DNA of 64,000 nt from Mesoflavibacter profundi (lineage in GTDB: Bacteria > Bacteroidota > Bacteroidia > Flavobacteriales > Flavobacteriaceae): positions 633,501-697,500 of the forward strand of contig NZ_CP061703.1 of NCBI RefSeq assembly GCF_014764305.1. The letters are read 5' to 3'. The notes under the pieces were generated by a model. The model was not told where the DNA came from. It worked only from the letters and a program-made list of their open reading frames with translations, and did not search any database. Positions within the stretch are counted from its first letter, which is position 1; each line of letters begins with the position of its first letter. This document shows, one piece after another, positions 1 through 64,000 of this stretch. The position numbers and the translations under genes were made by a program.

Positions 1-38
1 ATATTCGCAAATGAACAAACAATCAATTTAATACTATT

Positions 39-509
39 ATGAAAAAATCTTTATTCTTAATTGCAATTATAGCAATTGCTTTCACCTCAATCTCATTTAT
101 TAACAAACCTGCTCAAGTAGAATACAAAGTTGTTACTGCTGTAGAATCTATCGTACCAAATGGGTTTGGTCGTTCTAGAATGATTATGGCTACAGAAGAC
201 AAAGACTACCAAGAATTTACTACGTTAAGAAGTGACGATAAAGATTCTGATGAAAAAAACAAGTCTAAAAGAGATGAAATTAGAGTTAAAAATTACGAAG
301 AAACTAAGCTTTTAAACTTCTATAATTTAGGAGGAATTAGATTTCAAAATATTGCAGCTAACGATGCTGTAATGACTTCAAAAATCAACACAATGATTAG
401 TGAAGGTTGGGAATTAGCTTTTGTAAATACTGGTGTAGAAAGTGAAGGTGGAAAAGGTGACGGAAAAGGTATTTTTATTACTAGATATACATTTAAACGT
501 GTAAAATAA
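39..509 (+). CDS. Secreted small protein, DUF4177-like C-terminus
   Basis: The 156-residue product starts with a clear export signal (MKK, then a hydrophobic stretch to about residue 20) and has no lipobox, so it is probably periplasmic. The middle (residues about 65-85) is very rich in Lys, Asp and Glu. The end carries an INTMISEGWEL segment followed by a strand FITRYTFKR, which resembles the INELGxEGWELV pattern of DUF4177-type small proteins; this match is from memory and weak. It stands alone and is followed by a strong hairpin terminator. The function is unknown. Confidence 0.75.
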   Translation: MKKSLFLIAIIAIAFTSISFINKPAQVEYKVVTAVESIVPNGFGRSRMIMATEDKDYQEFTTLRSDDKDSDEKNKSKRDEIRVKNYEETKLLNFYNLGGIRFQNIAANDAVMTSKINTMISEGWELAFVNTGVESEGGKGDGKGIFITRYTFKRVK

Positions 510-528
510 TATAAAAACAACATCATAA

Positions 529-563
529 AAAAAGCCTTTTTCAACTACTGAAAAAGGCTTTTT
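529..563. terminator. Bidirectional rho-independent terminator
   Basis: A perfect 13-bp inverted repeat (AAAAAGCCTTTTT at 529-541 and AAAAAGGCTTTTT at 551-563) encloses a 9-nt loop. Both arms end in T-runs in their own reading direction, so it can stop the upstream plus-strand gene and the minus-strand aromatic operon that converge here. Confidence 0.9.
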
Positions 564-569
564 AGTTTT

Positions 570-1652
570 TTAAGATTTTATAATCTTTTCTTGATGATTT
601 ATAGATTCTTGATGAATAGCTTTAAATAGCTTTAAAATAAACTCTTCGCTTAATCCTTTTTGCTCGCCTTCTAACACCATTTTTCCTAAAATCTCATTCC
701 AACGCTTACTTTGTAAAACTGCTACGTTTTTTTGCTTTTTTAGTTGGCCAATTCCATCTGCAACTTGCATACGCTTTCCTAAAAGCTCGATAATTTGATT
801 ATCTACTACATCTATTTTAGCTCTTAAATTAGCTAACTCGCTATTATATTCTGCTTCAGGATCAGTTTCTTTTCTAATGCGTAAATCTTTCATAATTTGC
901 ACTAAACTGCTTGGCGTAACTTGCTGTGCAGCATCACTCCACGCGTTATCTGGATCAAAATGAGTTTCTATCATTAATCCATCAAAGTTTAAATCTAATG
1001 CGGTTTGTGATACGTCAAAAATCATATCGCGTTTTCCAGTGATATGCGACGGATCGTTAATTAACGGTAAATCCGGAAACTTAGTTTGTAGCTCGATAGC
1101 TAATTGCCATTCTGGATTGTTTCTGTATTTTGTTTTTTCATACGTTGAAAATCCTCTATGTATTACGCCTAACTTTTTAATATCTGCACTCGCTAAACGC
1201 TCTATCGCGCCTAACCATAACGGTAAGTCTGGATTTACAGGGTTTTTAACTAACACCACTTTATCTGTTCCTTTTAAAGCATCTGCAATTTCTTGCACGA
1301 TAAATGGACTAACTGTAGATCTTGCTCCTATCCATAATAAATCTATATCATGCTCTAGCGCTAATTCTACGTGTGCACGATTGGCAACTTCGGTAGCTGT
1401 TTTTAATCCTGTTTCTTCCTTTACTTTTTGTAACCATTTTAAACCTAATGCACCAACACCTTCAAAATTACCTGGTCTTGTACGTGGTTTCCAGATTCCT
1501 GCTCTGTAATAGCTTACGTCTGTATCTTTTAGATCGTGAGCAATTTTTAAAACTTGTTCTTCGGTTTCTGCGCTACATGGTCCTGCAATTACTAAAGGAT
1601 GATCTAATTGTAAATCGTCCAACCATGTTCTTAATTCTTTCTTGTTTTCCAT
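570..1652 (-). CDS. Bifunctional 3-deoxy-7-phosphoheptulonate synthase / chorismate mutase (type I-beta DAHPS + AroQ)
   Basis: This cytoplasmic enzyme catalyses the first shikimate step (PEP + erythrose 4-phosphate to DAHP) and, through a C-terminal domain, turns chorismate into prephenate. Residues 1-260 are the DAHPS barrel: GPCS at 24-27, KPRTRP at 55-60, the PSHITGKRD loop with His203, and ETHFDPDNAWSD near 229-240 holding metal ligands. Residues about 265-360 form an AroQ chorismate mutase, with Arg277, Arg294, Lys305/306 and Gln348 fitting the active-site pattern. The mutase domain is known to give feedback control in such fusions. It is the last gene of the operon, 32 bp after tyrA, and supplies prephenate to both branches encoded upstream. 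Confidence 0.95.
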   Translation of the reverse strand: MENKKELRTWLDDLQLDHPLVIAGPCSAETEEQVLKIAHDLKDTDVSYYRAGIWKPRTRPGNFEGVGALGLKWLQKVKEETGLKTATEVANRAHVELALEHDIDLLWIGARSTVSPFIVQEIADALKGTDKVVLVKNPVNPDLPLWLGAIERLASADIKKLGVIHRGFSTYEKTKYRNNPEWQLAIELQTKFPDLPLINDPSHITGKRDMIFDVSQTALDLNFDGLMIETHFDPDNAWSDAAQQVTPSSLVQIMKDLRIRKETDPEAEYNSELANLRAKIDVVDNQIIELLGKRMQVADGIGQLKKQKNVAVLQSKRWNEILGKMVLEGEQKGLSEEFILKLFKAIHQESINHQEKIIKS

Positions 1653-1684
1653 TTCTTTTTCTGAATTTAACCTACCAGGTTGTA

Positions 1685-2536
1685 TTAATGTATTCCGTTT
1701 AAAATTTGTTTTATATAATTGGTGTCTTTCATTGTTTTGTAAACCGATTGAAAATCGTCTTCTACAATCATTTGTTTAAACATTGAAAGATTTTGAATAT
1801 ACTCTTCTAAAGTCTCTACGACATTTTGTTTATTCTGCTCAAAAATTGGTGTCCACATTTCTGGGCTACTTTTTGCTAGTCTAACTGTACTTTCAAAACC
1901 AGATCCTGCCATATCAAAAATATCTCGTTCGTTTTTTTCTTTTTCTATTACTGTTTTTCCTAACATAAACGAACTAATGTGTGATAAATGCGACACGTAA
2001 GCTATGTGCTTATCATGCGATTCTGGATTCATGTAACGCATACGCATGCCTATTTTCACAAACAAATCCAACACTTGTTCTTGTAGTTTTGATGCGGTTT
2101 TTTCAACTTCACAAATAATATTTGTTTTATTTTTAAATAAATGTTGAATGGCTGCTTTTGGTCCTGAAAACTCGGTACCTGCAATTGGATGTGTTGCTAA
2201 AAAATTACGACGTTTTGGATGATTATCTACCGCTTTACAAATAGCTTGTTTTGTAGAACCAACATCTATCACTACCGAAAAATCAGACACTTTATTCAGT
2301 ACTTTTGGCAACTCATTTACCGCAACATCTACTGGAATTGCAAGCACGACCAAATCTGCATTTGGTAAATCTTCATAAGTTGCTTTTTGATCAATAACAC
2401 CTAATTCTTGCGCTTCTATTAAATGCGCTTCGTTTTTATCAATACCATAAATGATACAATCTGGTAACGCATTTTTAAAATCTAATGCCAAGCTACCGCC
2501 AATTAAACCTGTTCCTATGATGTATATATGTTTCAT
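1685..2536 (-). CDS. tyrA: Prephenate dehydrogenase
   Basis: It oxidatively decarboxylates prephenate to 4-hydroxyphenylpyruvate with NAD(P), the committed step to tyrosine. A Rossmann motif GTGLIGG lies at residues 8-14, and THPIAGTE (His116) is the conserved catalytic segment. At 283 residues it is a stand-alone dehydrogenase with no chorismate mutase or ACT domain, so allosteric control would have to come from the DAHPS/mutase protein or the leader attenuator. Its ATG overlaps the aminotransferase stop codon by one base (TAATG), indicating translational coupling. Confidence 0.93.
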   Translation of the reverse strand: MKHIYIIGTGLIGGSLALDFKNALPDCIIYGIDKNEAHLIEAQELGVIDQKATYEDLPNADLVVLAIPVDVAVNELPKVLNKVSDFSVVIDVGSTKQAICKAVDNHPKRRNFLATHPIAGTEFSGPKAAIQHLFKNKTNIICEVEKTASKLQEQVLDLFVKIGMRMRYMNPESHDKHIAYVSHLSHISSFMLGKTVIEKEKNERDIFDMAGSGFESTVRLAKSSPEMWTPIFEQNKQNVVETLEEYIQNLSMFKQMIVEDDFQSVYKTMKDTNYIKQILNGIH

Positions 2537-3675
2537 TATAATCTACTAATTGCGTCTTTAATTTGGGTTTCTTTCGCGCAAAGCGAAAAACGGATATAAC
2601 CTTCGCCTTGCGAACCAAATACGGTTCCTGGTGTAATAAACACGCTGTTGCTATATAAAATTTGATCTATAAATGCTTCAGATGTTTTTCCTTCTGGCAA
2701 CTTTGCCCAAACAAATAATCCTGTTGCATTTTTATCGTACGTGCAATCTAATTTATCGGCTAATTGCCAAACAAGTTCGCGTCTGCTTTTATAAATTTTA
2801 TTTAAACTTTTGTACCAAGCAGACGAACATTTTAAAGCTTCTATCGCACCTTTTTGAATTCCGTAAAACATACCAGAATCCATATTACTTTTTACTTTTA
2901 AAATGGCATTGATATGCGCTGCATGTCCTAAAACCATTCCAACTCGCCAACCTGCCATATTAAATGTTTTACTTAACGAATTTAGCTCTAAAGCGACATC
3001 TTTTGCGCCTTCAACTTCTAAAATACTAATTGGATTATCGTTTAAAATAAAGCTATACGGATTGTCATTAACCAATAAAATATCGTGCTTTTTAGCAAAT
3101 GCGACTAACGTTTCTAAATCGGCTTTTGTCGCTTTTGCACCAGTTGGCATATGCGGATAACTGGTCCACATTAATTTAACTTTACTTAAATCTTGCTGCT
3201 CGATAGCTTCAAAATTTGGTAGCCAATTATTGGTTTCATTTAAATTATAATGCATTGGTGTTGCTTGTACCAATTGTGTTACCGAGCTGTAAGTTGGATA
3301 ACCTGGATTTGGAATTAAAACTGCATCGCCTTCATTTAAAAAGGCTAAAGAAATATGCATAATACCTTCCTTGCTTCCCATAAGTGGTAAAACTTCGGTA
3401 TCTGGATTTACTGCAACATTAAATTCGGTATTATAAAAATCTGCAATTGCTGTTCTTAATTCTGGCAATCCTTGGTAACTCTGGTATTTGTGTGCCACAG
3501 GATGTACTAAACTATCTACCAAAACATCAACCACTTGTTTTGGTGGCTCTAAATCTGGACTTCCAATTCCTAAATTTATAATTGGTTTACCATCTTTAAT
3601 TAATTGATTGACTTCTTTTAACTTACGAGAAAAGTAGTATTCTTGAACGCTATGTATTCGATCTGCAACTTTCAT
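2536..3675 (-). CDS. Class I/II PLP aminotransferase (probable aromatic/prephenate aminotransferase)
   Basis: This is a fold-type I aminotransferase of 379 residues. The PLP lysine is Lys236 in LNSLSKTFNMAGWR, Asp204 (VNDNPY) contacts the pyridine nitrogen, and a C-terminal arginine sits in YIRFSLCA. It lies between pheA and tyrA with one-base overlaps on both sides, so it most likely transaminates phenylpyruvate, hydroxyphenylpyruvate or prephenate. By sequence alone it belongs to the broad LL-diaminopimelate/aspartate aminotransferase group, and annotation pipelines may call it that. The usual NPTG box reads MPTG (about residues 176-179), so the PLP-contacting Asn is replaced by Met. Confidence 0.85.
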   Translation of the reverse strand: MKVADRIHSVQEYYFSRKLKEVNQLIKDGKPIINLGIGSPDLEPPKQVVDVLVDSLVHPVAHKYQSYQGLPELRTAIADFYNTEFNVAVNPDTEVLPLMGSKEGIMHISLAFLNEGDAVLIPNPGYPTYSSVTQLVQATPMHYNLNETNNWLPNFEAIEQQDLSKVKLMWTSYPHMPTGAKATKADLETLVAFAKKHDILLVNDNPYSFILNDNPISILEVEGAKDVALELNSLSKTFNMAGWRVGMVLGHAAHINAILKVKSNMDSGMFYGIQKGAIEALKCSSAWYKSLNKIYKSRRELVWQLADKLDCTYDKNATGLFVWAKLPEGKTSEAFIDQILYSNSVFITPGTVFGSQGEGYIRFSLCAKETQIKDAISRL

Positions 3676-4502
3676 TATAGTTTTGCGTTTTTATAGGTTC
3701 CTAAAATTTTAAAATGTGTTGCCATTATTGTCATAATTGATGCTGCTTTTTCAAAATCTTCATAAGCTTCAAAAGTGACATCGACAAAAAATGAATATTT
3801 CCAAGGTGTTTCAATTTTTGGTAAGGATTGTATTTTGGTAAGGTTTAATTTACAATCGCTCATCACATTTAAAATTGTTGCCAAACTTCCTCTTTTATGG
3901 TCTAATTCAAATTTTAATGACGCTTTATTAATTTCGTTTTTATGATTGTTAATTGGTTGCGTTTTTACAATAGCAAATCGGGTTTGATTGTGTTTTATGG
4001 TTTGAATACTTTCGGCTAAAATGTCTAAGTTAAAAATCTTTGCTGCCAAAGTACTTGCTATTGCTGCAACACCTTTTATTTGCTGTGCTTCAATTTTTCT
4101 TGCCACATCTGCAGTATCTTTATCTTCTACTAGTTTAATATGCGGATAATCTTTAAAAAACGATTTGCATTGCAATAGCGCCATAGGATGACTGTGTACT
4201 TCTTTTATATCTGCAATTGTTTGGTTTGGTAACGCCATTAATTGATGTTGCACATCCAAATAATGCTCGCCAACAATGTGTAAATCGTTATTATCTATTA
4301 ACGCATAATTTGGCAAAATAGAACCAGCAATAGAGTTTTCTAATGCCATAATTGCTGTCTCTGCGGTATTATTAAATAAGGACGCAACTGTTTCGTCAAA
4401 CGTTAAACATTCTTTCACTTTATGTGTGTTATCATAATAATCTAACGACACTATATGATGAAAAGAGCCTTGTATACCTTGTATTGCTATTGTTTTTGTC
4501 AT
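3675..4502 (-). CDS. pheA: Prephenate dehydratase with ACT domain
   Basis: It converts prephenate to phenylpyruvate, the committed step to phenylalanine. The 275-residue protein has the dehydratase domain up to about residue 185, with the conserved TRF at 174-176, and an ACT domain from about 196 to the end. The ACT phenylalanine-binding motifs are recognisable but changed: GSLA (205-208) for GALA, and SLPK (226-229) for ESRP. It is the first gene of the operon. Its ATG directly follows the ten-T tail of a terminator hairpin, so it depends on the leader described just upstream. There is no chorismate mutase domain; that is on the DAHPS protein. Confidence 0.93.
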   Translation of the reverse strand: MTKTIAIQGIQGSFHHIVSLDYYDNTHKVKECLTFDETVASLFNNTAETAIMALENSIAGSILPNYALIDNNDLHIVGEHYLDVQHQLMALPNQTIADIKEVHSHPMALLQCKSFFKDYPHIKLVEDKDTADVARKIEAQQIKGVAAIASTLAAKIFNLDILAESIQTIKHNQTRFAIVKTQPINNHKNEINKASLKFELDHKRGSLATILNVMSDCKLNLTKIQSLPKIETPWKYSFFVDVTFEAYEDFEKAASIMTIMATHFKILGTYKNAKL

Positions 4503-4533
4503 AAAAAAAAAAGTCCCGATAAAATCGAGACTT
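4503..4533 (-). terminator. Attenuator (terminator) of the aromatic operon, abutting the pheA start codon
   Basis: On the minus strand AAGTCTCGA pairs with TCGGGACTT (9 bp, one G-U) around a 5-nt loop and runs straight into ten T residues; the next three bases are the pheA ATG. A terminator in front of the operon, not behind it, is an attenuator. Its 5' arm contains GTCTCG (4531-4526), which can instead pair with CGAGAC at 4576-4571 near the end of the leader peptide coding sequence. That gives a mutually exclusive antiterminator. Confidence 0.88.
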
Positions 4534-4557
4534 AGTATTAAATTTATGCTGTTTAAA

Positions 4558-4635
4558 TTACATATACAACGTCTCGTTCTTTTCGTTAAAAAAGAAGTAA
4601 AACCAGTTATAATATGTATTTAAAATTGTGTTCAT
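4558..4635 (-). CDS. Aromatic amino acid leader peptide (attenuation control of pheA-tyrA operon)
   Basis: This 25-residue ORF starts at ATG 4635 and ends at TAA 4558. It holds the run TYYNWFYFFF at residues 7-16: three Tyr, four Phe and one Trp in ten codons. It lies 56 bp before pheA, in front of the attenuator hairpin. The late codons include CGAGAC, which is complementary to the 5' arm of the terminator; an alternative AACG/CGTT pairing inside the coding region could sequester it. The arrangement matches classical PheL-type attenuation: a ribosome stalled at Tyr/Phe codons when charged tRNA is short favours the antiterminator and read-through. The mechanism is inferred; the coding content is read directly. 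Confidence 0.88.
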   Translation of the reverse strand: MNTILNTYYNWFYFFFNEKNETLYM

Positions 4636-4652
4636 TATTTTTTTTGTTATTG

Positions 4653-4682
4653 CTAAAGTAGACAATTAATTGAAAAATCAAA
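4653..4682 (-). promoter_or_regulatory. Probable promoter of the aromatic operon leader
   Basis: On the minus strand TTTG (4682-4679), an 18-bp spacer and TACTTTAG (4660-4653) resemble the Bacteroidota TTTG / TAnnTTTG promoter with one mismatch. The expected start would lie about 10 nt before the leader peptide ATG. Confidence 0.45.
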
Positions 4683-4762
4683 ATACTAAAGCCTGAAATT
4701 ATGAGTTTTATAACAAGTTTTAAAGATTTTAAAGCAAATAAGCTTTTAAATTAAAGATTGTT

Positions 4763-4770
4763 TATTTTTG
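4763..4770 (+). promoter_or_regulatory. Probable -7 element of gldA
   Basis: TATTTTTG is a perfect match to TAnnTTTG and ends 15 bp before the gldA ATG. No convincing -33 element was seen. It argues against starting gldA at the upstream in-frame TTG at 4768, which lies inside this element. Confidence 0.45.
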
Positions 4771-4785
4771 AAGAAACATTTTAGC

Positions 4786-5679
4786 ATGTCAATAAAAGTT
4801 GAAAATATCACTAAACAATTTGGAGAACAAAAAGCATTAAATAATGTATCTTTTAGTGTGCAACGTCCTGAAATTGTTGGATTTTTAGGTCCAAATGGCG
4901 CCGGTAAATCTACAATGATGAAAATTTTAACCACTTACCTTTCTCCTTCTTCAGGACATGCAGAGGTTAATGGTCATGCTGTTTTAACCAACAAAAAAAA
5001 CGTACAGAAAAGTGTTGGCTACTTACCAGAACATAATCCGTTGTATTTAGACCAATATGTACGTGAATATTTAAAATTTAATTCAAACGTATATAACGTT
5101 GACAAATCTAGAGTTGAAGAAGTTATTGAGCTTACTGGATTAACACCAGAAGCACATAAAACTATTGGACAACTCTCTAAAGGTTACAGACAACGTGTTG
5201 GATTGGCAAATGCGCTATTGCATAATCCTGAAGTTTTAATTTTAGACGAGCCTACAACTGGTTTAGACCCAAACCAATTGGTTGATATTAGACAATTAAT
5301 TAAAAGCTTAGGCAAAGACAAAACTGTGTTTTTATCTACACATATTATGCAGGAAGTAGAAGCCATGTGTGACCGTGTTATTATTATTAATAAAGGTGAA
5401 ATTGTAGCCGATAAAAAATTAAGCGAATTACGCGAAGGACAAGAGCAAACCGTTATTGTCGAATTTGATTACCGCGTAGAAGATGCGTTTTTACTTAAAC
5501 TTCCACATGCTAAAAGTGTAAAAAATGTTCACGATTTTATTTATGAAATTGTGTTTGATACAACAACAGATATGCGCTCTCATGTATTTGATTTTGCACA
5601 TGATAATGAGTTGAAGATTCTTCAGTTAAACCAGAAAAATGCGAGTTTGGAGAGTTTATTTAGGGAATTGACGAGTTAA
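4786..5679 (+). CDS. gldA: Gliding motility ABC transporter ATP-binding protein GldA
   Basis: This is the ATPase subunit of the GldAFG ABC transporter associated with Bacteroidota gliding. The 297-residue protein begins MSIKVENITK. It has Walker A GPNGAGKST at 35-43, the signature LSKGYRQR at 130-137, Walker B VLILDEP at 150-156 and the switch His186. The segment GYLPEHNPLYLDQYVREYL at about 78-96 is typical of GldA. The ATG at 4786 was chosen over the TTG at 4768 because it gives the family start and the TTG is inside the likely promoter. gldF and gldG are not in the window; in many flavobacteria they lie elsewhere from gldA. Confidence 0.9.
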   Translation: MSIKVENITKQFGEQKALNNVSFSVQRPEIVGFLGPNGAGKSTMMKILTTYLSPSSGHAEVNGHAVLTNKKNVQKSVGYLPEHNPLYLDQYVREYLKFNSNVYNVDKSRVEEVIELTGLTPEAHKTIGQLSKGYRQRVGLANALLHNPEVLILDEPTTGLDPNQLVDIRQLIKSLGKDKTVFLSTHIMQEVEAMCDRVIIINKGEIVADKKLSELREGQEQTVIVEFDYRVEDAFLLKLPHAKSVKNVHDFIYEIVFDTTTDMRSHVFDFAHDNELKILQLNQKNASLESLFRELTS

Positions 5680-5689
5680 GCAAAGTTTT

Positions 5690-6196
5690 TCATAAATTAT
5701 TAAGATTAGGAATTTTTATTCTTTCTTCTAATTTACCATTATTCAATACTAATATTAATTGATCGTTGTCATTTTTTTCAATATCCATCCAAAATGTTTT
5801 TATATCGGAATAGATAATTTTAATTTTTTTAGTTTCAAAATCTATAAATATTAGTTCTCGTTCAGCATTTGACAGATTTGATCTTTTTAAAGGGTTTAGA
5901 CTCCATCGTTGTAAAAACACGCCATTTTCAACTCTATAAAACCAGTCACTAAAAAACGTCTTATCAAAAATATTTTTTGGTTCAGTTTTTATATGAATGA
6001 ATACTGGTCCAAAAGGAATTTCTCCAGCATATTTACTCAATATTTTAAATTCCAAAAAAGATGTTAGAATTCCCCATTGATATCTATCATTTGAGTAAGA
6101 ATCATATTCTGATTTTTTGTCAATTCTGATTTTTTTTATTAAAAGGACTTTTAATAAAACTCCAATAATTATAATTAAAATTGCCAATGTTTTCAT
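5690..6196 (-). CDS. Hypothetical membrane-anchored protein
   Basis: The 168-residue protein has one N-terminal membrane segment (residues about 4-20, very rich in Ile and Leu) followed by a basic stretch KKIRIDKK. That suggests an anchor with a cytoplasmic or periplasmic domain; the cytoplasmic side is favoured by the positive charges after the helix. The remainder is a mixed, aromatic-rich domain without a motif I recognise. It converges on gldA with a 10-bp gap and no terminator between them. No function can be assigned. Confidence 0.7.
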   Translation of the reverse strand: MKTLAILIIIIGVLLKVLLIKKIRIDKKSEYDSYSNDRYQWGILTSFLEFKILSKYAGEIPFGPVFIHIKTEPKNIFDKTFFSDWFYRVENGVFLQRWSLNPLKRSNLSNAERELIFIDFETKKIKIIYSDIKTFWMDIEKNDNDQLILVLNNGKLEERIKIPNLNNL

Positions 6197-6220
6197 TATA
6201 AAAGCTAACTAGAAATTAAT

Positions 6221-6240
6221 ATTCCTGCTTTCGCAGGAAT
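6221..6240. repeat. Short palindromic repeat ATTCCTGC/GCAGGAAT
   Basis: ATTCCTGCTTTCGCAGGAAT is an inverted repeat (8-bp arms, 4-nt loop) between two minus-strand genes. A degenerate copy occurs near 34534-34556, showing that it is a dispersed element. Confidence 0.7.
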
Positions 6241-6241
6241 G

Positions 6242-6985
6242 TTACTCAAAAATAACACGACCATCAAATTGCTCTGTCACATCAATAATTGGCGGAGTAT
6301 TAACTGCAATTACATTTCCTGTGCTTACTAGGTTTGCTTTAAGTTCTTGTTGTGGATTTACAATAATATCGTTACTTCCACGATGATAAATAGTCACGTT
6401 TTGAGCCACAAGATATCGTCCTTCAAAACGTCCATCTCCAGATGCGTAACTTATATTTAAATGTTCTGTTGTACCAGAAATTGTGTTTGTAGTTAGATTA
6501 TTAATTACCACATTTAACGTAGTACAATTTACTTCTAAATTAAAATTACCTACGTTATAAAAATCACCGTTATAGTCTTCAGATAGTAATTTTAATTCCT
6601 CAAAGTTTAAAACGCCAACACTATGCACATCTAAAGTGCTACTATTTCTAATTTCGGTTAGGTTTGGTACAGTAACGTGTACTTTGGTAATACCGTAATC
6701 TCTGGTTAAATTACAGGAATTATTATCTTTTAAAATCAATCGGTCGTTTTGTACATAAACCTCAACATCGTTAATTAAGTTTTCACCAGTTTCTACTAAA
6801 ACACTTGGCGTTGCTCCTTGTGTTATAAATAACTCGACATTTTTATATACCGTGATTTTTGAAAATGTACCAACTTCAAAAGTTTGCTGAATAATATCTC
6901 CTGCACTTTGAAAACAGTCTGGCGCATCTTCTTGATTGCATCCAAAAACAAAAAATAGGATAATTATGTATAGTAATTTTTTCAT
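6242..6985 (-). CDS. DUF2807 (GIN domain) lipoprotein
   Basis: A 247-residue surface or periplasmic lipoprotein: the signal MKKLLYIIILFFVFGC puts the lipidated Cys at residue 16. The mature part has alternating short strands of the DUF2807/GIN type, with FSKITVYKNVELFITQG near the start, VHVTVPNLTEIRNS in the middle and a long run of Asn/Thr/Ser-rich strands expected to form a right-handed beta-helix. DUF2807 proteins are common single genes in Bacteroidota and have no settled function; older names call them putative autotransporter adhesin heads. It is isolated, with a composite repeat upstream. Confidence 0.85.
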   Translation of the reverse strand: MKKLLYIIILFFVFGCNQEDAPDCFQSAGDIIQQTFEVGTFSKITVYKNVELFITQGATPSVLVETGENLINDVEVYVQNDRLILKDNNSCNLTRDYGITKVHVTVPNLTEIRNSSTLDVHSVGVLNFEELKLLSEDYNGDFYNVGNFNLEVNCTTLNVVINNLTTNTISGTTEHLNISYASGDGRFEGRYLVAQNVTIYHRGSNDIIVNPQQELKANLVSTGNVIAVNTPPIIDVTEQFDGRVIFE

Positions 6986-7033
6986 TTGTTTACTCTTTAC
7001 TTTATAGTCAAACGCTAACCATTGGTTTTACCT

Positions 7034-7133
7034 GCGTTAGCGATTGAGGTTTTGTCGGAGCTCTTTTTGTGTTGTTGCACGTATGCAACACAAAAAAGCG
7101 ACTACCGAAAGCGCGACCCTTGTGGTAACGCCC
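7034..7133 (+). repeat. Composite intergenic repeat, copy 1
   Basis: It begins GCGTTAGCGATTG and ends GAAAGCGCGACCC...GGTAACGCCC, flanks shared with copies at 9238-9346 and 31888-32007. Between the flanks is a variable core that here forms a long hairpin, CTTTTTGTGTTG against CAACACAAAAAAG (7063-7098). This copy is the most diverged. Confidence 0.75.
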
Positions 7134-7138
7134 AAATT

Positions 7139-8233
7139 TTATAATCTAATTCCAACGCCAAATTCTACTGCTTCTGCTTTTGCTCCGTGAGATTTTAAGG
7201 TTAAGGCTCCAAAAATTTTATCTCCAAAATAACGTTTTAAACCAACACGACTGTAGACACGACCTTCAAAATCGAAAGGATAGTAAACGTAATAACCTAA
7301 CTGCGTCACTAAGGACGTTTTGCTAATAAACAACTCATGTCCCACAAATGCGCCAACACGTTTATAATCTTCGTCTCCGCTAACATTATCTAAAGGAAAA
7401 GCGACTGATTTATACTCGATATGCTTCTTTAAAAAGTTTGAAAAAAACACATCTGTTCCCAATTGAATGGCGCTTTTACGATTTAATCTTTTATCTGCAT
7501 AAGCAGACACAATGTAAAATGCGTATTGACCTGAGTTTATGATATCGCTTTCGTTTACACCTGTTCTAAAAGCGATGTTGTATTTAATTTTTTCGGTAAA
7601 TGCTTTGTCTTCTGTATTTGGAATATATTCTGGTAATTGATCTGCATCCAACACATAATTTACACCTAAATTAAACGTAATACTGTTTACCGAGCTGTTT
7701 GGCGCTTTTACATTAGCGTTAGAATAATGGATTAAAGATAATCCTGTTTGCAATCCTAAACCTTTAAACAAGTTTTCTTTTTTGTAGTTAAGCATCAAAT
7801 ATGTCGAGCTTAATAAATGTGTCCCAAATGCATTATTGCGATAATTCTCTACTTTATCGTAAGGATTGGTGTTGTAGGCTAAACCTTGACCAATTCTAAA
7901 CATTAAATGTCTTTTTAAAAAATAGAAATTATAATGTGCGTATAACCCAAAATTGTTTCCTAAAGTTTTATTTTGAAGGTTTTGATAGATAAAAGACGCG
8001 CCATAATCTGGATAATTATATCTGCTTTGCCAAGCTTGATCGCCAAAGGTTTTTTTGTTATAACTTAATATTACGCCAGTTGGATGACCTTTAATTAAAT
8101 GCGAAATATCGCTGTTGTGTTCGGCTATATTTCCGTAGAAATAATTAGCGTCTAAAGAGAACGGACGCTTGTCTTCCTGAGCAAAAATTAACGTTGTAAT
8201 ACAACAACAAATTAGGGCTAGTTTTAGTTTCAT
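7139..8233 (-). CDS. PagL-like acyloxyacyl hydrolase / lipid A deacylase family outer-membrane protein
   Basis: The 364-residue protein has a Sec signal (cleavage near ...LIFAQ|ED at residue 19). The rest consists of alternating amphipathic strands rich in Tyr and Asn that end on aromatic residues, as in an outer-membrane beta-barrel. HYSN at 169-172 in LSLIHYSNANV matches the catalytic His-x-Ser(-Asn) motif of PagL lipid A 3-O-deacylases. The protein is longer than PagL itself (about 170-190 residues) because a second barrel-like region follows from about residue 200. Lipid A remodelling is a reasonable inference but the substrate is unproven. It stands alone between repeats. Confidence 0.75.
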   Translation of the reverse strand: MKLKLALICCCITTLIFAQEDKRPFSLDANYFYGNIAEHNSDISHLIKGHPTGVILSYNKKTFGDQAWQSRYNYPDYGASFIYQNLQNKTLGNNFGLYAHYNFYFLKRHLMFRIGQGLAYNTNPYDKVENYRNNAFGTHLLSSTYLMLNYKKENLFKGLGLQTGLSLIHYSNANVKAPNSSVNSITFNLGVNYVLDADQLPEYIPNTEDKAFTEKIKYNIAFRTGVNESDIINSGQYAFYIVSAYADKRLNRKSAIQLGTDVFFSNFLKKHIEYKSVAFPLDNVSGDEDYKRVGAFVGHELFISKTSLVTQLGYYVYYPFDFEGRVYSRVGLKRYFGDKIFGALTLKSHGAKAEAVEFGVGIRL

Positions 8234-8265
8234 CTTAACAATTAATGAAACAAAAGTAATGGTTT

Positions 8266-9219
8266 TTAAAATACCGCTTTGGCAATCGCTTTAATATTAT
8301 CACTTTTTCCCATAGAATAGTAATGTAAAACAGGTACGCCAGCGTTTTGTAATTCTTTAGATTGTTGTATAGCCCATTCTACACCAACTTGTCGTACTTG
8401 CTCGTTAGTTGCGCAATTATCAATTGCATCTATTAAATCTTCTGGTAAATCTATTTTAAATACTTGTGGCAATAACTGTAAATGGCGTTTTACTGCAATG
8501 GGTTTTATACCTGGAATTATTGGCACATTTATACCTTCTTGTTTTGCAGCGTCTACAAACTCAAAATACTTTTTATTATCAAAAAACATTTGTGTCACGA
8601 CGTAATCTGCACCAACATCTACTTTTTCTTTAAGACGTTTTAAATCGGTTTTTAACGATGGTGCTTCAATATGTTTTTCTGGATAACCAGCAACACCAAT
8701 GCAAAAATCTGCTTTATCATCAACCTCGATAACATCATGAAGATATTTTCCTTTATTTAAATTCTGAATTTGCCCAACCAAATCCTTAGCAAATTGGTGT
8801 CCGCCTTTAGAAGCCTCAAAATACTGCTGATGTTTCATCGCATCGCCACGCAACGCCATTACATTTTCTATCCCTAAATAATGGCAATCCACAAGCAAGT
8901 ATTCGGTTTCTTCTTTTGTAAATCCGCCACACAATACATGCGGAACCGTATCTACATCGTACTTATGTTTTATAGCTGCACAAATCCCAACCGTTCCTGG
9001 TCGCATACGCGTAATTTTTCGGTCCAAAAGTCCTTCCTTTTCAATATACACATACTCTTCTCTAGAGGTTGTTACATCAATAAAAGGTGGCTTAAATTCC
9101 ATTAAAGGATCAATATTATTGTACAATTGTTGTATGCTATTACCCTTTTTTGGCGGAATAATTTCAAACGAAAACAAAGTTTTTCCGTTGGCGTTTTTTA
9201 TGTGTTCTGTTACTTTCAT
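8266..9219 (-). CDS. metF: Methylenetetrahydrofolate reductase
   Basis: This FAD enzyme reduces 5,10-methylene-THF to 5-methyl-THF, the methyl donor for MetH encoded just upstream. The 317-residue length is normal for bacterial MetF. Visible family motifs are FSFEIIPPKKG (catalytic Glu at residue 19), VTTSREEYVY, ALRGD, the VTQMFFDN segment, and GIKPIAVKRHLQLLP near the end. It follows metH on the same strand after a 129-bp gap filled by a composite repeat, so co-transcription from the SAM-riboswitch promoter is likely but runs through that repeat. Confidence 0.95.
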   Translation of the reverse strand: MKVTEHIKNANGKTLFSFEIIPPKKGNSIQQLYNNIDPLMEFKPPFIDVTTSREEYVYIEKEGLLDRKITRMRPGTVGICAAIKHKYDVDTVPHVLCGGFTKEETEYLLVDCHYLGIENVMALRGDAMKHQQYFEASKGGHQFAKDLVGQIQNLNKGKYLHDVIEVDDKADFCIGVAGYPEKHIEAPSLKTDLKRLKEKVDVGADYVVTQMFFDNKKYFEFVDAAKQEGINVPIIPGIKPIAVKRHLQLLPQVFKIDLPEDLIDAIDNCATNEQVRQVGVEWAIQQSKELQNAGVPVLHYYSMGKSDNIKAIAKAVF

Positions 9220-9237
9220 TGTTAGTGTTTAGTTTTT

Positions 9238-9346
9238 GGGCGTTACCCTATCGGGTCGCGCTTTCCGTTATATCTTTTTATTTGACAACTTCTCGACTGC
9301 GCTCGAAGAGACAAATAAAAAGGATACCACTGCAATCGCTAACGCG
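9238..9346 (-). repeat. Composite intergenic repeat, copy 2, with a nested short repeat
   Basis: Read on the minus strand it starts GCGTTAGCGATTGCAGTGG and ends GCGCGACCC...GGTAACGCCC, matching copy 3 closely. The variable core is a hairpin, CTTTTTATTTG with CAAATAAAAAG. Its loop carries TCTCGACTGCGCTCGA (9291-9306), a member of a second repeat family. Confidence 0.8.
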
Positions 9347-9348
9347 CG

Positions 9349-12033
9349 CTAATCTGCCAAGTTTGGATTTAACCATTTTGCAGCATCTTCTTTGCTAATG
9401 TTTCTTCGTTTGGCATAATCGTCTAATTGATCTTCGGTTATTTTTCCTAAGCCAAAATATTTAGCTTCTGGATTTGCAAAATAATAACCACTTACACTTG
9501 CTGCTGGCCACATGGCAAGACTTTCGGTTAGTTTTACACCTATAGTTTCTTCGACTTTTAAAATATCCCAAATGGTCTTTTTTTCTAAATGATCCGGACA
9601 AGCTGGATAACCTGGCGCAGGACGAATACCTTTATAACTTTCGGCAATTAAATCTTCGTTGGTTAAATGGTCTTCAGAAGCGTAGTTCCAATGTTTGGTT
9701 CGCACTTCTTTGTGTAAATATTCTGCAAAAGCTTCAGCTAATCTATCGGCTAATGCTTTTATCATTATGGAATTGTAATCGTCGTGATTCGCTTCAAACT
9801 CTTTTGCTAATTGCTCGGTTCCAAAACCTGTAGTCACGCAAAAACAACCGATATAATCTTGAATTCCTGTGTCTTTAGGCGCGATAAAATCGGCTAATGC
9901 AAAGTTTGGTACGCCTTCTCTTTTTTTGAGTTGCTGACGCAGTGTTAGGAATTGGTGTTTGGTGTTTGGTATTTGGTTTTCAACCGTTACTTCAATATCA
10001 TCATCATTTACAGTATTTGCAGGAAATAACCCAAAAACCGCTTTAGCTTTCAGTAGCTTTTCATCAAACACTTTTTGAAGCAAGATTTTAGCATCTTTAA
10101 ACAATTCGGTTGCTTGTTTACCAACGATGTCGTCGGTTAAAATATCTGGATATTTTCCGTGTAAATCCCAACTTCTAAAAAATGGTGACCAATCGATATA
10201 ATCTTCTAAAATCGTAATATCAAAATCTTGAATATCTTGTATACCTAATTGTTTTGGTTTTACAATGTCGGTTGTGTTCCAATCGATTTTAAACTTTCGT
10301 TCACGCGCTTCTTCAATAGAAACATATTCCTTTTGCTTACCACGTTTTAAAAACTGCTCACGGAATTTTTCATATTCCTCACGAATTTGTTCTTTGTAAA
10401 CAGTGTTATCCTTTTGCAACAAATTTCCAACAACGGTTACAGCTCGCGATGCATCGTTAACGTGCACAACAGTATTAGAATAATGAGGTGCAATCTTTAC
10501 CGCAGAATGCGCTCTAGACGTTGTTGCACCACCAATTAACAACGGAATATTAAATCCTTGTTTTTCCATTTCTTGCGAAACGTAAACCATCTCGTCTAAC
10601 GATGGTGTAATTAAACCGCTTAATCCGATAACATCGACGTTTTCTTTTTTAGCGGTTTCAATGATTTTTTCTGGCGGAACCATGACGCCTAAATCCACAA
10701 TCTCGTAATTATTACAACCCAAAACTACACTCACAATATTTTTACCAATATCGTGTACATCGCCTTTTACGGTTGCCATTAAAATTTTACCATTAGAGCG
10801 TTGCGAATCGTCTTTTTCAGCTTCAATATAAGGTTGTAAATAAGCAACTGCTTTTTTCATCACACGAGCCGATTTTACGACTTGAGGCAAAAACATCTTT
10901 CCGCTTCCAAACAAATCTCCAACTACATTCATTCCAGTCATTAAGTGACCTTCGATTACTTGAATAGGTTTGTTTACCGCTTGTCGCGCTTCTTCAACAT
11001 CTTCAACAATAAAGGCATCAATACCTTTTACTAAAGCGAGTGTAATACGGTCTTGCAAAGGTTCACTTCGCCATTCTTGCACCTTTGCTACATCTTCTTT
11101 TTTCTGTCCTTTTACGGTTTCAGCAAATTCTAGTAAGCGTTCGGTTGCATCATCTCGTTTGTCAAAAAGTACGTCTTCTACGTGTTCTAATAAATCTTTC
11201 GGAATTTCGTCATACACTTCTAACATGGTTGGATTAACGATTCCCATATTCATTCCGTGTTGAATCGCGTGATATAAAAATGCTGCGTTAATAGCTTCAC
11301 GTACAACATTGTTTCCTCTAAACGAAAATGATACATTACTTACGCCACCAGAAACGCTGGCATAAGGTAGGTTTTCTTTAATCCATTTTGTGGCATTAAA
11401 AAAGTCTAATGCATTTAAACGATGCTCTTCCATTCCGGTTGCCACAGGAAAAATATTTGGGTCGAAAATAATGTCTTCTGGTGGAAATTGAACTTGATTT
11501 ACCAAAATATCGTAAGAGCGTTTACAGATTTCTATCCTGCGCTCGTAGGTATCGGCTTGACCATCTTCATCAAAAGCCATAACAATCACAGCTGCACCAT
11601 AACGTTTGATAAGTTTTGCGTGATGAATAAAAGTCGCTTCGCCTTCTTTTAAACTGATAGAATTTACAACCGATTTACCTTGTACGACTTGCAAACCAGC
11701 TTCGATAATATCCCATTTCGAGCTATCAATCATAATGGGCAAGCGTGCAATATCTGGCTCTGATGCGATAAGATTTAAGAAAGTTACCATTGCGTGTTTT
11801 CCGTCAAGCATACCTTCATCCATATTAATATCTATGATTTGCGCGCCACCTTCAACTTGGTCTCTCGCAACATCTAATGCTTCGGCATAGTTTTCTTCTT
11901 TTATTAATCGTAAAAATTTACGCGAACCTGTAACGTTAGTGCGCTCGCCAACGTTTATAAAATTACTTTCTGGTGTTATTATTAATGGTTCTAGACCTGA
12001 TAGTTTAAGATATCGGTTTTTGTTCTCTTTCAT
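9349..12033 (-). CDS. metH: Methionine synthase, C-terminal portion (methyl-THF, cobalamin and activation domains)
   Basis: This is the second half of a split cobalamin-dependent methionine synthase, 894 residues. In order: pterin-binding barrel ([11 protein letters not shown] at 27-37), four-helix cap, cobalamin Rossmann domain with the axial-ligand motif DVHDIG at 425-430, SGLITPS and GGATTS near 472-506, and the AdoMet reactivation domain with [15 protein letters not shown] at 804-818. It lacks the homocysteine domain, which is the separate gene directly upstream (3 bp between stop and ATG). Together the two match a full-length MetH of about 1230 residues, so the cut lies at the natural domain border. 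The pair must act in trans. Confidence 0.95.
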
Positions 12034-12036
12034 ACA

Positions 12037-13050
12037 TTAAAAGTTCTCGACTGCGCTCGAACCGACAGTTCTAGGTTTATATTTTGAAGCAACTTCCGCA
12101 ATCGCTTTTATGTGTTCTGGTGTTGTACCGCAACAACCACCGATGATGTTTATTAAATCATCTTTTAGGTAGTTTTCAATTAGCTGTTGCATTTGTTTGA
12201 CTGTTTGGTCGTACTCACCAAAAGCATTTGGCAATCCTGCGTTTGGATGTGCTGATGTGTAAAAATCGGTTTCGTGAGATAAGCGTTTTAAATACGGTTG
12301 TAATTGGTCTGCACCAAGCGCGCAATTGAAACCAACACTTAACAACGGAATATGTGATATTGAAATTAAAAATGCTTCTACAGTTTGTCCAGATAATGTT
12401 CTACCAGAAGCGTCGGTAATGGTTCCTGATACCATAACCGGAATGTCAATATTACGTTCTTCCTTAACTTCCTGAATGGCAAATAATGCTGCTTTGGCAT
12501 TTAGTGTATCAAAAATAGTTTCGACTAACAAAATATCGCTTCCGCCATCAATTAAAGCTTCAACTTGTTGTTTGTAAGCAATGCGTAATTCATCAAAGGT
12601 TACTGCACGATATTCTGGTCTGTTTACATCTGGACTTAAACTTGCGGTACGGTTTGTTGGACCAATACTTCCAGCTACAAAACGCGGTTTTTCAGGATTC
12701 GCTTTCGTAAATTCTTCGGCAACTTGTTTGGCTATTTTAGCCGATTCAAAATTTAATTCGTACACCAAATCTTCCATATGGTAATCTGCCATACCAATGG
12801 TTGTACCAGAAAATGTATTGGTTTCAACTATATCTGCGCCAGCTTCGAAATACTTTCTATGTACTTCGGCAATAGCTTCTGGTTGTGTTAGCGATAATAA
12901 ATCATTATTTCCTTTTAACGGATGTTTAAAATCTTTAAATCTTAAACCACGAAAATCGTCTTCAGTAAAATTATAGCGCTGCAACATGGTTCCCATTGCG
13001 CCATCTAAAACTAAAATTCGGTGTTGTAATATTTTGAAAATGTCTGACAT
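12037..13050 (-). CDS. metH: Methionine synthase, N-terminal homocysteine S-methyltransferase domain
   Basis: The 337-residue protein is the zinc-dependent homocysteine-binding module: GAMGTMLQ at 17-24, Cys243 in GFNCALG, and Cys306-Cys307 in IIGGCCGTT are the three Zn ligands. It is the first gene of the metH-metF unit, 50 bp after the SAM riboswitch, and its start codon lies inside a perfect 8-bp hairpin. Its last residues (SSAVENF) are encoded by a copy of a dispersed repeat (12044-12060) that sits exactly where the enzyme is split. The stop and the next ATG are separated by three bases, so translation of the halves is probably coupled. Confidence 0.94.
   Translation of the reverse strand: MSDIFKILQHRILVLDGAMGTMLQRYNFTEDDFRGLRFKDFKHPLKGNNDLLSLTQPEAIAEVHRKYFEAGADIVETNTFSGTTIGMADYHMEDLVYELNFESAKIAKQVAEEFTKANPEKPRFVAGSIGPTNRTASLSPDVNRPEYRAVTFDELRIAYKQQVEALIDGGSDILLVETIFDTLNAKAALFAIQEVKEERNIDIPVMVSGTITDASGRTLSGQTVEAFLISISHIPLLSVGFNCALGADQLQPYLKRLSHETDFYTSAHPNAGLPNAFGEYDQTVKQMQQLIENYLKDDLINIIGGCCGTTPEHIKAIAEVASKYKPRTVGSSAVENF
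12044..12060. repeat. Short repeat TCTCGACTGCGCTCGA inside the 3' end of metH-N
   Basis: TTCTCGACTGCGCTCGA here matches copies at 9291-9306, 37396-37411 and (inverted) 37432-37447. It is translated as the last few codons of the homocysteine-domain gene, at the junction of the two metH halves. Confidence 0.8.
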
Positions 13051-13070
13051 TTTATAATTTTTAAAATGTC
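13046..13070 (-). promoter_or_regulatory. Hairpin enclosing the metH-N start codon
   Basis: A perfect 8-bp inverted repeat (GACATTTT and AAAATGTC, 9-nt A/T loop) includes the initiating ATG in its 3' arm on the transcript. It lies downstream of the SAM riboswitch aptamer and may be its expression platform, hiding the start codon, or may simply tune translation. Confidence 0.5.
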
Positions 13071-13100
13071 ATCATGAAAAGAGAGAAGAATAATTCTCGG

Positions 13101-13213
13101 GTTATCTGTCCCAAAAAATGGGTAGAATTTAGCACCTTCTTAATTTCTTATTGAAGAAAATTAAGGGTTGCTAAGGCTTCAACGGGTCTATTCCCTCTGC
13201 CTTTCGTGATAAC
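13101..13213 (-). ncRNA. SAM-I (S-box) riboswitch upstream of metH
   Basis: On the minus strand the aptamer opens with GTTATC and closes with GATAAC (P1). It contains the hallmark core segments: GCAGAGGGAATAGACCC, GAAGCCTTAGCAACC and AAGGTGCTAAATTC. These correspond to the AGAGGGA, GAAACCTCGGCAACC and GGTGCTAATTC blocks of the S-box consensus. It reads directly into metH-N, so high S-adenosylmethionine should lower metH and metF expression. No classical terminator follows. Confidence 0.93.
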
Positions 13214-13240
13214 AAACAATATTAATTATGAACTATGGGA

Positions 13241-13271
13241 CAAAGTAACGTAATAAAAAATTGAATCGCAA
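13241..13271 (-). promoter_or_regulatory. Probable promoter of the metH riboswitch transcript
   Basis: On the minus strand TTG (13271-13269), a 20-bp spacer and TTACTTTG (13248-13241) give a near match to the Bacteroidota -33/-7 pair, about 28 bp ahead of the aptamer. Confidence 0.4.
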
Positions 13272-13274
13272 TAT

Positions 13275-14165
13275 TTATTCAAATAAATCTGAAGACAAAT
13301 ATCTATCACCTATATCACAAATAATTGCCACAATAACACCTTTATCTATAGTTTGCGCTATTTTTAAAGCAGATGCTACAGAGCCACCACTACTCATACC
13401 TGCAAAAACGCCTTCTTGTGTTGCTAGTAAATTAGCTGTGTTTTTTGCGTCTTCTTCACTTATTTCTTCAACTTGATCTACTTTTTGAGGATTAAATATT
13501 TTAGGTCTGTAAGCTTCTGGCCATTTTCTAATTCCCGGAATTTTCGCACCATCTTTAGGTTGCGCACCGACTATAGTTATGTTTGGATTTTGTTCTTTTA
13601 AGTAAGTAGATACGCCCATAATTGTACCCGTTGTACCCATTGCAGAGACAAAATGTGTGATTTGTTTATTGGTATCGCGCCAAATTTCTGGACCTGTAGT
13701 TTTGTAATGCGCTTTCCAGTTATCATCATTTGCAAACTGGTTTAGCATAAAATAGCCTTTTTCTTTATGAAGTCTTTCGGCTTCGTCGCGAGCGCCTTCA
13801 ATACCAACTTCAGAAGACGTTAAAATTAATTTAGCACCATAAGCACGCATGGTTTTTATTCGTTCTTCGGTAGAATTTTCAGGCATTATTAAAATCATAT
13901 TTACGCCTAATAATTTCGCAATAAAAGCTAATGCGATACCAGTATTACCACTAGTTGCTTCAACCAAAGTATCGCCAGGTTTAATATCACCACGTTTTAA
14001 AGCTTCGCTTATCATATTAAATGCAGCACGATCTTTTACGCTTCCGCCAGGATTTTTTCCTTCTAGTTTTAAAAATAGTCTTACACCATCTTTTTTTAGG
14101 ATGTTTTGCACTTCAATTAACGGCGTATTTCCTATTAAATTAGTAATTGATTGACTTTGTATCAT
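13275..14165 (-). CDS. cysM: Cysteine synthase B-type O-acetylserine sulfhydrylase
   Basis: This PLP enzyme makes cysteine from O-acetylserine and sulfide (or thiosulfate). The PLP lysine is Lys44 in GGSVKDRAA, the substrate loop TSGNTG is at 70-75, and the phosphate-binding GTTGT lies near residue 175. The length (296) and SVKDR context fit CysM better than CysK. It overlaps the serine acetyltransferase gene by four bases (ATGA), so substrate production and use are translationally coupled. It is the last gene of the sulfur operon; the metH promoter begins within 60 bp beyond it on the same strand. Confidence 0.93.
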   Translation of the reverse strand: MIQSQSITNLIGNTPLIEVQNILKKDGVRLFLKLEGKNPGGSVKDRAAFNMISEALKRGDIKPGDTLVEATSGNTGIALAFIAKLLGVNMILIMPENSTEERIKTMRAYGAKLILTSSEVGIEGARDEAERLHKEKGYFMLNQFANDDNWKAHYKTTGPEIWRDTNKQITHFVSAMGTTGTIMGVSTYLKEQNPNITIVGAQPKDGAKIPGIRKWPEAYRPKIFNPQKVDQVEEISEEDAKNTANLLATQEGVFAGMSSGGSVASALKIAQTIDKGVIVAIICDIGDRYLSSDLFE

Positions 14166-14893
14166 GATGGTCTTGTGCTTATATTAATTTCTGACTTATA
14201 GGTCACTAAAGAGTTTGGTGGAACGGATTGCGTAATCCACACATTGGCTCCAATTACGCTATTTTTTCCTATTACAATATCGCCTCCTAAAATAGTTGCA
14301 TTGGCGTAGATTGTTACATTATCTTCTATGGTTGGATGACGTTTGGTTTGCGACAAACTTTTTTTAACCGACAATCCACCTAAAGTAACACCTTGAAATA
14401 TTTTGACATTGTTTTTGATAATACTAGTTTCTCCTATTACAATTCCTGTTCCGTGATCTATAAAAAAAGAATCGCCAATAGTTGCTCCAGGATGAATATC
14501 GATACCTGTTTTTCCATGTATACATTCACTCATCATCCTTGCCATAATTGGTACATCTAGTAAAAATAATTCGTGACTCATTCTAAAGATTGCAATTGCA
14601 TGAAAACCAGGATATGCTAAATAGATTTCTTGTAAGCTTTTGCAAGCAGGATCGTTTTTTTCTGTTGCAATTGCGTCTAATTCTATTTTGCTTTTTATTT
14701 CTGGTAGTTTACTTTCAAAAGCATCCCAAATGTTATCTGGTTGTTTATCTGTGATTTCTTTTACAACAGTTTTAAATATGGGTTCTAAATATTTTAATTG
14801 TTCTTTTTGCTTTGAATTATCATCAAATAAAGCATAGAATAGTTGCTTAGTTAAGTCGGAAACGGTTTCTTTAATTCGTAAATTTATCTGCAT
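14162..14893 (-). CDS. cysE: Serine O-acetyltransferase
   Basis: It acetylates serine to O-acetylserine, the cysteine precursor used by the downstream CysM. Residues about 1-120 are the helical N-terminal domain; from about 125 on a left-handed beta-helix is visible as hexapeptide repeats (GKTGIDIHPGATIGD, then NVKIFQGVTLGG, then NATILGGDIVIG). The segment MARMMSECIHGKTGIDIHPG with its His pair is the typical active-site region. The 243-residue length is that of the EpsC/plant-like type. A gap of about 87 bp separates it from the reductase gene upstream, so it may have its own promoter as well as read-through. Confidence 0.93.
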   Translation of the reverse strand: MQINLRIKETVSDLTKQLFYALFDDNSKQKEQLKYLEPIFKTVVKEITDKQPDNIWDAFESKLPEIKSKIELDAIATEKNDPACKSLQEIYLAYPGFHAIAIFRMSHELFLLDVPIMARMMSECIHGKTGIDIHPGATIGDSFFIDHGTGIVIGETSIIKNNVKIFQGVTLGGLSVKKSLSQTKRHPTIEDNVTIYANATILGGDIVIGKNSVIGANVWITQSVPPNSLVTYKSEINISTRPS

Positions 14894-14980
14894 GCTTCTT
14901 AAATAAGAATAAAATTACTATTCCTTTTTGTAAACTCATAAGCTTTAAGATTTTATTACAACAATTATATTAAAAATGTA

Positions 14981-16030
14981 TTAATCTATTGCCTGAACAA
15001 CTGGTTTTGGCGCTTCTTTTCTTGTACCATCAAATCCATCTATACCACTTACTGTTGTATATTTTAAAACATATTTTTTACCAGGATTAATAATTTTATA
15101 AGCCGATTGACACATTAGTGTTGCTTCATGGAAACCACATAAAATTAGCTTTAGTTTTCCTTCATAGGTATTAACATCTCCTATTGCAAAAACACCAGGA
15201 ATGTTAGTTTGATAATCTAACGTATCTACTTTTATAGCATTTTTCTCTATCTCTAATCCCCAATTTGAAATCGGTCCAAGTTTTGGCGACAAACCAAATA
15301 AGGGAATAAAATGATCGGTTTCTAAGCGAATGTTTTCATCATCTTTTTGAATTGTAACAGCTTCAACATTTAAATCACCGTGAATTGCAGTTACTTCGGC
15401 TGGAGTAATTAAATTAATTTTACCTAAATGCTTTAATTCTTTTACTTTTTCTACAGAATCTAAAGCGCCACGAAACTCGTTTCTTCTGTGAACTAAAGTA
15501 ACTTCTGAAGCTATGTTTGCTAGAAAAATACTCCAATCTAAAGCTGAATCGCCGCCACCAGAAATCACCACTTTTTTATCGCGATACACTTCTGGATCTT
15601 TAATCATATATTCTACACCTTTATCTTCAAAAAATTCTAAATTATCTATGATTGGTTTTCTTGGCTCAAAACTACCTAATCCACCAGCAATTGCAACTAC
15701 TGGTGCATGATGTTTTGTGCCTTTATTAGTGGTTACAATAAACGAACCGTCTTCTAATTTCTCTATAGTTTCTGCGCGTTCTCCTAAGGTAAAACCAGGT
15801 TCAAACTGTTTGCCTTGCTCTAATAAATTTTTAGTCAAATCGCCCGCTAAAATTTCTGGGAAACCAGGAATATCATAGATCGGTTTTTTTGGATAAATCT
15901 CTGAACATTGTCCACCAGGTTGCGCTAATGCATCTATTAAATGGCATTTTAATTTTAATAATCCTGCTTCAAAAACAGTAAATAATCCTGTTGGTCCTGC
16001 GCCTATTATTAATATATCTGTTTTAATCAT
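14981..16030 (-). CDS. Ferredoxin-NADP reductase, thioredoxin-reductase-like (FNR2 type)
   Basis: This flavoprotein of 349 residues has an FAD motif GAGPTG at 10-15 and an NADPH-domain motif SGGGDSALDW at 157-166. It lacks the CxxC redox pair of thioredoxin reductase and has the C-terminal extension seen in YumC-type ferredoxin/flavodoxin-NADP reductases. Its place in the sulfite-reduction operon, next to a ferredoxin-type sulfite reductase, suggests it passes NADPH electrons through ferredoxin to that enzyme. It overlaps the siroheme synthase gene by 8 bp. Pipelines may call it NAD(P)/FAD-dependent oxidoreductase. Confidence 0.87.
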   Translation of the reverse strand: MIKTDILIIGAGPTGLFTVFEAGLLKLKCHLIDALAQPGGQCSEIYPKKPIYDIPGFPEILAGDLTKNLLEQGKQFEPGFTLGERAETIEKLEDGSFIVTTNKGTKHHAPVVAIAGGLGSFEPRKPIIDNLEFFEDKGVEYMIKDPEVYRDKKVVISGGGDSALDWSIFLANIASEVTLVHRRNEFRGALDSVEKVKELKHLGKINLITPAEVTAIHGDLNVEAVTIQKDDENIRLETDHFIPLFGLSPKLGPISNWGLEIEKNAIKVDTLDYQTNIPGVFAIGDVNTYEGKLKLILCGFHEATLMCQSAYKIINPGKKYVLKYTTVSGIDGFDGTRKEAPKPVVQAID

Positions 16031-16619
16031 TATATCTATATTTATCTGAAATTAATGTTTTAGTTACATTATTTAATGTCTGAACTTTATGCTCAAAATC
16101 ACCTTTAATTGTTTTTCTAAATCGGTTTAAATTTTGCACCAAATCGTCTATGTTTTCTGGTATAACATCTTCAAAAAACTGTCTTAAACGTTTTGCTGTT
16201 GTTGGCGATTTTCCGTTGGTAGAAATAGCTACTTTTACATGACCTTTGGTTACAATACCTCCTAAATAAAAATCGCACAACTCTGGTGTATCTGCTACAT
16301 TTACCAAAATATGATTAGCTTTTGCATCGTTGTAAATTTGTTGATTTACTTCTGGTTTATCTGTCGCCGCAATGACTAAATCTTGACCTAATAAAAACGA
16401 ATCATGATAAGACATCTTAACTAACTTAACATCAAACTGCTTTGCTAATGTTATCACATCTGGTCTAAAAAAATTAGCTACCATTGTCACTTTAGCGTTT
16501 GGACTAGATTTTAGCAAAAACGTTAGTTTTTCTAAAGCCACATAACCGCCACCAATAATTAGCGTATTAATGCTATGCATTTTTATAAAAATTGGGTATA
16601 AATTATTTCTTTCATTCAT
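16023..16619 (-). CDS. Precorrin-2 dehydrogenase / sirohydrochlorin ferrochelatase (CysG N-domain type)
   Basis: It oxidises precorrin-2 and inserts iron to give siroheme for the sulfite reductase of this operon. The 198-residue protein has an NAD-binding GGGYVALEK at about 23-31, the TNGKSPTTAKRLRQFFE segment near 130-150 that resembles the STNGxSPxLA/R motif of the family, and no C-terminal methyltransferase domain. That activity is the separate cobA gene immediately upstream. In E. coli both are fused as CysG. Confidence 0.9.
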   Translation of the reverse strand: MNERNNLYPIFIKMHSINTLIIGGGYVALEKLTFLLKSSPNAKVTMVANFFRPDVITLAKQFDVKLVKMSYHDSFLLGQDLVIAATDKPEVNQQIYNDAKANHILVNVADTPELCDFYLGGIVTKGHVKVAISTNGKSPTTAKRLRQFFEDVIPENIDDLVQNLNRFRKTIKGDFEHKVQTLNNVTKTLISDKYRYND

Positions 16620-16621
16620 GG

Positions 16622-17392
16622 TTATGCTACTTTTAAAGTTTTTACTTGTTTAGCGATTGAATTAAGTGCAACGCGTTGTTTTACAACATCACCAACTACA
16701 ATAATTGCTGGATTAGACAGTTGCTGTTTTTTAACTACATCGCAAATTGTATTTACAGTTCCAACACCAAATTTTTCATCTTTTGTTGTACCGTTTTGAA
16801 TAATTCCTACTGCAGTATTTGATTTGCCTTCAGAAGAAAATACATCCATAATTTGTTGTAATTTGCCCATTCCCATAAGGATTACCACAGTTGCAGTAGA
16901 TTTTGCCGCAAGGACAATATCGTTTGACATTTTATGAGATTTTGTTGTACCAGTGATTACCCAAAAACTTTCTGAAGCACCACGTTTTGTTAATGGAATA
17001 CCTTGAAATGCTGGCACAGCTAAAGCTGAAGAAATACCTGGCACAACATAAGTTTCTATCCCAAAAGGCTTCACGTAATCTATCTCTTCTGCACCACGAC
17101 CAAATACAAAAGGATCGCCTCCTTTTAATCTTACAACATGTCCTTTTGTTTTTGCTCGCTGGACGATTAACTCGTTAATTTGCTCTTGTTGGTAACTATA
17201 ACAACCTTTACGTTTACCTACATAAATAAGCTCGGTATGTTTTGAAGCGTAGTCCAAAAAATCTTTGTTTATTAATGCATCATAAAGAATAACATCTGCC
17301 GATTGAATTGCTTTAATCGCTTTTAATGTTATTAATTCTGGATCACCAGGTCCAGCACCAACTATTGTTAATCTAGGGATAAGTATTTTCAT
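16622..17392 (-). CDS. cobA: Uroporphyrinogen-III C-methyltransferase
   Basis: This SAM-dependent enzyme adds two methyl groups to uroporphyrinogen III, giving precorrin-2 for siroheme. Motifs: VGAGPGDPELITLKA at 12-26, VGKRKG near 58-63, RLKGGDPFVFGRG near 89-101, and PGISSALAVPAFQGIPLTKR after that. At 256 residues it is a stand-alone enzyme. It overlaps the sulfite reductase gene by four bases (ATGA) and is two bases from the next gene, so the siroheme pair and its apoenzyme are made together. Confidence 0.95.
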   Translation of the reverse strand: MKILIPRLTIVGAGPGDPELITLKAIKAIQSADVILYDALINKDFLDYASKHTELIYVGKRKGCYSYQQEQINELIVQRAKTKGHVVRLKGGDPFVFGRGAEEIDYVKPFGIETYVVPGISSALAVPAFQGIPLTKRGASESFWVITGTTKSHKMSNDIVLAAKSTATVVILMGMGKLQQIMDVFSSEGKSNTAVGIIQNGTTKDEKFGVGTVNTICDVVKKQQLSNPAIIVVGDVVKQRVALNSIAKQVKTLKVA

Positions 17393-19485
17393 AATCCTAA
17401 TGCTTTTGTATCGTTTTCACGATAAGTTTTTACTGTGTTTAAAAATGCATTGGCACTTTTAAAATATTGCTCTGCAAATGCTTTACTTGGTGCATTTTCT
17501 TTAATTTGAAATACTAACTCTGAAAATGACACGTCTATCGGAATACGCTTTGTTGCTACAAAATCTTCATCAAACTGTTTAATAATTCCTGCTTGAGAAT
17601 TGGTAGATTTATTTTCTGTTAGCAATATTGCTTTAGCAGAATTTACAAACGCATTATACGAGTGATAAATGGCGTGAGAATACACATTGTTCTCTAATGC
17701 TTCTTTTGCTAGCTCTAGTTTTTCTTCGCTTTCTAAAAATAAAGTTGAAATTAAATCGATAACTACGCCAGCACATTCGCCAATACCAATTGCTTTTTCG
17801 TAAACTTCGGTATTTCCCCAATCGATAAAATCGTCTTGAGTTAAATTGCTTACGTCTGATAAGTCTGTAAGCATATCGTAAAAATACATTTGCCCTTTGT
17901 CTTGATAGTAATCTTCAAACGACAAGTTATTTGCATTAAGTTGAAAATCGTCTAACAAACGACGCAACGCTATTGGCGCACGACGACTTGGTACTTTTAC
18001 TACTTTGTCTGCAAAAACACCTTGTCCATTACCTTTGTTTGCGCCTCCTAAAAGTACTTGCAATGCTGGCGCAACTAATTTATCTGGCGTACGAATTGAC
18101 ATACCTTGAAATCCAATATTTGCCATATTGTGTTGACCACAAGCATTCATACAACCACTAATTTTAATTACAAGATCTTTGTTATTTAAATATTGCGGAT
18201 ATTCAGTTTTAATCACGCGTTCTAATTCTTCAGCTATTCCCGTACTACTTGCTATTCCTAAATTACAAGTATCTGTTCCTGGACAAGCTGTAATATCTAC
18301 TGCTTTGTTATAACCAGCTTCTGCAAAACCCAATTTGGATAATTCTTGATAGAAAAATGGCAACAAATCTTCCTTAACAAACGGAATTAATATGTTTTGG
18401 CGTAAGCTTAATCGTATTTCTCCTACTGCATAATCTTCGACTAAATTAGCTAACAATCGTGCTTTGTCTGTGTAAAAATCACCTAACAACACCTTTATTC
18501 CTATCGCGACATAACCATCTTGTTTTTGTTTGATAACATTGGTGTTTTTCCAAGTTTGAAAAGCTTTTTGATCTTTTATATCAACTTTTGGAGCTGTAAC
18601 ATTTACAGGTTTTGAAACTGGATAATGTTCTGCATCAATTGGAACAGATGTAAATTCTATTGCTTTTTGTTCTTCTGCTACAAGTCGCTTAAATTCTTCT
18701 GAACCAATATCTTTTATTAAGAATTTCATACGCGCTTTTGCACGACTTTTACGTTCGCCATAACGATCAAAAATGCGCAAAACACCTTCCATTACTGGAA
18801 TAATTTTATCACTAGGTAAAAATTGATAAAACACATCTGCATGTCGTGGTTGCGAACCTAATCCGCCACCAAGCATCACTTTAAAGCCACGTACGTTGTT
18901 TTCAACTTTTGCGATAAAACCTAAATCATGCATGTAAGACAATCCTGTATCTTCTTCTGAAGCTGAAAATGAGACTTTAAACTTACGTCCCATGTCTTGA
19001 CAAATTGGGTTACGCAAAAAGAACTTATATAATGCATCTGCGTAAGGTGACACATCAAAAGGTTCGTTTACGTCAATTCCAGCAGTCTCGCTTGCTGTTA
19101 CATTTCTTACTGTATTACCACAAGCTTCACGAAGGGTTACATCGTCCTGTTCTAATTCTGCCCAAAGCTCTGGCGTTCTATCAAGATCTACGTAATGAAT
19201 TTGTATGTCTTGTCTAGTTGTAATGTGCAACCTTCCGCGAGAATATTCGTCTGAAACATCTGCAATACGGCGTAATTGCTTACTTAACACCTTTCCGTAA
19301 GGCAATTTTATACGAATCATTTGTACACCTTGCTGTCTTTGCCCATAAACACCACGAGCAAGTCGTAAACTTCTAAATTTTTCTTCGTCTAATTTACCGT
19401 GTTTAAAAAGTTCGATTTTACGAGCTAACTCGATAATATCTTTCTCTACAACTGGATTTTCTATTTCGGTTCTAAAACTTTGCAT
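17389..19485 (-). CDS. Ferredoxin-type sulfite (nitrite) reductase with C-terminal HEPN-like domain
   Basis: It reduces sulfite to sulfide with six electrons using siroheme and a [4Fe-4S] cluster. Residues 1 to about 555 are the two-fold reductase, with cluster Cys at 401 and 407 (CPGTDTCN) and 445 and 449 (SGCMNACGQH). Residues about 560-698 form an extra all-helical domain of HEPN type (SEEKLELAKEALENN, then YSHAIYHSYNAFVNSAKAIL). No Rx4-6H ribonuclease motif is seen there, so this HEPN would be of the non-nuclease kind. Normal assimilatory reductases end near residue 560. Neighbouring cobA, siroheme synthase, cysH and FNR make sulfite the likely substrate. I read the fusion as genuine because no stop or frameshift intervenes. 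Confidence 0.93.
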   Translation of the reverse strand: MQSFRTEIENPVVEKDIIELARKIELFKHGKLDEEKFRSLRLARGVYGQRQQGVQMIRIKLPYGKVLSKQLRRIADVSDEYSRGRLHITTRQDIQIHYVDLDRTPELWAELEQDDVTLREACGNTVRNVTASETAGIDVNEPFDVSPYADALYKFFLRNPICQDMGRKFKVSFSASEEDTGLSYMHDLGFIAKVENNVRGFKVMLGGGLGSQPRHADVFYQFLPSDKIIPVMEGVLRIFDRYGERKSRAKARMKFLIKDIGSEEFKRLVAEEQKAIEFTSVPIDAEHYPVSKPVNVTAPKVDIKDQKAFQTWKNTNVIKQKQDGYVAIGIKVLLGDFYTDKARLLANLVEDYAVGEIRLSLRQNILIPFVKEDLLPFFYQELSKLGFAEAGYNKAVDITACPGTDTCNLGIASSTGIAEELERVIKTEYPQYLNNKDLVIKISGCMNACGQHNMANIGFQGMSIRTPDKLVAPALQVLLGGANKGNGQGVFADKVVKVPSRRAPIALRRLLDDFQLNANNLSFEDYYQDKGQMYFYDMLTDLSDVSNLTQDDFIDWGNTEVYEKAIGIGECAGVVIDLISTLFLESEEKLELAKEALENNVYSHAIYHSYNAFVNSAKAILLTENKSTNSQAGIIKQFDEDFVATKRIPIDVSFSELVFQIKENAPSKAFAEQYFKSANAFLNTVKTYRENDTKALGL

Positions 19486-19494
19486 GATTATTTG

Positions 19495-20121
19495 TTATTG
19501 TAAATGAATACCACATTCTCTATTTTGTAATGCCTTTACAGGATCGAAATAGTCTGTATTTTTAGTTAATTTATTTGACTTTATGTAGTGATCCAATTCT
19601 TGATCTGTCCAATAATAAAACGGACTTACTTTTAATATGCCATCTTTACTTAAACTTAAAATGTCTTTTTTATTTCTCAACTCGGTTTGTCTAACTCTAA
19701 TATTTGTAAACCATAATTCTGGCTGATGTTCTTTTAAGGCTCTTCTAAAAGGTTCTAATTTTACTACTTCTGAAAATTGCTGAAAATTATCGTCCTCTAA
19801 GGTTGGCAATCCTATAGTTGCATCTATCTCATCTTTAGATAATTTGGATTGATACTTATGTATATTTAATTGGTATTTATCTATTAATTGTTGTGCATGT
19901 TTATAAGTTGAAGGCTGATTATATAGTGTATCGCACCAAATTACTTTTATGGTTTTATCCTGTTTTGTAATAGTGCTTAGCAATACTTCTGAATAAACTC
20001 CAAAACTTGTAGTTACTATTTTATTTGATGTTAACTGTAATGCCCAATCTATAATTTGATTTGGTGATTTATCTTTTAATTGCTTATTCCAGTATGCTAT
20101 ATCTATATTTTTAGCTATCAT
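19495..20121 (-). CDS. cysH: Phosphoadenylyl-sulfate (PAPS/APS) reductase family protein
   Basis: The 208-residue protein reduces activated sulfate to sulfite. It shows the PP-loop start VTTSFGVYSEVLL and the C-terminal redox Cys in RECGIHLQ, the motif that receives thiols from thioredoxin. No CC...CxxC pairs are present, so it should lack the [4Fe-4S] cluster of APS reductases and fit the PAPS-using type; that is inferred from missing residues. It is shorter than E. coli CysH (244). It is first in the cysteine operon, behind a palindromic operator. ATP sulfurylase (cysDN) is not in the window. Confidence 0.87.
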   Translation of the reverse strand: MIAKNIDIAYWNKQLKDKSPNQIIDWALQLTSNKIVTTSFGVYSEVLLSTITKQDKTIKVIWCDTLYNQPSTYKHAQQLIDKYQLNIHKYQSKLSKDEIDATIGLPTLEDDNFQQFSEVVKLEPFRRALKEHQPELWFTNIRVRQTELRNKKDILSLSKDGILKVSPFYYWTDQELDHYIKSNKLTKNTDYFDPVKALQNRECGIHLQ

Positions 20122-20133
20122 ATTTTTTATATT

Positions 20134-20157
20134 TACTATATTCCTATCGGAATAGTA
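20134..20157 (-). promoter_or_regulatory. Palindromic operator upstream of cysH (candidate Rrf2 site)
   Basis: TACTATaTTCC and GGAAtAGTA form an imperfect 24-bp dyad whose centre is TATC. It lies 13 bp before the cysH ATG and just after a likely -7 element, where a bound repressor would block transcription. The ATTCC/GGAAT core is like sites of IscR/CymR-type Rrf2 regulators, and an Rrf2 gene ends 109 bp away. Confidence 0.6.
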
Positions 20158-20167
20158 GGATTTAAAA

Positions 20168-20175
20168 CAAAACTA
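20168..20175 (-). promoter_or_regulatory. Probable -7 element of the cysH operon
   Basis: On the minus strand TAGTTTTG matches TAnnTTTG exactly. A start site about 6 nt downstream would fall at the edge of the 20134-20157 operator. Confidence 0.45.
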
Positions 20176-20265
20176 CAGAAAAATATCTTAGAAGTTCTAT
20201 TTTTTAGGCTTAAAATTTTAATAAAATTGAAAACCTATTTTTTTAAACTATTGATTTTATTTGAA

Positions 20266-20673
20266 TTATATCAAATCTGATAATGATTTGTTATTAAAAA
20301 TACTTAATGTATTGTCTCTAACTTCTATCATTAATTTGTGAACAGCACAAGTAGTTTCGTCTGGGCAATCATCGCATTTTTCGTAAAAGTTTAAACTTAC
20401 GCAAGGTACCATTGCTATTGGACCTTCTAAAATTCTCATGATTGGTGCTAATTTAATTTGTCTTGGATCTTTAAGCAGATAATAACCACCGTTTTTACCT
20501 TTTTTAGAGCCTAAAAAACCATTTTTACGTAAGGTTAATAAAATACTTTCTAGAAATTTTCTAGAAATATTTTCACTTTCTGAAATAGCACTAATTTGAA
20601 CTGGTGTATTTGGTTCTTGTTTTGCTAAATAAGTAAGCGCCTTTAAGCCGTATTTGGTTTTTTTTGAAAGCAT
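20266..20673 (-). CDS. Rrf2 family transcriptional regulator
   Basis: The 135-residue winged-helix regulator begins MLSKKTKYGLKALTYLA, typical of Rrf2, with the recognition region ISAISESENISRKFLESIL and wing GSKKGKNGGYYL. Near residues 90-110 four cysteines occur in a C-x8-C-x2-C-x5-C pattern (VPC, EKCDDC, TTC), so it may hold an Fe-S cluster or sense thiols. The ATG at 20673 was preferred to an upstream TTG because it gives the standard family start. It is the last gene of the SAM-riboswitch operon and lies just before the cysteine operon, which it probably represses (CymR-like). The assignment of its target is inference. Confidence 0.9.
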   Translation of the reverse strand: MLSKKTKYGLKALTYLAKQEPNTPVQISAISESENISRKFLESILLTLRKNGFLGSKKGKNGGYYLLKDPRQIKLAPIMRILEGPIAMVPCVSLNFYEKCDDCPDETTCAVHKLMIEVRDNTLSIFNNKSLSDLI

Positions 20674-20703
20674 AACTTCAAAGATAACCAAACTTATTAA
20701 ATC

Positions 20704-21870
20704 TTAAACTAAAGCTTGTTCCAAATCTTTAATTATATCTTCTACGTTTTCTAATCCAACTGATATCCTTACTAATCCATCTGTAATACCTACTTCTGCT
20801 CTATCTTCTACACTTAATTTACTGTGAGTAGTAGATGCTGGATGAGTTACAATTGTTCTTGTATCTCCTAAGTTAGCAGATAGTGAACACATTTTAATTT
20901 TGTTTAAAAATGTTTTACCGTGTTCTAATCCGCCTTTAATTTGAAACCCAACAATATTTCCGCCTTTTTTCATTTGTTTTTTTGCGATATGATACTGCGG
21001 ATGAGACTTTAAAAAAGGATATTTTACTAATTCTACATTGCTATGTTGCTCTAAAAAGGTAGCTACCTTTAATGCGTTTTCACAATGTCTATCTACGCGA
21101 ACTGAAAGTGTTTCTAAACTTTTAGATAATACCCAAGCATTAAATGGTGATAATGCTGGACCAGTATTTCTTGAGAACAAATAAATTTCTCTAACCAAAT
21201 TGGCTTTTCCAACAGTTACACCACCTAAAACACGACCTTGTCCATCTATTAATTTTGTAGCAGAATGAATGACCAAATCTGCACCAAATTGAATTGGATT
21301 TTGCAAATAAGGTGTTGCAAAACAGTTATCTATTATTAATAACAAATTATGTTTTTTTGCTATTTGACCTAACACTTCTAAATCTAAAATATCTACTGCA
21401 GGATTAGTTGGCGTTTCTGCATAAATAATTTTTGTATTTGGTTGAATCAGACTTTCAATTTTTTCTATTTCATTTACTTTAAAATAGCTTGTTTCAATAT
21501 TCCATTTTGGTAAAAACTTGGTAAATAAAGTATGCGTAGATCCAAAAACGCTTCGGCAGGACACTATATGATCTCCTGCATTTAATAATGCTGCAAATGT
21601 TGAAAAGACTGCAGACATACCTGTTGCAAAAGCGTATCCAGCTTCTGCTCCTTCCAATGTGCAAATTTTCTCTACAAATTCTGATGTATTTGGATTGGTA
21701 AATCTACTGTAAAGGTTACGTTGCTTTTCTTCAGCAAAAGACGCTCTCATATCTTCTGCATCCTCAAACACAAAACTACTTGTTAAATATAATGGTACAG
21801 AATGCTCTTGGTATTGGGTTCTCTCTAATTGTTGTCGTATGGCTTCAGTTTCAAAATGGTTTTGACTCAT
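20704..21870 (-). CDS. metZ: Trans-sulfuration PLP enzyme, O-succinyl/acetylhomoserine sulfhydrylase-like (MetZ type)
   Basis: The protein is a Cys/Met-metabolism PLP enzyme of 388 residues, PLP lysine Lys206 in IHSATKLIDGQGR. The motif GQGRVLGG after the lysine is characteristic of MetZ-like sulfhydrylases. Others in the family include cystathionine gamma-synthase and gamma-lyase, which cannot be excluded by reading. It converts an activated homoserine plus sulfide (or cysteine) to homocysteine (or cystathionine). It lies 2 bp after the MetX-ThrA fusion, which would make O-acetylhomoserine. A second enzyme of the family (MetY-like) is the first gene of the same operon, so two homocysteine-forming routes seem to coexist. 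Confidence 0.85.
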   Translation of the reverse strand: MSQNHFETEAIRQQLERTQYQEHSVPLYLTSSFVFEDAEDMRASFAEEKQRNLYSRFTNPNTSEFVEKICTLEGAEAGYAFATGMSAVFSTFAALLNAGDHIVSCRSVFGSTHTLFTKFLPKWNIETSYFKVNEIEKIESLIQPNTKIIYAETPTNPAVDILDLEVLGQIAKKHNLLLIIDNCFATPYLQNPIQFGADLVIHSATKLIDGQGRVLGGVTVGKANLVREIYLFSRNTGPALSPFNAWVLSKSLETLSVRVDRHCENALKVATFLEQHSNVELVKYPFLKSHPQYHIAKKQMKKGGNIVGFQIKGGLEHGKTFLNKIKMCSLSANLGDTRTIVTHPASTTHSKLSVEDRAEVGITDGLVRISVGLENVEDIIKDLEQALV

Positions 21871-21872
21871 GA

Positions 21873-24800
21873 TTATTGTTTTAAATTAGATAGTCTTAAA
21901 ATGTCTCCAAAAACTCCTCGTGCAGTTACATTTGCTCCTGCTCCAGCACCTTGAATAACTATTGGTTGATCACCGTAGGATTGAGTAAATATTTCGAAAA
22001 TTGCATCTGCGCCTTTAACTTGACCTAGTGCGCTATCTTCTGGTATAGAGACTAGTTTTACCTCTAAATTTCCTTTTTCTTGTTGTAAATCTCCAGACAA
22101 ATCGCCTACATACCTTAGAACATGACCTGGTTGTTGAGCGTTTTTAATTTTGTTGAATATTGGATCTAAAACATCTAATTGATTTTTGAATTGATCTACA
22201 GTGATATCTCTATACTGTTCTGGTATTAAATTTTGAATGTTAACTTCTTCAAATTCGTTTTTTAAATCTAGCTCTCTTGCCAATATTAGTAATTTTCTGG
22301 CTACATCATTTCCAGAAAAATCTTCTCTAGGATCTGGCTCTGTAAACCCTTTATCAATAGTTTCTTTAACTACTGTGCTAAATGATACGTCTTTGGAAGA
22401 AAAGTTATTAAACAAATAACTTAATGTCCCAGAAAACACGCCTCTTATTCGGGTTATATTTTCTCCAGATTGATGTAAAAGTTTAATTGTATCTATTAAT
22501 GGTAATCCTGCTCCAACTGTAGTTTCATACAAGTATTGCTTGTTGTTTGCTCTTAATAAATCTCTTAATTTATCGTAATACGATATAGAGACTGTATTTG
22601 CAATTTTATTTGATGATACTAAATCAAAACCAGCAGTTACTAGAGCTTCATAATTATTATAAAATGTATTACTTGCTGTATTATCTATTGCTATTAAATT
22701 TCCTAGATGATGTTGATTAGCATAACTTATAATATCGTTTACTGTAAAATTAGTATTGATTTTAGATAGTTTAGACTTCCAATCTAAAGTCACACCGTTT
22801 TTATTAAGCAATGCTTGTTTGGAATTTGCAATTGCAAAAATATTAAGTTTTATGCCTTTTCTTTTTTCAATTTCTTCTTTAGATGAAAGAATTTGATCTA
22901 TTAATGTACCACCAACTAATCCATGACCAAAAATTGCTAAATTAACGGTTTTAGAAATGCCAAAGATTTCTCCATGAATTACATTTAATGCTTTATGTAA
23001 TTGCGCTTTTTTAACCACCAAACTTACATTACTTCCTGTTACCGTATTATTAAATAATATAGGTGTAATTTGATTTCTTATTAATGCATTAAATGGTTTA
23101 TTAAATGAAGATAATGGCAAACCAATTATTGATATGACAGCGACTTCTTTTTGCACGCTTATCTTACTTACATCTTGAGATTTTATATCAAATTCAAATT
23201 CTTTTTCTAATGCTATAACTGCTTGATTAGCTTTATTTGCATCTATTACAAGACCTATTCCGCGTTCTGAGGATCCTTGTGAAATTATACTAACACTAAT
23301 ATCAAAAACACTTAAAGCTTTAAATATTCTTGCATCTATACCAGCCTTACCTAATAATCCTCTTCCTTCTAAATTAATTAAAGCTACTTGATCCAAAACA
23401 GATAACGACGTTACTTGGTTTTTGCTTTGTTTTGCAGTTATTAATGTACCTGTATCTTTAGGATTAAATGTATTTAAAATTCTTAGGTTTATATTTTTTT
23501 CTATTAAAGGTATAATCGTTTTTGCATGTAAGATGTTTGCACCAAAATTTGCTAATTCATTAGCTTCGGCGTAAGACAATTCGGTTATTTTTTTAGCATC
23601 TTGAACAATATCTGGATTAGCAGTGTAAATACCATTAACATGCGTATAGTTTTGCAATTCTTCTGCATCTAAATAATTTGCTAATAACGATGCTGTATAA
23701 TTACTACCATTACGTCCCAAAGTAGTAGTTTGATCTTTAAGATTTGTTCCTATAAAACCAGTAACAACATTCACCGTAGAACCATTATGCGTATTAAAAT
23801 ATTCTTGTACTTTTTGTTTTGATATATCATGAATAGGTAACGCGTTACCAAATTGATTGTTAGTTTTTATAAACAATCTTGCATCTGTTGGATTTGCATT
23901 TATTCCTTTATTTTTTAGTAATTCTGAAATTAATTTTACTGAAAGTAATTCTCCAAAAGCTAATACTTGATCCTTTATTTTAGGTGAATAATCTTCTAAC
24001 ATAGAAACACCTTCAAAAAGTGTATTTAGAGCATTAAATTCTTCATTAAAATCTATTTTAGATAACGGTTGAGTTTGATAAGCTTTAAATGCTTCCCAGT
24101 CTGATTTGTAATCTTGATTAGTTGCTGCTTTTTCTAAAATAGCTTCTAATTGGTCTGTAGAATTACCTCTAGCTGAGACTACAATAGCTATTTTTTGATG
24201 TTCTTTAATTTTATCTTCTATGATTTGTAGCGCTTCTTTTAAACCATTTTCATTGGATAAAGATTTGCCACCAAATTTTAATATTTTCATTTTTTGATTA
24301 ACCAATTCTGGTTTAAATATGGGTTCTATAATTGTTTTAAGCTGATCAAATTCTATTAAAAAAGCATCATGACCGTGTACAGAATGTATCTCGTTATAAG
24401 TCACATTTGGATGTGTTGCTGCTAACTTTTTTTGCGTTTCTCTATTTTCTTCAGCAGTAAAAAAAAGATCAGAATCTACACCAATAATGGTAATATTAGA
24501 TTCTATTTTATCTAATACCGTTATAGCGTCTTCTCTACCTTTGGTTACATCTATAGTTTTTAATAGTTGATTCATTAATTTATATGCAGATAACTGAAAA
24601 CGTTCTTGGAGTTTTTTTCCATGATGCAACAACCAACTTTCTACATTAAAAATTTTTAAATCTTCATTTTTACTTCTTTTAAATCTAGCTTTAAAAGATT
24701 CTGGCGTTCTATAACACAACATCGCATGCATCCTTGCATCGTGAACTGGATTTGAAGAATTAGTTAACAGTTGTTCTTGGATTTGACAATTAGCAATTAG

Positions 24801-25277
24801 CCAATCTGTCGCTTTCCAATCTGATGCAATTACAATTAAATGTTCGCACAAATTAGGTTTTATTACTGCCATTTCCCAAGCAATTCCGCCACCTAAAGAT
24901 CCGCCAACAAGTGCAAAAATAGATGTGATATTAAGCTGATTTAAACCTTGTAAAAATATTTTAGCAATATCTCTAGCAACAAAATCTTTATAATTTTCAA
25001 TTAAGTTTTCAGGTTTATTATCATAGCCATTTCCTGGAATATTGAAGCTTATAACGGTATACTTTGTGGTATCTATAGTTTTTCCTTCGCCAACAATACT
25101 TTGCCACCATCCATCATGTCCAGACACATTAGAATTACCCGTTAAAGCATGATTAACTACTACTATTGGAGCTGTATGTAGCGTCTTTCCAAACACTTGA
25201 TAAGACAAGGTTATATTTTGCTTTACAGAAGTAGAAGTTAAAAAATTTGATAATTCTATGTAGTTAAGATGTTTCAT
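21873..25277 (-). CDS. metX-thrA: Trifunctional homoserine O-acetyltransferase - aspartokinase - homoserine dehydrogenase
   Basis: This is a single 1134-residue polypeptide with three enzymes. Residues 1 to about 328 are a MetX-like alpha/beta hydrolase (nucleophile Ser127 in GGSLGG, Asp268/270 in GVDSD, His303 in HGHDAFL). Residues 330 to about 770 are aspartokinase (KILKFGGKSL, TLGRNGSNYTASL, VNGIYTANPDIV, two ACT-like segments). Residues about 778-1134 are homoserine dehydrogenase (NLAIFGHGLVGGTLIDQIL). The last two match E. coli ThrA; the MetX front is an extra fusion. It would carry aspartate to O-acetylhomoserine except for the aspartate-semialdehyde dehydrogenase step. ATG 25277 was chosen because upstream in-frame starts fall in a hairpin. 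Family knowledge and layout support methionine supply. Confidence 0.88.
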   Translation of the reverse strand: MKHLNYIELSNFLTSTSVKQNITLSYQVFGKTLHTAPIVVVNHALTGNSNVSGHDGWWQSIVGEGKTIDTTKYTVISFNIPGNGYDNKPENLIENYKDFVARDIAKIFLQGLNQLNITSIFALVGGSLGGGIAWEMAVIKPNLCEHLIVIASDWKATDWLIANCQIQEQLLTNSSNPVHDARMHAMLCYRTPESFKARFKRSKNEDLKIFNVESWLLHHGKKLQERFQLSAYKLMNQLLKTIDVTKGREDAITVLDKIESNITIIGVDSDLFFTAEENRETQKKLAATHPNVTYNEIHSVHGHDAFLIEFDQLKTIIEPIFKPELVNQKMKILKFGGKSLSNENGLKEALQIIEDKIKEHQKIAIVVSARGNSTDQLEAILEKAATNQDYKSDWEAFKAYQTQPLSKIDFNEEFNALNTLFEGVSMLEDYSPKIKDQVLAFGELLSVKLISELLKNKGINANPTDARLFIKTNNQFGNALPIHDISKQKVQEYFNTHNGSTVNVVTGFIGTNLKDQTTTLGRNGSNYTASLLANYLDAEELQNYTHVNGIYTANPDIVQDAKKITELSYAEANELANFGANILHAKTIIPLIEKNINLRILNTFNPKDTGTLITAKQSKNQVTSLSVLDQVALINLEGRGLLGKAGIDARIFKALSVFDISVSIISQGSSERGIGLVIDANKANQAVIALEKEFEFDIKSQDVSKISVQKEVAVISIIGLPLSSFNKPFNALIRNQITPILFNNTVTGSNVSLVVKKAQLHKALNVIHGEIFGISKTVNLAIFGHGLVGGTLIDQILSSKEEIEKRKGIKLNIFAIANSKQALLNKNGVTLDWKSKLSKINTNFTVNDIISYANQHHLGNLIAIDNTASNTFYNNYEALVTAGFDLVSSNKIANTVSISYYDKLRDLLRANNKQYLYETTVGAGLPLIDTIKLLHQSGENITRIRGVFSGTLSYLFNNFSSKDVSFSTVVKETIDKGFTEPDPREDFSGNDVARKLLILARELDLKNEFEEVNIQNLIPEQYRDITVDQFKNQLDVLDPIFNKIKNAQQPGHVLRYVGDLSGDLQQEKGNLEVKLVSIPEDSALGQVKGADAIFEIFTQSYGDQPIVIQGAGAGANVTARGVFGDILRLSNLKQ

Positions 25278-25298
25278 AAAATTTGACATAAAAAGCAA

Positions 25299-25321
25299 GC
25301 TTTGTGCTTTTAACACAAAGC
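25299..25321 (-). promoter_or_regulatory. Hairpin between metY and the metX-thrA fusion
   Basis: GCTTTGTG and CACAAAGC (8 bp, 7-nt loop) are followed on the minus strand by TTGCTTTTT. It may be a leaky terminator or an mRNA-processing/stability element that lowers expression of the second gene. Confidence 0.5.
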
Positions 25322-25359
25322 CACTTTTTAATAAATAACTAAAATTAAAATGAATGCTA

Positions 25360-26652
25360 TTAAGCTAAAACAGGCTTTTTAATGTGTTTAAAAGCAGCTT
25401 TTAAATCTGCTTTTAAATCTTCGATATTTTCTATTCCTACTGATAATCGAATTAAATCACTTGTAACTCCAGTTGCTTCTTGAGACGCTTGATCTAATTG
25501 TTGATGTGTTGTGCTTGCAGGATGAATTATAAGTGATTTTGTGTCTCCTATATTGGCAAGTAAAGAAAATAGTTTTGTTGTATCTGCTATTTTTTTAGCA
25601 GCTTCAAAACCGCCATCTACACCAAAGGTAACTATACCGCTTTGTCCTTTTGGCAAATATTTATTTGCTAAGTTTTTGTACTTACTGGTTTCTAAACCTG
25701 GATAGTTAACCCAATTAACTTCTGGTTGTTCTTGTAACCATTTAGCTAGTTGAAGTGCATTTTTACTATGTTTTTCGATTCTTAATTGTAACGTTTCTAA
25801 GCCTTGAATGATTTGAAATGCATTAAACGGACTTAAAGCACTACCATAATCTCGTAATCCTTCAATTCTTATTTTTGCTATAAATGCAGCTGCACCAATA
25901 GCTTCGCTGTACACTAAACCATGATAACCTGCTGAAGGTTCTGTAAATTCAGGAAATTTTCCATTTGTCCAATCAAATGTTCCTGCATCAATTATTACTC
26001 CGCCTAAAGAAGTTCCGTTTCCAGAAATATACTTTGTTAACGAGTGAATAACGATATTTGCGCCGTATTCAATTGGGTTTAATAAATAAGGTGTAGCAAC
26101 AGTATTATCTACAATTAATGGCACTTTATGTGCTTTTGCTGCTTTTGAAATACTTTCTAAATCTAACACATCCAATTTTGGATTTCCTAAAGATTCGACA
26201 AAAATAGCTCTTGTATTTTCTTGTGTTGCTTTGCTAAAATTTTCTGGATCTGAAGCGTCTACAAATGTGGTAGTAATTCCGTGTCTTGGCAGTGTAACAC
26301 TTAACAAATTGTACGTTCCGCCATACAAACTGCTAGACGCTACAATATGGTCTCCTGCTCTTAATAAAGTTAATAGTGTTGTTGCAATTGCAGATGTACC
26401 CGAAGCAGTTGCTACTGCTGCAATACCACCTTCTAAAGCAGCTAATCTTTGTTCTAAAATATCGGTTGTTGGATTATTTAATCTAGTGTAAATAAATCCT
26501 GGAACCGAAAGATTAAATCTTCCTGCTGCTTCATCTGCATTATCAAACACATAAGAAGTGGTTTGATAAATAGGAACTGCTCTTGTTCCTCCATGTTGAC
26601 TAACGTCATGACCTGCGTGCAACGCTTGGGTTGCAAATTTTTGTGTACTCAT
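25360..26652 (-). CDS. metY: O-acetylhomoserine aminocarboxypropyltransferase (sulfhydrylase)
   Basis: It makes homocysteine from O-acetylhomoserine and sulfide. The 430-residue protein begins MSTQKFATQALHAGHD, a standard MetY opening, with TSYVFDNADEAAGRF following and the PLP lysine in IHSLTKYISGNGTSLGG. The long form (about 430, against 390 for MetB/MetZ) with an insertion around SAGYHGLVYSE supports MetY. The ATG at 26652 is preferred over an in-frame start 45 bp upstream, which gives an unrelated N-terminal tail. It is the first gene after the second SAM-I riboswitch. Confidence 0.93.
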   Translation of the reverse strand: MSTQKFATQALHAGHDVSQHGGTRAVPIYQTTSYVFDNADEAAGRFNLSVPGFIYTRLNNPTTDILEQRLAALEGGIAAVATASGTSAIATTLLTLLRAGDHIVASSSLYGGTYNLLSVTLPRHGITTTFVDASDPENFSKATQENTRAIFVESLGNPKLDVLDLESISKAAKAHKVPLIVDNTVATPYLLNPIEYGANIVIHSLTKYISGNGTSLGGVIIDAGTFDWTNGKFPEFTEPSAGYHGLVYSEAIGAAAFIAKIRIEGLRDYGSALSPFNAFQIIQGLETLQLRIEKHSKNALQLAKWLQEQPEVNWVNYPGLETSKYKNLANKYLPKGQSGIVTFGVDGGFEAAKKIADTTKLFSLLANIGDTKSLIIHPASTTHQQLDQASQEATGVTSDLIRLSVGIENIEDLKADLKAAFKHIKKPVLA

Positions 26653-26742
26653 TTTTCTAAGTTTTTGAGTTAATAAATGAATTAAACCAAAAGCCAAATA
26701 AGCCTCGTAAGAAGCGTACTTAATAGAAAAATGTTATAAGAA

Positions 26743-26770
26743 AAAATAGTAATTACAGATGGGTAATTAC
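26743..26770 (-). terminator. Weak terminator-like hairpin after the metY riboswitch
   Basis: The self-complementary octamer GTAATTAC occurs twice (26763-26770 and 26749-26756) with a 6-nt loop, followed on the minus strand by TATTTTTT. It lies directly behind the aptamer and could be its expression platform, though the stem is A/T-rich. Confidence 0.5.
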
Positions 26771-26776
26771 GTGTTG

Positions 26777-26897
26777 GTTATCTATCCGAGAATGCGAGAA
26801 ATGATTCGCACTTTCAAGTAGAATTTAGCACCTTCTTAGTAAGTCTAAGGGTTGCTAAGGCTTCATTGGGTCTATTCCCTCTGCCTTTCTTGATAAC
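26777..26897 (-). ncRNA. SAM-I (S-box) riboswitch upstream of metY
   Basis: On the minus strand the same core blocks as in the metH riboswitch occur: GCAGAGGGAATAGACCC, GAAGCCTTAGCAACCC and AAGGTGCTAAATTCTAC. P1 is formed by GTTATC/GATAAC. The P4 region is extended here (GTGCGAAT...CTCGCAT). It should lower the whole metY-metX/thrA-metZ-rrf2 transcript when S-adenosylmethionine is plentiful. Confidence 0.93.
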
Positions 26898-26927
26898 ATT
26901 TCAGTAAGTTATTGAACTTTGTGAGTA

Positions 26928-26960
26928 CAAATATTCAATTAGAAAATTTAATTTTCCAAA
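26928..26960 (-). promoter_or_regulatory. Probable promoter of the metY riboswitch operon
   Basis: On the minus strand TTTG (26960-26957), a 21-bp spacer and AATATTTG (26935-26928), 30 bp before the aptamer. The same AATATTTG octamer stands at the promoter position of the ilv leader. Confidence 0.4.
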
Positions 26961-26994
26961 TTATTTTCAATAAAAATTATTTAAAAGTTATTTT

Positions 26995-28542
26995 TCAAAT
27001 AGCATTTTGCTGTAAATATTTCTGTCTAATTACTTGATCTACAGGTACATTATTCACTTTGCTTTCTAACCAAGAAATAATGTCTAAATATAAAAATGCG
27101 CGACGTTCAAAAGGATGATTTTCATAAGTTTTCAACTTTTCTAGTAGAGATTTAAACGCTTTTTTTATGTCTTGCGGATATATATCTTGAAGTTTTCTAA
27201 TAAATTTTATCATCTCTTTTTGTACTTCGTGTAACTCATTCATTTGTATTAAAAACTTATACGTTGTACGTAACAAAGTATCTAAATGATAATCTAATCC
27301 TGCCTCGTAATGCGCGACTAAATTTAATACTCTAGAGAAGCATAATAAGTCTTCTCTCATGGTTAAAGATTTATTAGAAATAATTTTATTTAGGTAAAAA
27401 ATACATTGTTTATTATTACCTGATCCAAAGTGTAAACTTGCAAATTTATAATAGAATATCATGGTGTGATGCTCGTCTATTCTATCTTTGTAACGCTCTA
27501 AATCTTTATCTATTTGGTCAATAATTGCAACACCTTCTTTAAAACTTCCGTCAATAAAAAAACCATTAATTGTATTAATGTTATAGTACAAAAAGGATAA
27601 TGCTTCTACGTTTTCGTCTTTAGGTAATTGATTAGTTTCTATAACGCTTTTTAGTTTTTGTAACGCTTCATCAAACTTATCTTTACTTTTTATGAAGAAT
27701 AAAGATTCTAACAAATAATTATTTCCTTTTAAAAAAAATACAGGATTTAAAGTAATCATCGCTGGATTTTCATAAAATAAGTTTACCCATTTTAATGCGT
27801 ATTTATAACAATTTTTAAAATCCTGTAATAAAAAACTGTACCACAAATAAGCATTATACAACCATAATTTTTCTCTAAATCCTAAATCTTTAATTTTGTA
27901 TTTAGGCAATCTAGCTTTAAAATAAGTGGTGACTTCTTTGCTTTCGGCTTCACTTTTTACATAACCTGTTTTAAGAATTATACTGTAAAGTTGTAGCGAT
28001 AAATTTGACAACTTACTAGCTATAACATTAAGTTCGCTAATAGCTTTGGCTTGAATTGTTAACTCGTCTGCACGACTACTAATACTTCGTGTTATGTATT
28101 GAGACTCGATTACTTTTTCTAATTCGACAATCTCATAAGCCAAGTTTTTTTCTTCGTTAACTAAAGCCATTTCTTTGGCTTTATCCAGAATTTTAAGACT
28201 TTGTTTATACAAGCCTTTATGGTACAAAATTGAAGCAAAATCTAACTGTTCTCTTATTTGAGATCTAATATTTTGATGTGATGGGTTTAATTTTAAACTA
28301 ACTAATATTTGCTTATACAAATGCGCTTTTACATTAGCTAATTGCTGCTTTTTAATCTTTGTAGATTTTAAAATAGAAACCTCATCATACTGTTTTAATT
28401 TATCTAAAACAGTAAATAAATTTAAAAACTTAGAATCACTGTTTACTCCTAATCGACCAACATACAGTTTAAACTGACGCTTTTCGGACTTGGTTAAAGA
28501 TTTAACTAGTGCAAATAAATTATCTTTTTGGTCTTTAGTCAT
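26995..28542 (-). CDS. Conserved hypothetical helical-repeat protein
   Basis: The 515-residue protein has no signal peptide. Its opening TKDQKDNLFALVKSLTKSEKRQFKLYVGRLG is basic and helical. The rest is a long series of helices with TPR-like spacing (for example ILYHKGLYKQSLKILDKAKEMAL at about 110-132, and later CIFYLNKIISNKSL). That suggests a protein-interaction scaffold of unknown role. Proteins of this look are widespread in Flavobacteriaceae but I know of no assigned function. The ATG at 28542 replaces a TTG one codon earlier. It is divergent from leuA, sharing a 148-bp region. Confidence 0.75.
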   Translation of the reverse strand: MTKDQKDNLFALVKSLTKSEKRQFKLYVGRLGVNSDSKFLNLFTVLDKLKQYDEVSILKSTKIKKQQLANVKAHLYKQILVSLKLNPSHQNIRSQIREQLDFASILYHKGLYKQSLKILDKAKEMALVNEEKNLAYEIVELEKVIESQYITRSISSRADELTIQAKAISELNVIASKLSNLSLQLYSIILKTGYVKSEAESKEVTTYFKARLPKYKIKDLGFREKLWLYNAYLWYSFLLQDFKNCYKYALKWVNLFYENPAMITLNPVFFLKGNNYLLESLFFIKSKDKFDEALQKLKSVIETNQLPKDENVEALSFLYYNINTINGFFIDGSFKEGVAIIDQIDKDLERYKDRIDEHHTMIFYYKFASLHFGSGNNKQCIFYLNKIISNKSLTMREDLLCFSRVLNLVAHYEAGLDYHLDTLLRTTYKFLIQMNELHEVQKEMIKFIRKLQDIYPQDIKKAFKSLLEKLKTYENHPFERRAFLYLDIISWLESKVNNVPVDQVIRQKYLQQNAI

Positions 28543-28634
28543 CAACTAATAATTGATTTATAGTATTGATTTTCAGTGTTTTAAATTCGGTTTTTTAATC
28601 TGAACATCGTAGCGTATCAAATAGCTATTATGCA

Positions 28635-28647
28635 TTGGTAATACCAA
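28635..28647. promoter_or_regulatory. 13-bp palindrome upstream of leuA
   Basis: TTGGTAATACCAA is a perfect inverted repeat (6-bp arms, 1-bp centre), 43 bp before the leuA ATG in the divergent leuA/hypothetical region. It has the shape of a regulator site. The rest of this 148-bp gap shows no leader peptide longer than three residues and no terminator. Confidence 0.4.
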
Positions 28648-28690
28648 AGTATAAATTAGTAATTCAAAAGAAAAATAATTCCCTCTTAAA

Positions 28691-29866
28691 ATGTCAAAAA
28701 ACTCAATACAAATATTTGATACTACGCTTAGAGATGGAGAGCAAGTACCTGGTTGCAAACTTAATACAGAGCAAAAAGTTACCATAGCAGAACAACTTGA
28801 TTATCTTGGCGTAAACGTAATAGAAGCTGGTTTTCCCGTCTCGAGTCCTGGAGATTTTAAATCGGTACAAGCTATCGCAAACATAGTTAAAAATGCAACT
28901 GTTTGTGGCTTGACAAGAGCTGTAGAAAATGATATTAAAGTTGCTGCAGAAGCTTTAAAAACTGCAAAAACACCAAGAATACACACAGGAATTGGCACTT
29001 CAGATTCTCATATAAAATTCAAATTTAAATCAAACAGAAATGCTATTATCGATCGTGCTTTTGAAGCGGTTAAGTATGCAAAATCCTTTGTTGAAGATGT
29101 CGAATTTTATGCCGAAGATGCTGGTCGTACCGACAACGACTATTTAGCACGAGTTTGCGAAGCTGCTATAAAAGCTGGCGCCACAGTATTAAATATTCCA
29201 GACACAACAGGCTATTGCTTACCTAGTGAATATGGCGCAAAAATAAAATACTTAAAAGAAAATGTAAAAGGCATCGAAAATGCCATACTTTCTTGTCATT
29301 GCCATAACGATTTAGGTCTAGCTACAGCAAACTCTATAGAAGGTGTTATTAATGGTGCGCGACAAATAGAATGTACTATTAATGGTATTGGCGAACGTGC
29401 TGGTAACACTGCTTTAGAAGAAGTTGTTATGGTTTTAAAACAACATCCATATCTTAATTTAGACACTTCAATCAATACAAAACACCTTTACGGCATCAGT
29501 CAATTGGTAAGTGAAAATATGGGTATTTACACGCAACCAAATAAAGCTATAGTTGGTGCAAATGCGTTTGCACATAGCTCTGGAATACATCAAGATGGTG
29601 TAATTAAAAATCGTGAAACTTACGAAATTATTGACCCTAAAGACGTTGGCGTAACCGAAAGCGCAATTGTTTTAACTGCTCGTAGCGGAAGAGCTGCTTT
29701 AGCATACCGAGCTAAAAATGTTGGTTATGAATTAACAAAACTTCAGTTAGACGACGTGTATGCAAACTTTTTAAGTTTTGCAGACAAGAAAAAAGAAATT
29801 AACGATAATGATATACACGAGATTATTGCAACTAGCAACGTATATCAACAAATTATAAGCGCTTAA
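28691..29866 (+). CDS. leuA: 2-isopropylmalate synthase, short form
   Basis: It condenses 2-ketoisovalerate with acetyl-CoA, the first leucine step. [12 protein letters not shown] at about 10-21 and [14 protein letters not shown] near 200 (HxH metal ligands) are diagnostic. The protein stops at 391 residues, just after the catalytic barrel and linker, so it lacks the C-terminal LeuA allosteric domain that makes typical enzymes about 510-560 residues and leucine-sensitive. Homocitrate or citramalate synthase is possible by family, but leuCDB follow directly. Confidence 0.93.
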
Positions 29867-29888
29867 TACAGCGTAAATATTAAAGATA

Positions 29889-31289
29889 ATGACTAAAAAA
29901 ACATTATTTGATAAAGTTTGGGACGCACATGTGGTAGATGCAATAGAAAATGGTCCGCAAATTTTATATATAGATAAACATTTAATACATGAAGTTACAA
30001 GTCCGCAAGCTTTTAATGAGCTAAAGGCGCGTAACATTCCTATTTTTAGACCTAATCAAATTGTTGCAACAGCAGATCACAATACACCAACTGTTGACCA
30101 ACATTTACCAGTTAAAGATGATTTATCAAGAAAGCAATTAAAACAACTTTCAGAAAATTGTAAAGCTAACGATATTACACTTTACGAATTAGGTCATAAA
30201 TACAATGGTATTGTTCACGTTATGGCACCAGAACTTGGTATCACCCAACCAGGAATGACCATAGTTTGTGGCGATAGTCACACTTCAACTCATGGTGCAT
30301 TTGGATCTATCGCTTTTGGTATTGGTACTAGCCAAGTTGCACAAGTTTTTGCTAGTCAATGCCTATTATTAACCAAACCAAAAAGCTTAAGAATTACCGT
30401 TAACGGAACACTAAAAAAAGGTGTTTTGCCTAAAGACGTTATTTTATACATTATCGCTCAAATAGGCACTAATGCTGGAACTGGTTACTTCTGCGAATAT
30501 GCTGGTGATGTATTTGAAAACATGTCTATGGAAGGCAGAATGACTGTTTGTAATATGAGTATTGAAATGGGCGCACGTGGCGGAATGATTGCTCCAGACC
30601 AAACTACTTTTGACTATGTAAAAGACAGAGAATTTGCTCCAAAAGGAAAAGATTTTGAAGACAAAGTAGCCTATTGGAAAACTTTACCTACAGACGAAGG
30701 TGCTATTTTTGATAAAGAATACACTTTTGATGCTGCTGATATTGAACCCATGATTACCTACGGTACAAATCCAGGAATGGGAATAAAAATCACCGATAAC
30801 ATACCACAATTAAATGATGCGTCTTTTGAAAAATCTTTAAAATACATGGATTTTAAAAAAGGTGAAAGTCTGATAGATAAAACCATTAATTACGTATTTA
30901 TTGGTAGTTGCACCAACTCAAGAATTGAAGATTTTAGGATTGCTGCACAATATGTAAAAGGTAAACAAAAAGCAGATAATGTAACAGCTTGGTTAGTGCC
31001 AGGAAGCAAACAGGTAGAATCTCAAATAATTGAAGAAGGCTTAAAAAGTATTTTTGAAGATGCTGGTTTTAAGTTGCGTCAACCTGGTTGTAGTGCTTGT
31101 TTAGCAATGAATGACGATAAAATTCCGGAAGGCGAATATTGCGTGTCGACTTCAAATAGAAATTTTGAAGGTAGACAAGGTCAAGGATCTCGTACTATTT
31201 TGGCTAGTCCATTAGTTGCAGCCGCAACAGCTATTGAAGGAAAAATTATTGATGTAACTGCAACCAATTTTGTTGCTGAAGAAATTTAA
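29889..31289 (+). CDS. leuC: 3-isopropylmalate dehydratase large subunit
   Basis: This aconitase-family protein isomerises 2- to 3-isopropylmalate together with LeuD. The 466 residues include [13 protein letters not shown] near 131-143 and the [4Fe-4S] ligands in [13 protein letters not shown] and the GCSACLAMN segment near 400. It lies 22 bp after leuA and 3 bp before leuD. Confidence 0.96.
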
Positions 31290-31292
31290 GTC

Positions 31293-31880
31293 ATGGAAAA
31301 ATTTACAACATTACAATCTACAGCTATTCCATTAGCGATAGAAAATATAGATACCGATCAAATTATACCTGCGCGTTTTTTAAAAGCTACAGATCGCAAC
31401 GGTTTTGGCGAAAATGCGTTTAGAGATTGGCGTTTTAATAAAGATGGATCTGTTAATACAGATTTTACGTTAAACCGAAAAGAATACAGCGGAAGTATAT
31501 TGGTTGCTGGTAATAATTTTGGTTGTGGCTCTAGTAGAGAGCATGCTGCTTGGGCTTTGACAGATTACGGTTTTAAAGTTGTGGTCTCTAGTTTTTTTGC
31601 AGATATTTTTAAAGGAAACGCACTTAACAATGGGTTATTACCTGTGCAAGTTAGTGACGATTTTTTAAAAGTACTTTTAAATGAAATTAAAGAGAATCCT
31701 AAAACCGAATTAATTGTAAATCTTGAAAACCAAACGATAAGCGTTGCCAACACTTCGTTTAAAGATCATTTTGAGATTGACCCTTATAAAAAAACATGCT
31801 TAATTAATGGTTATGATGATATTGACTATTTATTAAGCAAAAAAGAATTAATCACTCAGTTTGAAAACCAACGTAGCTAG
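31293..31880 (+). CDS. leuD: 3-isopropylmalate dehydratase small subunit
   Basis: This is the swivelling-domain partner of LeuC, 195 residues (usual length). [13 protein letters not shown] at about 18-30 and [17 protein letters not shown] near 72-88 are family hallmarks. A composite repeat separates it from leuB. Confidence 0.96.
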
Positions 31881-31887
31881 TTAGCCT

Positions 31888-32007
31888 GCGTTAGCGATTG
31901 CAGTGGTATCCTTTTTACGTCAGTTTGAGTGATGCGACGATAGAAGCATTGTATCGAAAACAGAGTAAAAAGATTTAACGAAAAGCGCGACCCGATAGGG
32001 AAACGCC
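31888..32007 (+). repeat. Composite intergenic repeat, copy 3
   Basis: It starts GCGTTAGCGATTGCAGTGG and ends GCGCGACCCGATAGGGAAACGCC, nearly identical in its flanks to copy 2 (9238-9346, opposite strand). The core starts CTTTTTAC and ends GTAAAAAG, again a potential hairpin with a variable interior. It lies between leuD and leuB inside the operon. Confidence 0.82.
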
Positions 32008-32055
32008 AATAAATTAATAATAACTAATAAAGCTAATTGCTTTAAAACATATACT

Positions 32056-33174
32056 ATGAAATTAAATATTGCAGTGTTATCTGGTGATGGTATTGGACCA
32101 GAAGTTACGCATCAAGCTATAAAAGTACTTAAAGCTATCGCACAAGAGTTTGACCATAGCTTTAGATTTAAAGAAGCGCCTGTTGGTGCTATTGCGATTG
32201 ACCAAACCGGCAATCCTTTACCTGACGATACCTTAGCGCTTTGCAAGTCTAGTGATGCTATTTTGTTTGGCGCTATTGGCGATCCAAAATACGACAATGA
32301 TCCTTCGGCAAAGGTTAGACCTGAGCAAGGTTTACTTAAACTACGTAAAGAACTTGGTTTATTTGCCAACATCAGACCTGTTAAGGCTTACGAGACATTA
32401 TTAGGCAAATCTCCTTTAAAAAAGAGTATTATTGAAGGTACAGATATTAGTATTTATCGTGAGTTGACTGGCGGTATTTATTTTGGTGAAAAACAATTAA
32501 GTGAAGATGGAAATGTAGCTTCAGATTTATGCGAATATTCTCGGGAAGAAATTGAACGTATTGCGCATTTAGCATTTAAAGCAGCACAAAGCCGAAAGAA
32601 AAAAGTGACTTTGGTAGACAAAGCGAATGTCTTAGAAACATCACGTTTATGGCGAAAAGTAGTTACTGAACTAGCTAAAGATTATCCTGATGTAGAATTA
32701 GACTTTTTATTTGTAGATAATGCTGCAATGCAAATGATTTTAAATCCAAAACAGTTTGATGTTATTTTAACCGAAAACTTATTTGGTGATGTAATTAGTG
32801 ACGAAGCTAGCGTTATTGGTGGCAGCATTGGTTTATTAGCTAGCGCTTCTGTTGGAGACAAGCATGCTATGTTTGAACCAATACATGGATCTTATCCGCA
32901 AGCAACTGGTAAAGGTATTGCAAATCCTATTGCCTCTATTTTAAGCGCTGCTATGTTACTTGAACATTTTGGTCTTTACAAAGAAGCAAATGTTATTAAA
33001 GCTGGTGTAGAAAAATCGTTACAATTACATGTGACAACTCCAGATTTAAATGATAATTTTGATCATATCACAACGTCTAAAGTTGGAGATTTTATAGAAG
33101 ATTTTATCCATAATCCTAAGGATAGTAATTTGAATTTTACTAATATTCATTTAGGACAATCAACAATTATATAA
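32056..33174 (+). CDS. leuB: 3-isopropylmalate dehydrogenase
   Basis: NAD-dependent oxidative decarboxylation of 3-isopropylmalate, the last specific leucine step before transamination. The 372 residues show GDGIGPEV at about 10-17, RELTGGIYFG near 136-145 and LFGDVISDEAS with the metal Asp residues near 243-253. The repeat between leuD and leuB widens the gap to 175 bp, but the four genes complete one pathway. A hairpin terminator follows. Confidence 0.96.
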   Translation: MKLNIAVLSGDGIGPEVTHQAIKVLKAIAQEFDHSFRFKEAPVGAIAIDQTGNPLPDDTLALCKSSDAILFGAIGDPKYDNDPSAKVRPEQGLLKLRKELGLFANIRPVKAYETLLGKSPLKKSIIEGTDISIYRELTGGIYFGEKQLSEDGNVASDLCEYSREEIERIAHLAFKAAQSRKKKVTLVDKANVLETSRLWRKVVTELAKDYPDVELDFLFVDNAAMQMILNPKQFDVILTENLFGDVISDEASVIGGSIGLLASASVGDKHAMFEPIHGSYPQATGKGIANPIASILSAAMLLEHFGLYKEANVIKAGVEKSLQLHVTTPDLNDNFDHITTSKVGDFIEDFIHNPKDSNLNFTNIHLGQSTII

Positions 33175-33213
33175 TGTAAGTTTTGAGTTTTATTTTATAA
33201 ATTCAGTTAGTGG

Positions 33214-33248
33214 AGAAGCACCTTTTTTATAAAGGTGTTTCTTTTTTT
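33214..33248 (+). terminator. Terminator after leuB
   Basis: GAAGCACCTTT pairs with AAAGGTGTTTC (one mismatch) around a 5-nt loop, followed by seven T on the plus strand. It overlaps the end of argH, which converges from the other side. Confidence 0.8.
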
Positions 33249-34521
33249 AATACGGAAATTTATTTTTAATCTGTTCCAAACATAAATTACCAATACTTCC
33301 AATGTGTGTATGTTCTTTTGACGTATCTGGATTGTAGGTTCCGTTTTGAACTTCACCTCCAATTTTTTGATAGGCTTCTCTAAAACTCATTCCGTTTTCA
33401 ACTAATGTATTGATGTTGTCAACCGTAAATAAATATTGATATTTCTTGTCGTTTAAGTCAATAGATTTTACTTCTATTTGTTTAATAGAATAGTTAAAAA
33501 TCTCCAAAATATCTTGCATATTCATAATGGCTGAAATCATATTTTCTTTCAGCAATTGATAATCTCTGTGATAACCACTTGGCAGATTGTTGGTAATCAA
33601 AACCATTTCATGATGTAAGGATTGAATTTTATTGCTCTTTCCTCTAATCAACTCGAAAACATCAGGGTTTTTTTTGTGAGGCATGATGCTACTTCCTGTA
33701 GTTAATTCATCCGGAAAACTTATGAAGCCAAAATTCTGACTCATATACAGGCAAATATCCATAGCAAATCGCGCCAATGTATTAGCTAAACTACCTAATG
33801 CTAATGCAATAGTACGTTCACTTTTTCCACGACTCATTTGTGCAGCAACAACGTTATATTTTAAAGTTGAAAACTCTAAAAGTTCTGTAGTTAATTGTCT
33901 GTCAATTGCGAATGAACTTCCATAGCCAGCTGCAGAACCAAGCGGATTTTGATCAATGGTTTTTAACGCTGCATCTAACAAATACATATCGTCAATTAAG
34001 ACTTCTGCGTAAGCTGAAAACCATAACCCAAAAGATGATGGCATCGCAACTTGCAAATGCGTATAACCTGGTAATAGTGTTTTTTTATGTGTTTCAGCTA
34101 ATTCTAAAAGCGTTTCAAAAAAGTCTTTTGTTTTAGATTTTATATTGCTTAATTCGGCTTTGTAAAATAGTTGCAATGCTACCAAAACCTGATCGTTTCT
34201 AGATCGTGCTGTATGGATTTTTTTACCAACGTCACCATAGGTTTTGGTGAGTTCAAATTCAATTTTTGAATGTACGTCTTCAAACTGATTGTCTATAGTA
34301 AACGTACCGTTTTCAATTTGTGATGCTAAATCCTGAAGTCCTTTTTCTAATTGCTTCAGTTCTTCGACAGTCAAAATACCAATCGATTGCAACATTTTAG
34401 CATGCGCTAATGAGGCTTGCACGTCGTATTTTGCAATGTGTAAATCGATTTCTCGATCGTTACCAACCGTAAACTGTTCTATTTTTTTGTCTATGCTTAT
34501 GCCTTTATCCCAGAGTTTCAT
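33247..34521 (-). CDS. argH: Argininosuccinate lyase
   Basis: It cleaves argininosuccinate to arginine and fumarate. The superfamily signature GSSIMPHKKNPD is at about 277-288, with TARSRNDQV near 102-110 and TAHKKTLLPGYTHLQ-like EThKKTLLPGYTHLQ near 145. At 424 residues it is about 35 shorter than E. coli ArgH, missing part of the C-terminus; the active-site loop is intact. It is the last gene of the arginine operon, after a 91-bp gap containing short palindromes. Confidence 0.94.
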   Translation of the reverse strand: MKLWDKGISIDKKIEQFTVGNDREIDLHIAKYDVQASLAHAKMLQSIGILTVEELKQLEKGLQDLASQIENGTFTIDNQFEDVHSKIEFELTKTYGDVGKKIHTARSRNDQVLVALQLFYKAELSNIKSKTKDFFETLLELAETHKKTLLPGYTHLQVAMPSSFGLWFSAYAEVLIDDMYLLDAALKTIDQNPLGSAAGYGSSFAIDRQLTTELLEFSTLKYNVVAAQMSRGKSERTIALALGSLANTLARFAMDICLYMSQNFGFISFPDELTTGSSIMPHKKNPDVFELIRGKSNKIQSLHHEMVLITNNLPSGYHRDYQLLKENMISAIMNMQDILEIFNYSIKQIEVKSIDLNDKKYQYLFTVDNINTLVENGMSFREAYQKIGGEVQNGTYNPDTSKEHTHIGSIGNLCLEQIKNKFPY

Positions 34522-34533
34522 AATTTATTCTTG

Positions 34534-34602
34534 CGAAAGCAGGAATCTCTGCTTTCTTTTTAGTTTAATTTTCTTTTTTGGATTCCGCATCAAGTGCGGA
34601 AT
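34534..34602. repeat. Two short palindromes between argH and argE'
   Basis: GAAAGCAG/CTGCTTTC (34535-34556, 6-nt loop) is related to the ATTCCTGC element at 6221-6240. ATTCCGCA/TGCGGAAT (34582-34602, 5-nt loop) is a separate perfect 8-bp inverted repeat. They fill the gap inside the arg operon. Confidence 0.7.
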
Positions 34603-34612
34603 GACAGACCTC

Positions 34613-35677
34613 TTATAAAATAACGCGATTCAACAATTCTATATAAATCCTTATGCCTTCTTCAATTTCATTGATATAAATAAATTCGTCTGCACTATGC
34701 GATCGCGTACTGTCACCTGGTCCTAATTTTAATGATGGACAACTTAAGACCGCTTGATCTGATAAGGTTGGCGAACCGTAAGTATTTCTTCCAATTTCAA
34801 TTCCAGCTTTTACCAAAGGATGATCCATTGGAATGGAAGACGAATTTAACTTTGTACTTCGTGGAATAATGCTATCGCAAGGCGCTTCTTGTTGTAAAAT
34901 ATCTACAATATCTTTATTGGAATATTTATCGTTTACACGAACATCAACTACCAAATCAACATTTGCAGGAACAGCATTGTGTTGCTTACCAGCGTTGATT
35001 TGCGTGACAGTCATTTTTACCTCACCTAGAGCTTTGGATGTTTTTGTAAACTCATAATTTTTGAACCATTCCAACACTGAAATTGTATTATAAATCGCAT
35101 TATCATCGTTAGGATGAGCTGCATGACTTGGCGTACCTTTTACTACAGCATCAAACACCACTAAACCTTTTTCGGCAACTGCCAAATGCATCAAGGTTGG
35201 TTCACCTACAATCGCTACATCTACTTTTGGAATTACATTTAACATGCTATTTAAACCATTGTCACCACTGCTTTCTTCTTCCGCTGAAGCAACAATAACT
35301 AAATTGTATTTCAGATTTTTTTGCTCATAGAAATAAGCAAATGTTGCCAGCAAACTCACCAAACAACCACCAGCATCGTTACTTCCCAAACCGTACAATT
35401 TACCATCTTCAACAATTGCTTTAAACGGATCTTTAGTGTAGCCATTATTTGGTTTTACCGTATCGTGATGCGAATTTAATAGTAACGTTGGTTTAGTCAC
35501 ATCAAAATGTTTATTGATTGCCCAAACGTTATTCTTTGTGCGTTGATATGGTATGTTTTGAAGCTGAAACCATTGCTCAATATGTTGCGCAGTTTGGTCT
35601 TCTTCAGATGAAAACGAAGGTGTTTCTATCAGTTGTTTTAACAACGAAATAGCTTGTTCTGTTAGCGTTGATATCAT
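34613..35677 (-). CDS. M20 family deacylase, probable N-acyl-citrulline/ornithine deacylase (ArgE')
   Basis: It is a zinc-dependent amidohydrolase of 354 residues: LLNSHHDTVKPN near 66-77 and GSNDAGGC near 98-105 provide metal ligands, EEESSGDNG near 131-139 holds the catalytic Glu pair, and the C-terminal SHSADEFI matches the conserved ArgE/DapE His motif. In an operon with an ArgF' transcarbamylase the expected substrate is N-acetyl- or N-succinyl-citrulline, not N-acetylornithine. It overlaps argB by four bases. Pipelines often name it M20 family metallo-hydrolase. Confidence 0.87.
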   Translation of the reverse strand: MISTLTEQAISLLKQLIETPSFSSEEDQTAQHIEQWFQLQNIPYQRTKNNVWAINKHFDVTKPTLLLNSHHDTVKPNNGYTKDPFKAIVEDGKLYGLGSNDAGGCLVSLLATFAYFYEQKNLKYNLVIVASAEEESSGDNGLNSMLNVIPKVDVAIVGEPTLMHLAVAEKGLVVFDAVVKGTPSHAAHPNDDNAIYNTISVLEWFKNYEFTKTSKALGEVKMTVTQINAGKQHNAVPANVDLVVDVRVNDKYSNKDIVDILQQEAPCDSIIPRSTKLNSSSIPMDHPLVKAGIEIGRNTYGSPTLSDQAVLSCPSLKLGPGDSTRSHSADEFIYINEIEEGIRIYIELLNRVIL

Positions 35678-36450
35678 TTTGAAATGGTTGTGTAGATTGA
35701 TTTTTTATCGAAAAGCATTTCTGGTTTTCCAATACATACTTTTTGTACATTATGTTTGACAGCATATATGCAATTATTAATTTTTGGCAGCATACCTTCT
35801 GATATAATTTGATCGTCTATCAATTGCTGAACGTTTTCTGAAGTTATTGATTCAATCACTGAATGATCATCATTAACATCTTTTAAAACACCGTTTTTAT
35901 CAAAGCAGTAATATAATTCTGTTTTGAAAATTTGAGATAATGCTATAGCTAATTCCGAAGCAATTGTATCTGCGTTAGTGTTTAATAGTTGTCCATTTTT
36001 ATCATGTGTAATAGCGCAAAAAACAGGTGTTACGTCATTTTCCAAAAGTAATTCTAAAGTTGTTGTATTCACTTGTTTTACATCACCAACATAACCGTAA
36101 TCGATATTTTTTACAGGTCTTTTGTTTGACACAATCGCATTGCCATCTGCACCAGAAAACCCGATTGCATTACAGTTAAACGCTTGTAATTGTGCGACTA
36201 TATTTTTATTGATTTTGCCAGCGTAAACCATAGTTATAATATCTAAAGTTTCAGCGTCTGTGATGCGTCTACCATCAATCATTTTAACTTCTACTTGCAT
36301 TTGATTCGCAAGTTTTGTTGCTAATTTTCCGCCACCATGAACTAATAATTTTAGTCCTTCAATCTTGGAAAACTCTTTTAAAAACGTTTGTAATGCATCT
36401 TCGTTATCGATGATGTTTCCGCCTATTTTTATGACTTTTAGTGTTTTCAT
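35674..36450 (-). CDS. argB: Acetylglutamate (N-acylglutamate) kinase
   Basis: It phosphorylates N-acylglutamate. Amino-acid kinase motifs KIGGNIID (7-14) and VHGGGKLATKLA (38-49) are present, and the 258-residue length fits the arginine-insensitive E. coli-like dimer without the N-terminal helix of feedback-inhibited hexamers. Four-base overlaps with both neighbours show tight coupling. Substrate acyl group (acetyl or succinyl) cannot be decided here. Confidence 0.93.
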   Translation of the reverse strand: MKTLKVIKIGGNIIDNEDALQTFLKEFSKIEGLKLLVHGGGKLATKLANQMQVEVKMIDGRRITDAETLDIITMVYAGKINKNIVAQLQAFNCNAIGFSGADGNAIVSNKRPVKNIDYGYVGDVKQVNTTTLELLLENDVTPVFCAITHDKNGQLLNTNADTIASELAIALSQIFKTELYYCFDKNGVLKDVNDDHSVIESITSENVQQLIDDQIISEGMLPKINNCIYAVKHNVQKVCIGKPEMLFDKKSIYTTISK

Positions 36451-37385
36451 CTTAAACCTTCTAAAATCTGCTTCAACACAATTTGAGCAGCATAAGTTCT
36501 ATTGTTAGCCTGTTTTATCACTACTGAATTTTCGCTGTCCAAAACCGCATCTTCAACAACAACATTACGTCTTACAGGTAAGCAATGCATAAATTTAGCA
36601 TTGCCTAACTTGTCTTTTGTCATCATCCAATTTTCATCTTGGTTTAACACTTTTCCGTAGTCGTTAAAACTGCTCCAGTTTTTCACATACACAAAATCGG
36701 CATCTTGTAAAGCCTCTTCTTGGTTGTAATTTATAGGTGTTTCTTTAGTGATATTTTTGTCCAACTCGTAACCTTCAGGATGAGTTATGGTAAAATCAAC
36801 CTCTAAATTCTGCATCATTTCTACAAACGAATTTGCCACTGCTTGTGGTAGCGCTTTAGGATGTGGTGCCCAAGACAATACGACTTTTGGCTTTGATTTT
36901 TCTGCTAATTCGGTAATGGTAATCGCATCTGCCAACGCTTGTAACGGATGCGCTGTCGCACTTTCCATATTAACGATTGGCACTGTAGCGTACTTTTCAA
37001 AACTTTTTAAAATGTATTCGCTTTGGTCTTTAGCTTTATCGGTTAATGTAGGAAAGGCTCTAACCGCAATAATGTCTGCGTACTGCGAAATGACTTGCGC
37101 TGCTTCTTTAACGTGTTCTGATGTGTTAGCATTCATAACGGTTCCGTCTTCAAATTCTAACTGCCAAGCATCATTAAAGTTTAAAACCATCACATCCATT
37201 CCTAAATTCTTTGCTGCTTTTTCTGTACTTAATCTGGTACGTAAGCTGGCATTGAAAAACAACATGACCAAGGTTTTATGTTTTCCTAATTCTTGAAAAT
37301 CATAAGGATTCATTTTTAATAAAATAGCTTCTTTTATAGTTTCGTTTAGGTTAGGAATGTCTTTTATTTCGGTGTATTTTTTCAT
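36447..37385 (-). CDS. argF': N-acylornithine carbamoyltransferase (ArgF')
   Basis: It transfers carbamoyl to N-acetyl- or N-succinyl-ornithine. The carbamoyl-phosphate motif is FFNASLRTR (43-51) in place of the STRTR of ordinary ornithine enzymes. MESATAHPLQALAD (about 150) and FMHCLPVRR near 270 are as in the Bacteroides succinylornithine and Xanthomonas acetylornithine enzymes. In the ...NTSEH segment the residue equivalent to the specificity position (Pro90 in B. fragilis, Glu92 in Xanthomonas, aligned from memory) is Ser89, which may favour the succinyl form. An ordinary argF is absent. Confidence 0.9.
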   Translation of the reverse strand: MKKYTEIKDIPNLNETIKEAILLKMNPYDFQELGKHKTLVMLFFNASLRTRLSTEKAAKNLGMDVMVLNFNDAWQLEFEDGTVMNANTSEHVKEAAQVISQYADIIAVRAFPTLTDKAKDQSEYILKSFEKYATVPIVNMESATAHPLQALADAITITELAEKSKPKVVLSWAPHPKALPQAVANSFVEMMQNLEVDFTITHPEGYELDKNITKETPINYNQEEALQDADFVYVKNWSSFNDYGKVLNQDENWMMTKDKLGNAKFMHCLPVRRNVVVEDAVLDSENSVVIKQANNRTYAAQIVLKQILEGLR

Positions 37386-37395
37386 AATAATAAGG

Positions 37396-37447
37396 TCTCG
37401 ACTGCGCTCGACCTGACAGTAAAATGTCTCCTCGAGCGCAGTCGAGA
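37396..37447. repeat. Inverted pair of TCTCGACTGCGCTCGA repeats
   Basis: TCTCGACTGCGCTCGA at 37396-37411 and its exact reverse complement at 37432-37447 form a 16-bp stem with a 20-nt loop between argD and argF'. The hairpin falls inside the operon. It is the only place in the window where this element occurs as a pair. Confidence 0.85.
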
Positions 37448-37452
37448 GGTTT

Positions 37453-38583
37453 TTATGTATTTAACTCAATTTTCAATGCCTCGAAAAAGACATCAATGTG
37501 TTTTTTCTGAATGGTTAATGGTGGAAGAATTCTTAAAAGATTAGGGTTTTTGGCGCTTCCTGTAAACATGTGATGTTTGTGAATCAGTTGTTTCCTTAAT
37601 TCTGAAACAGGAAAATCAAACTCTAATCCTAACATTAAACCGCGACCTTTTATACTTTTCAAGCTTGGTAATCCTTTAGCTTTTTCAATAAAATAAGCTG
37701 AGATTTCATTTGCATTTTTAAGCAGTTTTTCTTCCTCTAAAACTTCTAAAACCGAAAGTGAAGCTGCACAAGCCAAATGATTGCCGCCAAAGGTTGTTCC
37801 TAACAAACCAAAGCTAGGTTTGATGTTGGGATGAATTAAAATACCACCAATAGGAAAACCGTTACCCATTCCTTTTGCGATAGAAATAATATCTGGCTTA
37901 ATATTGTGTTTTTGAAAAGCAAAAAAATCGCCTGTTCTACCAAAACCAGATTGCACTTCGTCTGCAATTAAAATCGTATTGTATTGTTTGCATAACACTT
38001 CTAAACCTTGATAAAATTCGGTAGTGCTTTCGTCCAATCCGCCAACACCTTGGATACACTCGATAATTACTGCGCAAGTTTGATTTGCTTTCAGAATGTT
38101 TTCAACTGAAATTAAATCACCTAACTCCACAAATTCTACCTCTTGTTGCGCATTTATTGGTGCCACAATTTTAGGATTATCAGTTGCTACAACTGCTGCA
38201 GATGTACGACCGTGAAACGAATTTTTAAAGGCTAACACTTTACTTTTTCTGTTATGAAATGATGCCAATTTCAAGGCATTTTCATTCGCTTCTGCGCCAG
38301 AATTACACAAGAATAATTGGTAATATTTGCAACCTGAAAGTGTCTCTAACTTATCAGCCAAAGTGACTTGCAACGGATTTTGAATCGCATTGCTATAAAA
38401 GCCCAATTTTGAAACTTGATTAGAAATTGCTGATACATATTTTGGATGCGAATGCCCAATAGAAATCACAGCATGTCCTCCATATAAGTCCAAATATTCG
38501 ACATTATTTTCGTCATAAACATAGACGTCTTTTGCCTTTACAGGTGTAATATCAAAAAGTGGATAAACGTTAAACAAACTCAT
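37453..38583 (-). CDS. argD: Acylornithine aminotransferase family protein
   Basis: It converts N-acylglutamate semialdehyde to N-acylornithine. This class III aminotransferase has 376 residues, with LILADEVQSGFGRTG near 180 and the PLP lysine in IISIAKGMGNGFPIGG near 215. YLDLYGGHAVISIGHSHP at the start is typical of ArgD. It overlaps proC by four bases. A generic name (aspartate aminotransferase family) is common for it; ornithine aminotransferase is the main alternative, less likely next to argC. Confidence 0.9.
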   Translation of the reverse strand: MSLFNVYPLFDITPVKAKDVYVYDENNVEYLDLYGGHAVISIGHSHPKYVSAISNQVSKLGFYSNAIQNPLQVTLADKLETLSGCKYYQLFLCNSGAEANENALKLASFHNRKSKVLAFKNSFHGRTSAAVVATDNPKIVAPINAQQEVEFVELGDLISVENILKANQTCAVIIECIQGVGGLDESTTEFYQGLEVLCKQYNTILIADEVQSGFGRTGDFFAFQKHNIKPDIISIAKGMGNGFPIGGILIHPNIKPSFGLLGTTFGGNHLACAASLSVLEVLEEEKLLKNANEISAYFIEKAKGLPSLKSIKGRGLMLGLEFDFPVSELRKQLIHKHHMFTGSAKNPNLLRILPPLTIQKKHIDVFFEALKIELNT

Positions 38584-39380
38584 ATTTGTTCCTTTTTAAT
38601 GTTGTTAATTTTATTGAACGATGCGACCATACCTTGAATTAAAGACGAACTCAATCCTTTGTGTTCCATCTCATTTAAACCTTCAATGGTGCAACCTTTT
38701 GGTGTAGTGACAAGATCAATTTCTTCTTCTGGATGATTACCATTTGTGATTAGTAAATTAGCTGCGCCTTCGCAGGTATGCATCGCTAACTCTTGGGCTT
38801 CTTTTGAGTCAAATCCTAATTGAATTGCCGCTTGTGTCGTCGCTCTAATTAAACGCATCCAAAAGGCAATTCCGCTAGCACAAACTACTGTTGCGGCTTG
38901 CATTTGCGCTTCAGGAATTACTAACGAATGTCCCAAACGATTAAAAATAGCTTGCGCAATTTTAATCCGTTTTTCACCTTGTGTATTGCTACATAAACAG
39001 GTCATAGATTTACCAACTGCAATTGCTGTATTTGGCATAGCGCGAATGATAAACTGATCAGTCCCAATTTGTGCTTCAATTTTAGGAATGGCATAACCTG
39101 TAATGGTAGAAATCACCACATGTTTTTCGGTTAAGAAAGGTTTTATGTCGTTTAAAATCGATTCGAAATGTGCTGGCTGAACCGCAAAAATCAAAATATC
39201 TGATTGTTGTACAGCCAAAACGTTATCAGATGTAATCGTTACGTTTTTATAACCGTCAAATTCAGATATACTATCTACATTTCGTTTTGTTAAATACAGT
39301 GTCGTAATCGCATTATTGGTGATTAATCCTTTGGCTATCGATTTCCCTAAATTTCCTGTTCCTATGATTGCTATTTTCAT
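38580..39380 (-). CDS. proC: Pyrroline-5-carboxylate reductase
   Basis: It reduces P5C to proline with NAD(P)H. The Rossmann motif IGTGNLGKSIAKG is at 5-17, RAMPNTAIAVGKS near 106-118, and the C-terminal TPKGCTIEGL near 236-245 is the family signature. The 266-residue length is normal. Its embedding between argC and argD, with a four-base overlap, is notable: proC is usually unlinked to arg genes in enteric bacteria. Confidence 0.94.
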   Translation of the reverse strand: MKIAIIGTGNLGKSIAKGLITNNAITTLYLTKRNVDSISEFDGYKNVTITSDNVLAVQQSDILIFAVQPAHFESILNDIKPFLTEKHVVISTITGYAIPKIEAQIGTDQFIIRAMPNTAIAVGKSMTCLCSNTQGEKRIKIAQAIFNRLGHSLVIPEAQMQAATVVCASGIAFWMRLIRATTQAAIQLGFDSKEAQELAMHTCEGAANLLITNGNHPEEEIDLVTTPKGCTIEGLNEMEHKGLSSSLIQGMVASFNKINNIKKEQI

Positions 39381-39432
39381 TTGTTTAGTAATTAGTGTTT
39401 AGTTGGCAGTGTTTAGTACTCACTCATACTTT

Positions 39433-40407
39433 TTAAAAATAACTCGCCTTTAATTTTAAACCTGTTGTTTCTTCAAAACCAAACATTAAATTCATGTTTT
39501 GTACGGCTTGTCCTGACGCACCTTTTAGTAAATTATCAATGATGCTTGTGACCAATAATTTATCTTCGTATTTATGTAAATGAAGTATGCAATTATTGGT
39601 GTTGACCACTTGTTTTAAATGAATATCTTCATTTGAAATCAAAGTGAATTTTGCGTCTTTATAAAAGTCACTAAACAATTGTTTGGCATCTTCTAAACTA
39701 CCACCAAATTTTGTGTAAAGCGTTGCGAAAATTCCTCTTGAAAAATCACCACGATTCGGCATAAAATTGATTTTTGAATTAAAGTTGTTTTGTAGTGACT
39801 TTACTGACTGATTAATTTCACCTAAATGCTGATGTGTAAAAGGTTTGTAATACGAAAAATTGTTATCACGCCAAGTAAAATGTGTAGTCGCAGACAATGA
39901 TGTTCCTGCGCCTGTTGCGCCAGTAACAGCGTTTACATGAATATCTTCAAGTAATAATTTTGCATTCGCTAATGGCAATAATGCTAATTGAATAGCAGTT
40001 GCAAAACAACCAGGATTAGCAATATAATCCGCTTGTTTTATGTCCGATTTATTTAATTCAGGTAGACCGTAAACGAATGATTTTCCATTGAAAATCTTAT
40101 CTTTTTCAAGTCTAAAATCGTTGCTTAAATCTATTATTTTTGTTTTGGTTGAAAACTCGTTTTCACTTAAGAATGCTTTTGAATTGCCATGACCTAAACA
40201 CAAAAAGACAACATCAACTTTTGGATTGATTTTATTAGAAAATTCTAAATCTTCACTTATCAAATCTTGATGTACTTTACCAATAGTATTACCTTCATTG
40301 GATGTGCTGTACACAAAATCTATGTTTACTTCAGGATGATTGATTAAAAGTCTAATCAACTCACCTGCTGTGAAACCTGCGCCACCAATTATTCCTGCTT
40401 TAATCAT
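39433..40407 (-). CDS. argC: N-acetyl-gamma-glutamyl-phosphate (N-acylglutamyl-phosphate) reductase
   Basis: It reduces acylglutamyl phosphate to the semialdehyde. GGAGFTAGELIRLL at 8-21 binds NADP and the catalytic Cys is in IANPGCFATAIQLAL near 132. The 324 residues fit family length. It overlaps argG by four bases and is followed by a 52-bp gap before proC. Confidence 0.95.
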   Translation of the reverse strand: MIKAGIIGGAGFTAGELIRLLINHPEVNIDFVYSTSNEGNTIGKVHQDLISEDLEFSNKINPKVDVVFLCLGHGNSKAFLSENEFSTKTKIIDLSNDFRLEKDKIFNGKSFVYGLPELNKSDIKQADYIANPGCFATAIQLALLPLANAKLLLEDIHVNAVTGATGAGTSLSATTHFTWRDNNFSYYKPFTHQHLGEINQSVKSLQNNFNSKINFMPNRGDFSRGIFATLYTKFGGSLEDAKQLFSDFYKDAKFTLISNEDIHLKQVVNTNNCILHLHKYEDKLLVTSIIDNLLKGASGQAVQNMNLMFGFEETTGLKLKASYF

Positions 40408-41591
40408 AACTCTTGATTTACTTGTTGATAGATTTTGTTTTGATTACCAAAGATTTTAATGAATCCTTTAGCTTCTTCTGCAGTCCAACCTTTATTTTCT
40501 TCACCGTAACTTCCAAACTTCGCACTCATTAAATCATGTTTAGAAGAAATACCGTCTAATGTGAAATGGTACGGTTTTAAAGTCACTACAACATCACCAG
40601 AAACTTTATCTTGGCTACTTTCTAAAAAAGCTTCCATGTTTCGCATTACAGGATCTAAATATTGTCCTTCGTGCAAATGCATTCCATAGAAATTCGACAA
40701 ATAATCTTTGTGCTGTAATTGCCATTTGGTTAACACATGTTTTTCTAATAAATGGTGTGCTTTTATGATGATTAAGGCAGCAGCAGCTTCAAAACCAACA
40801 CGACCTTTTATCCCAACAATAGTATCGCCAACATGAATATCGCGTCCAATAGCATAGGCAGATGCTAACGTATTTAAGACTTCAATATTTACTTCTGGAC
40901 TGTTTTCGATTCCGTTTACAGCGACAAATTCACCTTTTAAAAAAGTTAATGAAACTTTTTCAGGATCTGAATGTTTTAATTGTGAAGGATAGGCTTCACT
41001 TGGTAAAGGTTTGTCCGAAGTCAAGGTTTCTGATCCGCCAACACTTGTTCCCCAAAGTCCTTTGTTAACTGAGTATTTTGCTTTTTCCCAAGACATGTCA
41101 ATACCATTTTCTTTTAGATAATCGATTTCTTCCTGTCTGGTTAATTTTTGATCTCTGATAGGTGTAATAATTTCGATTTCTGGTGCTAAAGTTTGAAAAA
41201 TCATATCAAAACGCACTTGATCGTTTCCTGCACCAGTACTACCATGCGCAATATATTTAGCATCTATACTTTTAGCATATTTAATAATTTCAATCGCTTG
41301 GATAATTCGCTCTGCACTTACCGACAATGGATACGTATTATTTTTAAGGATATTGCCAAAAATTAAATACTTAATTACTTTATTATAGTAGGACGCAACT
41401 GCATCGATATTTTTGTAAGTAGCAACACCCATTTTATAGGCGTTTGCTTCTATTTTTTTAATTTCTTCTTTTGTAAATCCGCCTGTATTTACACTTACTG
41501 CATGCACATCATAACCTGCTTTTGATAGGCTAACTGCGCAATACGATGTATCTAATCCGCCACTATATGCGATGACTAATTTTTTACTCAT
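40404..41591 (-). CDS. argG: Argininosuccinate synthase
   Basis: It joins citrulline and aspartate with ATP. The PP-loop YSGGLDTSYC is at about 9-18, HGSTGAGNDQVRFD near 115-128 and SPEVNIEVL in the second half. The 395-residue length is normal. It overlaps the GNAT gene upstream by eight bases and argC downstream by four. Confidence 0.95.
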   Translation of the reverse strand: MSKKLVIAYSGGLDTSYCAVSLSKAGYDVHAVSVNTGGFTKEEIKKIEANAYKMGVATYKNIDAVASYYNKVIKYLIFGNILKNNTYPLSVSAERIIQAIEIIKYAKSIDAKYIAHGSTGAGNDQVRFDMIFQTLAPEIEIITPIRDQKLTRQEEIDYLKENGIDMSWEKAKYSVNKGLWGTSVGGSETLTSDKPLPSEAYPSQLKHSDPEKVSLTFLKGEFVAVNGIENSPEVNIEVLNTLASAYAIGRDIHVGDTIVGIKGRVGFEAAAALIIIKAHHLLEKHVLTKWQLQHKDYLSNFYGMHLHEGQYLDPVMRNMEAFLESSQDKVSGDVVVTLKPYHFTLDGISSKHDLMSAKFGSYGEENKGWTAEEAKGFIKIFGNQNKIYQQVNQEL

Positions 41592-42207
41592 TTTGATTTT
41601 CTTTTTTTAGAAATCTGGTTTGCTTAATGCTTTTTAATCGCGTCCAAACTTTTTTATCGAATTTATGATTGCTTGTTTTTTCCTCTTTTAAAGGATCGTA
41701 TAACATACCTGTACATAAGCACATTTTTTGTTCTGTACGTTGTAAAACATCATAGTTTTTACAGGTTTGACAACCATTCCAAAAGGTTTGATCGTCTGTT
41801 AATTCTGAAAACGTCACAGGTTTATAACCTAATTCGCTATTCATTTTCATCACAGCTAAACCTGTTGTGATACTAAATACTTTTGCGTTTGGGAATTTGG
41901 TACGTGAATGTTCAAAAATTTTCTTTTTGATTTGTTTAGCTAATCCTATATTTCTGAAATCTGGATGGACAATTAGTCCAGAATTTGCTACAAATTTTCC
42001 GTGACTCCATTGTTCTATATAGCAAAAACCAGCAAATTTTTCGCCATCTAATGCGATAACAGCATTACCATTTTCCATTTTGGTAATGATGTATTCTGGT
42101 TTTCGTTTTGCGATACCTGTACCTCTCACTTTTGCAGCTTCGGCAATGGTATCGCAAATAATTTCTGCATAAACGCTATGCGATTTGTTAGCAATAACAA
42201 TTTCCAT
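41584..42207 (-). CDS. GNAT acetyltransferase heading the arginine operon; candidate N-acylglutamate synthase
   Basis: The 207-residue protein has the GNAT acyl-CoA motif in VHPDFRNIGLAKQIKKKIFEH near 97-117 and GFCYIEQWSHGKFVANSGLIV before it. After the GNAT fold comes a Cys-containing tail (CQTC near 150, CLC near 168) and a basic C-terminus, possibly metal-binding. No argA or argJ is present, yet the operon uses N-acylated intermediates, so this first gene is the natural candidate for the glutamate acylation step. It lacks the amino-acid kinase domain of classical ArgA. Function is inferred from context only. Confidence 0.82.
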   Translation of the reverse strand: MEIVIANKSHSVYAEIICDTIAEAAKVRGTGIAKRKPEYIITKMENGNAVIALDGEKFAGFCYIEQWSHGKFVANSGLIVHPDFRNIGLAKQIKKKIFEHSRTKFPNAKVFSITTGLAVMKMNSELGYKPVTFSELTDDQTFWNGCQTCKNYDVLQRTEQKMCLCTGMLYDPLKEEKTSNHKFDKKVWTRLKSIKQTRFLKKENQNE

Positions 42208-42214
42208 AATACAG

Positions 42215-42228
42215 ACCGTGATTACGGT
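42215..42228 (-). promoter_or_regulatory. Inverted repeat at the head of the arginine operon
   Basis: ACCGT-gatt-ACGGT lies 7 bp before the GNAT ATG. It could be an operator or a hairpin near the ribosome site. No ArgR-box pattern was recognised. Confidence 0.4.
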
Positions 42229-42660
42229 TATATTTATTAATAATTCTAGTTTTTTGTTTTTTTGAGATTCCTTTTATCAGGAATTATTTTTTTGAAAGAG
42301 GAACTGGACACACCTAAAGTTCCGAAAAATTAGACATACCCTTACGGGCGACGAGGAAAACGTCGACGTACTAAAACGTGGTTATTAAGAATAATAACTT
42401 GATGTTTTAAAAATGATATTTGTATAGGGTTGTTCAATGTGGTAAAAAATAAAAATGTGTAACTAACTTGCTTGGTTTTGAGCATTAGCGACGTCGCTCA
42501 CGAAGTGTTGAGCGTGTGGGTTGGATTTCCCTATTTTTATTTTTTGTTAAATTCATAGTGCTAAACTATAAATAAAACAAATACACTGGTTTAAAAATTT
42601 CTTATTTTAAATAATTTTTATGATTTTAATAAAAAACTGACTTCTAATTGATTATAACAC
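42229..42660. other. Gene-free region with several inverted repeats
   Basis: No supported ORF occurs in these 430 bp. Visible structures are: ATTCCT/AGGAAT (42267-42284) followed by T-rich sequence; GGAACT/AGTTCC (42300-42323); and AAAAAATAAAAA (42444-42455) facing TTTTTATTTTTT (42534-42545), which brackets a GC-richer 78-nt interior containing GCGACGTCGC (42488-42497). The base composition of 42330-42380 and 42480-42525 is more GC-rich than the surroundings. It may hold the arg promoter, a decayed mobile element or a structured RNA. Confidence 0.5.
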
Positions 42661-42694
42661 AAAAAAAAGGAACACTATTTAAGCATTCCTTTTT
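42661..42694 (-). terminator. Terminator after the DUF1080 lipoprotein gene
   Basis: On the minus strand AAAAAGGAA pairs with TTCCTTTTT, extended inward by G-U pairs, and the 3' arm continues as eight T. It closes the minus-strand carbohydrate operon. Confidence 0.8.
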
Positions 42695-42718
42695 AACCAA
42701 ATTTACTATTTGAGAAGA

Positions 42719-43522
42719 TTACAATTCTCTTACCCAAATATTTTTAAAGCTTACACCACTTTTATCACCGTGATCTTGAAGCTTTATAGGACCTTTACCA
42801 TGTGGATTATTTTTTGGCCATCCTATATATTCTGTTGTTCCTTCTAATACATAATGATCTTGTACTAAAACACCATTATGTAATACTGTTATTGTTCCTG
42901 ATTGAGTTTTGTTACCTTCTGCATCAAATTTTGGTGCGTGATAAATGATATCGTAAGTATTCCATTCTCCTGTTGGAGATGATGCTTTTGCTAACGGAAT
43001 TGATTGCTTATAAATAGATGCTACTTGCCCATTTACATATGTATCGTTATCGTTATTATCTAACACTTGTACTTCATATCTATTTTGAAGAAATACACCG
43101 CTATTACTCTTACTTTGATTAGAACCTGTACTAACTGTAGAAGATTTCCACTCTATATGTAATTGTACGTCTCCAAAATTTTGTTTGGTTTGTATGTCTC
43201 CTGTTTTATCTTTTACAGTCATACTTCCATCTTTATTTAAATCCCACTTTACATTAGTAGAATCTACACTTGATATCCAATGGTCAAAGTTTGTACCGTC
43301 AAATAATACGATTGCGTCTGAAGGAATTCCTGTGTCTAAACTTACTGTTACTGTTTTAGGTTTAGGTTCCCAAATTTCGGTTTCCTCAGGTTTTGTTGGT
43401 TCTTTTTTTTGCGTTTCTGTAACAACTTCTACCTTTTCTTCATCTACAACTACCTCTTTTTTCTCTTGATTACAAGCAGAAACCAAAGTTGCTATAGTTA
43501 TGATTGTGATTATTTTTTTCAT
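42719..43522 (-). CDS. DUF1080 (3-keto-disaccharide hydrolase family) lipoprotein
   Basis: The lipoprotein signal MKKIITIITIATLVSAC puts the lipidated Cys at 17, followed by a Lys/Glu-rich linker to about residue 60. The DUF1080 domain follows, with IVLFDGTNFDHWIS, then HIEWKSS, SGVFLQNRYEVQVLD near 150 and GPIKLQDHGDKSGVSFKNIWVREL at the end. This concanavalin-like fold is now linked to hydrolysis of 3-keto-glycosides. It is last in the operon with two oxidoreductase/isomerase genes, so a role in periplasmic or surface glycoside breakdown fits. Confidence 0.87.
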   Translation of the reverse strand: MKKIITIITIATLVSACNQEKKEVVVDEEKVEVVTETQKKEPTKPEETEIWEPKPKTVTVSLDTGIPSDAIVLFDGTNFDHWISSVDSTNVKWDLNKDGSMTVKDKTGDIQTKQNFGDVQLHIEWKSSTVSTGSNQSKSNSGVFLQNRYEVQVLDNNDNDTYVNGQVASIYKQSIPLAKASSPTGEWNTYDIIYHAPKFDAEGNKTQSGTITVLHNGVLVQDHYVLEGTTEYIGWPKNNPHGKGPIKLQDHGDKSGVSFKNIWVREL

Positions 43523-43532
43523 TTTAATAATT

Positions 43533-44588
43533 TTAAATACCTAAAATATTTTTTAATTGTTGTTGGTCTGTTTTATTTCCGCCAGCAAAGTCATCAAACC
43601 TTTTGTTTGTAACTTCTATAATATGGTTTTTAATAAAATCTACTCCTTCTTTAGCGCCTTGTTCTGGACTTTTAATAACGCATTCCCATTCTAAAACTGC
43701 CCATACATCGCAACCATATTCGGTTAATTTAGAAAACACTTTTTTAAAGTCTACTTGTCCATCACCAGGAGATCTGTAACGTCCTGCACGATCTTTCCAA
43801 TCGTTATAACCACCAAACACTCCTTTTTTTCCTGTTGGATTAAACTCTGAATCTTTTACATGAAATGCTTTTATAAATTCATGATAATGATCAATATACT
43901 TTATATAATCTAATTGTTGTAAAACAAAATGAGATGGATCGTATAATATATTAACTGCTTTATGGTTTCCTGTAGCTTCAAGAAATCGCTCGAAAGTATC
44001 GCCATCATGAATATCTTCTACTGGATGCACTTCATAACAAACTGCTACATCATTATCTTGAAATGTGTTTAAAATTGGTTTCCATCGATCTGCTAATTCT
44101 TTAAAACCTAATTCTACCAAACCTTTTGGTTGTTGAGGCCAAGGATGCATTGCAGGCCAAAGTAAAGATCCAGAAAATGTAGCATGCGCCTTTAGCCCTA
44201 AATTAGAACTAGTTTTTGCTGCTTTGTGCATTTGATCTACTGCCCAAGCTGTACGCTCTTTGTACTTTCCTTTTAAATGATCTGGAGCAAATACATCAAA
44301 CATTATATCATGCGCAGGATGTACTGCCACTAACTGACCTTGAATATGCGTTGAAAGTTCAGTAATCTCTAGTCCGTAACTATTTATTTTACCTTTAAAC
44401 TCGTCGCAATAGGTTTTACTATCTGCAGCAATATCTAAATCTATTATTGATTTGTCTAAGGTTGGTATTTGTATTCCTTTATAACCTAAATCTGAAGCCC
44501 ATTTACATAATCCGTCTAAAGAATTAAACGGAGCTTTATCGTCCATGAATTGGGCTAAAAATATTGCTGGTCCTTTTATTGTTTTCAT
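43533..44588 (-). CDS. Sugar phosphate isomerase/epimerase family protein (xylose isomerase-like TIM barrel)
   Basis: The 351-residue protein has no signal peptide. TIM-barrel metal-site strands are visible: VCYEVHPVEDIHDG (Glu/His) near 180, NILYDPSHFVLQQLDYI near 216, IKAFHVKDSEF near 238 and VWAVLEWECVIKSPEQG near 300. Family members isomerise or epimerise sugars or keto-sugars; the substrate is not known. It is one base past the Gfo/Idh/MocA gene (TAATG overlap), so the two probably process the same compound. Confidence 0.85.
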   Translation of the reverse strand: MKTIKGPAIFLAQFMDDKAPFNSLDGLCKWASDLGYKGIQIPTLDKSIIDLDIAADSKTYCDEFKGKINSYGLEITELSTHIQGQLVAVHPAHDIMFDVFAPDHLKGKYKERTAWAVDQMHKAAKTSSNLGLKAHATFSGSLLWPAMHPWPQQPKGLVELGFKELADRWKPILNTFQDNDVAVCYEVHPVEDIHDGDTFERFLEATGNHKAVNILYDPSHFVLQQLDYIKYIDHYHEFIKAFHVKDSEFNPTGKKGVFGGYNDWKDRAGRYRSPGDGQVDFKKVFSKLTEYGCDVWAVLEWECVIKSPEQGAKEGVDFIKNHIIEVTNKRFDDFAGGNKTDQQQLKNILGI

Positions 44589-45733
44589 TAATCTAAATTT
44601 TCAATATTCACCCAAACATTTCCATTTTGATGAGATTCTACAGCTTTTTCGATAAAGTTCATTCCTCTTGTACCATCTATTATAGTTGGGAATTCACCAT
44701 GATTATATGGTTCTTTATTAATTGCTTTTGCTACACCTTTATAGATATTTCCCATAGAATCAAATATACCTTCAGGATGACCTGGCGGTAATTTTGTACC
44801 ATCTAAGGATAAATCTGAATTGTAAGAATGACCTGGTTTTAACACTCTAAGTGGTTTACCATCTTCCATCAGGTATAAATAATTTGGGTTTTCTTGCTCC
44901 CATTTTAAACCTGCTTTATCACCGTAAACTTTTACGATAAAACTATTTTCTTCTCCTGTTGCTATTTGACTGGTACATATAACACCTTTTACGTTATTAG
45001 AACAACGTAGTAAAACTGTCCCATCTATATCCATTTTGTTATCTTGGTATAGATAGTTTAAGTCTGCAAGAATAGATTCTATTTTTAATCCAGAAACATA
45101 TTCTAACATATCAAAAGCATGTGTACCAATATCTCCAACACAACAGCTTATTCCTGATTTTTCAGGGTTTAATCGCCAAGTTGCACTACGCTTTTCTTTA
45201 TCATGAATTATTGGATTAATCCATCCTTGATAATATTGCGCATCTATTTTTTGAATCTTTCCTAACTCGCCATTTAGAATCATTTCTCTCATTTGACGAA
45301 TCATTGGATAACCTGTATACGTGTAAGTTACTGCAAATACAGTTTTAGATTTTTTTAATGTTGCGTTTAATAATTTTGCTTCTTCGTATGTTGTTGTCAT
45401 TGGTTTTTCACAAATGACATTAAACCCATTTTCTAAGAGTTTATTAGCCATAGGAAAATGCAAAAAATTAGGTGTTAAAATAGATACAACTTGCATTCTT
45501 TGTGATTCAGGAAGTTTTAATTCTTCCTCAACAAGCGTATCAAAATCTTTATAAATTCTATCTGTTGGCAATCCTATTTGTTTGGCAAAGCCAATATTAT
45601 CTTCCCAATTAGGGTTAAATACGCCACCAACAATTTGATATTTATCGTACATTGCTGAAGCAACGCGATGTAAAACACCTATTAAAGAGTCGCCTCCACC
45701 ACCAAGAATTCCTAATCTAATTTTATTACTCAT
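44588..45733 (-). CDS. Gfo/Idh/MocA family oxidoreductase
   Basis: The cytoplasmic NAD(P) dehydrogenase of 381 residues has LGILGGGGDSLIGVLHRVA at the N-terminus (Rossmann fold) and VICEKPMTTTYEEAKLL near 105-120 with the EKP lysine motif. CVGDIGTHAFDMLEYVSG near 195 holds the catalytic Asp/His. Family enzymes act on sugars, inositols and their keto forms. Its neighbours (isomerase, transporter, DUF1080) suggest oxidation or reduction of a keto-sugar released from a glycoside. Confidence 0.88.
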   Translation of the reverse strand: MSNKIRLGILGGGGDSLIGVLHRVASAMYDKYQIVGGVFNPNWEDNIGFAKQIGLPTDRIYKDFDTLVEEELKLPESQRMQVVSILTPNFLHFPMANKLLENGFNVICEKPMTTTYEEAKLLNATLKKSKTVFAVTYTYTGYPMIRQMREMILNGELGKIQKIDAQYYQGWINPIIHDKEKRSATWRLNPEKSGISCCVGDIGTHAFDMLEYVSGLKIESILADLNYLYQDNKMDIDGTVLLRCSNNVKGVICTSQIATGEENSFIVKVYGDKAGLKWEQENPNYLYLMEDGKPLRVLKPGHSYNSDLSLDGTKLPPGHPEGIFDSMGNIYKGVAKAINKEPYNHGEFPTIIDGTRGMNFIEKAVESHQNGNVWVNIENLD

Positions 45734-45740
45734 TTATATA

Positions 45741-46970
45741 TTATTCTGAATATTCTACTTTTTCATTTTTAAATAAAATTGCAAAAAGGATAAATACACC
45801 TAATGCAAATAACGCCGGAAATTCCCAAATTTCTAACCAACTGTGATTTCCTTCTGCAAGTACATTTTTATCTACTACTTGTCCTGCAACCCAAAAACCA
45901 ACTAACATTCCAACACCGTAAGTTGCTAGAGTTATTAAACCTTGTGCTGCACTTTTTGCTTTATCTCCAGCTTTAGAATCTGTATAGATCTGACCAGATA
46001 CAAAAAAGAAATCGTAACAAATACCGTGTAACGCAATACCAATAACTAGCATAAAGAATAAATCTCCAGCATCACCAAAAGCGAATAAAGTATAACGTAT
46101 TGCCCAAGCTAGCATTCCAAATAAAATTGTCTTTTTAAAACCATATTTTTTAAAGAAAAATGGTAATAACAACATAAATGCTACTTCCGAAACTTGTCCT
46201 AAAGATGCCCAAGCTGTTGAATTTTCAACTTTATATTCTGTTAAAAAAGGACTGATATTTTGATAGTAAAATGCTAGTGGTATACATATCAAAACAGATG
46301 CTATAAAAAATACTAAGAAGTTTTTATCTTTTAATAGTTTTAATGCGTCTAAGCCTAAAATATCACTGATAGTAACTTTTTCGTCTTTAGAGATTTTTGG
46401 TGGTGTTTTAGGTAAAAAGAAACTAAAAACACCTAAGATTACAGATGCTATTGCCACCATTGTAAAGGTGTTTGACAACATACCGTTACCTATGTTTTCT
46501 ATAGAATCCCATTTAAAAACAAAACTTATAACTAATCCAGCTATAATCCAACCTATTGTTCCCCAAACTCGTATTTTAGGAAATTGGGCTGCAGGATCGT
46601 TCATTTGATTAAATGATACTGAATTTACTAATGCAAGTGTTGGCATATACGCGATCATATATCCTAAGACGTAAGGATAAAATGTAGAAAACTCTGTAGA
46701 TTGAGACATTTGATACATTAAAAATGCACCTATTAAATGTAAAACACCAAGTATTTTTTCTGCATTAAAAAAACGATCGGCAATCAACCCTATTATGAAA
46801 GGAGCAATAATTGCGCCCCAAGATTGAGTTGAAAACGCCATACCGGATTCTGCACCAGTTGCTCCTAAATTATTACTTAAAAAAGATCCAAGTGTAACAA
46901 ACCATCCGCCCCAAATAAAAAACTCTAGGAACATCATAAAAGACAGTTGTGCTTTTGTAATTGATTTCAT
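45741..46970 (-). CDS. MFS transporter, nucleoside/sugar:proton symporter type
   Basis: The 409-residue membrane protein has about 12 hydrophobic segments, starting KAQLSFMMFLEFFIWGGWFVTLGSFL. That start and SFNQMNDPAAQFPKIRVWGTIGWIIAGL near 120-147 are typical of the NupG-like nucleoside:H+ symporter family. Relatives in Bacteroidota sugar loci are often annotated as nucleoside permease yet sit with isomerases and dehydrogenases, so a sugar or keto-sugar substrate is likely here. It lies between an isomerase lipoprotein and the dehydrogenase. Confidence 0.85.
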   Translation of the reverse strand: MKSITKAQLSFMMFLEFFIWGGWFVTLGSFLSNNLGATGAESGMAFSTQSWGAIIAPFIIGLIADRFFNAEKILGVLHLIGAFLMYQMSQSTEFSTFYPYVLGYMIAYMPTLALVNSVSFNQMNDPAAQFPKIRVWGTIGWIIAGLVISFVFKWDSIENIGNGMLSNTFTMVAIASVILGVFSFFLPKTPPKISKDEKVTISDILGLDALKLLKDKNFLVFFIASVLICIPLAFYYQNISPFLTEYKVENSTAWASLGQVSEVAFMLLLPFFFKKYGFKKTILFGMLAWAIRYTLFAFGDAGDLFFMLVIGIALHGICYDFFFVSGQIYTDSKAGDKAKSAAQGLITLATYGVGMLVGFWVAGQVVDKNVLAEGNHSWLEIWEFPALFALGVFILFAILFKNEKVEYSE

Positions 46971-46992
46971 TTAATATCTGTTATTAGTTAGT

Positions 46993-47973
46993 TTATTTTA
47001 CAGTCTTTGCAGATTTAAGTAAAAGATCTCTAATGGCAATTATTCCTTCTTTTTCACTTAAACGATTACCTTCATATTCTACACCTATATATCCTGTGTA
47101 ACCAGAATCTTTTACTAACTTAATAATTCTTGGAAAATCTAAAGTTGTTTCGTTTCCATTTTCATCAAAATCGTAAGCCTTAGCACTTACAGCTTTAGCT
47201 TCGGTTAACATGGTTTCAATTCCTTCATATTTATCTTTATACTCTTCTAAACATTCTCCCCAAATTGCTCCATCTTTACGCTTAACACACCAATTTCCAA
47301 AATCTGGTAATGTACCGCAATTCTCCATGTCTACTTGCTTTATAGCATCCATTAAAACCGGTACATCTGAAGATAACCAACCATGATTTTCACATAATAC
47401 ATTTATGTTTTTTGTTGCTGCGTAAGTTGATAATTTTTTTAATCCATCTACTACCGAAGGAACCCAAAGCTCTGGATCGTTAGTACCAAACGTATTAACT
47501 CTAATAGAATGACAGCCTAATTTTTGAGCTGCATCTACCCATTTTTTATGGTTTTCTACAGCTTTATCTCTAACAGCTTCGTCTGGATCTGCTAAATCAC
47601 CTTCACCATCTATCATTATAATAAGGTTTTTCATACCATGAGTATCACTTAGCGTTTTAAGTGTATCTATAACTTTATCAAAACCTAAAGAATCTATTTG
47701 CTTTGCATATATGTGATTTACATATTCTAAGCCTTCAAAACCATTGTTTTTAGCTATTTCAGCAAACTTAAATGGACTTACGCCATCGTCGTTAAATGTT
47801 CTATGTAAAGACCATTGCGCTAGAGATAGTTTAAAAAATGGATCTTCGGTTTTTGTTTCAGTAATTGGTTGATCTACTTGTTCTTTTTTATCTTCTTTAC
47901 AAGACACTAGTACTACTAATGAAAAAAGGCAAGAAGCAAGTATTAATCGGCTAAATAAAGACGTTAATTTCAT
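46993..47973 (-). CDS. Sugar phosphate isomerase/epimerase family lipoprotein
   Basis: The 326-residue protein has a signal ending LVVLVSC (lipid Cys near 25), then a short acidic linker and a xylose-isomerase-like TIM barrel. SLAQWSLHR, GLEYVNHIY, VLCENHGWLSS near 196 and TLPDFGNWC near 222 mark the barrel strands with metal ligands, and GYIGVEYEGNRL closes it. An exported isomerase suggests keto-sugar processing in the periplasm. It is the first gene of this minus-strand operon. Confidence 0.87.
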   Translation of the reverse strand: MKLTSLFSRLILASCLFSLVVLVSCKEDKKEQVDQPITETKTEDPFFKLSLAQWSLHRTFNDDGVSPFKFAEIAKNNGFEGLEYVNHIYAKQIDSLGFDKVIDTLKTLSDTHGMKNLIIMIDGEGDLADPDEAVRDKAVENHKKWVDAAQKLGCHSIRVNTFGTNDPELWVPSVVDGLKKLSTYAATKNINVLCENHGWLSSDVPVLMDAIKQVDMENCGTLPDFGNWCVKRKDGAIWGECLEEYKDKYEGIETMLTEAKAVSAKAYDFDENGNETTLDFPRIIKLVKDSGYTGYIGVEYEGNRLSEKEGIIAIRDLLLKSAKTVK

Positions 47974-48087
47974 TGTTATTATTGTTTATTAGTTAGTTTT
48001 TTCAATTTGAAATTTATAAAATCATAACCTTAAATTTGTTTACATTTAACCAGTGAAAGAATTTAAACAAATCTTAAGGTTTCTTTT

Positions 48088-49107
48088 TTAGTTTGCAACC
48101 AAATGTTTTAATCTATATTCTAATGGCGTACATTTTTCATGCTTTTTAAATACTGTAGAAAAATATTGACTTGTAGAAAAACCACATGCAAACGCTACTT
48201 CAGAGACACTCATTTGTTCGTTATTAATCAATATATCCTTAGAAAGTTTTAAACGCTGCATCATCAAATAACGCATTGGTGTTAAATTAGTTATCTGCTT
48301 ACAATGATGTGTAAATCTTGTCAATCCAACACCTGCAGATTGAGCCATTTTCTCGATAGTCCAAGCTTCGGTTAAATTATTATCTAATTCTTTTAAAAAC
48401 AATTGCACACTTCTAGAACTATCAGTTAATTGTTCATTTAATTCTACTTCATCTTCAACTAATAGATCTAATATCAAAATCAATAAGTAATTTACTAGTA
48501 ACCTAATTCTAGAAGCATTACTTCCATTTTCATCTGCATCTACAGCCTTACCTAATCTTTGAAAACAATCCCTAATACGCTTGTCGGTTTTCCAAACAAC
48601 CTTTTCATTTTGTCTTAATATTAAGGTTAACTTTTCTAGGTCAGAAGGTGATAGCATGATCCAATCTGGCCACTTCCAGTTTTGATGTGGTCGTCTTACA
48701 TCCAAATCAATAATCACCCAATAAAATTTACCAACACCAACTTCTGGATCGCCTACTTTATGCGCTTCCCATGGTCTTGTTATTGTCATGTAATTGGGTT
48801 GTAATTCCAATTGATTATTACCTTGCGCATAAGGCATTGTACCAGATTCTAAAAAATGTATTTCTAATCCTTCATTTCTATGCCAATCTAATCCCCAATC
48901 TTGAGTTTCGTTTGCATCCCAATACCCTACACTATTTAACCCTAAAGTATCATCTGTTAATCTATCACCAGGATAGGTATAACGTGCTAGCGCTTTAAAC
49001 TTTAATTTTTTTCTATTTACTGCGTCAATAAGAGGCAAACAGGTATCTGCATGATAGACAATTCCATCTGCTTCAAAAGGCGTTATGTTTTGTATATTTA
49101 TCTTCAC
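48088..49107 (-). CDS. AraC family transcriptional regulator
   Basis: The protein has an N-terminal cupin-like sensor (LEIHFLESGTMPY, then ITRPWEAHKVGDP), a middle helical part and a C-terminal pair of helix-turn-helix motifs (TIEKMAQSAGVGLTRFTHHCKQITNLTPMRYL split over the first, SVSEVAFACGFSTSQYFSTVFKKHEKCTPLEYR in the second). It probably senses a sugar and controls the flanking operons. No ATG is available at the 5' end: GTG 49107 gives a natural MKINIQN start, while TTG 49137 would add ten residues. It is divergent from the GMC operon. Confidence 0.88.
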   Translation of the reverse strand: MKINIQNITPFEADGIVYHADTCLPLIDAVNRKKLKFKALARYTYPGDRLTDDTLGLNSVGYWDANETQDWGLDWHRNEGLEIHFLESGTMPYAQGNNQLELQPNYMTITRPWEAHKVGDPEVGVGKFYWVIIDLDVRRPHQNWKWPDWIMLSPSDLEKLTLILRQNEKVVWKTDKRIRDCFQRLGKAVDADENGSNASRIRLLVNYLLILILDLLVEDEVELNEQLTDSSRSVQLFLKELDNNLTEAWTIEKMAQSAGVGLTRFTHHCKQITNLTPMRYLMMQRLKLSKDILINNEQMSVSEVAFACGFSTSQYFSTVFKKHEKCTPLEYRLKHLVAN

Positions 49108-49153
49108 TGAAAAATTTTGAACAACTTTAACACGCAAATTAATTAATTTGGCG

Positions 49154-49181
49154 ATAAATGTGTAATTTTAGGTACATTTAT
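49154..49181. promoter_or_regulatory. Dyad operator between araC-type gene and GMC operon
   Basis: ATAAATGT (49154-49161) and ACATTTAT (49174-49181) form a perfect 8-bp inverted repeat with 12 bp between the arms. It is centred in the divergent intergenic region, and TACATTTA overlaps it as a possible -7 element for the GMC gene. It is a natural candidate site for the AraC regulator. Confidence 0.5.
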
Positions 49182-49221
49182 TTATCAAAAACGCAAAATA
49201 ACTAACATAACTTTATCAATA

Positions 49222-50946
49222 ATGAATATAAACAACTTAAATCCTATTGAAGGCGAATATGACGCAATCGTTGTAGGAACCGGAATTTCTGGTGGTTGGG
49301 CAGCAAAAGAACTTTGCGAAAACGGTTTAAAAACCTTAGTACTAGAACGAGGTAGAATGGTTAAACACGTAGAAGACTATCCAACTGCAAATTTAGATCC
49401 TTGGGATATGCCTAATGGTGGCGTTCCTACTAGAGAAATCATAGAACGCAAGCCAAAGCAACATCGTACAGGATATGTAACCAATCAAGATACAGAACAT
49501 TTTTTTGTAGACGATGTAAAACATCCTTATAACGAAGACAGACGTTTTGATTGGATTAGAGGTTACCATGTTGGAGGTAGATCTATAATGTGGGGAAGGC
49601 AAAGCTACAGATTAAGTGATATAGACTTTGAAGCCAACAAAAAAGAAGGTATTGCTGTTGATTGGCCTGTAAGATACAAAGACATTGCACCTTGGTATGA
49701 TAAAGTTGAAGAGTTTATTGGTGTTTCTGGAGAAAATTTAGGACTTAAACAATTACCTGATCAAAAACTTCTAAAACCAATGAATTTAAATTGTGTTGAA
49801 GAAGAATTAAAATCTAAAATTGCTGAAAACTTTGACGATGGTAGATTATTAACCATTGGTCGTGCTGCACATATAACAGAAGGATCAAAACCTGGATTAG
49901 GAAGAAGTACTTGTCAATACCGTAATAGATGCGCAAGAGGTTGTCCTTTTGGCGCATACTTTAGTAGTGTCTCTTCTACTTTACCAACAGCAGAAGCGAC
50001 AGGAAACATGACCTTAAGACCAAATTCTATAGTTCATGAAGTGATTTACGACGATACAACAAAACAAGCTACTGGTGTAAAAGTAATAGATGCTGAAACT
50101 AAAGAAACTCATGTTTTTAAAGCTAAAGTAATATTCTTATGTGCATCTGCAATAGCATCTGCTTCAATATTGTTACAATCTAAATCAGACAGATTCCCTA
50201 ACGGTTTAGGTAATGATAGCGGAGAATTAGGACACAATATCATGGATCACCATTTTCATGTTGGCGCAATGGGTAAAGCTGTTGGATTTGACGACAAAAT
50301 AAATAAAGGTAGAAGAGCAAATGGACTTTATATCCCTAGATTTAGAAACGTTGGAGGCAATACAGAAATGAAAGATTTCAAACGTGGTTACGGTTATCAA
50401 GGTGGAGCAACACGCTCAAACATGTCTGAAACTGTAGCAGAACTTAAATACGGTCCTAAACTTAAAGAAGCTATTTTAAAACCAGGTGAATGGAATATTA
50501 ACCTTTTAGGTTTTGGAGAAACTCTACCAGACCATAGCAACCGTATGTATTTAAACTACGATAAACTAGACGAATGGGGATTACCTACAATTACATTTGA
50601 TGCAGACTTTGGCGAAAATGAACTGGCAATGCGTAAAGACATGAAAGAACAAGCTGTTAAAATGCTTGAATCTGCTGGATTTAAAGACGTAGTTGGATAC
50701 GATAACGCTGGCGGAAGAGCTATGGGATTAGGTATACACGAAATGGGTACAGCACGTATGGGTAGAGATCCTAAAACTTCTGTACTTAACGAGTACAATC
50801 AAATTCATGCATGTAAAAATGTTTATGTAACAGATGGATCTTTCATGACATCTGCTGGTTGCCAAAACCCATCGTTAACTTACATGGCTTTTACAGCAAG
50901 AGCTGCAAACCATGCTGCAGAACAATTAAAGAAAAATAACGCTTAA
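49222..50946 (+). CDS. GMC family oxidoreductase, probable glycoside/sugar 3-dehydrogenase large subunit
   Basis: This FAD enzyme of 574 residues has the dinucleotide motif VVGTGISGGWAAKEL at 16-30 and the GMC signature GGRSIMWGRQSYR near 118-130. A Cys-rich CQYRNRCARGCPFG lies near 233-246, and the C-terminal HEMGTARMG and GCQNPSLTYMAFTAR carry the catalytic His/Asn region. The pairing with a gluconate 2-dehydrogenase subunit 3-like protein 10 bp downstream is the arrangement of FAD-dependent sugar dehydrogenases, including glucoside 3-dehydrogenases. No signal peptide is seen; export could occur with the partner's signal. Confidence 0.88.
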   Translation: MNINNLNPIEGEYDAIVVGTGISGGWAAKELCENGLKTLVLERGRMVKHVEDYPTANLDPWDMPNGGVPTREIIERKPKQHRTGYVTNQDTEHFFVDDVKHPYNEDRRFDWIRGYHVGGRSIMWGRQSYRLSDIDFEANKKEGIAVDWPVRYKDIAPWYDKVEEFIGVSGENLGLKQLPDQKLLKPMNLNCVEEELKSKIAENFDDGRLLTIGRAAHITEGSKPGLGRSTCQYRNRCARGCPFGAYFSSVSSTLPTAEATGNMTLRPNSIVHEVIYDDTTKQATGVKVIDAETKETHVFKAKVIFLCASAIASASILLQSKSDRFPNGLGNDSGELGHNIMDHHFHVGAMGKAVGFDDKINKGRRANGLYIPRFRNVGGNTEMKDFKRGYGYQGGATRSNMSETVAELKYGPKLKEAILKPGEWNINLLGFGETLPDHSNRMYLNYDKLDEWGLPTITFDADFGENELAMRKDMKEQAVKMLESAGFKDVVGYDNAGGRAMGLGIHEMGTARMGRDPKTSVLNEYNQIHACKNVYVTDGSFMTSAGCQNPSLTYMAFTARAANHAAEQLKKNNA

Positions 50947-50956
50947 AATTTTTATC

Positions 50957-51556
50957 ATGAAAAGAAGAGAAGCATTAAAAAATATTGGTCTAGCAACAGG
51001 ATTCTTTGTAGCAACACCAACAATTGTTAGTATCCTACAAAGCTGCACTAGCGATGTAAAAACTTGGACACCAGAATTTTTAACAATAGACCAAGGTGTT
51101 GTATTAACTAAATTAGTAGATGTTATATTACCTAAGACTGATAATTTACCGTCTGCTACAGAGTTAAACGTACCTCAATTTATTGACAAATACATTAATG
51201 AAGTTTTTGATGACGAAAGTCAAGCCAATGCAAAAACTGCTTTTAGTAAAATAGAATCACTTTTAAAACCAAATGCAGAAACTGCTGTTAACGATTTAAA
51301 AGATGAAGATTTTAAAGCACTATTAGATAAACACATGTTATTAGAAGACGAAGTTGATCCGGACAGAGAAGCAGATCCAGAATCTACAACACCTACAACT
51401 TCAGAATTTTTAAATAACCTTAAATGGATGGCAATTAACGGTTACGTTACAACAGAAAAAATTGGAGAAAACGTAAATGTTTACGATCCAGTTCCATCAC
51501 AATATTTTTGTGGAGATTTACAAGAGTTAACAGGAGGAAAATCATATTCGCTGTAA
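50957..51556 (+). CDS. Gluconate 2-dehydrogenase subunit 3-like protein
   Basis: The 199-residue small subunit begins MKRREALKNIGLATGFFVAT, a Tat-like RR signal, with a Cys near 30 (LQSC) that could be lipidated. The mature part has VLTKLVDVILPKTDNLPSATELNVPQFIDKYI, the recognisable subunit 3 segment, then an acidic linker. Such subunits escort and export the GMC catalytic subunit. It is 10 bp from the GMC gene and 3 bp from the DUF1080 gene. Confidence 0.87.
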   Translation: MKRREALKNIGLATGFFVATPTIVSILQSCTSDVKTWTPEFLTIDQGVVLTKLVDVILPKTDNLPSATELNVPQFIDKYINEVFDDESQANAKTAFSKIESLLKPNAETAVNDLKDEDFKALLDKHMLLEDEVDPDREADPESTTPTTSEFLNNLKWMAINGYVTTEKIGENVNVYDPVPSQYFCGDLQELTGGKSYSL

Positions 51557-51559
51557 AGC

Positions 51560-52375
51560 ATGAAATTCCTTTATAATATAAGCGCTTTTATCATTTTTAT
51601 TGTTTTATTCAATTGCAAAGACGCAGATAAAACAAACACTAAAATTGATAAAAGCGTTTCTTCTTCAAAAAAAGAATGGAAATCGTTATTTAACGGTTAT
51701 AATCTAGACGGATGGACACCAAAAATAAACGGTTTTTTACTTGGTGATAATTACAATAACACCTTTAGAGCAGAAGACAGTGTAATAAAAGTAAGCTACG
51801 ATCAATACGATAACTTTACAGATCAATTTGGACATTTGTTTTACAAAACTCCATATTCCTACTACAAACTAAGACTTCAATACAGGTTTAAGGGTCAACA
51901 AGCTAAAGGTGGACAATCTTGGGCTACGAAAAATAGCGGAATCATGATACACTGTCAAGCTCCAGAGACTATGTTAAAACAACAAGGTTTCCCTATTTCT
52001 TTAGAAGTGCAATTATTAGGCGGAGTAACAGAAGGTGAAAACCGACCTTCAGGAAACCTTTGTACGCCAGGTACTCATGTTGTAATGAATGACCAATTAA
52101 TTACAGAACATTGCATACCTGCAAATTGCAAAACCTATTATGATGAACAATGGATCACTGCAGAAGTTGAAGTAAACAGAGATTCTATAACTCATTACAT
52201 AGATGGCGTTAATGTAATAAGCTACAAAAACCCAACAATTGGAGGCGAATATTTAGACACTACTTCTAAAGAAATTCAGGATAAATCAGGACAACCCTTA
52301 ACCAAAGGATACATTTCATTACAAAGCGAAAGTCATCCAATAGAGTTCAAAAACATAGAAATTTTAGAACTATAA
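51560..52375 (+). CDS. DUF1080 lipoprotein, second copy
   Basis: The 271-residue protein has a signal ending IVLFNC (lipid Cys about 19). The DUF1080 domain starts WKSLFNGYNLDGWTPKI, contains SGIMIHCQAPETM near 133 and SLEVQLLGG near 153, and ends with GYISLQSESHPIEFKNIEILEL. It differs clearly from the copy at 42719-43522, so the two may cut different 3-keto-glycosides or linkages. It is in the GMC operon, which supports hydrolysis of the oxidised product. Confidence 0.88.
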   Translation: MKFLYNISAFIIFIVLFNCKDADKTNTKIDKSVSSSKKEWKSLFNGYNLDGWTPKINGFLLGDNYNNTFRAEDSVIKVSYDQYDNFTDQFGHLFYKTPYSYYKLRLQYRFKGQQAKGGQSWATKNSGIMIHCQAPETMLKQQGFPISLEVQLLGGVTEGENRPSGNLCTPGTHVVMNDQLITEHCIPANCKTYYDEQWITAEVEVNRDSITHYIDGVNVISYKNPTIGGEYLDTTSKEIQDKSGQPLTKGYISLQSESHPIEFKNIEILEL

Positions 52376-52395
52376 CATCTAAAAGTCAATTAAAA

Positions 52396-53841
52396 ATGAA
52401 AAAATCATCCAAACTAAGCAGACGTACTTTTATAAAAAGTACTGCGCTTACAACCTTTGGTATATCTATAGTTCCTAGACACGTTTTGGGTAAAGGCTAT
52501 ATTCCACCAAGTGATAAACTTAATGTCGCAGTAATTGGCGCCGGAGGAAAAGGCTACACAGATATGCTTCATACCTGGAATAATAACACCTCAAACATTA
52601 CAGCTATTTGTGATGTAGATTGGAATCAAGCCGAAGCTGCTTTTAAAAAATTTCCTAATGCAAAAAAATATAAAGATTATCGTAAACTTTTAGAAAATCA
52701 AAAAGATTTTGATGCGGTAACAATTTCTACTCCAGATCACACGCACGCAGTAATTACTTTAGCTGCAATGCAAAACAACAAAGATGTTTACGTTCAAAAA
52801 CCATTAACACATAACATTTATGAAGCAAGAGTATTAACTCAAGCTGCAAATAAGTATAAAATTGTAACCCAAATGGGTAATCAAGGTGCTTCAGGAGATG
52901 GAGTAAAAACAATGATTAACTGGTTTAACAAAGGTTTAATTGGTAATGTAAGTAAAGTTCATATTTGGACTAACAGACCTGTTTGGCCTCAAGGTATTAA
53001 AACTCCAACAGAGCAACCTAAGCTAATTGATAATTTAGATTGGGACACTTGGGTTGGACCTGCAAGTTGGGTAGATTATCATCCGCTTTATCATCCTTTT
53101 AAATGGCGAGGTTGGTGGAATTTTGGCACAGGAGCTTTAGGAGATATGGGCTGTCATTTAGTCGATCCTCCTTACCGAGTTTTAGGCTTAGGCTATCCAA
53201 CTGAAGTAGAAAGTAGTGTTGGTGCTATTTTCACTAAAGATTGGACTCCAGATTACTATCCAGAATCATGTCCACCATCTTCAAGAACTCAATTAAAATT
53301 TGAAGCTACTGAAAAAAACCCTATTCCCGTTAAAGTTGAATGGACCGATGGTGGCTTAAGACCATTTCATCCAGATTTAATTCCTGCAGATCATCCAATT
53401 GGTGATGAAGATAGCGCTAATGGAGTAATTATGATTGGCGAAAAAGGTATTATGACGTGTGGAACTTACGGAATGAATCCTAAAGTGTATCTTAACTCCG
53501 GAGAAATTATATTACCTGAAGAGACTACAAAAGAATTTAATTTACCAGAAAATGGACATCATCAATTATGGGTAGACGCATGTAAAGATGGCTTTGGAAG
53601 TAAAAAACATAAATCCCTTACCTCTTCTTTTGATTTTGCTGGACCATTAACAGAATCTATATTAATGGGTAATTTAGCCATAAGAAGTTATAACCTAAGA
53701 GAACAAACTAAAAATGGATATAATTATCCAGGAAGAAAAAAGTTACTTTGGGACGGAAATAACATGAAAATCACAAATTTTGAAGCTGCTAATCAATTTG
53801 TAAAAAGAGAATACAGAGATGGCTGGTCTTTAAATTTATAA
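52396..53841 (+). CDS. Gfo/Idh/MocA family oxidoreductase with Tat signal
   Basis: The 481-residue periplasmic oxidoreductase starts with a Tat motif SRRTFIKSTALTTFGISI. The Rossmann part is LNVAVIGAGGKGYTDM, the lysine motif DVYVQKPLTHNIYEA near 130, and LGDMGCHLVDPPYRVLGLG near 250 follows. Export with bound cofactor is known for this Tat subgroup. It is the last gene of the GMC operon and may act on the 3-keto-sugar or the free sugar. The substrate is unknown. Confidence 0.9.
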   Translation: MKKSSKLSRRTFIKSTALTTFGISIVPRHVLGKGYIPPSDKLNVAVIGAGGKGYTDMLHTWNNNTSNITAICDVDWNQAEAAFKKFPNAKKYKDYRKLLENQKDFDAVTISTPDHTHAVITLAAMQNNKDVYVQKPLTHNIYEARVLTQAANKYKIVTQMGNQGASGDGVKTMINWFNKGLIGNVSKVHIWTNRPVWPQGIKTPTEQPKLIDNLDWDTWVGPASWVDYHPLYHPFKWRGWWNFGTGALGDMGCHLVDPPYRVLGLGYPTEVESSVGAIFTKDWTPDYYPESCPPSSRTQLKFEATEKNPIPVKVEWTDGGLRPFHPDLIPADHPIGDEDSANGVIMIGEKGIMTCGTYGMNPKVYLNSGEIILPEETTKEFNLPENGHHQLWVDACKDGFGSKKHKSLTSSFDFAGPLTESILMGNLAIRSYNLREQTKNGYNYPGRKKLLWDGNNMKITNFEAANQFVKREYRDGWSLNL

Positions 53842-53856
53842 TTAAAGCATACAAAC

Positions 53857-53891
53857 AAAAACCCATTTAAGTCTAAACTTAAATGGGTTTT
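53857..53891. terminator. Bidirectional terminator
   Basis: AAAACCCATTTAAG (53858-53871) pairs perfectly with CTTAAATGGGTTTT (53878-53891) over a 6-nt loop. It separates the plus-strand GMC operon from the minus-strand azurin gene and has A/T tails on both sides. Confidence 0.9.
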
Positions 53892-53913
53892 CTCTTATAT
53901 CAAAAAAATAAAT

Positions 53914-54426
53914 TTATTCTACAATAAATTTTCCTTTCATCATACCAAAGTGACCAGGAAAACTACAAATAAAATCATATTCACCAGCTTCTGGTGCAGT
54001 AAATTCTACAACAGCTGTTTCTCCTCCACCAATCATTTTGGTATGCGCAACAACATCTGTTGTACCTTCTGGAATATAATCATTGTCTTTAGACATTGCT
54101 GCTTTACCAGCAAACGCAGCTACATCTGTACCTGGTTTTAGTATAACAACATTGTGTCCCATTACCATTTTATCTGCTTTACCAATGTGTCTTAATGTAA
54201 TTTTTACTTTTTGACCGGCTTTAGCTTTAAGTTCAGACTTATTAAATTTCATTAAGTCATTTCCTGTAATAGTTAAATCTGCAACATCACTTTCAGAAGT
54301 CGATTCTGTTTTTGTTTCTGAAGTTCTCTCATAAGAAAACCCTTTTTTCTCCTTTTTTTCTTCTCCACAACTAACTACTAAAAACAGTCCTAAAATTGTG
54401 GCAAATGCTATTCTACCTAGTTTCAT
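53914..54426 (-). CDS. Azurin (cupredoxin lipoprotein)
   Basis: A periplasmic type 1 copper electron carrier. The signal MKLGRIAFATILGLFLVVSC lipidates Cys20, followed by a charged linker to about residue 48. The cupredoxin domain has the copper ligands: His in MVMGHNVV (about 94), then Cys, His and Met in FICSFPGHFGMMKG near 153-164. HIGKADKMVMGHN matches the azurin HPGxxxKxxMGHN segment. It follows ilvA on the same strand after 69 bp but probably has its own promoter. It likely donates electrons to an oxidase or reductase. Confidence 0.92.
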   Translation of the reverse strand: MKLGRIAFATILGLFLVVSCGEEKKEKKGFSYERTSETKTESTSESDVADLTITGNDLMKFNKSELKAKAGQKVKITLRHIGKADKMVMGHNVVILKPGTDVAAFAGKAAMSKDNDYIPEGTTDVVAHTKMIGGGETAVVEFTAPEAGEYDFICSFPGHFGMMKGKFIVE

Positions 54427-54495
54427 TATTATAATTTTAATTTGTACTAAATTACACGATTTAGACTATATAAAGCAAGAAAAAACATGTATAAA

Positions 54496-55758
54496 TTATA
54501 CTAAAAACTGAAATAAATCTGGTTTATCATTTAAGTAATCACCATAAAAATTATGAAGTTTCATTTTGGTAATAAGAGGTTGTAAATCGTCTGCCGATTT
54601 TAGCTCTACTCCTACTACTGCTGCGCCATTTTCGCGGTTTGTTTTTTTGGTATATTCAAAGTGGGTAATATCATCATTTTCTCCTAAAATATCTACAACA
54701 AACTCGCGTAATGCACCAGCACGTTGCGGGAACGTAACAATAAAATAATGTTTTAGATTAGCATGCAATAACGCACGTTCTTTAATTTCGGCAGTTCTAG
54801 TAATGTCATTATTACTTCCGCTTACTACACAAATCACATTTTTACCTTTTATTTCTTCTTTAAAATCATCTAAAGCAGAAATACTCAAAGCGCCAGCAGG
54901 TTCAACTACTATTGCGTCTTTATTGTATAGATCTAAGATCGTTTGGCACACTTTACCTTCAGGAACGGTTACCATTTGATCTAAATTTGACTTACAAATT
55001 TCAAAATTTAAATCGCCAACGCGTTGTACTGCTGCGCCATCTACAAACTTTTCGATATGGTTAAGCTGTGTGTTTTTTTGATTTTCAATTGACGTTTTCA
55101 TTGATGGCGCGCCTAAAGGCTCGACACCAATAATTTTGGTTTGCGGTGACAATTCTTTAAACACTGATGATAACCCAGCTGATAATCCGCCACCACCAAC
55201 AGGCACAAACACATAATGAATTGGATGTAGTGCTTGGTCTATAATTTCTAACCCAACAGTAGCTTGACCTTCTATCACCTTTTCGTCATTAAATGGATGA
55301 ATAAATGCTTTTGAAAGTCGCTCGCATTCTTTCATCGCTAGATGATAAGAATCGTCAAAAGTATCGCCTGCAAGAACAATTTCGATATACTCTTCTCCAA
55401 ACATTTTTACCTGCTCCACCTTTTGTCTTGGCGTTGGAGCAGGCATATAAATGGTTCCTTTAATTTTTAATAATTTACAAGATAACGCTACACCTTGCGC
55501 ATGGTTACCAGCACTAGCGCAAACAATACCATTTTCTACTTCTGAAGCCGATAACGAAGACATTTTATTATAAGCGCCTCTAATTTTATAAGAGCGCACT
55601 TGCTGTAAATCTTCACGTTTAAACATGATATTACAGTCAAACTCTTTAGAGTATCTAAAGCTTGATGTTAATGGCGTTACCGCTGCAACATCTCGTAATT
55701 TTTCGGCTGCAGCTTCTACTGCTTTTAATTTAGGAAAATAGATGGTTTGCGTTTGCAT
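54496..55758 (-). CDS. ilvA: Threonine ammonia-lyase
   Basis: It deaminates threonine to 2-oxobutanoate, the first isoleucine-specific step. The PLP lysine is Lys58 in RSYKIRGAYNKM, CASAGNHAQGVA follows near 79-90, and VPVGGGGLSAGL near 186-197 binds the phosphate. A single ACT-like regulatory domain occupies about 330-420 (HYFIVTFPQRAGALREFV onward), typical of the 420-residue form; E. coli IlvA has two such units. It is the last gene of the ilvDBNCA operon, 10 bp after ilvC, so isoleucine likely inhibits it. Confidence 0.94.
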   Translation of the reverse strand: MQTQTIYFPKLKAVEAAAEKLRDVAAVTPLTSSFRYSKEFDCNIMFKREDLQQVRSYKIRGAYNKMSSLSASEVENGIVCASAGNHAQGVALSCKLLKIKGTIYMPAPTPRQKVEQVKMFGEEYIEIVLAGDTFDDSYHLAMKECERLSKAFIHPFNDEKVIEGQATVGLEIIDQALHPIHYVFVPVGGGGLSAGLSSVFKELSPQTKIIGVEPLGAPSMKTSIENQKNTQLNHIEKFVDGAAVQRVGDLNFEICKSNLDQMVTVPEGKVCQTILDLYNKDAIVVEPAGALSISALDDFKEEIKGKNVICVVSGSNNDITRTAEIKERALLHANLKHYFIVTFPQRAGALREFVVDILGENDDITHFEYTKKTNRENGAAVVGVELKSADDLQPLITKMKLHNFYGDYLNDKPDLFQFLV

Positions 55759-55768
55759 TAGTTTGTTT

Positions 55769-57268
55769 TTAAGCTAAAACACTTTCTTCTTTAGCTTCGG
55801 TTTTTATTACTTTCATTGCGGTCATTGCGGCACGAAGACGCTTACCGACGGTTTCGATTGGATGATTTCTAATAGCGTTATTCACTTTGATTAATTCGAT
55901 ATTATCGACACCTGTTTTAGTTGAAAATGACTTTCCAATTACTGATGCATCAACAGTTTTCATAAAATCTGCTAGCAAAGGTTTGCATGCATGATCAAAT
56001 AAATAGCAACCATATTCTGCGGTATCAGAAATGACTCGATTCATTTCAAATAACTTTTTACGCGCAATGGTATTTGCTATTAATGGCAACTCGTGTAACG
56101 ATTCGTAGTAAGCAGAATCTTCGATTATTCCTGCGCTTACCATTGTTTCAAAAGCAAGTTCTACTCCAGATTTTACAAATGCGACTAATAACACACCATG
56201 ATCAAAATACTCTTGTTCTGTAATATGATCTGAAGTTAATTCGGTTTTTTCAAAAGCAGTTTCGCCAGTTGCTGCTCGCCATTTTAAAAGGTTAACATCG
56301 TCATTTGCCCAATCTTCCATCATAGTTTTTGAGAAATGACCAGAAATGATATCGTCCATATGTTTTTCGAATAATGGGCGCATGATGGTTTTTAATTCTT
56401 CAGATAATTCAAATGCTTTAATTTTTGAAGGGTTTGACAATCTATCCATCATGTTTGTAATGCCACCATGCTTTAACGCTTCAGTAATAGTTTCCCAGCC
56501 AAACTGAATTAATTTTGCAGCATAACCAGCTTCAATTCCTTCTGCAACCATTTTGTCAAAAGACAAGATTGCTCCTGTTTGCAACAAGCCACATAAAATG
56601 GTTTGCTCGCCCATTAAATCAGATTTTACCTCAGCCACAAAAGACGATTCTAAAACGCCTGCACGATCGCCACCTGTTGCAACTGCGTAAGCCTTTGCTT
56701 GCGCCCAACCTTTGTTTTCTGGATCGTTTTCTGGATGCACAGCAATTAATGTTGGCACACCAAAACCACGTTTATATTCTTCACGCACTTCGGTTCCTGG
56801 ACATTTTGGTGCGACCATAATTACCGTAATATCTTTACGGATTTGCGTACCTTCTTCAACAATATTAAAACCATGCGAGTAGCTTAACGTCGCGCCCTTT
56901 TTCATTAAAGGCATCACTTGATTAACTACATCTGTATGTTGCTTGTCTGGTGTTAAGTTTAATACTAAATCTGCTGTTGGAATTAAATCTTCATAAGTCC
57001 CAACATTAAATCCGTTATCGGTTGCATTTTTGTACGACGCTCGTTTTTCATCTATAGCTTGCTGACGTAAAGCATAAGAAATATCTAAACCAGAATCTCT
57101 CATATTTAATCCTTGGTTTAATCCTTGTGCGCCACAACCTACAATGACTATTTTTTTATCTTTTAACGCAGCTACGCCGTCTTCAAATTCTGAAGCTTCC
57201 ATAAATCTGCATTTCCCTAATTGTTCTAATTGTTTTCTTAATGGTAATGTGTTAAAATAATTTGCCAT
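55769..57268 (-). CDS. ilvC: Ketol-acid reductoisomerase, class II
   Basis: It isomerises and reduces acetolactate and acetohydroxybutyrate with NADPH. The 499 residues include the NADP motif [19 protein letters not shown] near 43-61, and two knotted helical domains with Mg ligands ([12 protein letters not shown] near 215 and the repeat later). That is the long, E. coli/plant-like class II form rather than the 330-residue class I. It sits 11 bp from ilvN. Confidence 0.95.
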
Positions 57269-57279
57269 TTTAGTTTGTT

Positions 57280-57807
57280 TTAGTGTTGAAAAGCTTCCAA
57301 CATTTTAGTTATTTCCATTGGTGTTTTGGTGACTGCAATTCGTCCAGAACGGGTGAATTGCAAAATTCCAAAAGCACTTAATTCTCTGTGTAATAATTCT
57401 ATTTCGCTACGTCGTCCTGATTTTTCAAGCACAAAAAACGCTTTATTTACAGTGACAATTCTAGCGTTACTTTCTTTAATAATATTTTGAATTTGTCGCT
57501 CTTCAAATAATAAATCTGATTTGATTTTGAACAGACAAGACTCTTGATAAATGGTTTCTTCTTCGGTGTGATAATAGGCTTTAATCACTTCAACCTGTTT
57601 TTCAATTTGACCAATGATTTTTTTCATTTGGTCTTCTGTTAACTTAACCACAATGGTCCATTTAGACACATTTTCAATTTCTGAAATTGAAGAATTTATA
57701 CTTTCAATATTAATGTGTCTACGTTGAAATATTGCCGAAATACGGTTTAATAATCCGATATTATTTTCGGTATAAATAGAAACGGTATATAATTTATTTT
57801 CACTCAT
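57280..57807 (-). CDS. ilvN: Acetolactate synthase small (regulatory) subunit
   Basis: The 175-residue ACT protein begins [33 protein letters not shown], the usual ACT fold that binds valine, with a C-terminal ACT-like second domain ([25 protein letters not shown]). It activates IlvB and confers feedback inhibition. The stop of ilvB is 2 bp upstream. Confidence 0.94.
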
Positions 57808-57809
57808 AA

Positions 57810-59543
57810 TTACTCTAATCTTACGTCTGAAACACTTGCACCTGTTGGTATCATCGGGAATACGTTATCCTCTTTTTCAACTATAACTTCTAAGAAATAT
57901 GCACCTTCAGTTTCCATCATTTCTTTTACTGCATCGGCTAAATCTTCTCTTTTAGACACGCTTTTGGCATTAATATGATAACCTTTAGCTATCGCAACAA
58001 AATCTGGATTTTCAATTTCTGTAGACGCATAACGCTTATCAAAAAACAGTTGTTGCCACTGTCTAACCATACCTAAAAAATTGTTGTTTAACACCACAAT
58101 TTTTACAGGTACTTTGGTTTGAAAAATAGTTCCTAATTCTTGTATTGTCATTTGATAACCACCATCACCAGCAATCATCACCACATCACGTTCTGGCGCG
58201 CCCATTTTTGCACCAATTGCAGCTGGTAACGCAAATCCCATTGTACCTAATCCGCCAGATGTAATGTTACTTTTAGAAACGTTAAAATCGGCATAACGAC
58301 ACGCAATCATTTGGTGCTGACCAACATCACTAACTATTGCTGCTTCACCTTTGGTTTGTGCATTAATCTCTATAAGCACTTCGCCCATAGTCAAGCCATC
58401 TTTTGTAGGATGTAAATCGTTTTTTATGACTTTATCAAATTCAACTTGGTATAAATCTTTAAATTTTTGATGCCATTCTGTATGTGAATTTTCTTTTAAA
58501 AGCGGAAGAATTGCCGCCAAAGTCTCTTTTGAATTCCCTAAAACAGCAACATCTGTTTTTACATTTTTATCAACCTCAGCTGGATCAATTTCAAAATGAA
58601 TCACTTTTGCTTGTTTAGCGTAAGTTGTTAAATTTCCTGTGACGCGATCATCAAAACGCATTCCGATTGCTATTAAAACATCACATTCGTTAGTCAACAC
58701 ATTTGGCGCATAATTACCGTGCATACCAACCATTCCGACATTTAATGGATGCGTTGAAGGAATTGCCGAAGCACCTAAAATAGTCCAAGCTGATGGTAAA
58801 CCAGCTTTTTCGATAACCGCTTTAAATTCAGCTTCAGCTTCACCTAAAATCACACCTTGTCCCCAAACGACAAGAGGTTTTTTTGCATTATTAATTAAAT
58901 CTGCAGCAGCTTGTAAAGTGTTTGGATTAGTTTCAGGAATTGGCTTATAACTTCTAATTCCTGTACATTTTTCATATTTAAAATCGAATTCTTCAAATTG
59001 TGCATCTTTGGTAATATCTATTAAAACTGGACCAGGACGACCACTTTTTGCGATGTAAAATGCTTTTGCAATGACTTCAGGAATTTCTGAAGCTTTTGTG
59101 ACTTGATGATTCCATTTAGTAACAGGTGTTGAAATACCAACGATATCGGTTTCTTGAAACGCATCGCTACCCAATAAATGCGATCCAACTTGACCTGTAA
59201 TACACACCATTGGTGTACTATCTATTTGCGCATCTGCAATACCTGTAATCAAGTTAGTTGCGCCAGGACCAGAAGTTGCCATAGCGACACCAACTTTACC
59301 CGAAATGCGTGCGTAACCTTGAGCTGCATGCGTTGCACCTTGTTCATGACGTGTTAAGACATGATGAATTTCGTTTTGAAATTTATACAACTCGTCATAA
59401 ACTGGCATAATTGCGCCGCCAGGATAACCATAAAGTACATTTACACCTTCAGCCATTAAGCTTCGAACAACCGCTTCGCTACCCGAAATGCGGATAGTTT
59501 TTGAAGTAGATTGCTCGTTGTTTTTTATCGTTTTTGTTTCCAT
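57810..59543 (-). CDS. ilvB: Acetolactate synthase large (catalytic) subunit
   Basis: This ThDP- and FAD-dependent enzyme makes acetolactate from two pyruvates or acetohydroxybutyrate from pyruvate and oxobutyrate. The 577 residues hold GYPGGAIMPVYDELY near 40-54, the catalytic Glu in TRHEQGATHAAQGYAR near 68 and the ThDP motif starting AGDGGYQM near 455. It lies 30 bp after ilvD. Confidence 0.96.
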   Translation of the reverse strand: METKTIKNNEQSTSKTIRISGSEAVVRSLMAEGVNVLYGYPGGAIMPVYDELYKFQNEIHHVLTRHEQGATHAAQGYARISGKVGVAMATSGPGATNLITGIADAQIDSTPMVCITGQVGSHLLGSDAFQETDIVGISTPVTKWNHQVTKASEIPEVIAKAFYIAKSGRPGPVLIDITKDAQFEEFDFKYEKCTGIRSYKPIPETNPNTLQAAADLINNAKKPLVVWGQGVILGEAEAEFKAVIEKAGLPSAWTILGASAIPSTHPLNVGMVGMHGNYAPNVLTNECDVLIAIGMRFDDRVTGNLTTYAKQAKVIHFEIDPAEVDKNVKTDVAVLGNSKETLAAILPLLKENSHTEWHQKFKDLYQVEFDKVIKNDLHPTKDGLTMGEVLIEINAQTKGEAAIVSDVGQHQMIACRYADFNVSKSNITSGGLGTMGFALPAAIGAKMGAPERDVVMIAGDGGYQMTIQELGTIFQTKVPVKIVVLNNNFLGMVRQWQQLFFDKRYASTEIENPDFVAIAKGYHINAKSVSKREDLADAVKEMMETEGAYFLEVIVEKEDNVFPMIPTGASVSDVRLE

Positions 59544-59573
59544 AAATTAGTATGGCGTTAATTGGTTTCTATT

Positions 59574-61253
59574 CTAAAACTCGTCGGTAACACAACCTTT
59601 GGATGCAGACGACACTGTTTTAGCATATTTATAAAGGACACCACGATTAAATTTTAATTCTGGTGCTTTCCATGATTGTTTTCTTTGTGATAATTCTTCT
59701 TCTGAAACTTCAAGTTGAATGGTATTGGTTTCAGCATCAATTGTAATAAAATCGCCATCTTTAACTAATGCAATTGTACCACCATCTTGAGCTTCTGGTG
59801 TAATGTGACCAACCACAAAACCGTGTGTACCACCAGAAAAACGTCCATCGGTAATTAACGCTACGTCTTTACCTAAACCTGCACCCATAATAGCTGCAGT
59901 TGGCTTAAGCATTTCTGGCATTCCTGGTCCGCCTTTTGGTCCTTCATATCTAATGACAACTACATCACCTTTTTCTACTTTACCATCTCTAATACCATCG
60001 TTTGCTGCGTATTCGCCTTCAAATACTTTTGCTTTTCCGCGAAAGCGTAATCCTTCTTTTCCTGTGATTTTTGCAACACTTCCATCTTCAGCTAAATTGC
60101 CATAAAGCATGCGCAAGTGACCTGAGATTTTTATAGGTTCTTCGATGGATTTTATCACATCTTGACCTTCGGTTAAATCATTAACATCTAATAAATTTTC
60201 GGCTAGTGTTTTTCCTGTTACGGTTAAACAGTCACCATGAATTAAGCCTTTTTTCAATAGATATTTTAAAACTGCAGGAATACCACCAACTGCGTGCACG
60301 TCTTCCATTAGGTATTTTCCGCTAGGTTTTAAATCGGCTAAAAAAGGTGTGTTATCACTAATATTTTGAAAATCTTTTAAAGTGAAATCTATATTTGCCG
60401 CACGAGCAATTGCTAAAAAGTGAAGCACTGCATTGGTCGATCCACCTAAAATAGTCACCAAACGAATAGCATTTTCTAAAGATTTGCGAGAAATGATATC
60501 ACTTGGTTTAATATCTTTTTCGATTAGCAATCGCATCGCTTCGCCAGCTTTTATGGCTTCTTGTTTTTTCTCTTCACCTGTAGCTGGATTTGATGAATTG
60601 AAAGGTAAGGTCATCCCTAAAGCTTCAATTGCTGACGCCATCGTATTTGCAGTATACATTCCGCCACAAGCACCAGCACCAGGACAAGCTTTTTCAACTA
60701 TATTTTGATATTCGCTTTCATTCATTGTACCAGCGACTTTGCTTCCCCAAGCTTCGAAAGCTGAAACGACGTCTAGTTTTTTTCCGTTATGACAACCAGA
60801 ATCAATGGTTCCACCATACACCAAAATACTTGGTCTATCTAAACGTATCATTGCCATTAATGCGCCTGGCATGTTTTTGTCACAACCAACAACGGTTATT
60901 AATCCGTCGTAGCTCATTGCTTGCACTACAGTTTCCATAGAGTCGGCAATAATATCTCGAGAAGGCAAAGAATAACGCATACCTGGTGTACCCATAGAAA
61001 TTCCGTCACTTACACCAATGGTATTAAAAATTAAGCCTACTACGTCTTCATTTTTTGTGCCTTGCTTAGCGAGTTTTGCTAAGTCATTTAAATGCATATT
61101 ACATGGATTACCTTCGTAACCTGTACTTGCAATACCTATAATGGGTTTATAAAAATCTTCTTTGGTTAATCCTATTGCATGCAACATTGCTTGTGCTGCT
61201 GGTTGCGTTGGATCTTGTGTTACTGTTTTACTGTATTTATTTAGTTGACTCAT
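59574..61253 (-). CDS. ilvD: Dihydroxy-acid dehydratase
   Basis: It dehydrates dihydroxy acids to the keto acid precursors of valine and isoleucine. The 559 residues contain [12 protein letters not shown] near 121-132 and [16 protein letters not shown] near 190-205 (Fe-S ligand cysteines), with [15 protein letters not shown] before them. It is the first structural gene, 203 bp after the attenuator, so the mRNA has a long untranslated stretch in which a second small ORF occurs. Confidence 0.96.
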
Positions 61254-61455
61254 TTAGTCCGTTTCTTATTTATGATTTTCTAAATTACTAATTTGACTAT
61301 GCTTGACTTTTTAGTTATTGAATTATAGACTAAAGCCATAACTCAATTTAATTATTTAATATATTGATTTTCAGATGTTTAAAATAAAGCAAGTATGATG
61401 CCCAATTGTTAATATTTGACCTTTATATTTTACTTTAAACTGAAATAAACCCAAC

Positions 61456-61488
61456 AAAAAAGCCTTCCTGAAAAAGGAAGGCTTTTTT
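61456..61488 (-). terminator. Attenuator terminator of the ilv operon
   Basis: A 14-bp perfect stem (AAAAAAGCCTTCCT and AGGAAGGCTTTTTT, 5-nt loop) ends in six T on the minus strand. It lies 29 bp after the leader peptide stop and 200 bp before ilvD. Its 5' arm holds TTCCTT (61479-61474), which can pair with AAGGAA (61519-61514) overlapping the leader stop codon, a possible antiterminator. It may also end gltBD transcripts. Confidence 0.88.
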
Positions 61489-61517
61489 ATTTATTCTAAA
61501 ATAATATATACCATTCC

Positions 61518-61583
61518 TTACCACCGTGATTTAATAATCACAATGCTAATATTTGAAATGATATTTACGATTTGTTTGTTCAT
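61518..61583 (-). CDS. Branched-chain leader peptide (attenuation control of ilvDBNCA)
   Basis: This 21-residue ORF starts at ATG 61583 and stops at TAA 61518. Seven Ile and two Val occur, clustered as QIVNIISNISIVIIK (residues 4-18). A perfect 6-bp hairpin, GTGATT/AATCAC (61526-61541), lies inside the coding region over the Val-Ile-Ile-Lys-Ser codons, like the 1:2 pause hairpin of enteric ilv leaders. The next segment AAGGAA can pair with the terminator's 5' arm. With scarce Ile-tRNA the ribosome would stall and allow read-through. No Leu codon occurs, so control is probably by Ile/Val. The layout is visible; the mechanism is inferred. Confidence 0.88.
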   Translation of the reverse strand: MNKQIVNIISNISIVIIKSRW

Positions 61584-61592
61584 CTTGATAAT

Positions 61593-61624
61593 CAAATATT
61601 GAAATTATTTAATTAAAATCCAAA
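61593..61624 (-). promoter_or_regulatory. Probable promoter of the ilv leader
   Basis: On the minus strand TTTG (61624-61621) directly after the gltD stop, a 20-bp spacer and AATATTTG (61600-61593). The predicted start would be only a few bases before the leader ATG, implying a nearly leaderless leader peptide. Confidence 0.42.
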
Positions 61625-63091
61625 TTACACTCTAGGTAAATCACCTTCTTCTTTTAATGGTAAATTAGATTTTCCCATTAAAAAAGCATCGACATGATGT
61701 GCTGCTTGACGACCTTCGGAAATTGCCCAAACAATTAACGACTGACCGCGACGCATATCTCCTGCTGTAAAAATACCTTTTACATTAGTTGCATAATCTT
61801 TTTCGGTTGCTTTGATGTTGGTTCTAAAATCCATTTCTAAACCAAATTGTTCTGCTAAAGTTTTTTCGGCACCAGTAAAACCAAGTGCTAACAATGCCAA
61901 ATCGCAGTCCCAAGTTTTTTCGGTATCTGGTAACTCTTTTAATTCTGGTCTTTGGCCTTCTTTGAAAATCCATTCGACTTCAACTGTTTTTAAACCGATT
62001 AAATTTCCGTTTTTATCACCTAAAAATTCTTTAGTAGAAATACTAAAAAAGCGCTCAACACCTTCTTTATGTGATGTTGTTGTTTTTAAGCGCATAGGCC
62101 AATATGGCCAAGGTTGATGTGCTGGACGAACTTTAGTTGGTTTACTTAAAATTTCAAAATTTGTTACCGATGTTGCACCATGACGATTACTAGTACCAAT
62201 ACAATCGCTACCTGTATCGCCGCCGCCAATGACAATTACTTTTTTATTTTTTGCTGAAATAATTTCATCTTCACCTATCAATCCATCAACATGTTGGTTA
62301 TTTTTCTTCAGAAATTCCATCGCTTGATGTACACCTTTTAGATGATTTCCTTTAATAGGAATATTTCGTCTAACTGTTGCGCCGCCACATAAAAGAATTG
62401 CATCAAAATCTGCTTTTAACGTTTCAACACTTAAATTTTGCCCAACATGAGCATTGGTTTTAAATGTTATGCCTTCGTCTTCAAGAATTTTAATACGTCT
62501 ATCTATAATTTTCTTTTCTAACTTAAAATCAGGAATACCATAACGCAACAAACCACCAACTTTTGCGTCACGCTCAAAAACCGTTACCAAATGTCCTACC
62601 CTATTTAATTGTTGAGCAGCTGCTAAACCTGACGGACCAGAACCTACAACAGCAACCTTTTTACCAGTACGATGCTTTGGCGGATGCGCTTCTACCCAAC
62701 CTTCTTTAAAGGCGATTTCAGCAATGTTTTTTTCAATATTTTCTATTGAAACAGGATCTTCATTAATCCCTAAAACACACGCTTCTTCACAAGGCGCTGG
62801 ACATAGACGACCAGTAAATTCTGGAAAATTATTTGTGGCATGTAAAATTTGTGCTGCTTCTTTCCATCGTCCTTTATAGACTTTATCGTTAAAATCAGGA
62901 ATTAAATTACCCAACGGACAACCGCTATGACAAAACGGAATACCGCAATCCATACATCTAGCGCCTTGATTTTTGAGTTTTTCCTCTTTTAAAGGCACTG
63001 TAAATTCTTTATAATTTTTTAGACGATTTTCTACTTTTAAATAACCTTCGTCTTCTCTTTTATATTCTAAAAATCCTGTTGTCTTTCCCAT
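61625..63091 (-). CDS. gltD: Glutamate synthase small subunit
   Basis: This FAD protein passes NADPH electrons to GltB for glutamine + 2-oxoglutarate to two glutamate. The 488 residues begin with Fe-S cysteines (CMDCGIPFCHSGCPLGNLIPDF near 47-68, then CPAPCEEAC near 97-105). They continue with the FAD motif VGSGPSGLAAAQQL near 149, the NADPH motif GGGDTGSDCIG near 291, and end with the GDMRRGQSLIVWAI segment near 449. It follows gltB by 4 bp and precedes the ilv leader by 41 bp. Confidence 0.96.
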   Translation of the reverse strand: MGKTTGFLEYKREDEGYLKVENRLKNYKEFTVPLKEEKLKNQGARCMDCGIPFCHSGCPLGNLIPDFNDKVYKGRWKEAAQILHATNNFPEFTGRLCPAPCEEACVLGINEDPVSIENIEKNIAEIAFKEGWVEAHPPKHRTGKKVAVVGSGPSGLAAAQQLNRVGHLVTVFERDAKVGGLLRYGIPDFKLEKKIIDRRIKILEDEGITFKTNAHVGQNLSVETLKADFDAILLCGGATVRRNIPIKGNHLKGVHQAMEFLKKNNQHVDGLIGEDEIISAKNKKVIVIGGGDTGSDCIGTSNRHGATSVTNFEILSKPTKVRPAHQPWPYWPMRLKTTTSHKEGVERFFSISTKEFLGDKNGNLIGLKTVEVEWIFKEGQRPELKELPDTEKTWDCDLALLALGFTGAEKTLAEQFGLEMDFRTNIKATEKDYATNVKGIFTAGDMRRGQSLIVWAISEGRQAAHHVDAFLMGKSNLPLKEEGDLPRV

Positions 63092-63095
63092 AATC

Positions 63096-64000
63096 TTAAG
63101 CTTTTACAGTTTGCTCTTCTGCTATTCTTATTAATGCTTGTTTGTATTCTTCAGGTAATACCTTAATAAATTTTGGTAATTCTGTTTGCCAATTTTCGAG
63201 AATACGTTGCGCTAACGGACTTAATGTTGCGTTGTAATGATTCTCAATTAAGTCTTTTAATTCTGAAATATCTTCAGCAGTTTCAACTGGATCAAGATTT
63301 AAACCTTCTTTATTACAATGTTGTTCAAAGGTATTTTTTGAATCGTAGATATATGCAATTCCGCCACTCATTCCTGCTCCAAAATTACGACCAACTTCAC
63401 CTAAAATTACAGCACGTCCGCCAGTCATGTATTCGCATCCATGATCACCAATACCTTCGACAACAGCGCTTGCGCCTGAATTACGCACACAAAAACGCTC
63501 GCCAGCTTTTCCGTTAATATAAGCTTCGCCAGACGTTGCACCGTAAAGCGCCACGTTACCAATAATAATATTTTCTTCAGGTACTAAAGTCGACTCGTCA
63601 GGAACTTTTACCGCTATTTTTGCACCAGACAATCCTTTACCTAAATAATCGTTAGAGTTACCATTAATGACCAAGGTTAAACCTTTGGTTGCAAATGCAC
63701 CAAAACTTTGTCCTGCAGCACCTGTGAAATTGATTTTTAACGTGTTATCTGGTAAACCTTGCGCACCATAAATTTTTGAAATTTCATTACTTAAAATCGC
63801 TCCGAAAGCGCGATTACGATTTGTGATTTTTGATTCAAGTACTGTTTTTTCTTTTCGGAATAACGCCGGATGTGCTTGACTAATAATTTTAAAATCTAAA
63901 GCCGAATCTAAAGCATGATCTTGCTTTTCGGTGTTATAAAATTTGGCGTCTTTTGGCGCATCTACTTGATGTAAAATTGGCGTTAAATCTAGACCTAAAG
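63096..64000 (-). CDS. gltB: Glutamate synthase large subunit, C-terminal part (cut by window edge)
   Basis: The reading frame is open to the end of the window, so only about 300 of roughly 1500 residues are present. The segment contains TNRNRAFGAILSNEIS, FTGAAGQSFGAFATKG, then GNSNDYLGKGLSGAKI and the repetitive right-handed beta-helix GxxxG stretches typical of the GltB C-terminal domain (NVALYGATSGEAYINGKAG, RAVILGEVGRNFGAGMSGG). An internal TTG at 63674 is not a real start. It leads the gltBD operon; upstream control lies outside the window. Confidence 0.93.
   Translation of the reverse strand, partial: LGLDLTPILHQVDAPKDAKFYNTEKQDHALDSALDFKIISQAHPALFRKEKTVLESKITNRNRAFGAILSNEISKIYGAQGLPDNTLKINFTGAAGQSFGAFATKGLTLVINGNSNDYLGKGLSGAKIAVKVPDESTLVPEENIIIGNVALYGATSGEAYINGKAGERFCVRNSGASAVVEGIGDHGCEYMTGGRAVILGEVGRNFGAGMSGGIAYIYDSKNTFEQHCNKEGLNLDPVETAEDISELKDLIENHYNATLSPLAQRILENWQTELPKFIKVLPEEYKQALIRIAEEQTVKA

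Follow-up and report, generated by a model that had tools for sequence, protein, structure and literature searches.

The ilvDBNCA operon of Mesoflavibacter profundi is preceded by a leader that is very probably a classical ribosome-mediated transcription attenuator, one that would sense the supply of Ile- and Val-tRNA. The feature is encoded on the minus strand of the window, by which we mean the whole stretch of 64,000 nucleotides that was analysed. The first structural gene of the operon, ilvD (59574–61253, minus strand, NCBIfam TIGR00110), has its ATG at 61253 and is followed by ilvB, ilvN, ilvC and ilvA, which make up the remainder of the operon (54496–59543, minus strand, NCBIfam assignments). 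The upstream gene, gltD (61625–63091, minus strand, NCBIfam TIGR01317), lies outside the attenuator. The leader ORF MNKQIVNIISNISIVIIKSRW (61518–61583, minus strand) starts 41 nt past the end of gltD and runs from ATG to TAA over 21 codons, seven of which specify Ile, two Val and none Leu, so that nine of the 21 encode the amino acids produced by the operon. A longer form with a TTG start also appears in the ORF list and is unnecessary, as the ATG suffices. From the leader stop codon to the ATG of ilvD the distance is 264 nt. A first-pass annotation of this DNA had described a 21-codon ORF with nine Ile/Val codons, an observation that we confirmed at 61583–61518. Its remark that Leu codons are lacking is true of the copy in the window and does not extend to the class, since 39 of the 93 leaders assembled here are without Leu and 54 contain at least one.

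An intrinsic terminator is located between the leader ORF and ilvD (61491–61453) and consists of a 17-bp stem (61491–61475/61469–61453), the 11-bp core of which holds its 5 G-C pairs; 199 nt separate its end from the ilvD ATG at 61253. The first-pass annotation had reported a 14-bp terminator 200 bp before ilvD; the terminator and its position hold, and the proposed length falls between the core and the full stem. Three mutually exclusive helices can be drawn in this leader: 1:2, 2:3 (the antiterminator) and 3:4 (the terminator). Strand 1, with the core AUAUCAUUUC (61555–61564, minus strand), lies inside the ORF, extending from the end of Asn7 through Ile8 and Ile9 to the start of Ser10, and has strand 2 as its partner. 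Strand 2, AAGGAAUGGUAU (61508–61519, minus strand), takes in the final two bases of the stop codon plus the next 10 nt, and can pair with either strand 1 or strand 3. Folding assigned strand 3, the 5' arm of the terminator with the core AAAGCCUUCCU, to 61475–61491 and strand 4, the 3' arm with its U tract, to 61453–61469, both on the minus strand. Helix 1:2 is thus formed among the control codons, by AUAUCAUUUC (61564–61555, across Ile8/Ile9) with GGAAUGGUAU (61517–61508, directly past the stop codon), and helix 2:3 by AAGGAAUGGUA (61519–61509) with AGCCUUCCU in the 5' arm of the terminator, at −9.0 kcal/mol. The candidate antiterminator strand AAGGAATGGTA (61519–61509), which is exclusive with the terminator, starts within the stop codon, where the first-pass annotation had also seen a potential antiterminator. 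The perfect hairpin it had noted inside the ORF is present as well, at 61518–61549 (minus strand), with a 10-bp stem (61545–61536/61531–61522) and 3 bp over the stop codon; it is enclosed by helix 1:2 and may act as an RNA polymerase pause hairpin.

Such an arrangement is rarely produced by chance. The 134-nt leader had a minimum free energy of −44.6 kcal/mol; shuffles averaged −18.98 (sd 3.02; z −8.5), and none of 200 folded as well. When the 371-nt intergenic region was subjected to 4000 dinucleotide shuffles, an ORF as rich in Ile/Val was found in 11 of them and a terminator as strong (stem of at least 11, at least 5 G-C pairs) in one, while no shuffle had both. With a lenient definition of the terminator (stem of at least 8, at least 4 G-C pairs) the count rose to 9 of 4000, again with no shuffle possessing both elements.

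The proposed mechanism would operate as follows. Transcription would start just before the leader ORF, at a position predicted from a promoter-like motif, and a ribosome would trail RNA polymerase into the ORF. With Ile-tRNA and Val-tRNA plentiful, the ribosome would reach the stop codon and cover strand 2; strand 3 could then pair with strand 4, and transcription would terminate before ilvD. Under Ile or Val shortage, the ribosome would stall at any of the nine codons for these amino acids, covering strand 1 or having passed it and leaving strand 2 exposed; 2:3 would then form, the terminator would not, and the operon would be transcribed. We folded the transcript lacking strand 4 with an assumed ribosome footprint. 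A ribosome placed at each of the nine Ile/Val codons allowed 8–9 pairs of helix 2:3, and a ribosome on the leader stop codon allowed none. Without a ribosome, the minimum-energy fold of the unfinished transcript shows 2:3 rather than 1:2, and the full transcript folds as 1:2 plus the terminator. Because the ribosome-free unfinished transcript forms 2:3, folding does not clearly mark the untranslated state as a terminated one.

Similar Ile/Val leaders precede ilv genes in relatives. As a query, IlvD matched 37 of 60 relatives' genomes, from which 30 loci, that of the window among them, were retrieved; the 80 named loci are the best 80 of 578 confirmed, from a genome collection. The 80 named loci (1,757,200 nt) were scanned on both strands with a detector that called an ATG ORF of 12–32 codons, with Ile plus Val making up at least 34% and at least five codons, and an intrinsic terminator starting within 110 nt. 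It returned 47 matches in 34 loci. According to BLAST, the next gene was ilvD in 30 of these matches, ilvE in 16 (the ilvE reference used was confirmed by NCBIfam, in L060) and neither in one (L101, minus strand). The module thus stands at the head of ilv genes in 46 of 47 detector matches; this identification of the next gene covers the matches of the named loci.

A relaxed detector yielded 72 modules, and subtraction of three identical copies and of two that were not leader-like (the second match in L040, and L057) left 67. A further 26 came from the survey, after one match in L160 had been removed, resulting in 93 modules in all. On this basis at least 34 of the 80 named loci carry a module, as do at least 16 of the 30 IlvD-fetched loci, the window being one of the 16 and L008, which ends at a contig end, being outside the scan; both counts are lower bounds because identical modules were removed. 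The survey comprised 60 stretches picked by hand from the listed matches, and not at random. Modules occurred in 2 of 2 stretches from the same order, 9 of 18 from the same family, 3 of 20 from the same class and 7 of 20 from the same phylum. Many relatives have no detectable module, and in L003 nothing was visible upstream of ilvD despite a 98% identical IlvD.

As a check on whether the leader ORFs might be translated, differences between leaders were counted by codon position. Among pairs of class-1 leaders, the type found in the window (69 pairs, which are not independent), 418 differences fell at codon position 3 compared with 248 and 209 at the other two. In class-2 pairs the tendency was weaker, with 70 differences at position 3 against 47 and 56. 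As a separate observation on codon choice, of the 263 Val codons that the 93 leaders contain, 132 are GTC, versus 16 of 114 in ilvD, ilvB and gltD of the window; this excess could be explained by pairing constraints or by a preferred slow codon.

Evidence for the alternative helices was also obtained from covariation among the 93 modules. The 2:3 pairing had a mean energy of −9.52 kcal/mol when each module kept its own arms and −6.87 (sd 0.23) when arms were dealt among modules, a value that 0 of 2000 permutations reached, with relatedness uncorrected. The signal persisted in the 61 modules with distinct arms (−9.75 vs −6.96; 0 of 2000) and in class 1 alone (−8.78 vs −7.19; 0 of 2000). Owing to its nearly invariant arms, class 2 alone displayed no covariation in 2:3, with 692 of 2000 permutations matching the observed value. 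For 1:2, the modules' own pairing averaged −10.11 against −7.77 (0 of 2000 permutations, relatedness likewise uncorrected), and by group the z values were −6.9 in class 1 and −4.9 in class 2, with 44 of 2000 permutations reaching the observed value in the other 16 modules. Tested against a shuffled strand 1, 1:2 was only modestly above chance, the mean z being −1.4 with 31 of 93 modules below −2. In 93 of 93 modules, the stretch around the stop codon was a better partner for the terminator arm than the ORF's first 40 nt.

These data allow other explanations of the locus to be weighed. The hairpin follows gltD immediately, on the same strand, and its long stem, flanked by T runs, has the look of a strong terminator; it might be supposed that it constitutively ends gltBD transcription and that the ORF is a chance reading frame, the outcome that the first-pass annotation itself had named as refuting its proposal. 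We examined this by a survey of upstream genes. Among the 34 module-bearing named loci, the longest ORF (at least 100 codons) with its end no more than 700 nt upstream of the module was gltD in 3, leuB in 1 and another gene or none in 30, and it was on the opposite strand in 13. The module stays with ilv while the gene upstream of it changes, and a plain terminator needs neither an ORF nor covarying strands 1 and 2. We rejected the gltBD terminator because gltD is upstream in just 3 of 34 loci, and consider this explanation very unlikely.

We see an even slighter chance that the terminator is controlled by a metabolite-binding RNA or a T-box with the peptide being incidental. Such elements share the layout of a leader RNA and terminator before a biosynthetic operon, but what is conserved here is an Ile/Val reading frame together with complementary strands. 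Moreover, no Rfam family attained its gathering score in the region, and a search at E values up to 10 gave only 43 matches, all below the families' cut-offs; on these results the riboswitch reading was rejected. The remaining proposal is that the leader ORF acts by translation, through re-initiation or protection of the mRNA, and not by transcription termination. Leader ORFs can indeed work through short-distance re-initiation, according to PMC4833913, but the 264 nt between the leader stop and the ilvD ATG are far beyond the distances given there, and a terminator with a covarying antiterminator stands in between; a translational role is accordingly most improbable. Transcription attenuation by a translating ribosome thus remains our preferred reading, and the parallel with enteric ilv attenuation drawn in the first-pass annotation is supported by the four-strand architecture, the specificity for ilv operon heads and the covariation.

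Two sequence classes of module were recognized by simple patterns in the terminator arm, a scheme into which 16 survey modules did not fit. Class 1, the window type (e.g., MKKQVLNIISIIIVIVIISQG in L054), is marked by CCTTCC or a close variant of it in the terminator, and class 2 (e.g., MNQFFNIVVIIIVIISSPPS in L054) by CCTGTATC. Most class-2 modules have a TGA stop codon within strand 2, in TGATACAG or a near variant. Only the first class is carried by the window. In 22 of the 71 module-bearing loci (e.g., L041, L054, L060, L124 and L169) two Ile/Val modules are arranged in series, usually differing in sequence. The second module starts 7–33 nt past the first terminator in 16 of these 22 tandem loci and after a gap of 47–318 nt in 6. 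In 17 of the 22, each strand 2 prefers its own terminator arm over that of the other module in both directions, the mean pairing energy of the tandem loci being −9.98 for own and −6.39 for cross pairs; in the five exceptions (L052, L058, L063, L070 and L124) the two modules are near copies of each other.

A sequence reminiscent of a promoter precedes the leader ORF of the window. The −7-like element AATATTTG (61593–61600, minus strand) is one base off TAnnTTTG, and TTTG at 61624–61621 (minus strand) is a possible −33 element. Enteric bacteria, in which classical attenuation was elucidated, use Shine-Dalgarno sites. By the account given in PMC9723704, translation starts of flavobacteria depend on other signals; for Flavobacterium psychrophilum the motif G is placed at −5, and leaderless messages represent 5.5% of the mRNAs measured. 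Since we set the G at −5 as in F. psychrophilum, the predicted transcription start falls near 61588, which would leave a 5' UTR of about 5 nt.

A −7-like motif was present 3–14 nt before the leader ATG in 38 of the 50 first modules of L001–L110 compared with 3.4 in shuffles (maximum 9), a pattern that was chosen post hoc. The looser nAnn[TA]TTG, at the same distance, occurred in 43 of 71 first or only modules against 4.5 in shuffles (maximum 12), a count that is partly fitted because the pattern was picked after the sequences had been inspected. Before second modules it was found in 1 of 22, with 1.3 in shuffles. A stricter −7 pattern matched 24 of the 71 first modules, where shuffles gave 3.4, and a single one of the 22 second modules, where they gave 0.8. 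The distance from the motif G to the ATG was 8–10 nt in 26 of the 31 class-1 first modules with a motif and 4–5 nt in all 8 such class-2 modules; the latter are predicted to give leaderless or nearly leaderless messages.

We lean toward a joint reading of these results, with only slightly better than even confidence: Ile/Val leader attenuators would be widespread on the ilv operons of Bacteroidota as a separate RNA family with at least two sequence classes, and about a third of the module-bearing loci would have two in series, usually with different antiterminator codes so that neither opens the other. In this proposal the class-2 first or only leaders with a −7 motif would be leaderless mRNA sensors, because their ATG would coincide with the predicted transcription start or lie one base from it at most. 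The kind of switch at ilv is classical; less usual are the paired attenuators in series, orthogonal for the most part, in some relatives and the very short predicted 5' ends. If the reading is true, two attenuators responding to the same signal would multiply termination and would sharpen or widen the response, which poses the question of why one signal should be read twice. An attenuator supported by covariation, whose 5' UTR is predicted to span a few bases, would also provide a natural test of the coupling of ribosome and RNA polymerase without a Shine-Dalgarno site. The ilv leaders could join annotation as an RNA family, given that no Rfam family reaches its cut-off there.

The enteric ilvGMEDA and ilvBN operons are governed by leader-peptide attenuators. 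The leader described here resembles these in its Ile/Val-rich ORF, its 1:2, 2:3 and 3:4 helices and the terminator before the structural genes; unlike them, the window copy has no Leu codon and a predicted 5' UTR of about 5 nt, and we claim no sequence relationship. Leader ORFs rich in branched-chain amino acids before acetolactate synthase genes, with attenuation proposed, are described in PMC10272879 for the Corynebacterium ilvB-II motif and suggested there for the ilvB-OMG and Leptospira ilvB motifs, whereas the operon head here is ilvD or ilvE. The ilvB-OMG family was absent from the 43 sub-cut-off Rfam matches obtained at E up to 10. Within the same bacterial family, PMC9723704 reports "strong clues" that leader peptides attenuate operons for amino-acid biosynthesis in F. 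psychrophilum; its main text names no ilv leader, the string "ilv" appearing there 0 times. We found no description of an ilv leader in Bacteroidetes among the titles and abstract openings listed from the open-access literature, and Lopatovskaya et al. (2010), as cited in PMC4833913, may cover one. The present leader is less novel than the first-pass annotation had scored it, because flavobacterial leader-peptide attenuation had already been suggested in print (PMC9723704).

A system related in kind is the Rfam family Bacteroid-trp (RF01692), a Bacteroidetes peptide-leader attenuator that is built on Trp and not Ile/Val; the ilv leader scored 23.7 bits against its cut-off of 49. The Thr_leader and Phe_leader families, at 30.5 and 31.8 bits (minus strand), missed their cut-off of 55. 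With respect to the tandem loci of relatives, Salmonella mgtCBR likewise has two leader ORFs and two attenuators per transcript, which as described in PMC3641672 sense ATP and proline and are unlike intrinsic terminators; in the tandem loci both leaders are Ile/Val-rich and each is followed by an intrinsic terminator.

Leaders matched to the product of the pathway were also found before other amino-acid operons of the same genome. Outside the window, hisG (L111) is preceded by a His-rich leader, MTFIQLHHHHFHTCTQAS, with a terminator, and trpE (L114) by a Trp-rich leader, MNTILNHTWWWNFKNSNFVK (WWW), with a terminator; the trp leader is a member of Bacteroid-trp (RF01692; 62.4 bits, cut-off 49). 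Inside the window, a Phe/Tyr-rich leader, MNTILNTYYNWFYFFFNEKNETLYM (4635–4558, minus strand), identified by eye, lies with its terminator before pheA, the whole spanning about 4635–4511. This is probably the other attenuator in the same 64 kb that the first-pass annotation had implied. Of 29 loci, 25 have a Phe/Tyr/Trp-rich ORF and a terminator upstream of the gene for prephenate dehydratase. The detector for leaders of other amino acids missed the pheA leader because its thresholds excluded it. Over the window this detector recovered the ilv leader and gave two unconvincing matches that we set aside: an R-rich ORF at 34410–34472 (plus strand), and MILFVVFLVTLV at 53940–53978 (minus strand), which overlaps the end of the 53914–54426 gene in another frame. 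On inspection, no such leader and no terminator were found before leuA in the window (28691), and about 1 kb upstream of one of the two homoserine dehydrogenase genes (thrA) contained no terminator. The suggestion that attenuation is a general strategy in this lineage hence stands and is not universal, because the hisG, trpE and pheA leaders match their products while leuA and one thrA are without.

Several other elements were observed in passing. A second conserved element lies between the attenuator and ilvD (window 61405–61365, minus strand), consisting of TTGAA[CT]AT[CG] followed by TGA-N3-TCA-like blocks. Of 109 loci, 33 have the first of these within the 420 nt that precede ilvD, and some of them lack an attenuator. 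In the window this element is degenerate (TTGGGCATCATA ... CTGAAAATCA), and an exact composite pattern was matched nowhere in the genome. Blocks of a similar kind, differently ordered, occur before leuA (28564–28611, plus strand), and the element is perhaps a putative transcription-factor site common to ilv and leu. The window also contains two Flavo-1 RNAs (Rfam RF01705; 31879–31996, plus strand, and 9354–9250, minus strand), one of which is in the gap before leuB within the leu cluster, and two SAM riboswitches (RF00162) on the minus strand at 13215–13099 and 26899–26775. In Bizionia arctica (L041), a SAM-II riboswitch (4117–4176, minus strand) is located near an ORF divergent from the ilv leader; by eye, this ORF looks like metK.
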